45,453 nt of DNA from Nitrospiraceae bacterium (GTDB lineage Bacteria; Nitrospirota; Nitrospiria; Nitrospirales; Nitrospiraceae), in NCBI GenBank assembly GCA_900299245.1, contig OMJA01000082.1:1-45453 (forward strand), written 5' to 3'. The position numbers and the translations under genes were made by a program. How positions within the stretch are numbered: the first letter of the stretch is position 1; each line of letters begins with the position of its first letter. Shown piece after piece: positions 1 to 45,453 of the stretch. The notes beneath the pieces were generated by a model that saw only the letters and a list, made by a program, of their open reading frames with translations, did not search any database and was not told the origin of the DNA.

Positions 1-236
1 AGATTCCGCTCCTGCCCGGCGACAATCTCGTCAATTTAGACGAGGACGGGGCCGTGCTCCGGAACTACGAACACAAGACGTTCCACTATCCGCAACCGAA
101 ATCCGGCGGCCGCGAGTTGCCGATGGTCGGCGCGCGCGCCGGCTTCGACTATGAAGCGAGCGAAAACAGTTACCCCGATCGCGACGGGTTCTCCTCGTGG
201 GGCAATAGTTGCGGCGGAGATACGGACGAGCTGTGA
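1..236 (+). CDS. KamA family radical SAM protein (lysine 2,3-aminomutase-like), C-terminal fragment truncated by window start
   Basis: Frame 3 open from window edge: IPLLPGDNLVNLDEDGAVLRNYEHKTFHYPQPK..., resembling the KamA C-terminus (GGGKIPL...VLRNYEG). Confidence 0.65.
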   Translation, partial: IPLLPGDNLVNLDEDGAVLRNYEHKTFHYPQPKSGGRELPMVGARAGFDYEASENSYPDRDGFSSWGNSCGGDTDEL

Positions 237-1387
237 GCAGAACACCGACCCAGGGGATTCTTCCCTATCAGGACATTAAAAAGCTGATCGCCGCGCGGGC
301 GATCACCGCCTCCCCCGCCGTCGAGGACCGGCAGATCCAACCGGCCAGCCTTGACCTGCGCCTGGGGCGCAAAGCCTACCGGCTGATCAGCAGTTTTCTT
401 CCGGAACTCTCCCCGATTTCCTCGCGGCTCGACGTGCTCGACTTCTATCAGTCTGATCTCGTCATGTATGAGATGGATTTGACGGAAGGGGCCATCCTGG
501 AAAAAGGCCATGTCTATCTCGTGCCGCTGCTGGAAAGCCTGAAGCTCCCCAAAACCCTGCGCGCCCGGGCCAATCCGAAAAGCACCACCGGGCGATTGGA
601 TGTCTTCACCCGGGTCGTGACGGATTTGAACGCGGGCTTCGACGAAATCCGAGCCGGCTATCACGGTCCGCTCTTTCTGGAAGTCGTGCCCCGGTCCTTC
701 GCCATCAAAGTCCGGACCGGCCAGTCGTTGAACCAGATCCGCTTCGTCCGCGGCGAAGCCACCGTCAGCGATGCGTCGTTGCAGAAGCTCCACAGCGCAT
801 CACCGCTGCTCTATCACAACAGCCCGACCAGGAAAGCGCTGGGGCAGCGTGAGTTCCGGGCCGAGCGCGGGCTCTTCCTGCGCATCGACCTGAAAGGCGA
901 CGACCGGACGGATTCGCGCATCATCGGCTATCGGGCCAAAAAGAACAGCCACGTCATCGACCTGGCCAAAGTCGGTCATTACAGTGCGGCGGACTTTTGG
1001 GAACCGCTCTACCGCCATCGGCACGACAGTCTGCTCCTGGAACCGGAAGAATTTTATATCCTGGCCTCCAAGGAGCGCATCCGCGTGCCGGCCGGCTATG
1101 CCGCCGAGATGGTCGCCTACGAAGCGGCCTGTGGGGAGTTACGCACCCACTACGCCGGATTCTTCGACCCGGGCTTCGGATACGGCGCGAAAGGGGAGAT
1201 CAAAGGCACCCAGGTGGTGCTGGAAGTCCGCCCCCACGATGTGCCGTTCCTGATCCACGACGGGCAGACATTTTTTAAGGTTGTATATGACCGCATGCTC
1301 GACGTACCCTCCCAGCTCTACGGCACCACGTTAGGGTCGTCGTATCAGGGACAGGCCCTCACACTCAGCAAACATTTTAAAGTATAG
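233..1387 (+). CDS. dcd: 2'-deoxycytidine 5'-triphosphate deaminase (long two-domain form)
   Basis: QIQPASLDLRLG N-terminal motif and later dUTPase/dCTP deaminase fold motifs (AGFFDPGFGYG); GTG start overlaps the upstream stop. Confidence 0.85.
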   Translation: MSRTPTQGILPYQDIKKLIAARAITASPAVEDRQIQPASLDLRLGRKAYRLISSFLPELSPISSRLDVLDFYQSDLVMYEMDLTEGAILEKGHVYLVPLLESLKLPKTLRARANPKSTTGRLDVFTRVVTDLNAGFDEIRAGYHGPLFLEVVPRSFAIKVRTGQSLNQIRFVRGEATVSDASLQKLHSASPLLYHNSPTRKALGQREFRAERGLFLRIDLKGDDRTDSRIIGYRAKKNSHVIDLAKVGHYSAADFWEPLYRHRHDSLLLEPEEFYILASKERIRVPAGYAAEMVAYEAACGELRTHYAGFFDPGFGYGAKGEIKGTQVVLEVRPHDVPFLIHDGQTFFKVVYDRMLDVPSQLYGTTLGSSYQGQALTLSKHFKV

Positions 1388-1389
1388 CC

Positions 1390-1794
1390 ATGGCACCAAC
1401 AGACCTCCCGACCAAAGATCCTGCTCCCGCCCCGTCGCCGGGCCACGTAGACGGCGAGACCAGCGAGGACAAGCAGCTCAGCGTCGCCGGCATGATGACC
1501 GGCACGGCGCTGATCTTCATCGGCTTTCTGAACGTCTTTCTGTCGATCAGCGGCGGATTTGAAATCAATGCCGTCCCGCTGCTGATCTACTTCGGCGGAG
1601 TCGCCGTCTGGGCCAACGCGGTCATCGAGAACCCCACCTGGCGCTACAGCGTCATGATCGGCGCCATCGCGATCGGGTTGGGATTCTTCCACTACGGCGA
1701 AGTACTCTTCTGGCACAAACAAGTCGTCTTCTGGACGACCGTCGTCGTCGTCATGTACTTCATGTTCAGAGAGCCGAAGACACCGGACCGATAA
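1390..1794 (+). CDS. small multi-pass membrane protein, unknown function
   Basis: ORF with several hydrophobic segments, tightly spaced with its neighbours. Confidence 0.7.
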   Translation: MAPTDLPTKDPAPAPSPGHVDGETSEDKQLSVAGMMTGTALIFIGFLNVFLSISGGFEINAVPLLIYFGGVAVWANAVIENPTWRYSVMIGAIAIGLGFFHYGEVLFWHKQVVFWTTVVVVMYFMFREPKTPDR

Positions 1795-1800
1795 ACCCCG

Positions 1801-2493
1801 ATGATGATCTCCGTCATCATCCCGACTCTGGACGAATCGTCGACCATCGCCCGCACCCTCACCCGCACCGTCGCCCTGGGATTCGACGAGATCATCGTCA
1901 GCGACGGCGGCAGCACCGACCCGACCATTCCCATGATCCAAGCCTGTTGCGCCAGGATACCGGCCGTGCGGCTGGTCACGGCGCCGGCCGGCCGCGCCCG
2001 CCAACTGAATGAAGGAGTGAAGGCCTGCCGCGGCGACGCGCTCCTGTTTCTCCATGCCGACACGGAATTGCCTCCGACGGCCAGGACCGCAATTGAATCC
2101 GCACTGGAAAATACCCGCTGTGTCGGAGGCCGGTTCGATGTCCGCTTCGATCACCCCTCCCGCTGGGGCGTCGTCATCAGCTGGTTCATGAACCGGCGCT
2201 CGCGCCTCACCGGCATCGCCACCGGCGATCAGGCCATCTTCGTCCGCCGCGAGATCTTTGAACAGATGGGCGGGTTCCCGGATATTCCGCTGATGGAAGA
2301 TATTGCATTCAGCCGGCGATTGAAACGCCGGGGAGCGACCGCAGCGCTGACGGATCGCGTCACGACTTCGTTTCGTCGCTGGGAGAAAAACGGGCCCCTG
2401 CGCACAATTCTCTTGATGTGGACACTGCGCTTCCTGTATTGGCTGGGGGTCAATCCCACGCGACTCAACCGATGGTATCGTGCGGTCCGATAA
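1801..2493 (+). CDS. TIGR04283-type arsenosugar-associated glycosyltransferase (GT2 fold)
   Basis: MISVIIPTLDESSTIARTL, LLFLHADTELP, GGRFDVRFDH...GDQAIFVRR. Confidence 0.85.
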   Translation: MMISVIIPTLDESSTIARTLTRTVALGFDEIIVSDGGSTDPTIPMIQACCARIPAVRLVTAPAGRARQLNEGVKACRGDALLFLHADTELPPTARTAIESALENTRCVGGRFDVRFDHPSRWGVVISWFMNRRSRLTGIATGDQAIFVRREIFEQMGGFPDIPLMEDIAFSRRLKRRGATAALTDRVTTSFRRWEKNGPLRTILLMWTLRFLYWLGVNPTRLNRWYRAVR

Positions 2494-2496
2494 GCG

Positions 2497-3261
2497 ATGA
2501 GCAAGCCGACACAGAAATCCTCCCCGTCTCCCAAGCCGCAACCGGCGGCCCTGGCCATTTTTGCGAAGGCGCCGGTTCCGGGCCAGGTCAAGACACGCCT
2601 CTGTCCCCCGTTGACGCCGGACGAAGCCGCCACCCTGCACGGCAGCTTTGTCATCGATATACTCGAACGCACGAAAGCCGCCGTCGCAAAGCTGAAGTTG
2701 CCGCTCGACCGCTATCTGGCCTGCGCGCCGGCATCCACGCTGGTCTTCTTTCAGATCATGGAAGAACGGCAGAGCGTGAAGCTGATCGATCAAGTCGGCG
2801 ACGATCTCGGTGCGCGTATGCAGCAGGCATTCACGACCCTGTTCGGGAAGGGCTATCAGCGCGTCTTCATCGTCGGTACGGATGTTCCGTCGCTGCCGCT
2901 CGATCATTACAAGCAGGCCCTGGCCTTACTGGAGACACACGATGTAGTCCTGGGACCGGCTTTGGACGGCGGCTACTATTTGATCGGCCTCAAACAGCCC
3001 CGCCCCGAACTCTTCACGGATATCGCCTGGTCGACCGATCGCGTCCTCGCAACCACACAGGAGAAAGCCGCAGGCCTCGGCTTGAAGACCGCCCTGCTTC
3101 CGCCATGGCGCGATGTCGATACAATTGAGGATCTCAAGGCGTTGATGGACGCCAGCGCCGCGGACGCCAAAAAACCGAAGAATGAGCAGGCCTTTTCAAC
3201 CCGCACCGCCGGCGCACTGCAACATCTCGCCAAACGCCTGCGGTCTCAACCATCACCCTGA
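2497..3261 (+). CDS. TIGR04282-type arsenosugar-associated glycosyltransferase (DUF2064)
   Basis: LAIFAKAPVPGQVKTRL, VFIVGTDVPSLP, LGPALDGGYYLIGL. Confidence 0.88.
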   Translation: MSKPTQKSSPSPKPQPAALAIFAKAPVPGQVKTRLCPPLTPDEAATLHGSFVIDILERTKAAVAKLKLPLDRYLACAPASTLVFFQIMEERQSVKLIDQVGDDLGARMQQAFTTLFGKGYQRVFIVGTDVPSLPLDHYKQALALLETHDVVLGPALDGGYYLIGLKQPRPELFTDIAWSTDRVLATTQEKAAGLGLKTALLPPWRDVDTIEDLKALMDASAADAKKPKNEQAFSTRTAGALQHLAKRLRSQPSP

Positions 3262-3282
3262 TATTCAGCACGGATCTCGATC

Positions 3283-4017
3283 ATGAGCGAACGGGTTGCA
3301 CTCATCACCGGCGGAGCCAGAGGCATCGGGCGGGGCATCGCCCTCGATCTGGCCTCGCGCCATTGGAAGATCGCCATCTGTTATCGCACGAGCGAAGCCG
3401 ATGCCCAGAAGACTGCGCTGGCCATCACCGAACGGGGCGGGCAGGCACTGGCCGTCCGTTGCGACGTATCGGATCCGGTTGCGGCGAAACATCTCGCGAC
3501 GCAGGTCGAGCAGACGTGGGGTCGCATCGATGTCCTCATTAACGGCGCCGGACCTTACCATCGCATCAATCTGTTCGACGAAACGGTCGAGGGGTGGAAC
3601 GAGATGTTCGACGGCAATCTCCATCCCATTTTCTATCTGGCCCAAGCGGTCGCCCCCGGCATGAAAGCCCGCAAGTCCGGCCGCATCATCAACTTCAGCA
3701 TGGCCAACGCGGATCAGCTGCTCTCGCAGCCGGACGTGACGGCCCACTACATCGCCAAGGCCGGCGTCCTCATCCTCACGCGCACATTGGCCAAGCTGCT
3801 CGCACCGCACGGGATCACCGTGAATGCCGTGTCCCCGGGATTTATCGATTCCGGCAGCGCGCCGCCGGAAGAATTGGCCGGTATGACGAAGCGCATCCCG
3901 GCCGGGTATATCGGCACCGTCGACGACACCGTCGCGGCCGTGCGATACTTACTGAGCGAAGAGGCGCGCTACGTGAACGGCGCGAACATTCAGATCAGCG
4001 GGGCGTGGGGGATATAG
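3283..4017 (+). CDS. SDR family oxidoreductase
   Basis: ALITGGARGIGRGIA, NGAG, YIAKAG (YxxxK), C-terminal VNGANIQISGAWGI. Confidence 0.9.
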   Translation: MSERVALITGGARGIGRGIALDLASRHWKIAICYRTSEADAQKTALAITERGGQALAVRCDVSDPVAAKHLATQVEQTWGRIDVLINGAGPYHRINLFDETVEGWNEMFDGNLHPIFYLAQAVAPGMKARKSGRIINFSMANADQLLSQPDVTAHYIAKAGVLILTRTLAKLLAPHGITVNAVSPGFIDSGSAPPEELAGMTKRIPAGYIGTVDDTVAAVRYLLSEEARYVNGANIQISGAWGI

Positions 4018-4022
4018 GGGCT

Positions 4023-4139
4023 GAGGTGAACGGCTTGGTTTCAGTGCTCGCTGCCCGCGCGCCCAAGATCAAATCATATTTTCAAATGAGAGACGGCGCT
4101 CGGTCAATGCGCGCAATGTAAAACCAACCCGTTCACCTC
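4023..4139. repeat. ~117-bp imperfect palindromic intergenic element
   Basis: Arms GAGGTGAACGGCTTGGTTT (4023-4041) and AAACCAACCCGTTCACCTC (4121-4139) are reverse complements with one mismatch. Confidence 0.75.
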
Positions 4140-4172
4140 GCTTGAGAGAGAAAGGGAGGGGAAGGAGAATAA

Positions 4173-4577
4173 ATGAAAACCGATGAAGAACGCGAAGCCC
4201 ATCATCGTTTTGTCCAGGCCCTCCAGCATGAGCATCTGACCTGCTCCAAGCCCGGTTGCGGGGGAGCGATGGATGTCGCCGATCTCACGCCGCACAACGC
4301 CCGCATCAAGACCTATGAGGCCACCTGCGAACGCTGTCACCTGATCGAAAAGATCACCGGCAAGGAACAACATCAGCCGGCCTGGGACGTGGCCTCAATT
4401 ACAATGATGGCCGAAGTCCATCTCCTCCACGACCAACCAACCTGCCCTTTCGACGACACCCCTATCACTTTCATCTCAATGCCGAATCCCAGACGGAAAG
4501 CCCGTTACCGACTCGCCTGCTTCTACTGCGGACGCCACACTGAAATGAACTGGCCCCCGCCGGAAGCCAAAGGATAG
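4173..4577 (+). CDS. Cys-rich (zinc-ribbon-like) hypothetical protein
   Basis: Paired Cys motifs CSKPGC, CERC, CFYC; SD-like ggagg upstream. Confidence 0.7.
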   Translation: MKTDEEREAHHRFVQALQHEHLTCSKPGCGGAMDVADLTPHNARIKTYEATCERCHLIEKITGKEQHQPAWDVASITMMAEVHLLHDQPTCPFDDTPITFISMPNPRRKARYRLACFYCGRHTEMNWPPPEAKG

Positions 4578-4623
4578 ATTAGCCTGCACGCTGTAGTGGG
4601 GGTGGGGAGTGGGGAAAAAATAA

Positions 4624-4653
4624 CCGGCGGCGCACTCGATGAGTGCCCGCCGG
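4624..4653 (-). terminator. Rho-independent terminator for the BolA-Grx operon
   Basis: CCGGCGG...CGCACTCgatGAGTGC...CCGCCGG hairpin; on the minus strand it is followed by TTATTTTTTCC. Confidence 0.75.
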
Positions 4654-4687
4654 ATCTTTGCTATCTATTTAGACGCTTTACCAGTAT

Positions 4688-5014
4688 CTACTTGCCGAAC
4701 GCCTTCTTCAGCAACGGCTCCATCTCGCCTTTCTTTTCCATCGGGTCGAGAATGTCGGTGTCGCCATAGAACGTTCCGTCGATGAACACTTTGGGGAGCG
4801 TCGGCCAGTTGGTCATCTTCGTGAGGGCTTCCCGCTTGACCGGCTGCGAGAGCACATCGATCAGTTCGTACGGATAGCCGTACTTGTCGAAAAACTGCAT
4901 CGTCTCGCGCGTAAATCCGCACATCGGCATGGTCTTCGTGCCCTTGCCGTAAATCAGAATCTTATGCGCCTTCACTTCTTTGTGAATCTCGTCCTCTATC
5001 GGTTCGGCCATCAT
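4688..5014 (-). CDS. grxD: monothiol glutaredoxin, Grx4/GrxD family, with CGFT active site
   Basis: MPMCGFTRETMQFF, NWPTLPKVFIDGTFYGDTDIL; adjacent to bolA. Confidence 0.85.
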   Translation of the reverse strand: MMAEPIEDEIHKEVKAHKILIYGKGTKTMPMCGFTRETMQFFDKYGYPYELIDVLSQPVKREALTKMTNWPTLPKVFIDGTFYGDTDILDPMEKKGEMEPLLKKAFGK

Positions 5015-5020
5015 TTCCTC

Positions 5021-5260
5021 CTATGCTTCGTCTCTGGTACGGGCGGTCAACTCCAAGGCGTGAATACGCCCGTCCTTCATGGGCACATCCAACGATTGAT
5101 AGATGCGCCGGTGACGATCCAGAAGATTCTTCCCGTGAAAGTCCTCCGACCCCCCCGTCTCCTTCAAATGCCCCATCGTCCCGGTGCGATCGGTGACGGT
5201 CACCGCCGCATCCGGCATACTCTTCCGGATAAACTCGGTCAACACATCTGGGGTAATCAC
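5021..5260 (-). CDS. BolA family protein
   Basis: 79 aa, GKNLLDRHRRIYQSL and MKDGRIHALEL C-terminus; paired with Grx. Confidence 0.88.
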   Translation of the reverse strand: MITPDVLTEFIRKSMPDAAVTVTDRTGTMGHLKETGGSEDFHGKNLLDRHRRIYQSLDVPMKDGRIHALELTARTRDEA

Positions 5261-5562
5261 AAGCCTTCTCCTCTACTAACAACCTCATTGATACCCTAGC
5301 CGAAATCAGTCCGGAAAGGCAATCCAGTCACCCCCGCCCTGCGCGCCTCTCACTCACACTCCTGCACACTTCTATCATCACCCGATCAGCTCCCAACTCG
5401 CAGCCCTTCACAGCCTGATCGATCGCCACACTGTTGAGACCACCGCTCTGCGGGCTGGTGCATTTCAACACATGGTGGTGCCTGTCAGCCAATTTCTCTT
5501 CGCAGGGTTGCGGTCTTTTTACCAACTCACTGAATTATCGACGTTGTACCGGCCCGGCCAGA

Positions 5563-5578
5563 AGGCACGCAGTTTGCG
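5563..5578 (+). promoter_or_regulatory. candidate sigma-54 (-24/-12) promoter
   Basis: aGGCACGcagtTTGCg: GG and GC dinucleotides have the canonical spacing. Confidence 0.55.
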
Positions 5579-5656
5579 GTACGGATCGATAGAAACCGGA
5601 GCCTGCACGATGAACCAACCGATCGCCAGTCATCCACCCTTTACCAGGAGGCAGCC

Positions 5657-6091
5657 ATGAGCGAATTCAAATCCGGGTTCTTTGTCGGAGGCGAGAATTG
5701 CAACGGTCGCGTGCTGATCGTGGACGACGAGCCGGATATCCGCAAAGTGGTCCGCATGACCTTGCAGAAAGCAGGCTATGAAGTCCTTGAAGCGGAAAAC
5801 GGCGAAAAAGCCATTGAGACGATCAACAGCGGAGAGAACCGCCTCCTGCTCGACATCATCATCTGCGACATCCGGATGCCGAAAGTGAACGGCATCGAAG
5901 CCATCGCGTATTTCCGGCAGAACTACCCGCGAGTGCCGCTGATCGTCCTCACGGGATTCCCGGATACCGACATGGCCACCTCGCTTCTGCGGCAGGGCGT
6001 GGTGGACTATCTGGTCAAACCGGTCGAAGGAGAGAAACTCCGGGCCGCCGTCGGCCGCGCGATGGAACAACGGGAGCTGGCTCCGTTGTGA
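5657..6091 (+). CDS. receiver-only response regulator
   Basis: VLIVDDEPDIRKV, DIIICDIRMP, VLTGF, YLVKPV; no output domain. Confidence 0.9.
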   Translation: MSEFKSGFFVGGENCNGRVLIVDDEPDIRKVVRMTLQKAGYEVLEAENGEKAIETINSGENRLLLDIIICDIRMPKVNGIEAIAYFRQNYPRVPLIVLTGFPDTDMATSLLRQGVVDYLVKPVEGEKLRAAVGRAMEQRELAPL

Positions 6092-6125
6092 TCAAGGTCT
6101 CTGAAACCGGGCCGGAGAACGACCG

Positions 6126-6158
6126 GGCGGGGAGGAGTGTCTCGTGCCCCTCCCCGCC
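6126..6158 (+). other. intercistronic hairpin
   Basis: GGCGGGGAGG / CCTCCCCGCC perfect 10-bp stem with 13-nt loop. Confidence 0.6.
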
Positions 6159-6174
6159 TGCTACGGGTACGCCA

Positions 6175-7233
6175 ATGACCGACCGGAAGGGAGTCATGCT
6201 GATCGAATCCACCGCTCCGACCAAAGTGGCGATCCTCGGAGCCGGACGGGGCGGCACCGCGCTCCTTGACCTGCTCCACCAGATTCGCACAATCGAAGTC
6301 GTCGGCATCGCCGACCGCGATCCCCGCGCGCCTGGCCTGCAACGCGCCCGTGAGCTCCACATTCCCGTGTTGCCGCACACCGCCGATGTGATCGCCCATC
6401 AGGACGTACAGCTCATCATGGATGTTACTGGCGATCCAGGCATGGAGCAGATTCTTCGGGATCGCGTCAGTCCGAACGTCGAAGTCCTGAGCGGTCCGGC
6501 GTCCCGCATCCTCTGGGAACTGGTGCAGCACGAAGCCCGCCTGCAAGCGGAACTGCTGCATGCCGAAAAGCTGGCAGGGATCGGCTCGTTCGCCGCCGGC
6601 ATCGCCCATGACATCAACAACCCGCTGCAGTTGATCCTGGGACTCGCGGAAAATCTGACAGAGGAGGAGGACCTCAAGATCATCCATGACCAAGCGAAGG
6701 AGATCGTTGAAGCCGTCAAACGGACGACTGCGATCTGCCGCGACCTGACCTCCTACTCCCGCCGCGCATCCTCACATCACGATAGTCTCGTGGATGTGAA
6801 CGCCAAGCTCGACGACGCGCTCAAAATTGCCCGCTATGCTGTGGCTTTTCATGACGTGACAGTAAAGAAGACGTATGCAGTCGCATCGACCGTCAAAGGA
6901 AACCCGGACGAACTCCTGCACGTGTTCGTCAACTTGATCACCAATGCCGTGCAGGCGATGGAGCGGGGCGGAACTCTTACCGTCGGCTCGGTGAAGACTC
7001 CGGAAGGAGTGGAAATCCGCGTATCCGACACCGGATGCGGCATTCCTCCTGAACTCCTGGGACAGATTTTCGAACCGTTTTTCACCACGAAGCCGCCCGG
7101 GAAAGGGACCGGACTGGGACTGTACAATATCAAGCATGTCGTGCATCAGATGAACGGCACCGTCAGTGTTGAAAGCCAACCCGGTGTCGGCAGTACCTTT
7201 ACCATCACGTTCCCCCCGATTTATCGGGACTGA
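6175..7233 (+). CDS. sensor histidine kinase with N-terminal NAD(P)-binding Rossmann-like domain
   Basis: KVAILGAGRGGTALLDLL (GxGxxG) then AGIAHDINNPLQLILG H-box and HATPase N/G boxes. Start chosen at ATG; the ORF is open from GTG 6088. Confidence 0.85.
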   Translation: MTDRKGVMLIESTAPTKVAILGAGRGGTALLDLLHQIRTIEVVGIADRDPRAPGLQRARELHIPVLPHTADVIAHQDVQLIMDVTGDPGMEQILRDRVSPNVEVLSGPASRILWELVQHEARLQAELLHAEKLAGIGSFAAGIAHDINNPLQLILGLAENLTEEEDLKIIHDQAKEIVEAVKRTTAICRDLTSYSRRASSHHDSLVDVNAKLDDALKIARYAVAFHDVTVKKTYAVASTVKGNPDELLHVFVNLITNAVQAMERGGTLTVGSVKTPEGVEIRVSDTGCGIPPELLGQIFEPFFTTKPPGKGTGLGLYNIKHVVHQMNGTVSVESQPGVGSTFTITFPPIYRD

Positions 7234-7240
7234 GAGCAGG

Positions 7241-9751
7241 ATGCCGATAATGCATGTCTCGAATATCACACTCCCACAGCCTTCCCGCTGGGGTCTCAAG
7301 TCGAAGCTGATTCTCTCGATGCTTTTGGTTGGCGTCGTCCCACTCGTCATGGGTCTCGGAATGGCATTCTGGCGAGGGTCGGAGGAGATCCGCGACATCA
7401 GCGGAGAAAGCTTCAAAGCACTGGCCACCGAAGCAGCCAGAAAAACCGACCTCGTCATGTCGGAGGAAGTCGCCCGTACATCCCGGATCGCGACCGACCC
7501 CATCATCATTCAGGAGATGGAACGGCGTCGGGACGGCGCCGCCGAGCTACCTCCAGGATTGAGAAACCTCTCCGTCGCCGAACAGGCTGCGCGGTGGGCC
7601 GCACGCGATCCGGCCATCGTCAAAGCCGTCACGGAAAATCCACTCGCCGCTCTCTTGCGTGAATATTACTCTGGCGCCCACAGCGAACCGGATCACCTCC
7701 TGCCGCAAGTCATGCGCTCGGCCACGAAAATGCTGTTCCTAACCGATGCCCATGGCACCCTCGTGGCCGCCATGAAGGCCAAACCGGACTATCAGCATGG
7801 CGAAACCCCCTGGTGGAAAGGCGCTTTCAATAACGGAGCCGGAAAACTGTTTATCGAAGACGTCCGCTTCCATGCCCAGGCCGACACCTATGCGTTCACC
7901 ATTTCCATCCCCATTATGGACAGCCTTCACTATGAAGCCATCGGCGTGCTGCATCGCGTGGTCGATGCTAAAGAGTTCTTCTCTCCTTCCACCCATGCCA
8001 TCAGATTCGGGAAAACCGGGCATGTGATGCTCATCGACAGCCGCGGCATCGTCATCAGTTGCCCGATCTTGCCGACTGGTCTGTCTATCTCTGACAAGAG
8101 CCTGATCCCCCTCATCACGCCCCTGACACCAGGTTGGGTCCACGCCCCCAGTGACGGCCATGGTGGAAATGCCCGTTCCATCATCGGCTTCGCCCCGCTG
8201 CCGGAAACCAGCCGGGCGACCAACGGGGCAATCGAAGGAGGCTCCTGGCACACCTTTGTCTGGCAATCGTCCGATGAATTGTTCGCACCCATCGGTCATC
8301 TCTTCACCTGGATGACCATTTTCGGCGGCGTCGGCATCGTGCTACTCGTGTCGCTCGGCTACGTCGCAGCCAGCCGGATCGTCATACCGGTTCGGCAGCT
8401 GCAACAAGCCGCCCGGTCGATCGGACGCGGCGAACTCCATAGCCCTCTCGACATCCACACCGGCGATGAATTGGAGGATCTGGCCGACGAATTCACGCGG
8501 ATGAACGCACAGCTGGATGCAGCCTTTGCAGGCCTCACAGACCAGGTCACCCTCAAGACACAGGAAGTCGAGCACCTCCAGCAATCAACAGATCAACTGC
8601 TGGACGCAGTGCCCACTCCAATTTTTCTCATCGACACCAACGAGCAGGTGCGCTATGTGAATCGAGCCGGCCAGGACACCTTCACCATTCACCACGATCC
8701 GGGGAAACGGGTCCGGCTGTTCGACCTGTTGCCTCTCGCCCCTGCCATTCAGGCGCAACTGCGACAAGAATTCACCTGTAGCCAAACCGGCACCACAACG
8801 CAACCAGGACAGAGCCCACTGACCACGCCGCGTGACCCGCTGTCCCCATCCACTGCAGAATCGCAGTTCCGGCGCCATTCAGAACTCTCGATCGGTCCTC
8901 GCCTTTACCACTACCAGTGGTTTCGCCTTCCGGGCAGGCCTGGCGAAGAATTCCGAATCGGCTTGATTCTGCGGGATACGACCGATGAAAGCCGTCTCCA
9001 GGATCAACTCATCCAGGCCGAGAAGCGGGGAAGCCTCGGCGTCCTCACGGCAGGCATCGGGCATGAATTGAACAATCCCTTGTTCGGCATCGTGGGATTG
9101 GGCGAGGCCATCCAGGAAGAAACCGACCTCAGCCAGGCAAAAGCCCACGCCCGGGATATCGTCGCCCAGGGGCACCGTATGGCGGGGATCATCCGGGACT
9201 TTACCGGCGTCACGGCCAGAGATCCCGCCGATCAGCAATGCATCGTCGTCGTCGAGCACGAGCTGGATCACGCGCTGGAGACGACGCGCACCGCGACGGA
9301 TATGACCGGCATTCTCGTGCACAAAGAATACGCCGGAGACACCCGCGTCCGCGCGCTGCCCGACCAGTTGCGGCAGGCGTTCGCTAATCTTCTGACAAAT
9401 GCCGTGCAAGCGATGAAAGGCAGGGGGACACTGCGCTTGTCCACGGCGGCCAAGGAAGGAGACGCCATCATCCGGCTGTCGGACTCCGGTACCGGCATCG
9501 CGTCCCAGCATCTGTCGAAGATTTTCGATCCGTTCTTTACCACCAAAGGACAGGGGGAAGGATCGGGGTTGGGGCTGACCGTTGCCAGGCGGATCATTCG
9601 AAAATTCGGCGGCGACATCAGGATTGAAAGCATCGAAGGCAGCGGGACGACCTGCATCGTCACGCTCCCGGTGCTGACTTCCGCACCACAGGAGGGGTCA
9701 TGGAGCTCATCCGCACCGCAGTCGCAACCACAGCCGTCGCACTCATCGTAA
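7241..9751 (+). CDS. membrane sensor histidine kinase (periplasmic cache-like, HAMP, PAS, HisKA-type, HATPase_c)
   Basis: N-terminal TM, large extracytoplasmic region, RIVIPVRQLQQAARSIGRGEL HAMP, GIGHELNNPL H-box, GEGSGLGLTVARRI. Confidence 0.9.
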   Translation: MPIMHVSNITLPQPSRWGLKSKLILSMLLVGVVPLVMGLGMAFWRGSEEIRDISGESFKALATEAARKTDLVMSEEVARTSRIATDPIIIQEMERRRDGAAELPPGLRNLSVAEQAARWAARDPAIVKAVTENPLAALLREYYSGAHSEPDHLLPQVMRSATKMLFLTDAHGTLVAAMKAKPDYQHGETPWWKGAFNNGAGKLFIEDVRFHAQADTYAFTISIPIMDSLHYEAIGVLHRVVDAKEFFSPSTHAIRFGKTGHVMLIDSRGIVISCPILPTGLSISDKSLIPLITPLTPGWVHAPSDGHGGNARSIIGFAPLPETSRATNGAIEGGSWHTFVWQSSDELFAPIGHLFTWMTIFGGVGIVLLVSLGYVAASRIVIPVRQLQQAARSIGRGELHSPLDIHTGDELEDLADEFTRMNAQLDAAFAGLTDQVTLKTQEVEHLQQSTDQLLDAVPTPIFLIDTNEQVRYVNRAGQDTFTIHHDPGKRVRLFDLLPLAPAIQAQLRQEFTCSQTGTTTQPGQSPLTTPRDPLSPSTAESQFRRHSELSIGPRLYHYQWFRLPGRPGEEFRIGLILRDTTDESRLQDQLIQAEKRGSLGVLTAGIGHELNNPLFGIVGLGEAIQEETDLSQAKAHARDIVAQGHRMAGIIRDFTGVTARDPADQQCIVVVEHELDHALETTRTATDMTGILVHKEYAGDTRVRALPDQLRQAFANLLTNAVQAMKGRGTLRLSTAAKEGDAIIRLSDSGTGIASQHLSKIFDPFFTTKGQGEGSGLGLTVARRIIRKFGGDIRIESIEGSGTTCIVTLPVLTSAPQEGSWSSSAPQSQPQPSHSS

Positions 9752-10293
9752 GCGTGCTCGCAAACGGCAGTCAGGCCCTGTGGGCGAAAGACAGTCCCGC
9801 CCCCACCGGAATTTCTCCGGAGAAGGTCGCCGACTACGTGCATGCCATTCTGCAAGCCGACCGCACGATCTACACGACACAGATCGTCATGCGCATGCAG
9901 GACAAGAGCATCGTAAGAGCCACGGAACATTGGGAGCAGGACAATGCTCTCCCGCTCCCCGCCCAGTTTCTCCAGCAATCCGGGCGAATCGTCGCCGAAA
10001 GCGGACGCGGCATCCGCTATCGCCTGATCAGTCTGTCTCCCATCTATCAACGGAATGCCCCCGTCACGGACTTCGAACGGAAGGCGCTGGAAACACTCAC
10101 CCGCCAGCCGGACCGGCCGGTCACCGGACGGGTCACCAGTGGGAAGAAACAATATTTTCAGGCGATCTATCCCGACCGCGCCGTGTCAGACGCCTGCATC
10201 AGCTGCCACAACACTCATCCGTTGAGCCCCAAGCGGGACTTCAAAATGAATGATGTGATGGGAGGGATCGCGATCACGATTCCGCTGGAGTAG
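9700..10293 (+). CDS. DUF3365-type periplasmic heme-binding (CxxCH) protein
   Basis: Signal peptide, ACISCHNTHPLSPKRDFKMNDVMGGIAITIPL; strong SD (aggagg) inside the preceding gene's 3' end. Confidence 0.82.
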   Translation: MELIRTAVATTAVALIVSVLANGSQALWAKDSPAPTGISPEKVADYVHAILQADRTIYTTQIVMRMQDKSIVRATEHWEQDNALPLPAQFLQQSGRIVAESGRGIRYRLISLSPIYQRNAPVTDFERKALETLTRQPDRPVTGRVTSGKKQYFQAIYPDRAVSDACISCHNTHPLSPKRDFKMNDVMGGIAITIPLE

Positions 10294-10312
10294 CGGCAGC
10301 ACGCAAGGGGAA

Positions 10313-11395
10313 TCAGGCAGCCGGCGGAATGGGGGGAGCCTGAGCGTATTCTTCACGGTAGATTTGAACGGCGGTCATGAAGAGGCTGACGAGAATAGGA
10401 CCGACAAAGATGCCAAGGAGCCCATACAGCGCGAGCCCCCCGAGCACCGACAGCACCAGAAGCAAGACCGGAATCTCCACTTCTTTGCCGATGAGCCAGG
10501 GACGAAGAACCTGGTCTACCGTCGACACCACGCCGACTCCCCATCCCGCCATGGCCAACGCTTTCCCCATCGAGCCGATGCCAGCCAGATACACGGTCAC
10601 CGGCCCCCAGATCAGCGCCGTCCCGCCGAAGGGAATCGGAGCCAGCACGATCGTCAGCGCCGTGAGCACCATCGGAAACGGCACGCTCAGAGCAAGATAG
10701 GCCAGCCCCGCCAATACCCCCTGGACGAGCGCCGTCACCAACATGCCCTTCACAACGGCCCGCACCGTTTGATCGAGACGTATCAGAATTTTCTGTTTAT
10801 GCGACTCGTCCATGGGAAGGAGCTCATACAGTGAATTCACCCAGCGTTCGCCGTCTTTGAACAGAAAAAAGAGCACCATCAGCATGATGAAAAAATTACT
10901 GACGAGGACGACGGCATTCTTCAGAAGATCTCCCATCTGGCTGACGACAAACTGGCTGAGCCATTTGGCGCCTGAGACCAGGGAATCCTCCATCGGCACC
11001 GGCTGTCCATTTCCAGCCGACACCAACGAGCGCAGCCAGCTGCCGACAACCGGAATCGCCGCCAGCCGCTCCGGTACCTGCTGCACACCCCCGGCGGCAA
11101 TCCATTCCTGGATCGCCTGCTCCACCCCGACCGCTTCCCGAACGAGGACCACGCTCATCATGACCACCGGGACCACCACCACCGCCAGCACGCCGAAAGT
11201 CAGACACCCCGCCGACAGGGATTCCCGCCCGCCGATCCTCCGTGAAAGCCCGCGATGCAGCGGAAACGCCCAGTGCGCCAGCAGGGCCGCCCAGAGTGCC
11301 GGGAAGAGGAAGGGCTGCAGGATCAGTCCGATCTGATAGAGCAGCAACGCCAGAAGGGCGAAGAAAACGACGGTAAAGAGTTGAGGACGAGTCAT
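10313..11395 (-). CDS. AI-2E family transporter
   Basis: Multi-TM protein with FFLFKDGERW and the GTALIWGPVTVYL C-terminal region. Confidence 0.88.
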   Translation of the reverse strand: MTRPQLFTVVFFALLALLLYQIGLILQPFLFPALWAALLAHWAFPLHRGLSRRIGGRESLSAGCLTFGVLAVVVVPVVMMSVVLVREAVGVEQAIQEWIAAGGVQQVPERLAAIPVVGSWLRSLVSAGNGQPVPMEDSLVSGAKWLSQFVVSQMGDLLKNAVVLVSNFFIMLMVLFFLFKDGERWVNSLYELLPMDESHKQKILIRLDQTVRAVVKGMLVTALVQGVLAGLAYLALSVPFPMVLTALTIVLAPIPFGGTALIWGPVTVYLAGIGSMGKALAMAGWGVGVVSTVDQVLRPWLIGKEVEIPVLLLVLSVLGGLALYGLLGIFVGPILVSLFMTAVQIYREEYAQAPPIPPAA

Positions 11396-11562
11396 AAGTG
11401 GCCGGAAATGAGATGCGTCGCTGGTACGTTGATAGCAGATCTGTGAGGCGCTGTCACCGGAGAGCGCACGAACCGGCATGCGGGAAAGGACAACTCACCG
11501 GACCGGCTGAATGCAGGGACAGCCGGCCGTCATCATTGCGGTCGGCCGTGTTCAGCGGTCTG

Positions 11563-12006
11563 TCAGAGATCGGGTTTTTTCCCCATGACGGCGACGCTAC
11601 GATTCCGGTTTCCATTCATATCCCGGACGGCACCCGGCAGCCTGGGCACATCCTCCGGCCAGGTCGTGACGCCCATATCACTGACTCCCTGAAACTTCGC
11701 GCCCTCTTCCATTGAAAACAACGGCGCATGCACTTCGCCCATAATGACGCCGGTCTTGAGCAGTTGAACCCGGTCGCTGGCGGTAATCGTCGCCTTGATC
11801 CGCCCGCTGCTGATCAACACCCCGGCCGTAATGGTTCCCTTCACCACGCCGTCCTCACCGACGATGACCTGGCCTTTGGTAAAGATGTCCCCTTCCAGGC
11901 GGCCGTCGATACGGACGGTCCCCTCGACGCGAATCTCGCCCTTCAGTTCCACCCCTTTGGCCAGCAACGTGATATTGCCGTCGTCCATATACCCGCTCTT
12001 TTTCAT
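11563..12006 (-). CDS. bactofilin (polymer-forming cytoskeletal protein)
   Basis: ELKGEIRVEGTVRIDGRLEGDIFTKGQVIVGEDGVVKGTI beta-helix repeats. Confidence 0.9.
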   Translation of the reverse strand: MKKSGYMDDGNITLLAKGVELKGEIRVEGTVRIDGRLEGDIFTKGQVIVGEDGVVKGTITAGVLISSGRIKATITASDRVQLLKTGVIMGEVHAPLFSMEEGAKFQGVSDMGVTTWPEDVPRLPGAVRDMNGNRNRSVAVMGKKPDL

Positions 12007-12121
12007 AGCCGCTCCCGGTTGCGCGAACATTCGCAGCTCAGGATACCTCAGGGGGATATCGGCACCTAGCAGTTTGTCAAAATGGGCACAGGCGGGACGG
12101 CGGTCGCCGGACAGACAGACC

Positions 12122-14428
12122 TCAAGACAATCCGAAGGTCTGTTTCACCCGTTCCCAGAATCCTCCGCCATGCACTTCGCAATACACGCTCCGCTCGGTC
12201 CCCTCCAGAAACACCTCCGTCACCCGTTCCGGACATTGCGCCGTCGCCAATTGCCCGGTTCTCGGATCGATCGTCCGCGAAACGATCCCGCTGGGAACGG
12301 CAAAATCCGGAGAATCGGCTGGGATGAGCCGGCGGGCGACGTCCACCCAGATCGGCAACGCTGCCTGTGAGCCGGTCAGGCGAATCGCCCGTTCGTCGTC
12401 AAATCCCACCCAGACGCCGATCACCAGCTCCGGTGTATAGCCGACGAACCAGGCATCGCGGTAGCCGTCCGTCGTCCCCGTCTTCCCGGCGACGGGACCG
12501 CGCAGCCCCCACACTCTGGCTTTTGATCCGGTGCCCCGATCCAGCACGCCCTTCAACAGAGACGTCGCCAGATACGCCCCCTGCGCCGACACGGCTTGAT
12601 GCCGGTCAAGCAGGGGGCTCCAGAGGGTGTCTCCGGACTCGCGGACCAGATTGGTCAGCGCAACGGTTTTCACCCCCACGCCGCCGTTCGCCAACCCGCC
12701 ATAGGCCGACGTGATTTCCAGAAGCGAAACCGACGCGCTCCCGAGGGCGATCGAGAGATTGTCGGGAAGCGCCCCTTGAATACCGAATCCCCGCAGGAGG
12801 CGGTTGATCGATCCGATCCCGAGCCGATGCGCCGTTCGCACCGCGGGCACATTCAATGACTGTTCGAGCGCCGCCCGTACGGTCACCGGCCCGCGAAACT
12901 GGCGGTCGTAGTTCTGCGGCGACCAGGGGCCGGACCCCGATTCAAAACTGACCGGTTCGTCCGCCAGCATCGTGGCGGGCGTGACGCCGGTGCTGCCATC
13001 CGAGCGCGCCGCTTCAAACGCCGCGAGATAGACGAACGGCTTAAACAGCGACCCGGCCTGCCGGTGAGCCTGCGCCGCCCGATTGAATTGACTCGCACGA
13101 TACTCCCGCCCTCCCACCATCGCGCGGAGCTGGCCCGTTCGGGCTTCAAGCACCACGACGGCGCCTTGCAACGGCGACTCACCTTCCCGTAACGCCGGAT
13201 ACTGCTGCTCCAGCTTGGCGAGCCCCTTGTGCAACGCCTCGGTCGCGAGCTGCTGCATGAAAGGATCGAGCGTCGAATAGATCCGGGCACCTTCGGGAAT
13301 GCCCATGCCTGTTCCGGCTTCGACCTGCCGCAACAAATAGTCGACGAAGTAGGGCGCGTCCGTGACCACGTCCTCCGGCAGCGACACGCGGACAGGCCGG
13401 TTCACCGCCTCTTTCCAGGCGTCTTCGGTCAACAGGCCTTCGTCGCGCAGCCGGCGCAGCACCACGTTCCGCCGGAGCGTGGCATGCTCCAGATTTTTCG
13501 TCGGCGAATAGGTATTCGGTCCTTTGATCAGGCCCGCTACCAGCGCGATCTCTTCGATCGACAACGCTTCGAGCGGTTTGGCGAAATACCGGTGCGCCGC
13601 TTCCCCGATGCCGTAGATCGACACCGAGCCGGCCTGCCCGAGATAGATTTCATTGAGGTAGCTTTCGAGGATCTCTTCCTTGCGATATTTCCATTCCATC
13701 ACGAACGCCGCCACCACTTCGCGCAACTTGCGCTCCATCGTCCGTTGCGGCGAATAGAACAGATTCTTGGCCAACTGCTGCGTAATCGTGCTCCCCCCCT
13801 GCACGACGCCGCCGCGCATGAGATTGGCCCAGAGCGCACGGCCGATCGCCACCGGATCGACGCCGTAGTGCGAGAAAAACCGCCGATCCTCGACCGCCAG
13901 CACGGCGGTGATGACCGCCGGAGGAATCCGGTTGTACGGGACCCATTCCCGCACCTGCCGCGACCCGCCGCGCATCCCGCTCAGCAACGGCGGCTCCAGC
14001 GCCACAAACGGAATCGTCTCCCGTTCCTGCACCGAGACCACGTTGGTGATCACGCCGTCCTTCAATTCCAGTTGGACACGCCTGGGCGGCTGACGGCTCT
14101 CCTCCTGCGCATGCAGATAGAGGTCGATGGCGTCCTCCGCTGCGGCATAGTCGCCGGGCGTCTGCACAACCGGTACGGCGCGATAGCCCAGGCGATGCAA
14201 CCGGTCGAATACCCCGGTCTCGGCGACCGGCTCCCCCGGCTTCAGCAGATGTGGAGCCCCGTAGATCAGCAGGGGCGGATGTTCATCGCTCTTCGGTAAG
14301 GCCAGGCTGGCCGAGAGCACTCCGCCATAGATCACGAGCGCAACCGCCGCCACTCCTGATACGGCACAACAGATGAGGAGAGACCATCGGACCCACCGAC
14401 GGCCGAAGATCGCGATGCGAACGGTCAT
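12122..14428 (-). CDS. mrcB: class A penicillin-binding protein, PBP1B-type transglycosylase/transpeptidase
   Basis: EDRRFFSHYGVDP, GGSTITQQLAKNLF, AGSLFKPFVY (SxxK), GKTGTTDGYRDAWFVGY. Confidence 0.93.
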   Translation of the reverse strand: MTVRIAIFGRRWVRWSLLICCAVSGVAAVALVIYGGVLSASLALPKSDEHPPLLIYGAPHLLKPGEPVAETGVFDRLHRLGYRAVPVVQTPGDYAAAEDAIDLYLHAQEESRQPPRRVQLELKDGVITNVVSVQERETIPFVALEPPLLSGMRGGSRQVREWVPYNRIPPAVITAVLAVEDRRFFSHYGVDPVAIGRALWANLMRGGVVQGGSTITQQLAKNLFYSPQRTMERKLREVVAAFVMEWKYRKEEILESYLNEIYLGQAGSVSIYGIGEAAHRYFAKPLEALSIEEIALVAGLIKGPNTYSPTKNLEHATLRRNVVLRRLRDEGLLTEDAWKEAVNRPVRVSLPEDVVTDAPYFVDYLLRQVEAGTGMGIPEGARIYSTLDPFMQQLATEALHKGLAKLEQQYPALREGESPLQGAVVVLEARTGQLRAMVGGREYRASQFNRAAQAHRQAGSLFKPFVYLAAFEAARSDGSTGVTPATMLADEPVSFESGSGPWSPQNYDRQFRGPVTVRAALEQSLNVPAVRTAHRLGIGSINRLLRGFGIQGALPDNLSIALGSASVSLLEITSAYGGLANGGVGVKTVALTNLVRESGDTLWSPLLDRHQAVSAQGAYLATSLLKGVLDRGTGSKARVWGLRGPVAGKTGTTDGYRDAWFVGYTPELVIGVWVGFDDERAIRLTGSQAALPIWVDVARRLIPADSPDFAVPSGIVSRTIDPRTGQLATAQCPERVTEVFLEGTERSVYCEVHGGGFWERVKQTFGLS

Positions 14429-14579
14429 GGGGTCAGCATACCCTGCCCTCGACCGGAGCGGAAGGGCATGAAGTATGGACCGAGGTGCTGAAAACAGACC
14501 GGCTGGAGGAAACGACGCGAGTGAGGAGAGTTCACGCCCCCGGCAGGTTGCCCCCTGTGCAGGCACCGGGACACGCGGG

Positions 14580-14945
14580 TCATTCGGCGTCCCGATGGAC
14601 CGTCCCTGGGGAGAACGCCGGAAGACACACCGCGATATATTCGGCTCCCTCCCGGCCGGGAGTGCTGTAGCGAACCCACTCGCCGCGACGGGTGATCACC
14701 GCCTGGCCGGCCCGCACATCGTTGATTCCGTCTTTGGTTTCGACCCGCAGTATCCCCCTTAACACGACGGTATACTCGTCAAACTCCGGAGTCTGCCCGG
14801 GCTCCTGCCAGCCGGACGGACTCTGCATCCTGGCGATGCTGACATCGGCCGTCTGCGAGTTCACCCTCCCGATATATTCATCGATCAGCTTCGGTTTGTT
14901 GCCGGCAGCCTGTATCCGCGTCGGCTGTTGAATCAGCTGGACCAT
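14580..14945 (-). CDS. cupin domain protein
   Basis: EFDEYTVVLRGILRVETKDGINDVRAGQAVITRRGEWVRYSTP. Confidence 0.8.
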   Translation of the reverse strand: MVQLIQQPTRIQAAGNKPKLIDEYIGRVNSQTADVSIARMQSPSGWQEPGQTPEFDEYTVVLRGILRVETKDGINDVRAGQAVITRRGEWVRYSTPGREGAEYIAVCLPAFSPGTVHRDAE

Positions 14946-15105
14946 TGCGCCCTCCCTTTCTTCGGCCAATCAGAGAAATCGACCACAGCGGCATCCCTCC
15001 CCCCCCTTCCGAGGTAACCCCTTCTGGTCTTACTGGTTTTCAGTGGCGCCGCTATCTTTGTTGAAAAGGACACGTGCTCTTCACCCCCAACCAAGGAGAC
15101 CGACG

Positions 15106-15363
15106 ATGAGCTGTACACGCTGCTGCGGATTGATGGTGAAAGACAATTTGATGGATTTTGACGGCACCTCAGGGCATACCTGGATGAGCGCCATGCGCTG
15201 CATGAACTGCGGCCATGTCCACGATCCCATCATGGAGCAGAATCGTCGCTCGGCGCAAGCCGGACGGCCGACGCCGGTGCTGGTCGCGGCCGGAGGCGAG
15301 GCCGACTATGGGGACGACGAAGTCCATCTGGGAGTCGAGTCAATGGTGGCTGACGCCGCCTGA
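15106..15363 (+). CDS. small Cys-motif (zinc-ribbon-like) hypothetical protein
   Basis: CTRCC...CMNCGHVHD; SD aaggaga upstream. Confidence 0.7.
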   Translation: MSCTRCCGLMVKDNLMDFDGTSGHTWMSAMRCMNCGHVHDPIMEQNRRSAQAGRPTPVLVAAGGEADYGDDEVHLGVESMVADAA

Positions 15364-15398
15364 CGTCACACACGGCACACTGCAGGGGGGAAGGATTC

Positions 15399-15761
15399 TT
15401 GGCATCAATTCTGGTCATCGACGACGATGAGGCTCTGCGGCTCCTGCTGCGGGAGATGCTGCAAGCCGACGGCCACGCGGTCCGGGAAGCCGCCAACGGG
15501 CGCGAGGGACTGGCGCTCTATCGGGCGCAGCCGGCCGATCTGGTGATCACGGATATCCTGATGCCGGAACAGGACGGGATGGAAGTGATACTGGAACTCA
15601 CCCGGGAATTTCTCGACGCCCGCGTCATCGCCATGACCGGCGCGTCGGGCGAGCAGAACTTCCTGAGCGTCGCCAAGCTCTTCGGCGCCCGCCATATTCT
15701 GGAGAAGCCGTTCGGCGCCGACCAGATCCGCCGCCTGGTCAATTACACGCTGGCGCACTGA
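15399..15761 (+). CDS. receiver-only response regulator
   Basis: ILVIDDDEALRLLLREML, DLVITDILMP, MTGAS, EKPF. Confidence 0.88.
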   Translation: MASILVIDDDEALRLLLREMLQADGHAVREAANGREGLALYRAQPADLVITDILMPEQDGMEVILELTREFLDARVIAMTGASGEQNFLSVAKLFGARHILEKPFGADQIRRLVNYTLAH

Positions 15762-15906
15762 CTTTATCTTCGCCCTTCCGGCTCGACACCTAGTCAGAGG
15801 CACCCTTCCCTTGATACACTGCTCCGTGATGAATGTGTCTGCCAGGTAGAATCCTCTCCAGACAACACCTGACATCTTTACTCATCCGGATACAGATCGA
15901 CGCGCT

Positions 15907-17742
15907 ATGCCACCTACGATGCTCCTGAGTTGTGAGTCCATCAGCAAGAGCTATGGCGTGAAGCCGCTCTTTTCCAATCTCTCCATCGGCTTGTCCGAGG
16001 GAGATCGCGTCGGGCTCATCGGGCCGAACGGCTCCGGGAAATCCACGCTGCTGAAAATTCTGGCCGGCATCGAAGACTCCGACGACGGCACCCGCTCCCT
16101 GCGCCGCCACGTCCGCCTGAGTTATGTGCCGCAGGAATCGACCTTTCCTCCCGACCTCACCGTGGAAGAAGTCCTGGCGCAGACGCTGCGCGAGGAAGGG
16201 CTGGACCCGCACGAAGAGAGCGGCCGCATCGCCCGCGCCTTGAGCCTGGGGGAATTTCCCGACTCCGAGCAATCGGTGCGCACGCTATCCGGAGGCTGGA
16301 AGAAGCGCCTCGCCATCGCCCGCTCGCTCCTGATGGAGCCGGACGTCTTGATGATGGACGAACCGACGAACCATCTGGACGTCGAAGGCATTCTCTGGCT
16401 CGAACAGCTGTTGAAATCAGAGACCCGCGCCTATCTCGTGATCAGCCACGACCGCCGCTTTCTCGAATCGGTGGCGGAACGGATGATCGAACTCAATCGG
16501 ATTTATCCGCAAGGCCGGTTCGAAGCTCCCGGCCGTTACAGTGATTTTCTGGAGGCCCGCGAGGCCAACCTCGAGGCCCAGGCAAACGAGCATGCGACCC
16601 TGGCCAATAAAGTGCGCCGTGAGGTCGAATGGCTCCGCCGAGGCCCGAAAGCCAGAACGACCAAAGCCAAAGCGCGCATCGACGCCGCCGGCGCCCTGAT
16701 CAACGACCTGGCGGACCGCGACAGCCGCCGTGAGCTGGCTCCGGCCGGCATCGACTTCACCGCCTCCGGACGCAAGTCCAAACAACTGATCGTGGCCCAG
16801 CAACTCGGCAAATCGCTGGGCTCCCGGCAGATCGTCAAGGATCTCGACCTCATCCTTGGTCCCGGTCAACGGCTGGGCCTGCTCGGCCCGAACGGCAGCG
16901 GCAAATCCACGCTGATGAAACTCCTGGCCGGCACGCTGAAGCCCGATACCGGCACCGTGACCCGCGCCGACAAGCTTCGGATCGTCACCTTCGAGCAGCA
17001 TCGCGAATCGCTGGACCAGCAGGTGTCTCTCCGCAGGGCTCTCGCCCCGGCAGGCGGCGATTCGGTGATCTATCAGGATCGTTCGATCCACCTCGTGTCC
17101 TGGGCCAAACGGTTTCTCTTCCGGCCCGAACAGCTCGATCTGCCCGTCTCCCGGCTCTCCGGCGGCGAACAGGCCCGGCTCCTGATCGCGCGGCTCATGC
17201 TGCAACCGGCCGATGTGCTCATGCTGGACGAGCCGACGAACGATCTGGACATCCCGACCCTGGACGTGTTGGAGGACAATCTCCTGGAGTTTCCGGGCGC
17301 ACTGATTCTCGTGACCCATGACCGTTGGCTGCTGGACCGCGTCTCCACGATGATGCTGGCGCTGGACGGGAGAGGCAAGGCCGAGTGGTTCGCCGATTTT
17401 GCCCAATGGGAAGCGGCCCAGGAACGCGGAGCCTCCGGCCCTTCAGACCCCGCGCCCGCCCGCGCCGCACACAACAGCGGCCCCAAGCCGAAACAGGCCC
17501 GCAAGGGACTCTCCCACTCGGAGCAAAAGGAGTGGGACAAGATCGAAGGGTTGATCGTCAAGGCTGAAGCCGCCGTGGCCGCTTGCCAGGCAGCCACGGA
17601 AGATCCGGCGGTCATGTCGGATGCGGCCGCGCTGCAAGCCCGCTACACCGCCTTGGCGGCGGCGCAGACCGAAGTCGAACGGCTCTATACACGCTGGACG
17701 GAGTTGGAAGAAAAACGCACGCAGGCGATGCAGCCTTCTTAG
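15907..17742 (+). CDS. ABC-F family ATPase, Uup-like
   Basis: Two Walker A (GPNGSGKSTLL/M), two LSGG motifs, C-terminal coiled-coil. Confidence 0.92.
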   Translation: MPPTMLLSCESISKSYGVKPLFSNLSIGLSEGDRVGLIGPNGSGKSTLLKILAGIEDSDDGTRSLRRHVRLSYVPQESTFPPDLTVEEVLAQTLREEGLDPHEESGRIARALSLGEFPDSEQSVRTLSGGWKKRLAIARSLLMEPDVLMMDEPTNHLDVEGILWLEQLLKSETRAYLVISHDRRFLESVAERMIELNRIYPQGRFEAPGRYSDFLEAREANLEAQANEHATLANKVRREVEWLRRGPKARTTKAKARIDAAGALINDLADRDSRRELAPAGIDFTASGRKSKQLIVAQQLGKSLGSRQIVKDLDLILGPGQRLGLLGPNGSGKSTLMKLLAGTLKPDTGTVTRADKLRIVTFEQHRESLDQQVSLRRALAPAGGDSVIYQDRSIHLVSWAKRFLFRPEQLDLPVSRLSGGEQARLLIARLMLQPADVLMLDEPTNDLDIPTLDVLEDNLLEFPGALILVTHDRWLLDRVSTMMLALDGRGKAEWFADFAQWEAAQERGASGPSDPAPARAAHNSGPKPKQARKGLSHSEQKEWDKIEGLIVKAEAAVAACQAATEDPAVMSDAAALQARYTALAAAQTEVERLYTRWTELEEKRTQAMQPS

Positions 17743-19178
17743 AGCGGTCCGGCTGCCGGTTTTTCACGACCTGTCGACAGCACCTGAGGCGCCAGCGAGC
17801 CCGCGACCATGCCGCTTGCTGCCACCAGCAGCCCCACCAGCTGCGGCGGCCACACGGCATCGGCTGGGCTGACCAGTTCAAGTCCTAGCCAGCTTACAAG
17901 TCCCGCCACGATCGCTACCACGGCACCCTGCGCCGTGGCTTTCGGCCAATAGAGGCCGGTCAGTAGCGGAATGAATGCCACCACCAGCGTGACCTTGTAC
18001 GTACTCACCACCAGCTTATAGATGCTGGCATCAGACCAGAGCGCGATCGCCAGCACCACTGAGGCAAACACAACCAACACAACCCGCATCAGCCGCAGCA
18101 ACTCCGCATCGTTCACGCGGGCAATCATCGGCTTCAACACATTTTCACTGAGGGCCACGGACGGCGCCAGCAACGTCGCGCTGGAGCAACTCATCACCGC
18201 CGACAGCACGGCTCCGAAAAAGACGATCTGCGCGGGAAGCGGCGTGTGTTCCAGAATCAAGGTCGGCAGGACCAGCTGTGAATCGGCTTCAAGCAGCGCC
18301 AGAAACCGCCCGGGATCGACGAGCGTGGCGGCATAGGCGAGAAACATCGGAATAAAACAGAACGCAAAGTACAGCGTTCCCCCCAGAAGCGACCCGCGGA
18401 CAGCTGTCGCTTCATCCTTCGCCGAGGTGATCCGCTGAAACACATCCTGTTGCGGGATCGACCCGAACATCATCGTCACCCAGGCCCCGAGGAACGGAAT
18501 CCAGGCGTTGAGGCCGGCGGGTGGAAAGAAATCCAGCTTCCCGGCGCCCGCCGCATGCGCAATGACCGTCTCAACGCCCCCCGCCAGTCCGCTGACGATC
18601 GTGCCGATATACAACAGCCCGCCCATGATCACCGTGATCTGGACAAAATCCAGAATGGCCACTGAAAACATGCCGCCGAACGTCGTGTAGGTCAGCACGA
18701 TCAGCGCGCCCGCGGTCATGCCCAGCGACTGGCTGATTCCCCCGTCCGTCACCACGTTCAGCACGAGCCCCAGCACCTTGAACTGGGCGGCGACCCAACC
18801 GAGATAGGACGCGACCACCGCAAGCGTGCACAACACTTCGACCGTACGGTTGTAGCGAAGGCGGTAGAAGTCCCCGACCGTCAGGAGATTCATGCGGTAG
18901 AACCGCGGGGCGAAGAACAAACCGGCGAGAATCAAACAGAGGCTGGACCCGAAGGGATCGGCCACGACCCCCCGAAGCCCTTCTTTCACGAATGTCGCGG
19001 AAATGCCGAGCACGGCCTCGGCGCCAAACCACGTCGCGAACACCGTCGCGGTGACCACCGGCAGCGGCAGGCTCCGTCCGGCCACGGCGAAATCCTTCGT
19101 ATTCTGCACACGCGTGGCCGCGTAGAGACCGATCCCGACGGAACAGAGCAGATAAAGCGCCACAAACCCGAACAGCAT
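17739..19178 (-). CDS. sodium:solute symporter family protein
   Basis: ~13 TM; VVTATVFATWFGAEAVLG, IPQQDVFQRITSAKDE; convergent with the ABC-F gene. Confidence 0.88.
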   Translation of the reverse strand: MLFGFVALYLLCSVGIGLYAATRVQNTKDFAVAGRSLPLPVVTATVFATWFGAEAVLGISATFVKEGLRGVVADPFGSSLCLILAGLFFAPRFYRMNLLTVGDFYRLRYNRTVEVLCTLAVVASYLGWVAAQFKVLGLVLNVVTDGGISQSLGMTAGALIVLTYTTFGGMFSVAILDFVQITVIMGGLLYIGTIVSGLAGGVETVIAHAAGAGKLDFFPPAGLNAWIPFLGAWVTMMFGSIPQQDVFQRITSAKDEATAVRGSLLGGTLYFAFCFIPMFLAYAATLVDPGRFLALLEADSQLVLPTLILEHTPLPAQIVFFGAVLSAVMSCSSATLLAPSVALSENVLKPMIARVNDAELLRLMRVVLVVFASVVLAIALWSDASIYKLVVSTYKVTLVVAFIPLLTGLYWPKATAQGAVVAIVAGLVSWLGLELVSPADAVWPPQLVGLLVAASGMVAGSLAPQVLSTGREKPAAGPL

Positions 19179-19259
19179 GGCGCAGGATAAAATGATCGCC
19201 CGCAGCAATCAATCGTTAATGATCGTGCGGTGAAGGTTCGCCGGGATGCAGCCGCGAGG

Positions 19260-19634
19260 CTACCGGAGAGCCCCCGTGACCTGCCGGCATCCAACCAGAA
19301 ACAAATCGCCCTGGGATTCGACACGTAACGGACGCGTCCATCGGACCTGATACACCATCGTCGACCGCCGCCATCCGAGTGCAGCGTTGTGGATTCCAAT
19401 CAACTGATTGACCCGCGGCGCATCTCCCATGAGCAGCAGAATCCCGTGAGCGCTCCGGTTCAACGTAAACGCCTGCCCCTGCTGAATCGTCGCGGTCCCA
19501 CCGCCGCCTGACGCACAGAGTTCATACGCACAGCCGTGCCGGTCCTCGATCCTGGCTTCCCCTCGACGATTGTGCAGCGGCGCCGAGCGACCGGGCTCCT
19601 CAGTCATCTGCCTGCCTAGAGAACGAATCGCCAT
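19260..19634 (-). CDS. PilZ-like domain protein
   Basis: RGEARIEDRHGCAYEL...LNRSAHGILLLM...YQVRWTRPL pattern. Confidence 0.55.
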   Translation of the reverse strand: MAIRSLGRQMTEEPGRSAPLHNRRGEARIEDRHGCAYELCASGGGGTATIQQGQAFTLNRSAHGILLLMGDAPRVNQLIGIHNAALGWRRSTMVYQVRWTRPLRVESQGDLFLVGCRQVTGALR

Positions 19635-20018
19635 GATCCCTCCCCCTTATTCTGTACTGGATGTCCATTCGCGATCGTATGCTAGAGCAAGGGGCATACC
19701 GCTGTCGGACAGCCATCACACCCGCTCTTTCCCCTGTAGAGTCATGAGTCCTGAACCTTCTCTGGATAAGACGATCGGAGACAACGAAGGTAAATCACAC
19801 CATCACATCTGGGGATAACTACGTATCCTGTTCATTTCATAGACTCATTTGATCTGTAGTGAATCGCCTACACCGGGGAAGCGTACCCGCTAGAGCCCGG
19901 GTCCTCGTTCAGCAGCCAGCGCCATCACGGCACTGGGGCACTTTCGCCGCCGAGCCGGGCTGTGCGACAATCCCGACCATTCATTTCCCGTCATTGCACC
20001 GGAAGGAGCCCGCGGACC

Positions 20019-21134
20019 ATGAGCCTTGCCCTCCTCGCTGCCAGCACCCGGTTCCGGGCCGGAACCCTTCTGTTTTTCCTGGGGTCGTTCCTCACAGCCG
20101 GATTCCCCGACAACGCTACGGCCCACAAAGAATTGCTGACCGCCGAAGAAAAGGAACTCTTGCACAAGGCCGAGCACATTCATATTGAAGCGCTGGCCCT
20201 GAGCAGCCACGGCCCCGTCGATGCCACGGGAGTGACCGCAGCGGTCGCGGCGCGGCTGCAACGGCTCGGCTACCGCCTTGCGGCCGACGGCACGCAACCG
20301 CACGAGATCGTCGTCAAGGTGAAGTGTGAAGAATTGAAAACCTGGGAAGGCACGGGACGATCCGGCGGCGATGCCGATCTGGTCGGCGCCGCCTCGCGGC
20401 TCTGGAAAGGGCCGGCGTGCCAACTGTCGTATCGCTTCGGCGCCCGTTGGGCCGACTGGAGGCACGAGGTCCGTACACCGTTCAGCAATCCCCAGGATGC
20501 GGCGCGCCAGGCGGGGCAGGCCGACGCAGGCGCCTATGCGCTGGCGGCGCTCACCCGGCAGTTGCAGAGCGATCCCTTCCCATTTTTACTCGCTGCCGAT
20601 TGGGGACAGTCCGACAGGCTGATTAGCGCGCTGGATGAGCCCGACGCGGCCGCGGCGCAAAAACAGACCGTGATCGGACTCCTGGGTCAGATGATCGCCG
20701 TGGACGCCATCCCGCGATTGACAACCGCCTTGAAGGATCCCGATCCGGCCGTAGTGCAATCCGCAGCCACCGCGCTGGGAACCATCGGCCATGAAGACGG
20801 TATTCCCGCACTGCTCACCCTCTTCAAAACGGGCACGCCCGAGCAGCATCGTGCCGCCGCATCCGGACTGGGCCGCCTCGCCCCGTTACATCCGAACAGC
20901 GGAATCGTTCCGGCCTTCATCGCCGCACTTCCCGGTGAATCCATCCCGAATCAGATCATTCTTGTCAGAGCCCTGGGCAAAACGACCGATCGTCAGGTCC
21001 TTGGACCGCTCAAGGCTCTGCACCGGTCTGTCTTGAAACAAGCACGGTCCGACAGCAGTTCTGAACTCAAGGAGCTTCTGGCAACTCTCGGAATCGCCCT
21101 CGACGGCTTCGACGGCGTGCACACGGAGGAATAA
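20019..21134 (+). CDS. secreted HEAT-repeat domain protein
   Basis: Signal-like N-terminus; DAIPRLTTALKDPDPAVVQSAATALGTIGHEDGIPALLTLF repeats. Confidence 0.85.
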   Translation: MSLALLAASTRFRAGTLLFFLGSFLTAGFPDNATAHKELLTAEEKELLHKAEHIHIEALALSSHGPVDATGVTAAVAARLQRLGYRLAADGTQPHEIVVKVKCEELKTWEGTGRSGGDADLVGAASRLWKGPACQLSYRFGARWADWRHEVRTPFSNPQDAARQAGQADAGAYALAALTRQLQSDPFPFLLAADWGQSDRLISALDEPDAAAAQKQTVIGLLGQMIAVDAIPRLTTALKDPDPAVVQSAATALGTIGHEDGIPALLTLFKTGTPEQHRAAASGLGRLAPLHPNSGIVPAFIAALPGESIPNQIILVRALGKTTDRQVLGPLKALHRSVLKQARSDSSSELKELLATLGIALDGFDGVHTEE

Positions 21135-21142
21135 CCCCGGCT

Positions 21143-21556
21143 TTAGCGTTCGTCCTGTTCGATCGCCTCGAAGAGGCTGTTGACGGGAGACCACACCGAC
21201 CTGGGATAGAAGATCCACTTGATGAGATGCCGAGTGAGATAACCGGGGTGTCCCTTGGCCCCCAGTTGTGAGGCGCGGCGATTCCACTCGGCAATCCGTT
21301 CGGGACTGGCCGCAGAAAGCGACAGAAACCACGCAGCCAGCGCCTCGTCGCCCCCTGTCCGGCGAACCGCCGCGAGAAAGTGGGGAAGCGTGAGGCCGAA
21401 GTGCCGGAGAAACGCGCCGTCGATTCCGAGCCGGCTGCCGAACGCCACTCGATAGGTAAACGGCAATTGCCGCGCGAGAAATCTTCTGGCCTTCTCCGCG
21501 AACCGCGGAAACCAGACACAGCCGGCCAGTTGATCTTGAGGGCGCGGAAGCCGCAT
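21143..21556 (-). CDS. DUF5069-type hypothetical protein
   Basis: MRLPRPQDQLAGCVWFPRFAEKARRFL... Confidence 0.7.
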   Translation of the reverse strand: MRLPRPQDQLAGCVWFPRFAEKARRFLARQLPFTYRVAFGSRLGIDGAFLRHFGLTLPHFLAAVRRTGGDEALAAWFLSLSAASPERIAEWNRRASQLGAKGHPGYLTRHLIKWIFYPRSVWSPVNSLFEAIEQDER

Positions 21557-21564
21557 GCGTGCCT

Positions 21565-22143
21565 CTACGAACGTGCTCGAGTTTCTGATTGCACGAAACA
21601 ATCGGCCAGATGATCGTTCACCATGCCGATCGCCTGCATATAGGCATAGATGATCGTGCTCCCGACGAACCGGAACCCGCGCTTCTTCAGGTCTTTCGAC
21701 AAGGTCTCGCTCACCGGATTCACGGCGGGCACATCCTTCATCCGTTTCCAGCGATGCTCGATCGGCTCGCCGCCGACGAACGACCAGACATAGGCATCGA
21801 ACGAACCGAATTCTTTCTGCACCGCCAGAAACGCCTGCGCATTGGTGACCGCCGCGTCGATTTTGAGGCGGTTGCGGATGATGTCGGGATTCTTGAGCAA
21901 CGCCGCTTTGGTCGCGGCCGTAAAGCGCGCGACCTTCCCGGGATCGAACCCCGCAAAGGCCTTTCGATAGCCGGCGCGCTTTCTGAGGACGGTGTCCCAC
22001 GTCAGCCCCGCCTGCGCGCCTTCGAGCAGAAGCATCTCAAAATGCTTCCGGTCGCGATGCACCGGCCTGCCCCACTCCCGATCGTGATAGCGGATCATAT
22101 GCGGCTTCTCGCCAGCCCAGCCGCAGCGGATCAGGTCTTTCAT
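21565..22143 (-). CDS. tag: DNA-3-methyladenine glycosylase I
   Basis: RCGWAGEKPHMIRYHDREWGRPVHRDRKHFEMLLLEGAQAGLTWDTVLRKR. Confidence 0.95.
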   Translation of the reverse strand: MKDLIRCGWAGEKPHMIRYHDREWGRPVHRDRKHFEMLLLEGAQAGLTWDTVLRKRAGYRKAFAGFDPGKVARFTAATKAALLKNPDIIRNRLKIDAAVTNAQAFLAVQKEFGSFDAYVWSFVGGEPIEHRWKRMKDVPAVNPVSETLSKDLKKRGFRFVGSTIIYAYMQAIGMVNDHLADCFVQSETRARS

Positions 22144-22171
22144 CCCGACACTTCCTTTCTCCGGAGTCCGA

Positions 22172-22603
22172 TTACCGGCCTCGTCCGACGGTCGCCCGGT
22201 TGACGGCAATCCACCATTTCGGCTTGATCCGGCCGAAGTCTGTGCGGACATGACGGCGGAGCGCCTGTTTGGAATCCAGGACCACCGGGCCGCCCGGGCT
22301 CCGCCAGAACACGACCCAATGCCAGAACGCACGGCCTTTTTCACGATGCCACTTGATCGCAAGCAGCGCCACGTCCGGCAGCGCCGCCCAGGAGACAAAC
22401 GGCGTTTCGCTTGTTGCCGCATGAACACGAAAGCGGGTCATCAGCTCACGGACCGGTCGCGTCTCCGACCAGAGCCGCGGATCGTCGGCGAAGATTCCCA
22501 GCCGGTTCGCCGCGCGTTTGGCCTGCGCGTAACTCACTCCCGCCAAAGCCGCCACGCTGGCGATGCCGCAGCCGGTCCGTTCGCGTTGCACCACCGGCTT
22601 CAC
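22172..22603 (-). CDS. C39-like papain-fold cysteine peptidase
   Basis: QRERTGCGIASVAALAGVSYAQAK (Cys), WHWVVFW (His), VVLDSK (Asp) triad order; GTG start follows the GNAT stop. Confidence 0.7.
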   Translation of the reverse strand: MKPVVQRERTGCGIASVAALAGVSYAQAKRAANRLGIFADDPRLWSETRPVRELMTRFRVHAATSETPFVSWAALPDVALLAIKWHREKGRAFWHWVVFWRSPGGPVVLDSKQALRRHVRTDFGRIKPKWWIAVNRATVGRGR

Positions 22604-23073
22604 GGCAACTCCAGCTTCAGTTTCCGGCCTCCGGAAATGCTGAATCCCTCGCGCTGATAGAACGCCAGCGTCCGGTCGAACTCCGGCAGGGGCGGAGTCG
22701 TGACTTCCAGCCGCCGCCATCCCCGCAATTGCCCCAGTCGTCTGGCCTGCGCCAGCAGCGCCGCGCCCACTCCCATCGAACGATAGGCCGGCCGGACATA
22801 GAATTCCGGAATCGTTCCGTACGCACCCTCCGTATAGAGGGCGTAGCTCTGATAGAGGGCAAGAAATCCGACCGGCTCGCCGCCGTCCCGCGCGACCAGC
22901 ACCGAATAGCATCCGTCCCGAAGCCAGGCCGCCGCACGCGCTTCCGTGTCGGCCTGATGAAAATTGAACGCCTTGTCGTTGATCGCGGCCATAATCTCGC
23001 GGAGCAGTTCCCCCACCAGGGTGGCGACGACGGCCGCGTCATCCGGTTGAGCCTGCGTAATCTGAATGGGCAT
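22600..23073 (-). CDS. GNAT family N-acetyltransferase
   Basis: FYVRPAYRSMGVGAALLAQARRLGQLRGWRRLEV. Confidence 0.92.
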   Translation of the reverse strand: MPIQITQAQPDDAAVVATLVGELLREIMAAINDKAFNFHQADTEARAAAWLRDGCYSVLVARDGGEPVGFLALYQSYALYTEGAYGTIPEFYVRPAYRSMGVGAALLAQARRLGQLRGWRRLEVTTPPLPEFDRTLAFYQREGFSISGGRKLKLELP

Positions 23074-23075
23074 CG

Positions 23076-23609
23076 TCAGTTGATGAACTCCTCAAACAGC
23101 GCATAGCCCTCGGGCCAATCGCCGATCCCGCTGTCGGCATTGATATGCCCGACGTCGCCGATCTCGACAAACCGGCTGCCCCAGGCCTGCGCACAATGCC
23201 GGGCGTGAGCGACGGAGCCGAATGCATCGTTCGCGCTCGCCACAACCAGCGTGGGAAAGGCCAGCCGCCGCATCGGCACCGGCGTAAATCCGGTGGCGGC
23301 GGCGGGGAAACTCGGGCTGGCCGGTTCGGGCACCGCGACAAGGAAGGCCCCCTTGACCGGCAGACTCGATTGTCCCGCCCAATGAGCCACGAGCAAACAG
23401 GCCAGGCTATGGGCAACCAGTACGGGAGGAGCCGCGCACCGCCGCACGGCCATGGTCAGTTCATGCACCCAGTCGCCGCAACGCGGCGCATCCCATTGAT
23501 CCAGATTTACCCGCCGCCAGGCCGGGTGGCGCGCTTCCCACAACGTCTGCCAATGGCCCGGTCCTGAATTGCCGAACCCCGGCAGGACCAATACGGGAAT
23601 CTCCATCAC
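23076..23609 (-). CDS. RBBP9/YdeN family alpha/beta hydrolase
   Basis: VLPGFGNSGPGHWQTLWE, VAHSLACLLVAHW, GHINADSGIGDWPEG. Confidence 0.92.
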   Translation of the reverse strand: MMEIPVLVLPGFGNSGPGHWQTLWEARHPAWRRVNLDQWDAPRCGDWVHELTMAVRRCAAPPVLVAHSLACLLVAHWAGQSSLPVKGAFLVAVPEPASPSFPAAATGFTPVPMRRLAFPTLVVASANDAFGSVAHARHCAQAWGSRFVEIGDVGHINADSGIGDWPEGYALFEEFIN

Positions 23610-23616
23610 AACCTGC

Positions 23617-24417
23617 TCACCCGGTGTTCTCCCGCCCGGTCACCGCCGCCGTCGCATAGTAGACCGCCCGGCTCTGCGGATCGTCGGCCATCTGGCAATA
23701 GCCTTGGAGATCCGCGTCGGTGACGATTCCGGTCGCCAGATACTTCTCCCGCAACTGTTGCGCGGACATCGCCATCATCTTCGCCAAACCCGAACCGCCC
23801 GCGGAAACCGGAGCCTCATACTCCATGGCCAACTCGCTGAGTCCATGCCGTTGCAAGAGAGACAACAGCTTGAGTCCCAGAGCGTAGTCCATACCGCGGC
23901 TTTCGTACATCTGATGAATCGCCTGATGAATGTGCTGCATCGCCGCCAGCTGTGCCGCCGTTCCGGCGATGCCACGTGACGCAGAGAAATCCGGTTCTTC
24001 GAGAACAATCCATCCGCCCGGCTTGAGCGCAGCCAGCATCCGGGAAAGGGCGACCTCATAATCAGGCAGATGAACGAGCACATACCGCGCATGGACCAGA
24101 TCGAACGAACCCTGCGGCAGCGCGGCGGTCCGGATATCCCCCTGCTGAACCTCGACCTGCTCCGGACGACGAGCAGGAAGAAACTTCGTCGAGAGATCGA
24201 GGGCGACAACCTGTCCCGACGCCCCGACCTTCTCGCCCATCCACTGCATCATTGAACCGGCGCCCGGTCCCACTTCCAGACAACGCCATCCGGTCGTCAG
24301 GCCGGTGGCGTACAGGCGGCGCCGGCTGGCCGGATCGAATTCCTGCTCGATCGCCTGGAGCCGCGTGAGCTCCAATCGATCGTCGGCCGTGGTAAAGACA
24401 TAGTCAGGTTGGGCCAT
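23617..24417 (-). CDS. class I SAM-dependent methyltransferase
   Basis: CLEVGPGAGSMMQWM, VVALDLSTKFL, LKPGGWIVLEEPD. Confidence 0.88.
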   Translation of the reverse strand: MAQPDYVFTTADDRLELTRLQAIEQEFDPASRRRLYATGLTTGWRCLEVGPGAGSMMQWMGEKVGASGQVVALDLSTKFLPARRPEQVEVQQGDIRTAALPQGSFDLVHARYVLVHLPDYEVALSRMLAALKPGGWIVLEEPDFSASRGIAGTAAQLAAMQHIHQAIHQMYESRGMDYALGLKLLSLLQRHGLSELAMEYEAPVSAGGSGLAKMMAMSAQQLREKYLATGIVTDADLQGYCQMADDPQSRAVYYATAAVTGRENTG

Positions 24418-24459
24418 AGTTCGTTCCCGGCACTCACGGCGCACCGCCGGCGCGGCACG

Positions 24460-24828
24460 TTACTCCAGTTTCTTGAAACAGTCGGTCCCCGCCACCGCCC
24501 GCAACCGCTGACAGCTCATCACACGCGTCGAACCCGTGACGTCGTTCTTGATCACCACCACATAGGATTCGCCGCCGGCCCACGCCACATTCCAGAAGAC
24601 ATTCCCCTTGGCATCCTCGCCCTGGAAAAAGGTCCGCGCCACGATCCGGCAACGATGGCCGCCGCTTTCGATGAAGACCGCCAGTGCCTCGCTCCGCTCC
24701 AGTTCAGGCATCGCCGCGAGACGATCCTGCGCCGGATTCGCCAGAGCCGGCGAGGGCCCGAGGCCGATGACGGCCAGGAGCAGGAGGCTGCGGGATAGGT
24801 ACAAATAATTTCTCTGCGGGTCGTTCAT
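24460..24828 (-). CDS. secreted hypothetical protein
   Basis: Signal-peptide-like N-terminus SRSLLLLAVIGLGPSPALA. Confidence 0.6.
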   Translation of the reverse strand: MNDPQRNYLYLSRSLLLLAVIGLGPSPALANPAQDRLAAMPELERSEALAVFIESGGHRCRIVARTFFQGEDAKGNVFWNVAWAGGESYVVVIKNDVTGSTRVMSCQRLRAVAGTDCFKKLE

Positions 24829-25068
24829 ATCGATCAATTTGAACCGCGCCATGACCGATTGCGCATATACACCAACCATACACTGCATCCACCGATTGTT
24901 TCACACACTGACTGATCTGTAGTCAATTGACTTCAGGCGACAACTGCCCAATTTCCTTACGATCTCACCGGAACCATAACCCTCACGCCCTACATCTGCA
25001 CGTGCGCGCGAAATGCGGCGTCCCTCGTAAACACTGACATTTCCGTGAAACTACGCACATCAAACAGA

Positions 25069-25084
25069 TGGCACATGCCTTGCT
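25069..25084 (+). promoter_or_regulatory. candidate sigma-54 (-24/-12) promoter
   Basis: TGGCACAtgccTTGCT: near-consensus match with correct GG/GC spacing. Confidence 0.55.
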
Positions 25085-25274
25085 CAATCCAGACGTGAGA
25101 TTAGTCCTCTGAGTATCGCCCAGCTCGTCACGGACGGGCGATCGAGAGACCACTCTACATCAGAGCGTGCGGCCGCAACCCCGGGTGTCACCCCTGTGGC
25201 TTCGTGCGCCCAAAATCTGAAGAGGGCAGCGCCCGGCGCGCCGCCACATTGTGAACCACTAACGGGAGCCATCG

Positions 25275-25643
25275 ATGAACTGGATAACAATTCTTGCCGT
25301 GGGGCTGGTGCTGGCGGACAGCGCCGCCTGGGGAGCGACCTTAACCTGGAATCCCAATACCGATATCGATCTGGCCGGATACCGCGTCTATCAATGCACT
25401 CGGCTCCCCTGCAACCGGACCAGCGGCACTGCCATCGCAACCCTTGGGACAGTGACCAGCTTCAATATCGGGACACCCTCGGCCGTGCGGCACTACGTCG
25501 TCACGGCCTATGACTCGTCAAACAATGAATCGGGCGAAAGCGGCGTCGTAACCTATACCCCGGCCGCCGCTCCTCCTCCGACGACGCCGCCGCCCGCACC
25601 GCCGCCCACGCCCACCGGCCTGCAGCTCCTCACGGTGCGGTAG
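25275..25643 (+). CDS. secreted fibronectin type III-like protein with Pro-rich tail
   Basis: Signal peptide; LTWNPNTDIDLAGYRVYQC...YYVVTAYDSSNNESGES pattern; PPPTTPPPAPPPTPTG tail. Confidence 0.75.
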   Translation: MNWITILAVGLVLADSAAWGATLTWNPNTDIDLAGYRVYQCTRLPCNRTSGTAIATLGTVTSFNIGTPSAVRHYVVTAYDSSNNESGESGVVTYTPAAAPPPTTPPPAPPPTPTGLQLLTVR

Positions 25644-25729
25644 CACGGCGCGGAGAAACGATCCGAGCCCGTTCGGAACGCGCGTTGCGGAGGTCTGCAT
25701 GAGGCCGCCGCAGCGGCGCGGCACTCACG

Positions 25730-27334
25730 CTACCCCATATCGCGGAGGGTATGATCGGGATTGCGGTCGCGCGCGATGGTCTTCATGACCTGATCGCCGA
25801 AGAGCACGACGATCCGGCCGCGCTGATCCTTCACCACCATAGACGCCGACGGCGCCTTGAACGTGGCGGGATCTCCGCCCAGCCAGGCGCTGCATGAAAA
25901 CGGCAGCGCATCCAGGATCGTTTCCACGCGATATTCGTGGCGCAACCGGTATTGCAGGACGTCGAACTGCAGCCGGCCCACCGCCGCGACCAGGGAATCC
26001 TGATCGTTGAGGCTCCGCATGATCTGGACCGTGCCCTCCTGCGCCATCTGCTCCATCCCCTTGTCGAACGCTTTTCGTTTGCCGACATCGGTCGGACGGA
26101 GACGCGCGAAGATTTCCGGCTGGAACTGCGGCAGGGGTTTGAAATTGAATCCGCCCGTCACCGAAATCGTGTCGCCGATGGCAAAGAGCCCGGGATTGAT
26201 GATGCCGATGATGTCGCCGGGATAAGCCTCCTCCACCGTGCTCCGCTCCTGCGCGACCAGACTGTGCGGCCGTGCGAGGCGGACCTCCCGGTTCAGCCGG
26301 TGATGTTTGACCATCATGTCCCGCTCAAATCGCCCGGAGCAGACCCGGAGAAACGCGGTGCTGTCCCGATGCTTGGGATTCATATTGGCCTGCAGCTTGA
26401 ACACGTAGGCGCTGAAGGGAGTCTCGACCGGGTCGATGGTGCATTCGCTGCCGGCGTCGCGGTCGGCCGGACGGGCGCTGGGGCAGGGCGCAAGCGTCAC
26501 AAAGGCATCGAGAAAACTCTCGATGCCGAAGTTCGTCAGCGCCGACGCGAAAAAGACCGGCGTGACGTCGCCGTTGAGAAACTGCTCGCGCGAAAACGGA
26601 TTGCCGGCGATGTCGAGCAGTTCAAGGTCGTGCTGCACCGGTTCCATCACGTCCGGAGGAACACGGCCGCTGCGTTCGAGATCGGCCAGGAGCATATTCG
26701 CCACATCGACCTTCGTTGCGCCGCCGTGCGCCGTCTTGCTGAACAGCTGGACGCGCTGATCGGCCCGCGTCACGATGCCGACGAAATCGCTCCCGGATCC
26801 GATCGGCCAGTTGACCGGGCTCGCGTGAATATTGAGGGCCTGCTCCACTTCGGTCATCAGATCGAGCGGCGGGCGTCCGGGCAGGTCCATTTTATTGATC
26901 AACGTCAGCACGGGAATCCGGCGCATCCGGCACACGTCGAACAGCTTGCGCGTCTGCGTCTCCACGCCCTTGGCCGCATCGATGACCATGATCGCGCTGT
27001 CGGCCGCCGTCAGCGTCCGATAGGTGTCTTCTGAGAAGTCCTGGTGGCCCGGCGTGTCGAGCAGATTGACGATCGCATCCTTGTAGGGGAACTGCATGGC
27101 CGATGCGGTGATGGAAATCCCGCGCTCCTGCTCCATGCCCATCCAATCGGAGGCGGCCGTTTTGCCGCCCTTGCGGCCGCGGACCATACCGGCCGTCCGG
27201 ATAAGCCCGGAGTAGAGCAGCAGCTTTTCCGTCAGCGTGGTCTTGCCCGCGTCCGGATGGCTGATGATCGCGAACGTGCGGCGGCGGGCTGTTGCCGCAG
27301 CCAATTCTCCCTGACGTGTCTGGTCGATAGCCAT
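25730..27334 (-). CDS. prfC: peptide chain release factor 3
   Basis: ISHPDAGKTTLTEKLLLYSG, DTPGHQDFSEDTYRTL, length ~535 aa. Confidence 0.95.
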   Translation of the reverse strand: MAIDQTRQGELAAATARRRTFAIISHPDAGKTTLTEKLLLYSGLIRTAGMVRGRKGGKTAASDWMGMEQERGISITASAMQFPYKDAIVNLLDTPGHQDFSEDTYRTLTAADSAIMVIDAAKGVETQTRKLFDVCRMRRIPVLTLINKMDLPGRPPLDLMTEVEQALNIHASPVNWPIGSGSDFVGIVTRADQRVQLFSKTAHGGATKVDVANMLLADLERSGRVPPDVMEPVQHDLELLDIAGNPFSREQFLNGDVTPVFFASALTNFGIESFLDAFVTLAPCPSARPADRDAGSECTIDPVETPFSAYVFKLQANMNPKHRDSTAFLRVCSGRFERDMMVKHHRLNREVRLARPHSLVAQERSTVEEAYPGDIIGIINPGLFAIGDTISVTGGFNFKPLPQFQPEIFARLRPTDVGKRKAFDKGMEQMAQEGTVQIMRSLNDQDSLVAAVGRLQFDVLQYRLRHEYRVETILDALPFSCSAWLGGDPATFKAPSASMVVKDQRGRIVVLFGDQVMKTIARDRNPDHTLRDMG

Positions 27335-27423
27335 AATGGGTGCGCAGCATACCACACCGCTGCCGACCGCCAACAGCGGGTGACACCGAGAATCGTCACT
27401 CGCGCTCGCCGTGCCTTCTCTGT

Positions 27424-28218
27424 ATGATGCCGCTCATGGCCGGTTCCATCCTGCGTATCGCCTTCCTGCATCTGGCCCCGGTTCCCGGCGATCTTGCCGG
27501 CAATCGACGGCTGATCGAAACCGCCGTCTTGCAGGCGGCGCAAGCCGGCGCCGCCTGGGTCCTGACTCCGGAACTCGCCGTCTGCGGCTATAGTTTTGCC
27601 GACCGGATCGGCACCGACTGGATCCAGCCTCAACCGGATGAGTGGATGGTGCGCATGAGCCGCCTCGCATCCCGGCTGCACGTCACGCTCTTTCTCTCGC
27701 ACCCCGAGCGGGATCCGCGCACAGCACAGCTGCACAATTCGCTGTTCATCATCACGCCGGAGGGGACGGTCGCCGGCGCCCACCGGAAGATCAACGCCCT
27801 GCGCACCGGATCGGAAGCCTGGTCGACGCCCGGCACGGAAGCCGTCGCCATCGCGGCCTCTCCGCTCGATCGCGTCGGGCTCCTCATTTGCGCCGATGCC
27901 TATTCTCCGGGTATTGCCGACAGCCTGCGGCGGCAGGGAGCGCGCATGCTGGTCTCCGCCGCCGCCTGGGCTCCGGGATTTCACGGCCCCGACGGCGAAT
28001 GGGAACGCTGCACGCGCGACACAGGATTGCCGCTGTTCGTGTGCAACCGGACCGGACCGGATCTCACGATGGATTTCACGAAGGCGGAAAGCGTGGTGGC
28101 CAAAGACGGAGCACGCCGGCTCTCGATGAGCGCCCCGCGATCAACGATGTTTCTGGTCGACTGGGATCTGCTCCGGCAGGACCTGGCCGCCCCGGCCTAC
28201 CACCGGATCGAACTCTAA
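27424..28218 (+). CDS. carbon-nitrogen hydrolase (nitrilase) family protein
   Basis: TPELAVCGY (Glu), HRKINALRTG (Lys), LLICADAYSP (Cys). Confidence 0.9.
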   Translation: MMPLMAGSILRIAFLHLAPVPGDLAGNRRLIETAVLQAAQAGAAWVLTPELAVCGYSFADRIGTDWIQPQPDEWMVRMSRLASRLHVTLFLSHPERDPRTAQLHNSLFIITPEGTVAGAHRKINALRTGSEAWSTPGTEAVAIAASPLDRVGLLICADAYSPGIADSLRRQGARMLVSAAAWAPGFHGPDGEWERCTRDTGLPLFVCNRTGPDLTMDFTKAESVVAKDGARRLSMSAPRSTMFLVDWDLLRQDLAAPAYHRIEL

Positions 28219-28290
28219 GCGACCGGCCCGTCTTTCGAGAAAGCCGGGCGATGGCGTGTACGCGATGGAGAAAGAGCCGAGAAACGGAAG

Positions 28291-28671
28291 TTACACGGAC
28301 GGCTGATCCTGCGAGGAGAGAAAGCGCTGAAGCCGCGTCGCGGCGGTGGAGGTCAAATGCATAAACTCCAGTCCAAACGTATTGTCCTTCGCCCATCGGA
28401 CCGTGGCGCGCTCCACCGCAAGAGGGGCCATTTGCTGCGGCAGACGCAACAACACCGTCACCTGATCGCCCGGATTGACCGGCGCTTCGCTCGACACGCG
28501 GGCCCCTTTCAGCGAGACATCGTAGACGACGCCGATCCCGGACAACTTCTTGGCAAACCAGCGCGGCCGGGCCTTCTCCGCCAGCGCGCAGGAGAACGGC
28601 ACTGGAATGCGTGTCCGGGTGTGTTCACGGATATCGAGGAACAGCTCATTAGGCATTGTGGCAGCTTTCAT
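28291..28671 (-). CDS. PilZ domain protein
   Basis: REHTRTRIPVPF...GVVYDVSLKGARVSSEAPVNPGDQVTVLLRLP. Confidence 0.82.
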   Translation of the reverse strand: MKAATMPNELFLDIREHTRTRIPVPFSCALAEKARPRWFAKKLSGIGVVYDVSLKGARVSSEAPVNPGDQVTVLLRLPQQMAPLAVERATVRWAKDNTFGLEFMHLTSTAATRLQRFLSSQDQPSV

Positions 28672-28913
28672 CACTGGTCCTTTCGTTCGTTCGTCTGTGC
28701 CGACTGTACACAACTGTGATCCGTTGGAGAACGAATTTGTGATTTCCTGCAGAATTCTACGTATCCCCTGCGCCGCCCCCTCCTATTGTCCTCTCCTGCG
28801 CACATCAGGCACGATACCGGAAGGAGAATCCCTCAACACTTCAATTGGTTCGCCTCCGGTTCGCGGGCAGGCTGGCAGTAACAGACGCTCCGCTCTTATA
28901 GTGGAAGGGTCCT

Positions 28914-28941
28914 TGTCGATTTCAACGCCCCCGGACGACTA
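28914..28941 (+). promoter_or_regulatory. ECF42-type promoter element, copy 1
   Basis: TGTCGA-N16-CGACTA upstream of the YCII gene at 29003. Confidence 0.7.
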
Positions 28942-29002
28942 ACAGGTAAAGGCGGATATCGCCGATGCGGCAGACCACCTGTCACCCTCTGGAGCACACA
29001 TC

Positions 29003-29359
29003 ATGAAATACCTTTGCCTGGTCTATGTCGAAGAGAGCATCCTTCATGCGTTGCCGAACCACGAGCGGGTCGCGCTCTCAGAAGAAGCGATGGCCTACTG
29101 CGACCGGTTGCAGAAAATCGGGCAACTGCTGGCCGCCTCGCCGCTCCATCCGGTCGAGACCGCCACGACCGTGCGGGTCCGCGAAGGAAAAGCATCCACA
29201 ACCGACGGCCCGTTCGCCGAAACAAAAGAACAGCTGGGCGGCTTCCTGATGCTCGATGTGCCGGATCTGAACGACGCAATCCGCATCGCCACGCATTTCC
29301 CGGCCGCCCGGATCGGCTGCGTCGAGGTCCGTCCGATGAAAGAGCTTGGCTGCGCATAA
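29003..29359 (+). CDS. YCII/DGPF domain protein
   Basis: [11 protein letters not shown]...[16 protein letters not shown]. Confidence 0.9.
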
Positions 29360-29370
29360 GAGATCCGGCC

Positions 29371-30621
29371 ATGAGCGACAACGCCACGACCCAGGTCCGT
29401 GCAAAATCCGAAGAAGTCTACCGGTCCGAGTCGCGCCGGGTGCTGGCGACGCTTATCAGGCTGCTCAAGGATTTCGACCTGGCCGAGGAAGCGTTGCACG
29501 AAGCCTTCGCTACGGCGATGGAGCAATGGGTGCGCGACGGCATCCCCGCCAATCCGCGAGCCTGGCTCGTCTCCACCGGCCGTTTTAAAGCGATCGACGG
29601 TCTGAGGCGGCGCGCCCGCTACGATGCCTCGCTCACCGAGCTCGCCAGAGAGATGGACGCCGCGACCGATGAGGCGACCGGAGATCCTGATACCGGCATC
29701 GACGACGACCGGCTGCGGCTGATCTTCACCTGTTGCCATCCGTCGCTCAAACCCGAGGCCCGGCTGGCGCTGACCCTGCGGGAGGTCTGCGGCCTCACGA
29801 CGGAAGAGGTCGCCCGCGCCTTTCTCGCCTCCCCTGCGACCCTGGCCCAACGCATCGTCCGCGCCAAGGCGAAAATCCGCGATGCCCGCATCCCCTACGA
29901 AGTGCCGCCGCCGTCCGAACTGCCCGACCGGCTGGATTCAGTGCTGCACGTCATCTATCTGGTCTTCAATGAGGGCTATTCGGCTTCCTCGGGCACGTCG
30001 CTCACCCGGGCCGATCTCTCGGGCGAAGCGATCCGTTTGGGGAGATTGCTGCTGGAACTGCTGCCGGAACCGGAAGTCATGGGCCTGCTCGCGTTGATGC
30101 TGCTGCACGAATCGCGGCGTCCGGCACGCACATCGGCAACGGGAGAGATCGTCTTATTGGATCGGCAGGACCGGTCGCGCTGGGATCGGCACCTGATCAG
30201 GGAAGGCCTCGCGCTCGTTGAACGGGCGCTCACCTCACGACGGTTCGGCCCCTACACATTGCAAGCGGCGATCGCCGCCGTCCATGCCGAAGCGCCGAAC
30301 GGCGCCGCAACCGATTGGGCGCAGATCGTCGCGCTCTACGACTTGTTGGCGCGCGCCGCACCCTCGCCGATCGTCGACCTCAATCGCGCGGTGGCCGTCG
30401 CGATGCGTGACGGTCCCGCGGCAGGCCTCGTACTGGTGGACGCCATCCTGGCGCGGGGTGAGCTCACGGACTACCATTTGCTCCATGCCACCAGAGCGGA
30501 TCTCTGCCGACGGCTGGGAGACAAGCCGAACGCCCGCAGTTCCTACGAACGGGCCCTCGCCCTCACGAAACAGGAACCGGAGCGCCGCTTTCTGGAACAG
30601 CGGCTGGCCGAATTAGAGTAA
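29371..30621 (+). CDS. ECF42-type RNA polymerase sigma factor with extended (DUF6596/TPR-like) C-terminus
   Basis: [16 protein letters not shown], region 4 [37 protein letters not shown], then C-terminal extension [13 protein letters not shown]. Confidence 0.92.
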
Positions 30622-30633
30622 CCGCAATCCCCT

Positions 30634-30661
30634 TGTCGATTTCGGATGCCGGAAACGACTA
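30634..30661 (+). promoter_or_regulatory. ECF42-type promoter element, copy 2
   Basis: TGTCGA-N16-CGACTA upstream of the YCII gene at 30685. Confidence 0.7.
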
Positions 30662-30684
30662 GAGAATGAGGAAAAGGAGCGGCT

Positions 30685-31050
30685 ATGAAATACCTGTTGC
30701 TGGTTCACCACAATGAAGAATCGTTCAGCAAGATGAGCGAAGAGACGCGACGCTCCATGCTGGCCGAGTCGATTCAGCTCTGTCACCGGCTGCATGAGAA
30801 GAAACAATATGTCCATGCCTCGCCGCTCCAGCCCGTCGCGACCGCCACAGTTGTCCAGGTGCGCGACGGGAAACGGTCGGTCACAGACGGACCGTTCATC
30901 GAAACCCGCGAGCAGCTCGCCGGATATTTTCTGGTCGACGCAGCGAATTTGGACGAGGCGCTCGACATCGCCGGACGGATCCCCGGCGCGCGGATCGGGG
31001 CGGTGGAAGTCCGGCCTGTCAGAGAAATCACGGGGTTACCGGGTGAATAG
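30685..31050 (+). CDS. YCII/DGPF domain protein, paralogue
   Basis: MKYLLLVHHNEE...VTDGPFIETREQLAGYF. Confidence 0.9.
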   Translation: MKYLLLVHHNEESFSKMSEETRRSMLAESIQLCHRLHEKKQYVHASPLQPVATATVVQVRDGKRSVTDGPFIETREQLAGYFLVDAANLDEALDIAGRIPGARIGAVEVRPVREITGLPGE

Positions 31051-31055
31051 GGGCC

Positions 31056-31084
31056 TGTCGATTTTGCGGGTGCCGATTCGACTA
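31056..31084 (+). promoter_or_regulatory. ECF42-type promoter element, copy 3
   Basis: TGTCGA-N17-CGACTA upstream of the VOC gene at 31134. Confidence 0.65.
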
Positions 31085-31133
31085 ACGAATGAGCCTTGAG
31101 ACAACTCGGCAGCGGCTAAGAAAGGAATCTCAC

Positions 31134-31619
31134 ATGCAACGGATCACGCCCTGCCTTTGGTTCGACGACCAGGCCGAAGAAGCGGCGAGGTTCTACCTGT
31201 CGATCTTTAAACGTTCGAAGCTCGGACAGGTGACGCGCTACGGGGAAGCCGGCGCAAAAGCTTCGGGGCGACCCGCAGGCTCGGTCATGACGGTGACGTT
31301 CGAGATCGACGGGCAGGAATTCATGGCGCTCAACGGCGGGCCGCTCTTCCCGTTCACCGAGGCGGTCTCGTTCATGGTGACATGCGACACACAGCACGAG
31401 ATCGACGAGATGTGGCGCAAACTGTCCAACGGCGGCACAGAAGGCCCCTGCGGGTGGCTGAAGGACCGGTACGGGCTATCGTGGCAAATCATCGTACCGG
31501 GCTGGGACGAGATGCTGCGGGATCCGGATCCACAGAAGCGCGAACGGGTGATGGCGGCGATCCTGGAGATGTCCAAGCCCGACATCGAGAAGATCCAACG
31601 AGCCTACGCGGAGCAGTGA
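31134..31619 (+). CDS. VOC family (PhnB-like) protein
   Basis: MQRITPCLWFDDQAEEAARFYLSIFKRSKLG...EFMALNGGPLFPFTEAVSFMV. Confidence 0.92.
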   Translation: MQRITPCLWFDDQAEEAARFYLSIFKRSKLGQVTRYGEAGAKASGRPAGSVMTVTFEIDGQEFMALNGGPLFPFTEAVSFMVTCDTQHEIDEMWRKLSNGGTEGPCGWLKDRYGLSWQIIVPGWDEMLRDPDPQKRERVMAAILEMSKPDIEKIQRAYAEQ

Positions 31620-31670
31620 ACGAAAGCACCGCCTGTGAAGCGACTTATGTTTCTCACCAAGGAGGTCCCT

Positions 31671-32273
31671 ATGCGAATGTTCTCTCTTCTGACCATAACA
31701 CTCTGCACCCTGCTGACCGTCTCGCCTGCCCTGGCCAAGGACAAGAAGACCGGGAAGCAGATGGACCAGCAGGCAATGATGGAGCTCTGGCAGAAACTGG
31801 CCCAGCCGGGCGAGCCGCACAAGTTATTCGCCGACATCGCGGGCAGCTACACGACCCACACGAAGGAATGGATGGAACCGGGCAAGCCGCCGATGGAGGC
31901 GGACGGGACGTCTGAGTCGAAGATGTTGTTGGACGGACGCTTTCTCTACCAGGAATACCACGGCAGCATGATGGGGCAGCCGTTCCATGGCATTGGGATC
32001 GACGGCTACGACAATATGACCAAGAAGTATGTGACGGCCTGGATCGATAGTATGGGCACGGGGATCTTCATCATGGAAGGCACCGCCAGCGCCGACGGCA
32101 AGACCATCACCCTGAAGGGGTCACACCCCGAACCCGGCGGCGGGAAGATGTCGCATCGGGCGGTCTGGAAGATTCAGGACGCCAACAACCAGACCTTTGA
32201 GATGTACGGAACGCACGGCCACGGCGGCAAGGAAATGAAGTTTCTGGAGATCGTGTATACGCGGAAACCGTGA
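31671..32273 (+). CDS. secreted DUF1579-type protein
   Basis: Signal peptide; SD AAGGAGGT; YQEYHGSMMGQPFHGIGIDGYDNMTKKYVTAWIDSMGTG. Confidence 0.85.
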   Translation: MRMFSLLTITLCTLLTVSPALAKDKKTGKQMDQQAMMELWQKLAQPGEPHKLFADIAGSYTTHTKEWMEPGKPPMEADGTSESKMLLDGRFLYQEYHGSMMGQPFHGIGIDGYDNMTKKYVTAWIDSMGTGIFIMEGTASADGKTITLKGSHPEPGGGKMSHRAVWKIQDANNQTFEMYGTHGHGGKEMKFLEIVYTRKP

Positions 32274-32346
32274 CCGCGGAGCATTGAAATAGATCGGGCA
32301 ACATGCTTGACTAGATGCTCAACACCATCACCTAAGGAGGCTTCTC

Positions 32347-32781
32347 ATGCAACGGACCATCGGCATGTTGGCAGCGGTCTTGCTCCTGACTTCGCTCAGC
32401 GGCTGCAGTTACCTTTTCTATCCCCGCGCCGGGGACTACGCCACGCAGGCGAAGGGCGCCAGCGGCGTCGACACGCTGATCAATCTGACGACGATGATGG
32501 AGGCCACCGCGGCCAAGGCGAAGGGCGGCAAAGGGAAGGACAACGCGCTGGACGATTATCATAACCAGCTCCACGCCCTGCTGGACTCGTTTTGCGACGT
32601 GACCAAAGAGCAATCCAAGACGCCCGCCTATGATCTGGCGGTGACGCACAAGAAGGAATTGACCGCCATTTTCTGGCGGCTGTGGAAATTCAAAGACGAC
32701 CAACCGCAGCGAGATCAGCATCTGGATCTCTCGATCACAGAGCTGAAAGAACTGAGGGAGACGCTGCAGACCTTGAAATAA
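32347..32781 (+). CDS. putative lipoprotein, unknown function
   Basis: N-terminal lipobox-like LTSLSGCSYL; SD aaggagg. Confidence 0.75.
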   Translation: MQRTIGMLAAVLLLTSLSGCSYLFYPRAGDYATQAKGASGVDTLINLTTMMEATAAKAKGGKGKDNALDDYHNQLHALLDSFCDVTKEQSKTPAYDLAVTHKKELTAIFWRLWKFKDDQPQRDQHLDLSITELKELRETLQTLK

Positions 32782-32801
32782 TGATCGGACGGAGGCCGGA
32801 T

Positions 32802-33947
32802 ATGACTGCTACACAGACTGACAAGGGTGCCGTCACCCTGTTGATCGGCACCAGAAAGGGCGCCTTCACCCTCAAGAGCGACGCGAGCCGGCGGACGTGG
32901 AAGCTCTCGGCGCCGGCCTTCCTGGGTCACATCATCCACCACGTCGTCGCCGATCCGCGCGACCGGCGCACCGTGCTGATGGCGGCCAGCACGGGCCATC
33001 TCGGCCCGACGATTTACCGGTCGACCGACCGCGGCAAGACCTGGAAAGAAGCCGCCGCGCCCCCGGCCTTTCGAAAAGCGCCGGAAGGCGAAAAGGGCCG
33101 CTCCGTCGGCCATGTCTTCTGGCTGACGCCCTGTCATGCGAACGAGCCGAACGTGTGGTACGCCGGCACCTCGCCGCAGGGCCTCTTCCGTTCTGAGGAC
33201 GGCGGCGCGACCTGGACACCGTTCTCCTATATCAACGACGACCCGCAGTACATCGAGTGGATGGGCTCGGTCCAGGACGGCACACCGGACGGGCCGAAGC
33301 TGCACTCCATCATCGTGGACCCGCGCGATCACAAGCATCTCTACTTCGGCATGTCCGGCGGCGGCGTGCACGAATCGACGGACGGCGGCAAGACCTTCGT
33401 GCCTCTCATCAAGGGCATGGAAACGGTCGAGGGCTTCGACGCCTCCGTCGCGACCTATCACGATCCCCATTGCATGCGGCAATGCCCAAGCAATCCGGAC
33501 CGGCTCTACCAACAGAACCACTGCGGCATCTATCGCATCGACCGGCCCTCCAACGAGTGGGTGCGGATCGGGAAGACCATGCCGAAGAAAGTCGGCGACG
33601 TCGGGTTTCCGATGGTCGTCCATCCGCGCAACGCCGACATCGCCTGGGTGTTCCCGATGGACGGGGGAACGGTGTGGCCGCGCGTGAGCCCCGGCGGCAA
33701 GCCGGCCGCCTATGTGACCCGCAACGGCGGGAAAGGCTGGACCAGACAGGACAAGGGATTCCCGCGCTCGAATGCCTGGGGGACAGTCAAACGCCAGGCC
33801 ATGACGCGCGATGCCCATGCCACAGTCGGCCTCTACGTCGGCACGACGCAGGGCGAGATCTGGGCCAGCCGCAACGACGGCGCCAGCTGGGCCTGCATCG
33901 CCCGGCATCTGCCGGAAATCTATTCTGTGGAAGCGGCCGCCTTCTGA
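32802..33947 (+). CDS. BNR/sialidase-like beta-propeller protein
   Basis: Repeated STDRGKTW / SEDGGATW / STDGGKTF Asp-box motifs. Confidence 0.88.
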   Translation: MTATQTDKGAVTLLIGTRKGAFTLKSDASRRTWKLSAPAFLGHIIHHVVADPRDRRTVLMAASTGHLGPTIYRSTDRGKTWKEAAAPPAFRKAPEGEKGRSVGHVFWLTPCHANEPNVWYAGTSPQGLFRSEDGGATWTPFSYINDDPQYIEWMGSVQDGTPDGPKLHSIIVDPRDHKHLYFGMSGGGVHESTDGGKTFVPLIKGMETVEGFDASVATYHDPHCMRQCPSNPDRLYQQNHCGIYRIDRPSNEWVRIGKTMPKKVGDVGFPMVVHPRNADIAWVFPMDGGTVWPRVSPGGKPAAYVTRNGGKGWTRQDKGFPRSNAWGTVKRQAMTRDAHATVGLYVGTTQGEIWASRNDGASWACIARHLPEIYSVEAAAF

Positions 33948-33949
33948 CC

Positions 33950-34210
33950 ATGACGGTGCATATTCCCAGCGCGCTGCGTTCCTATACCGCGCAACGGGGC
34001 GACATCGAGCTCGACGCGTCGACCCTCGCCGACGCCCTGGCACAACTGAACGACCGGTTTCCCGGTCTCCGGTTTCGCATCGTCACGGAACAGGATACCG
34101 TCAGGCCGCATATTCGATTGTTCGTGAACGAGCAGCAGGCGTTTAATTTGCAGACCCCGCTCCGGCGCGACGACGAACTCTACATTGTCCTCGCGCTCAG
34201 CGGCGGCTAA
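33950..34210 (+). CDS. MoaD/ThiS family ubiquitin-like protein
   Basis: ~86 aa ending ...DELYIVLALSGG (C-terminal GG). Confidence 0.88.
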   Translation: MTVHIPSALRSYTAQRGDIELDASTLADALAQLNDRFPGLRFRIVTEQDTVRPHIRLFVNEQQAFNLQTPLRRDDELYIVLALSGG

Positions 34211-34242
34211 ACTCAACCGCGTCACTCGTAAGAAGGAGCGTT

Positions 34243-35103
34243 ATGGCGACTCAACCGACCCCGCAGCAGGTCATCGAAGGACAAAAACAGGACTGGAACC
34301 GCGTCGCGGGCGGGTGGGAAAAGTGGGACCGCCTCTTCGAGGCACAGATGGCCTTCGTCAACCATCGACTCGTGGCCGACGCCCGGCTGCACGAGGGACT
34401 GCGCGTGCTGGATCTCGGCTCCGGGACCGGCTACCCGGCCCTGCTGGGCGCGCAGGTCGTCGGCCAGGCCGGGAGCGTCGTCGGCATGGACCTCGCCGAG
34501 CAGATGCTCGCGGCGGCCGAACGCAAAGCAAAACGCCTCGGCCTGACCAACGTCTCGTTCAAGACTGGCGACGTGACAAGCCTGCCTTTCGACGCGAATA
34601 CGTTCGATGCCGTCACCAGCCGTTTCTGCCTGATGTTTCTCCCGGAGATCCCGAAGGCCGCGGCCGAGATCGCCCGCGTGCTGAAACCGGGAGGCTGGGT
34701 GGCGGCGGCGGTCTGGTCCGCACCGGAAAAGAATCCGTCGATCGGTCTGGCAATGGCGGCGATCAAGCAAGTAATCGAACTGCCGCCGCCAGACCCGTCC
34801 GCGCCGGGCGTCTTCCGGCTGGCGAAGCCGGGTGAACTGGCCGGACTGTTTCAACAGGCGGGACTGGCCGACGCCATCGATCAGGAATTCCTCGCCGACT
34901 GGACCTATGGCTCGGCTGACGAGTACTACACGAGCCTCATGGAAATCGCCGCGCCGGTGCAAAATCTCATGGCGAAGCTGACAGCCGCCCAACAAGCGGA
35001 CGTGAAGCAGCGGATTCTCCAGGCCGCGTCGAACTTCACACGCGCCGGGCGGATTGTTTTCCCGATGGCTGTCCGCATCGTGGCCGCGCGCAAACCAGTT
35101 TAG
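34243..35103 (+). CDS. class I SAM-dependent methyltransferase
   Basis: VLDLGSGTGYPALLGA, VVGMDLAEQML, VLKPGGWVAAAVW. Confidence 0.9.
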   Translation: MATQPTPQQVIEGQKQDWNRVAGGWEKWDRLFEAQMAFVNHRLVADARLHEGLRVLDLGSGTGYPALLGAQVVGQAGSVVGMDLAEQMLAAAERKAKRLGLTNVSFKTGDVTSLPFDANTFDAVTSRFCLMFLPEIPKAAAEIARVLKPGGWVAAAVWSAPEKNPSIGLAMAAIKQVIELPPPDPSAPGVFRLAKPGELAGLFQQAGLADAIDQEFLADWTYGSADEYYTSLMEIAAPVQNLMAKLTAAQQADVKQRILQAASNFTRAGRIVFPMAVRIVAARKPV

Positions 35104-35121
35104 AACCGCGCTCACAATCCT

Positions 35122-35250
35122 CCTCCCCTTTGTAAGGGGAGGCTGGGAGGGGTAGAGTCTCCCCCTGCGGCTCCTATACAGTCGTCCGACCATACCTCTG
35201 GGAGCCGGCTAGCGCTTCGACCTCCCCTTCCCCTCCTTACGAAGGAGGGG
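35122..35250. repeat. pair of inverted hairpins (composite palindromic intergenic element)
   Basis: CCTCCCCTTtgtAAGGGGAGG (35122-35142) and CCCCTCCTTacgAAGGAGGGG (35230-35250), each with a perfect 9-bp stem, in mirrored arrangement. Confidence 0.75.
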
Positions 35251-35304
35251 ACAGATAGGGCGTTAAGATGCCGGAAGCAGAATTTTGAAGTGGAGTCTCG
35301 TCTC

Positions 35305-35694
35305 ATGGCTAAACACGATGGCTTCAAGGATTTTGTGCTGGACCAGTTGGCGGACCTCCGGGGCCTGACCTGCCGTGCCATGTTCGGCGGCTACGGGCTC
35401 CGCTACCGTGAGAGCTTCTTCGGGATCATTCACAAAGGGCGGCTGTATTTCAAAGTCACGCCGGAGACGGTCGAGTCCTACCAGGCCATGGGAACGAAAC
35501 CCTTCCGCGTGACGTCCAGGATGACGCTCAAAACCTACTACGAAGTCCCTGCCGACATTCTTGAGGATGCCACGCTTCTGGTTGAGTGGGCGGAGACCGC
35601 CGGTAGCACTCAGCGCCCCAAACCCGCACGACGGCGCGCCGCTGCCAAACCCCGCAAACCCAAACCGGCCCGGGTCGCTCGCGCTCGTTCATAG
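35305..35694 (+). CDS. TfoX N-terminal domain protein with basic Ala/Lys/Arg/Pro tail
   Basis: FVLDQLADLRGLTCRAMFGGYGLRYRESFFGIIHKGRLYFK; tail ARRRAAAKPRKPKPARVARARS. Confidence 0.88.
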   Translation: MAKHDGFKDFVLDQLADLRGLTCRAMFGGYGLRYRESFFGIIHKGRLYFKVTPETVESYQAMGTKPFRVTSRMTLKTYYEVPADILEDATLLVEWAETAGSTQRPKPARRRAAAKPRKPKPARVARARS

Positions 35695-35730
35695 CCGGGT
35701 GATCAGACGAGCCCATAGCAGCCGGCTTGA

Positions 35731-36291
35731 TTGAGACTTATAATGAACTCCATGTTCGTCGGCATCCGGTCAGCCTGCTCCTCCATGCGCCTCGCACACA
35801 CACACGCAATCCGTCATGCCCTGCTCCTGACGGCCTGCCTTGTTCTGTTACCCGGTAATGGATCATTCGGAGCGGAGCCATCGTCCGCTCCTCTCCTGTG
35901 GCGGATGGTCCCGACCGTCACTCCGTCCGATCAAGCTTCGCTTCAAAAGAAAGCGGCGATCCTCCGTGAGCGGGACATCGCCTTCGATGAGCTTCTGGTG
36001 AAAACGTTGAAAGACGCTGCTGCCAGACCGCTTCCGCCGATTGCCGTCGAACTCTTTGACGCGGGACGGTATGAGCTGGATGTGATCTCCACACTGGCAC
36101 GCAACAATGACACGAGTTTCGTTCGCGGGCAGCTGAAGCCGCAGGACTCCGGCGAATTTTCGCTCGTCCTCAACAGCGCGACAGTCACGGGCACCGTTCA
36201 ACTCGGCCGGCGTGTCTTCAAGATCGAGCCGCTCGGCAACGGGCGGCATCGCCTGATCGAGATCGATCCCAAACAATCGCCTCAGGAATAG
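35731..36291 (+). CDS. secreted hypothetical protein
   Basis: N-terminal hydrophobic signal-like segment; start uncertain (several in-frame Met). Confidence 0.65.
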   Translation: MRLIMNSMFVGIRSACSSMRLAHTHAIRHALLLTACLVLLPGNGSFGAEPSSAPLLWRMVPTVTPSDQASLQKKAAILRERDIAFDELLVKTLKDAAARPLPPIAVELFDAGRYELDVISTLARNNDTSFVRGQLKPQDSGEFSLVLNSATVTGTVQLGRRVFKIEPLGNGRHRLIEIDPKQSPQE

Positions 36292-36302
36292 GGAGGACGC
36301 GT

Positions 36303-36665
36303 ATGGTCGCGCTGATCCTGGCCGACGCCGTACTCCTGCTGCATCTGGCATTCGTGCTGTTCGTCCTCTTTGGCGGACTCCTGGCGTTGAAATGGCCGAA
36401 TGCGATCTGGCTGCATCTGCCGGCAGCCGCGTGGGGCGTCTTCGTCGAATTCAGCGGTTGGGTCTGTCCCCTCACCCCCTTGGAGATCCGGCTCCGCGAA
36501 CAAAGCGGCGCGAGCGGCTACACGGGCGACTTCATCGGACACTATCTCCAGGCCCTTCTCTACCCGGAAGCCTTAACGCCTCAGATTCAACTTATTCTTG
36601 GTGTGGTTGTCGTAGGAGTGAATGTGACCATCTACGGCTGGCTCTGGCGAACCAATCGTCTGTGA
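36303..36665 (+). CDS. DUF2784-type membrane protein
   Basis: LADAVLLLHLAFVLFVLFGGLLAL...VEFSGWVCPLTPLE.RLR. Confidence 0.88.
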   Translation: MVALILADAVLLLHLAFVLFVLFGGLLALKWPNAIWLHLPAAAWGVFVEFSGWVCPLTPLEIRLREQSGASGYTGDFIGHYLQALLYPEALTPQIQLILGVVVVGVNVTIYGWLWRTNRL

Positions 36666-36760
36666 CGCGAGAAAGCCTCGCACTAGAAAACAACTCCGTA
36701 AACAAAGACTCCCGTTTCCATTTTCAGAGGTTCGTACGATGTGCGGGTTATCCAGCACTG

Positions 36761-37291
36761 TCACGGCTTCCCCGCAAGTGGACCCACGGCCAATACTCCG
36801 GTGTCCGGATCACTGGCGCGCTGCATGAATGAGGCTTGAAGTGTGGCGTCCTTCTTCACCTCGGTGAAATACTTTTCAGATGCCATGACCAGCGCAGCGT
36901 AGAAGTCCTCAGCATTCAAAACGGTGAGACCACCGTCCTGCGTCATATGAAGATGCCCATTGTGATGAGTTAGCTTGTAAGGTCCCGGTGAGAAACCGTG
37001 GACTGCAGCATTCCTGAGCTTCCACAGAACATCCGCGTGCGCGTGGTACGCCTTGGGAAAGTATCCAAGGATGAAGCTCTTGAAGCGAGGCCCGTTCTTC
37101 TCGCCGGGTTTCAAAAAGCCACCTAGCGCTTCAACCGCAGTAAGCGTGCAAATAAATGAGAGAAATGCGGCATCGTCGTTTAGTGTGCTAGGGATGCCAC
37201 CCAAGTAGATTCGCGTGTAGTTGGCGTGGACATGCGAGATCAACTCGTCTGTACTCATTAGGGCATCCCTGTCGTCGGTGCTGAATAGCAC
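36761..37291 (-). CDS. uncharacterised protein with HEPN-like Rx4H motif
   Basis: VLWKLRNAAVHGFSPGPYKL; GTG start at 37291 or a downstream ATG. Confidence 0.7.
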   Translation of the reverse strand: MLFSTDDRDALMSTDELISHVHANYTRIYLGGIPSTLNDDAAFLSFICTLTAVEALGGFLKPGEKNGPRFKSFILGYFPKAYHAHADVLWKLRNAAVHGFSPGPYKLTHHNGHLHMTQDGGLTVLNAEDFYAALVMASEKYFTEVKKDATLQASFMQRASDPDTGVLAVGPLAGKP

Positions 37292-37309
37292 GTAGGCTGG
37301 AGCCGAGTG

Positions 37310-37825
37310 TTAGATTGCATCTGATGCATGCCACTGTTCCAGAAGTTCATTCGCTTTTTCATTGATGTACTCCTCACTCACTCCATATTTCTTCACGTGA
37401 GCTTCCGAGAGGGCACCAATTTCCCGCAAGAGCGAGAGCGATTCCTCTGCCATCCCATCAAGCCGAACTAGAAGACGTTGCATATCCGGATCACTGTGAA
37501 TCGCACTCCTACTGTCAGTCCGTGATCGGTGAACTAGCCAATTGCGCTCCGACAATAGACTTGTGAAGCGGGGCTCAAGCTTGGAATTCAATAATCCAGA
37601 TTTTGTAAGCTGATGGACGGTTTCACCGAACGTTTTTTTCTTCGCTTTTTCCTCAAGGACATTCCCAGCATCCAACCCCATCCCTTTTGGGGCCTGCACC
37701 ACCAAAACAAAATATTGAGCGGATACGCCCTCCAACTCCTGAATTTGCCACAAAGCAAAGCCAACCCGCTGTGTTATTACAGAGAGGCGTTCTGCTTTCT
37801 CTAACTGGTGCGCAAGGTCGTTCAT
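37310..37825 (-). CDS. uncharacterised protein with HEPN-like Rx4H motif
   Basis: SLLSERNWLVHRSRTDSR; 18 bp upstream of the next minus-strand ORF; ATG 37825 (TTG 37837 also possible). Confidence 0.7.
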   Translation of the reverse strand: MNDLAHQLEKAERLSVITQRVGFALWQIQELEGVSAQYFVLVVQAPKGMGLDAGNVLEEKAKKKTFGETVHQLTKSGLLNSKLEPRFTSLLSERNWLVHRSRTDSRSAIHSDPDMQRLLVRLDGMAEESLSLLREIGALSEAHVKKYGVSEEYINEKANELLEQWHASDAI

Positions 37826-38127
37826 GCAATCTAACAATGTTTAGCCCAATCCACATCCCCACATCAGAGCCGGATCGACCAACTCTGTCGGTATAACATG
37901 CCGCCACGACTCATAGACCATACGCCTTGACCGCTGCTGTTTCAATTGGTTACGAAGGTAGAATGATTTATCACTGGTTCATTTGCGGACCGGCATCACG
38001 CCTGTCCTTGCACTATCCTACAAGCTACGGACACCCGCCTTCGCATCCAATCGGCTCCCGGTTGACGTAGATCGGGAAGGGTTGGTACATAGACCCATTC
38101 TGTGACCATTTCGACCATGAGGACGCC

Positions 38128-39315
38128 ATGCCGATAGATGAAATCGAGAAAAAAGTCAGCGACCGTTACGCCAAAGCCGCCAGCACGGGCGAGCAGATGT
38201 GCTGCCCGACCAGCTATGACATGGCGAACCTCAAATCGTTCATTCCGGAAGAAGTCCTCAAGATTTCGTATGGGTGCGGCACCCCGGCAGGACTGAACAC
38301 CGTCAGCGCGGGAGAGACCGTTCTGGACATCGGATCGGGCGGCGGGATCGACTGTTTCGAGGCTTCGCGGCTCGTCGGCCCCACAGGCCATGTGATCGGC
38401 ATCGACATGACCGACACGATGCTGGAGATCGCCCGCAAAAATGCGGTCGTGGTCGCCACCAACCTCGGCTACCCCGCGTCCAACGTCGAGTTCCGCAAGG
38501 GGATGGCCGATGCCATGCCGGTTGCCGACAACACCATCGACCTGATTATTTCGAACTGCGTGATCAACCTGGCTCCCGATAAGCGGAAAGTCTTTCGTGA
38601 GATGTTTCGGGTGGCCAAGCCGGGCGGGCGTTTCACCATCTCCGACATCGTCGCGGACCAGCCCGTGCCGCAATATCTGGCGCATGATGCGGAGAAATGG
38701 GGCGACTGTTTATCCGGCGCCCTGACGCTGACCGAGTACATGGCCGGGATGACTGAAGCCGGCTTTGTCGGCCTGCATCTGATCAAGTCGTCCCCCTGGC
38801 AACGGATCGACGGTATTCATTTCTTCTCCGTCACCTTGACCGGCTACAAACTGCCCGCTGAAACTTCGACACGCCCGGCGCGCTACGCGACGCTTCGCGG
38901 CCCCTTCAGCCGCGTGGTCGATGAACGAGGCACGACCTATATGCGCGGGATTCCGCAGCCGCTTACGCCTGAGCTGGCGCTCTTACTGAGCCGGCCGCCC
39001 TTCGCATCGCTGTTTATTTTCTCCGAGGCTCCCCAGTGGCTCAACCGGGAGGACCCGCGGTGGACGGCCGTGCTGCCTGAACAGGTGCCCTGCTCCTGGA
39101 AAGGCGACTACGCGCTCCTGGCCGGGCCGTTTCTGGAAGCGCACGATGATGATCAGCATGTCTTCCGGCGCGGCGAGCCGGTTGAAATCTGCTCGAAGAC
39201 GCTCAACGTCCTCGCGACGGAGAGCTATGCGCCGCACTTCGCCATTCTCAACCGGGCCAGCCAGCCCGTGGGCGGCGACGCGGTGAATTGCGCGCCGACA
39301 GGCGGATGCTGTTAG
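38128..39315 (+). CDS. arsM: arsenite S-adenosylmethyltransferase
   Basis: CCPTSYDMANLKSFIPEEVLKISYGCGTP, VLDIGSGGGIDCFEASRLVG, SNCVINL.PDKRKVFREMFRV; C-terminal GGCC. Confidence 0.9.
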   Translation: MPIDEIEKKVSDRYAKAASTGEQMCCPTSYDMANLKSFIPEEVLKISYGCGTPAGLNTVSAGETVLDIGSGGGIDCFEASRLVGPTGHVIGIDMTDTMLEIARKNAVVVATNLGYPASNVEFRKGMADAMPVADNTIDLIISNCVINLAPDKRKVFREMFRVAKPGGRFTISDIVADQPVPQYLAHDAEKWGDCLSGALTLTEYMAGMTEAGFVGLHLIKSSPWQRIDGIHFFSVTLTGYKLPAETSTRPARYATLRGPFSRVVDERGTTYMRGIPQPLTPELALLLSRPPFASLFIFSEAPQWLNREDPRWTAVLPEQVPCSWKGDYALLAGPFLEAHDDDQHVFRRGEPVEICSKTLNVLATESYAPHFAILNRASQPVGGDAVNCAPTGGCC

Positions 39316-39349
39316 CATGCTTCATAGAACAGAACAATATCCATCTCAT

Positions 39350-39471
39350 CAGGATGCTCAAAAAGGCTGTCCAGCAAGGCCGCAGCGAGCAGAGAGGCGA
39401 GGCGTACGCAGCGGTACGTTGAGCCTCTGTGCGAAGCGAGAACGCCGCTGGCGGACTTTTTCAGCATCCTG
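39350..39471. repeat. ~122-bp imperfect palindromic repeat between arsM and arsS
   Basis: CAGGATGCTCAAAAAG... / ...CTTTTTCAGCATCCTG outer arms and central cGTACgcagcgGTACg. Confidence 0.8.
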
Positions 39472-39483
39472 CTAAAGGCGACG

Positions 39484-40524
39484 ATGGCGCTTACCCTCTT
39501 AGGCCGCCACAATCCCCTCGCCTCTTCGACTGAACAGCTTCGCATTCTCGACGAGACGGCCGGGATCACCCCGTTTGCCACCCGTCTCACCGAAGCCGGG
39601 CTGCCTTCCCTTCAGGCCTCCGGCATCACAGTCTTTCAACTTAACGTCGGCAAACTCTGCAATCAGACCTGCCGTCATTGTCACGTGGACGCGGGGCCCG
39701 ACCGCACGGAGAGCATGTCGCGGGAAACGGCGGAACTCTGCATCGCGGCGCTGGCTCAGACGGACATTCCCACGGTCGACATCACGGGCGGGGCGCCGGA
39801 ACTGAATCCGAATTTCCGCTGGCTGGTCGAACAGGCGCGTGCGCTCGGCCGCCATGTCATGGACCGCTGCAATCTGTCGGTGCTACAGATTCCGTCGCAG
39901 TCCGACCTCGCGGAGTTTCTCGCCGCGCATCGCGTGGAAGTGGTCGCCTCGCTGCCCTACTACCGGGCGAGCCAGACGGACGCGCAACGCGGCGAAGGGA
40001 TCTTCGACAAATCCATCGAGGCGCTTCGCCTCTTGAACACACTCGGGTATGGCCGGGCGGACAGCGGGCTGCTGCTCAACCTGGTGCATAATCCGGTCGG
40101 CGCCTTCCTGCCGCCGAAGCAGGAGGCGATCGAAGCGCAATTCAGGAAAGAACTCCGCACCAGGCACGGCGTGGAGTTCAATCACCTCTACACGATTACG
40201 AATATGCCGGTGAGCCGGTTTCTGGAGTTCCTGGTGGAGAGCGGAAACTATGCCGGCTACATGGAACGGCTCGCCAATGCCTTCAATCCCGCTGCCGCAG
40301 CAGGCGTCATGTGCCGCTCGACGCTGTCGGTAAGTTGGGACGGCGGACTCTACGACTGCGACTTCAATCAGATGCTGGATCTGCCGCTCGGATACGGCGC
40401 GCCGGCGCATATCCGCGACTTCGATCTTGTGCGTCTGCATCACCGGCGGATCGTGACGCGCAATCATTGCTACGGCTGCACGGCCGGCTCCGGCTCATCC
40501 TGCGGCGGCGCCGTCACGCCCTAA
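39484..40524 (+). CDS. arsS: arsenosugar biosynthesis radical SAM protein
   Basis: QLNVGKLCNQTCRHCHVDAGP (CxxxCxxC), DITGGAPELNPNFRWLV, C-terminal CYGCTAGSGSSCGG. Confidence 0.93.
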   Translation: MALTLLGRHNPLASSTEQLRILDETAGITPFATRLTEAGLPSLQASGITVFQLNVGKLCNQTCRHCHVDAGPDRTESMSRETAELCIAALAQTDIPTVDITGGAPELNPNFRWLVEQARALGRHVMDRCNLSVLQIPSQSDLAEFLAAHRVEVVASLPYYRASQTDAQRGEGIFDKSIEALRLLNTLGYGRADSGLLLNLVHNPVGAFLPPKQEAIEAQFRKELRTRHGVEFNHLYTITNMPVSRFLEFLVESGNYAGYMERLANAFNPAAAAGVMCRSTLSVSWDGGLYDCDFNQMLDLPLGYGAPAHIRDFDLVRLHHRRIVTRNHCYGCTAGSGSSCGGAVTP

Positions 40525-40651
40525 TCGCACGAGAAACCATTCACAGGTGCAACCGCGAAACTGCCTGGCTGTCGCACTGACGGTTGCGTCGCACGATCCA
40601 CTCTGCTAGTGTGAATCCCGTTCACGACAATCAATCATTCCCCAAGTCAAC

Positions 40652-41686
40652 ATGGTCTGGAACCCCAACGATCCCTGGAATAAGAAGAACGACAAGCTCG
40701 ACGATGCGCTGAAACAGGCGCAATCGCAGCTGTCCGGCCTCATTCCCTCCGGCGGGATGAAAAGCCTGCTGCTTGCGGGATTGCTCGTCTTCGTCGCCTG
40801 GCAGAGCGCGTTTATCGTCGCGCCGGATGAAGAAGGCGTCGTGAAGCGGTTCGGCATTCCCGTTCGAACCGTCGGACCGGGCCCGCACGGGAAGATTCCT
40901 CTGATCGAATCGGTGCTGCAGCCGAAGGTCGAAAAGCTCCATCGCGTGGAAGTCGGGTTCCGGACGGACCGGCAGGGCCGCCAGCAGATGCTCGCGCAGG
41001 AAGCGCTGATGCTGACCGGCGACATGAACATTCTCGCCATCGAATTCATCGTCCAATACAAGATCAAAGAAGCCTCGAACTATCTCTTCAACGTCGCCGA
41101 CATTCACGACACGATCGGCAAAGCGGCCGAAGCCTCGATGCGCGAAGTCGTCGGCAAGAGCAAGATCGACGAGGCCCTGACCACCGGCAAAGCGCAAATC
41201 CAGCAGGACACGCTGGTGCTGCTGCAAACGATTCTGGATCAATATCAGGCCGGCGTGCAGATCGCGGCGATTCAGCTCCAGGATGTGGATCCGCCGGAAG
41301 CGGTCGCCGCCGCATTCAAGGACGTGACGAATGCCAAGGAAGACCGCGAGAAACTGATCAATCAATCCCAGAGCTATCGCAACGATATTCTTCCGAAGGC
41401 CAAAGGCGAGGCAGCTCAGATCGTGAACCAGGCCAAGGGCTATGCCCAGGCGCGGCTGAATCGGGCACAGGGCGAAGCCAACCGTTTCGTCGCCACGCTG
41501 AAAGAGTACAACCAGGCCAAAGACATCATCAGCAAGCGCCTCTATATTGAGACGATGGAAGAAATCCTGCCGAACATCGACAAGGTGATCATTGACGGCA
41601 AAGGCGGCGAGCGCGTGCTCCCCTATCTTCCGCTCGATCGTCTGAAGGCCAAAACCGGTCCCGCTGCGGAGGAGCCGAAACCGTGA
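40652..41686 (+). CDS. hflK: FtsH protease modulator HflK
   Basis: SPFH domain, GPGPHGKIPLIESV, IQLQDVDPPEAVAAAFKDVTNAKEDREK. Confidence 0.95.
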   Translation: MVWNPNDPWNKKNDKLDDALKQAQSQLSGLIPSGGMKSLLLAGLLVFVAWQSAFIVAPDEEGVVKRFGIPVRTVGPGPHGKIPLIESVLQPKVEKLHRVEVGFRTDRQGRQQMLAQEALMLTGDMNILAIEFIVQYKIKEASNYLFNVADIHDTIGKAAEASMREVVGKSKIDEALTTGKAQIQQDTLVLLQTILDQYQAGVQIAAIQLQDVDPPEAVAAAFKDVTNAKEDREKLINQSQSYRNDILPKAKGEAAQIVNQAKGYAQARLNRAQGEANRFVATLKEYNQAKDIISKRLYIETMEEILPNIDKVIIDGKGGERVLPYLPLDRLKAKTGPAAEEPKP

Positions 41687-42543
41687 GCAAGCAGGGGCTG
41701 ATCATCGCTGTCATCGCCGTCACTATCGGCCTGTTTGTGCTGGGCGCGTCGCCGCTCTTCGTCGTCGATGTCACGCAAAATGCCATCGTCGTCCAGCTGG
41801 GCGCGCCGGTGAAGAACATCACCGAGCCGGGGCTCTATGCCAAGGTGCCCTTCATCCAGGAAGTGACCTATTTCGACAAGCGGCTTCTGGACTACGATTC
41901 AGATCCGCAGGATGTCATCACGCAGGATAAGAAGACGCTGCTGCTCGACAATTTCGCGAAGTGGCGCATCACGGACCCGCTGAAGGTCTATCAGAACTTT
42001 CAGAGCCAGCGCGGCGCGCTCCAGCGGCTGCACGACATTATCTATTCCGAACTGCGCGTCGAACTCGGCCGCCATGACTTAGCGGAAATCGTGTCGACCA
42101 CTCGCGCGGAGCTGATGAAGGTGGTCACGCAACGATCCAACGAGAAGGCCTCGGCCTATGGGATCGAGATCCAAGACGTCCGGATCAAACGCGCGGATCT
42201 CCCCGAGCAGAACGAGAAAGCCGTGTTTGCGCGCATGCAGGCCGAGCGCGAACGGCAAGCAAAGCAGTATCGCGCCGAAGGCGCCGAGGAAGCGCAGAAG
42301 ATCCGCTCGGATGCGGAAAAGGATCGGGAGATCATCCTGGCACAAGCGTACAAAGAGGCGGAAGAGCTGCGCGGGGAGGGGGATGCGAAGGCATTTAAGG
42401 TCTATGCCGATGCCTATCGGCAGGATCCGAAGTTCTTCGAGTTCACCCGTTCGATGGAGGCCTACAAGAAAACGTTCAAAGATAAGTCGACGCTGGTCAT
42501 GAGTCCCGACTCGGAATTCTTCCGCTATCTCAAGCAGCGTTAG
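41683..42543 (+). CDS. hflC: FtsH protease modulator HflC
   Basis: SPFH domain; IQDVRIKRADLPEQNEKAVFARMQAERERQAKQYRAEG; 4-bp overlap with hflK. Confidence 0.95.
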   Translation: MSKQGLIIAVIAVTIGLFVLGASPLFVVDVTQNAIVVQLGAPVKNITEPGLYAKVPFIQEVTYFDKRLLDYDSDPQDVITQDKKTLLLDNFAKWRITDPLKVYQNFQSQRGALQRLHDIIYSELRVELGRHDLAEIVSTTRAELMKVVTQRSNEKASAYGIEIQDVRIKRADLPEQNEKAVFARMQAERERQAKQYRAEGAEEAQKIRSDAEKDREIILAQAYKEAEELRGEGDAKAFKVYADAYRQDPKFFEFTRSMEAYKKTFKDKSTLVMSPDSEFFRYLKQR

Positions 42544-42549
42544 CGCCCG

Positions 42550-44232
42550 CTATGAAAGTCCGACGATTTCTTCGCTCACCGGATCCAGATCGATCCGCTC
42601 TCCCGCCGGTTTTTTTGGCAATCCCGGCATCAGCTGAATCCCTGAACAGACCGCCGTCACAAAGCCGGCTCCCGCGAGGATGCGCAATTCCTTGATCGGC
42701 ACGGTAAATCCGACCGGTCGCCCCTTGAGCGAAGGATCATGCGACAAGGACAGTGGCGTCTTGGCCATACAAACCGGAAGCCGGCCAAACCCCAGCGCCT
42801 CGGCCGCATCGATCTGCCGCTCCGCCTCCGGTTCGAAACTCACCCCGGCCGCTCCATACATCTTCGTGGCGATCGTTTCGATTTTCTTTCTGATGGGCCA
42901 ATTCACATCGTAGAGATGAGTAAAGTTGGCGGGCTGTTCCACAGCACGAACCACGGCATCGGCCAATTGCTCCGCGCCTCGTCCGCCATCCGCCCAATGA
43001 GTCGAGACTGCAGCATCGATCGCGCCGACCTCCCGGGACCGGTTTCGCACCCACTCCAGTTCGGCAGGCACATCGTCCTTAAAGGCATTTACCGCGACAA
43101 CGACCGGGATGCCATGGGCTCGCGCATTCGCTATATGCTGTTCCAGATTTGCGAAGCCCTTCTCCAAGGCCGATTGATTGGGACCGGTCAACCCGGGCGG
43201 CAACGGCGCGCCGACTTTCGCCACGCCCCCGCCGCCATGCAGCTTGAGCGCCCGCAATGTCGCCACCACGACGGCCGCCGCCGGCTTGAATCCGGACACG
43301 CGGCACTTGATGTTGAAAAACTTCTCGGCGCCCAGATCGCTCCCGAACCCGGCCTCCGTCACGACATAATCCGCGCATCGAAGCGCCACGGCATCGGACA
43401 GGATGGAACAATTGCCGTGGGCGATATTGCCGAACGGCCCGGTATGCACAAACGCCGGCGTTCCTTCCAAGGTCTGCACCAGGTTGGGCAACAACGCATC
43501 CTTTAATAAGACCGCCATTGCCCCCGCGCAACCCAGTTCCTCCGCGGTTCCGACTGCGCCGGTTTGCTTCAATCCCACCATGATCCGTCCAAGCCGTTGG
43601 CGGAGATCCGCTTGACTTGATGCCAGGGCAAGGACCGCCATGATTTCAGACGCTTCGGTAATCACAAATTGGCCGTTATGCTGCTGCGCGTCCTCGCCGA
43701 CCGTGATCCGGCGGAGGGCACGATCGCTGACGCCCAGAGTTCTGGGCCACGTGATTTTCCCGATTTCCAACGCCAGCTCATTACCATGGTAGACGTGATT
43801 GTCCAGAAAGGCGGAAAGGAGATTGTGGCTCGCGGCTACCGCGTGAGCATCCCCGGTGAGATGGAGGTTGATGTCTTCCATGGGAAGCACCTGCGCACGT
43901 CCACCGCCGGTGCCGCCGCCTTTGATGCCGAATACCGGACCGAGGGAGGGCTGCCGGAGCGTCACGGCTGCACGCTTGCCTAGCCGGGAAAGCCCCATTG
44001 CCAGCCCGATTGACGTGGTCGTCTTTCCTTCACCGAGCGGCGTGGGATTGATCGCTGTGACCAATACATACCGGCCTAACGGACGCGCCTTGAGTCGATT
44101 CAAGACCCGCAACGATATCTTGGCCTTGCTCGATCCAAACGCTACGACTTCGTCCGGTTGAAGCCCAAGCTGCCCAGCGATATCAAGAATAGGACGCGGT
44201 CGAACAGAGCGAGCGATTTGAAGATCGGTCAC
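42550..44232 (-). CDS. fhs: formate--tetrahydrofolate ligase
   Basis: TAINPTPLGEGKTTTSIGL, GGGRAQVLPMEDINLHLTGD, 560 aa. Confidence 0.95.
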   Translation of the reverse strand: MTDLQIARSVRPRPILDIAGQLGLQPDEVVAFGSSKAKISLRVLNRLKARPLGRYVLVTAINPTPLGEGKTTTSIGLAMGLSRLGKRAAVTLRQPSLGPVFGIKGGGTGGGRAQVLPMEDINLHLTGDAHAVAASHNLLSAFLDNHVYHGNELALEIGKITWPRTLGVSDRALRRITVGEDAQQHNGQFVITEASEIMAVLALASSQADLRQRLGRIMVGLKQTGAVGTAEELGCAGAMAVLLKDALLPNLVQTLEGTPAFVHTGPFGNIAHGNCSILSDAVALRCADYVVTEAGFGSDLGAEKFFNIKCRVSGFKPAAAVVVATLRALKLHGGGGVAKVGAPLPPGLTGPNQSALEKGFANLEQHIANARAHGIPVVVAVNAFKDDVPAELEWVRNRSREVGAIDAAVSTHWADGGRGAEQLADAVVRAVEQPANFTHLYDVNWPIRKKIETIATKMYGAAGVSFEPEAERQIDAAEALGFGRLPVCMAKTPLSLSHDPSLKGRPVGFTVPIKELRILAGAGFVTAVCSGIQLMPGLPKKPAGERIDLDPVSEEIVGLS

Positions 44233-44326
44233 GATAACCTTGTTACTATGTAATGTGAACCAAAGATGACGGCGAAGCCTACACCATGCTTCTGCCGGGA
44301 GGCTAGAGGGAAGGCTGGAAAAAAGA

Positions 44327-44352
44327 CGGGCTCGAGGTTACCCTCGAGCCCG
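44327..44352 (-). terminator. Rho-independent terminator for the M23 peptidase gene
   Basis: CGGGCTCGAGG-ttac-CCTCGAGCCCG perfect 11-bp stem; minus strand continues TCTTTTTTCC. Confidence 0.85.
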
Positions 44353-44381
44353 CCTTAGAAGTCTATCGACCTAGGAAGATT

Positions 44382-45425
44382 CTACTCAAGAATATATTTA
44401 TTGGGATCCAGCGCCTGTCCATTGACCTTGACCATATAATGAAGATGGGGGCCGGTCGCCAACCCGGTGCTCCCTACAAGCCCGACCACATCACCACGCT
44501 TCACCCGTTGCCCCTCTTTCACAAGAGACTTTGCCAAGTGGCCGTACAGGGTTTCGATGCCGAATCCATGATCGAGCCGAACCAAATTTCCAAGTTTGGG
44601 ATCAAATCCGACGGATGTGACTCTGCCTTGAGCCGGAGCCTGCACCGGAGCATTAGCGGCAGCTCCGATATCCAGACCATCATGCCAAGCCGGCTTTTCT
44701 GTGAAAGGAGAGATACGAGGGCCGAAACCTGACGTCACCCACCCCTTAACCGGCCAGATAGAGGGAGTCGCAGCCCACCGGGAGGAGCGCTGCTCGGCAG
44801 CCTGAGACAATTCGTTGAGTATCTGCTCCTGACTCGTCGCCTCTTTGGACAGCCACTCAAGCCCTTCTTTCACGGAAGCGACAGCAGCTTCCGTATCCTT
44901 TTCTCCAGAGGCGCGATCTCCCGTCGAACCAACCCCCACCTGAGAAGTGGATCCATCAGTGCCGGATAGGGAGGAGACTGCATCAGCCCCTTTCCCGTTA
45001 ACCGACCCAGGAACCAGGCTCCCTTCCGGCAGGGGAGTCTCCTCTCCGCCCCGACCATTCACGACATCCCCTGATTTCGGGATTTCAATTCCCAACATGA
45101 CTCTCAGGCGTTGATTCACTTCCTTCATCGCCCCGATCCGCTTCTTCAGGTCTTCGACGGCTGATGAAAATGCGGCAGTCTGCTCACGGGCACTCATCGC
45201 TTCAGAACGGAAAGCTGAAAGCTCCCAGACTTCCCCTGTCCTGATTACGTAATGTGAGACGACGAGTAGATCGGCGACAATTAAAATGCAACCAACAATC
45301 AATAGCTTACGAACAAATTTCCGAGGGAAGCTGAAGCGGAGGGGTTTCGCGGTGGAGCCACGAAAAATTACGACTGTGTAGGCGTCGCTGTTTTCTTGGT
45401 TTTGCGTTTGACCCATGACATTCAC
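44382..45425 (-). CDS. M23 family metallopeptidase with N-terminal TM and coiled coil
   Basis: WHDGLDIGAAANAPVQAPAQGRV, GHLAKSLVKEGQRVKRGDVVG, GPHLHYMVKVNG. Confidence 0.93.
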   Translation of the reverse strand: MNVMGQTQNQENSDAYTVVIFRGSTAKPLRFSFPRKFVRKLLIVGCILIVADLLVVSHYVIRTGEVWELSAFRSEAMSAREQTAAFSSAVEDLKKRIGAMKEVNQRLRVMLGIEIPKSGDVVNGRGGEETPLPEGSLVPGSVNGKGADAVSSLSGTDGSTSQVGVGSTGDRASGEKDTEAAVASVKEGLEWLSKEATSQEQILNELSQAAEQRSSRWAATPSIWPVKGWVTSGFGPRISPFTEKPAWHDGLDIGAAANAPVQAPAQGRVTSVGFDPKLGNLVRLDHGFGIETLYGHLAKSLVKEGQRVKRGDVVGLVGSTGLATGPHLHYMVKVNGQALDPNKYILE

Positions 45426-45453
45426 TCCCTCAACTTTGGGAGACCAGACCTAG

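Follow-up and report, generated by a model that had tools for sequence, protein, structure and literature searches.

Genes of the islet and the slot that holds it

The window, by which we mean the whole 45,453-nucleotide stretch of Nitrospiraceae DNA that was analysed, contains a low-GC islet carrying two small genes, P0002 and P0001, a short inverted repeat that brackets the first of them, and one copy of a repeat that is dispersed through the genus (Table 1). The preliminary description had placed two adjacent minus-strand ORFs here, and this is confirmed: they span 36761-37291 (176 aa, GTG start) and 37310-37837 (175 aa, TTG start) and lie 18 bp apart, with their motif codons at the positions claimed. 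Alignment with relatives favours the internal ATG starts given in Table 1, and with these the gap between the genes is 51 bp.

Table 1. Positions of the genes, motifs and repeats of the islet in the window
Feature	Position	Strand	Remarks
Lineage-specific low-GC islet	36666..38107		between DUF2784 gene and ArsM-like methyltransferase gene
P0001, probable HEPN protein, sequence-unrelated to P0002	36761..37258	-	165 aa from ATG 37258; alternative GTG 37291
RNAAVH motif of P0001	36998..37015	-	R and H invariant in relatives, N variable
3' arm of inverted repeat, ATGCAATCTAACA	37308..37320	-	over P0002 stop
ATCTAAC (R'', RYYYAAC) in 3' arm	37309-37315	-	overlaps P0002 stop codon
P0002, HEPN-family protein	37310..37825	-	171 aa from ATG 37825; alternative TTG 37837
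RNWLVH, predicted HEPN RNase active-site motif of P0002	37529..37546	-	invariant, 12 aligned sequences
5' arm of perfect 13-bp inverted repeat, TGTTAGATTGCAT	37824..37836	-	at P0002 ATG
GTTAGAT (R', GTTRRRY) in 5' arm	37829-37835	-	just upstream of P0002 start
Genus-wide dispersed repeat copy (attC-like, 3' end CTAAACATTGTTAGAT)	37829..38015	-	directly upstream of P0002; outer boundary approximate

The GC content over the two genes is indeed lower than that of their neighbours (0.512, against a window mean of 0.611); it falls in the lowest 1% of segments of equal size, and the 12 lowest segments all lie at this islet. Sister genomes match the window DNA up to 36568-36668 and again from 38057-38118, and the islet is therefore lineage-specific. 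The earlier suggestion of acquired DNA is supported. The description of the flanks as long and noncoding is half right, as they measure ~95 bp on the left and ~290 bp on the right. A search of the other 58 genomes of a first sample of relatives found no match to P0001 or P0002, and an Rfam search found none within the islet.

Elsewhere in the genus the gene order methyltransferase, TfoX_N, ORF, DUF2784 is largely kept, and the content that follows DUF2784 varies from genome to genome. As named from the sequences themselves rather than from a family search, this cargo consists of haem-type or other proteins, a Crp-like gene, an IS with restriction-modification genes, a RelE/HigA-like pair, or almost nothing. 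The slot measures 0.3-1.4 kb in genomes where the ArsM-like gene follows DUF2784 closely.

Proposed assignment of P0002 and P0001 to the HEPN superfamily

What does the motif shared by the two proteins signify? Of the 48 window ORFs, 23 contain the Rx4H pattern, which also arises in 23-31% of the shuffles of P0001 and P0002; by itself the pattern is therefore no evidence of HEPN membership, and we dropped it as such. RNxxxH is rarer: 0.8-1.1% of the shuffles of either protein contain it, as do four of the 48 window ORFs, P0001 and P0002 among the four. Conservation of the arginine and histidine in homologues, the lack of which the preliminary description had named as refuting its reading, was found for both proteins: ERNWLVH is invariant in 12 aligned P0002-family sequences with identities down to 25%, and the R and H of the P0001 motif are invariant in six aligned sequences, the N being kept in four of the six.

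For P0002, several comparisons point the same way. Eight of the 12 family members match DUF4145 below its gathering score (E < 0.1; best 2.8e-4, over the motif region), and there are further sub-threshold matches to HepT-like (three members) and DUF3644 (one member); all three are HEPN families or overlap them (PMC3710099). When hhalign was used to align the P0002 profile with the HepT and DUF4145 domains of related genomes, both comparisons scored above all 60 column shuffles, that with HepT giving E 4e-5 and a score of 34.6 against a shuffle maximum of 17.0. The AlphaFold model is all-helical (pLDDT 90), and a Foldseek search with it of the PDB and viral models returned generic helical bundles at low TM and no HEPN structure. 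Taken together, the invariant RNWLVH, the sub-threshold family matches and the HepT profile score uphold the HEPN reading of P0002, and its assignment to an undescribed HEPN family is well supported by sequence comparison.

P0002 relatives are present in Accumulibacter, Sideroxydans, Nevskia, other Gammaproteobacteria, Desulfobacteraceae and Legionella, on a Thauera plasmid, on two viral contigs (L013 and L090) and in three more genomes of the window's phylum. A very distant relative (L102:2957-3484) has RNFLSH in place of the motif, and its ends carry an inverted repeat of 9 bp.

P0001 has few relatives: one in G162 at 48% identity and, at greater distance, others in four further genomes of the phylum, with none in plasmids, phages or viral contigs. 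One further weak match is to a protein that also matches HEPN_Apea below the cut-off. The top four PDB matches of the P0001 model (pLDDT 80) are the HepT/HEPN toxin chains 5yep, 7ae6, 7bxo and 6m6w, at E 0.2-0.9, values at which no single match is significant. The HEPN reading of P0001 is thus favoured by the invariant R and H and by the identity of its four best structural matches, and is qualified by the individual weakness of those matches. From sequence and model together, P0001 is probably a member of a HEPN family different from that of P0002. Beside P0001 relatives we find a 367-aa protein with similarity to type II REases (L015:278-1378; PADLOC E 1e-15), encoded ~90 bp upstream, and a TIR-like or nucleoside deoxyribosyltransferase-like protein (L019:482-1399), encoded ~12 bp downstream.

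Neither protein matches a HEPN model of Pfam or NCBIfam above the cut-off, and PADLOC recognises neither. One might argue that both are non-HEPN helical proteins in which Rx4H arose by chance, given how common the motif is among the window ORFs and given that the Foldseek search of P0002 retrieved no HEPN structure. We regard this as most improbable in view of the invariance of the motif in relatives, the profile matches above all shuffles, and the HEPN toxins at the top of the P0001 model's matches.

The closest known relation is to HepT (DUF86, PF01934), the toxin of the type VII HEPN-MNT toxin-antitoxin systems. In the hhalign alignment its RNxxxH stands in the same register as that of P0002, and the best match of the P0001 model, 5yep, is the SO_3166/SO_3165 structure, followed by other HEPN/MNT toxins. 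In contrast to HepT-MntA, however, P0001 and P0002 have no adjacent MNT nucleotidyltransferase, lack the tyrosine of the RX4HXY motif (the sequences are RNWLVHRSR in P0002 and RNAAVHGFS in P0001), and score below the HepT cut-offs. Unlike DUF4145 proteins (PF13643), P0002 has no fused REase or helicase, and its score is below gathering.

Integron-type core sites and a dispersed repeat

The perfect 13-mer that brackets P0002 is the sole inverted repeat of at least 12 bp in the islet. Its arms contain sequences that conform to the integron core consensus GTTRRRY / RYYYAAC (PMC12901181), such that P0002 has an R' before its start and an R'' at its stop that are mutually complementary, the arrangement of an integron cassette. 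Among the window ORFs only P0002 has both cores; among 105 ORFs of related loci none does, and the longest bracketing repeat there is 8 bp. Similar marks accompany some relatives of P0002. One (L101) belongs to an array of small ORFs, most of whose boundaries carry attC sites, a second (L007) is flanked on either side by attC-type sequence and has a bracket of 10 bp, and two more (L003 and L008) have an R' before the start; the relatives in L005, L006, L009-L012, L090 and L102 have no cassette marks. An integron integrase was found above the cut-off in four of 59 genomes searched, and none was found above it in the genome of the window (88% complete).

Two rules were used to scan for attC sites. 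The first, which is very stringent, returned two sites only; the second, which returns 0-4 matches per 45 kb in shuffles, did not call the flanks of P0002 in the window because each attC takes its R' from the cassette that follows. An inverted-repeat hairpin at 4025-4137 of the window passes the loose attC-like scan and is likely a chance occurrence, the shuffles giving 0-4 of these.

P0001 has no R' or R'' core sites at its ends, and the ~51 bp from the P0002 stop to the P0001 ATG leave no room for a full attC. We therefore set aside P0001 as a separate cassette; the sequence GCTAAC...GTTAGC, found upstream of the relative in L095, is no more than suggestive. It is possible that P0001 is nevertheless a cassette itself; it may stand behind a truncated site, or may have come by another route.

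The repeat directly upstream of P0002 is found in 37 of the 79 genomes of the genus, in up to three copies each. It is ~125-185 bp long with the 3' end CCTAAACATTGTTAGGC, and in most cases a single ORF, unrelated to those behind other copies, comes within the next 40 nt. Copies that lie in tandem ~1 kb apart occur (L154, L163, L155, L177 and L179), and in two genomes (G094 and G030) fragments of IntI lie at most 100 bp from the repeat. An R'' at the stop was found for 10 of 32 ORFs behind the repeat and 2 of 105 background ORFs (Fisher p 7e-6), and a bracket of at least 8 bp for 10 of 32 and 1 of 105, respectively; both comparisons are approximate, as the end windows differ slightly. We read the repeat as a lineage-type attC. 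As for the hairpin of a canonical attC, single-strand folding of the window copy gave a structure no more stable than those of its shuffles (z -0.57), and RNAalifold of the repeat alignment gave weak structure and weak covariation.

The cargo behind repeat copies includes a CAP12/Pycsar TIR protein, DUF2971, DUF5677, a trypsin-like protein and another RNxxxH protein. In L168 the ORF behind the repeat (483-1466) is of the CAP12/Pycsar TIR type (PF10137, E 2e-29), and in L178 an ORF that begins 3 nt behind a repeat copy (119-667) has the HEPN-like RNQIAH and no Pfam match.

Separate cargo or a single system

Why do P0002 and P0001 stand side by side? The preliminary description considered them the best candidate for a two-gene conflict module. 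In the available flanks, P0001 relatives were found beside P0002 relatives in 0 of 15 cases, the reverse search likewise found none, and the neighbours elsewhere differ in kind between the two sets of relatives. The adjacency is thus not conserved, an outcome that the preliminary description had itself named as speaking against its proposal, and since no relative shows the pair we reject a conserved two-gene module. That the two genes adjoin is more simply explained by the integron-cassette marks around P0002. Because at least one of the genes carries such marks, P0001 and P0002 are probably separately acquired cargo rather than the halves of one new machine.

We nevertheless weighed the possibility that the two form one dedicated system, for instance a HEPN-HEPN RNase of heteromeric build or an effector whose partner has the HEPN fold. 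The genes are on the same strand, 18-51 bp apart, and both motifs are intact. There is also a precedent for a two-HEPN operon, in which genes of the Bxe_C0808 family are joined with AbiU2 (PMC3710099), and the P0002 relatives in L090 and L009 are closely trailed by a gene with a HEPN-like motif. This explanation seems to us improbable, however, as relatives of P0001 and P0002 are never neighbours in the flanks searched, the integron core sites bracket P0002 and exclude P0001, and the second genes in L090 and L009, which are of other families, match no HEPN model. Like the Bxe_C0808-AbiU2 pair, P0001 and P0002 would be two distinct HEPN genes in one operon, but their pairing is unconserved, and neither matched AbiU2 in a Pfam scan at E values up to 10. 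A more elaborate version we consider remote: P0002 and P0001 would form an antitoxin-free heteromeric RNase whose active site lies where proteins of two unrelated HEPN families meet, and cassette capture would have joined different P0002-like proteins to different second HEPN proteins, of which the tandem genes of L090 and L009 may be a hint. The trailing gene in L090 (5538-6350) begins ~28 bp downstream of the P0002 relative and encodes NRHAVMHG, and that in L009 (5601-6530), directly downstream, encodes VNWLTH, a degenerate HEPN-like motif in which the R is lost.

Could one HEPN protein instead neutralise the other, as in a toxin-antitoxin pair? Two small tandem genes of similar size would fit, and non-catalytic HEPN domains exist (PMC3710099). 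Yet the R and H are kept in both proteins, such that neither resembles an inactivated partner, the partnership is unconserved, and no nucleotidyltransferase is nearby, all of which make this very unlikely. The absence of an MNT antitoxin noted earlier is confirmed, the neighbours being the DUF2784 protein and the methyltransferase; with neither an MNT nor the RX4HXY tyrosine, we also rejected an MNT-HEPN toxin-antitoxin system.

More credible than these, though still unlikely, is that P0001 and P0002 are HEPN-fold proteins with a regulatory or RNA-binding role, similar to MtlR, and not conflict toxins. They are single genes without an antitoxin, and the neighbourhoods of P0002 relatives are mixed rather than uniformly defensive. 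Strict conservation of the catalytic motif argues against such a role, as does a patchy, horizontal distribution that takes in a plasmid, viral contigs, a cassette array and several phyla.

We propose, with moderate confidence, that P0002 and P0001 are different single-gene, HEPN-type mobile cargo, P0002 being an integron cassette, and that both are probable RNase effectors of defence. P0002, with R' before its start and R'' over its stop, would have been inserted as a cassette behind the lineage-specific attC-like repeat, and P0001 would be a second cargo gene adjoining it. Each protein would most likely be a metal-independent HEPN endoribonuclease whose catalytic R and H are those of RNxxxH. 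Other HEPN RNases act as homodimers, and P0002 and P0001 probably do so as well, a state that we infer for them by analogy. Once triggered, they may cut cellular or phage RNA, giving an abortive-infection type of defence that would require no cognate antitoxin. The RNase activity, the trigger and the defence role are suggested by analogy with the HEPN literature (PMC3710099) and with reports of integron antiphage cassettes, as cited in PMC12444791; phage defence is probably the role of both.

HEPN proteins have been found as integron cassettes before: PDB 3jrt is one (Anantharaman et al. 2013, PMC3710099), although neither P0001, P0002 nor either profile matches it in sequence. According to the citations in PMC12444791, chromosomal integron cassettes carry antiphage genes (Darracq 2025, Getz 2025). 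As described there, these single-gene cassettes are likewise standalone, of unknown function and proposed to act in phage defence; in contrast to them, P0002 belongs to a different lineage, no integrase was found in its own genome, and its defence role is a prediction.

Two undescribed HEPN families, that of P0001 a probable one, both unrecognised by Pfam, NCBIfam and PADLOC, join the pool of candidate RNase effectors. One of them is tied to integron cassettes, in a genus that has an attC-like repeat in front of many single-gene cargoes. If this is confirmed, antitoxin-less RNase effectors are also part of the stock of chromosomal integrons other than the well-studied ones of Vibrio, and the genus repeat offers a handle for finding more of them. 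Finally, we note that outside the islet, at 38128-40524 of the window, the ArsM-like methyltransferase gene is followed by that of a radical SAM / DUF3641 protein, the two being probably a pair of an organoarsenical pathway.
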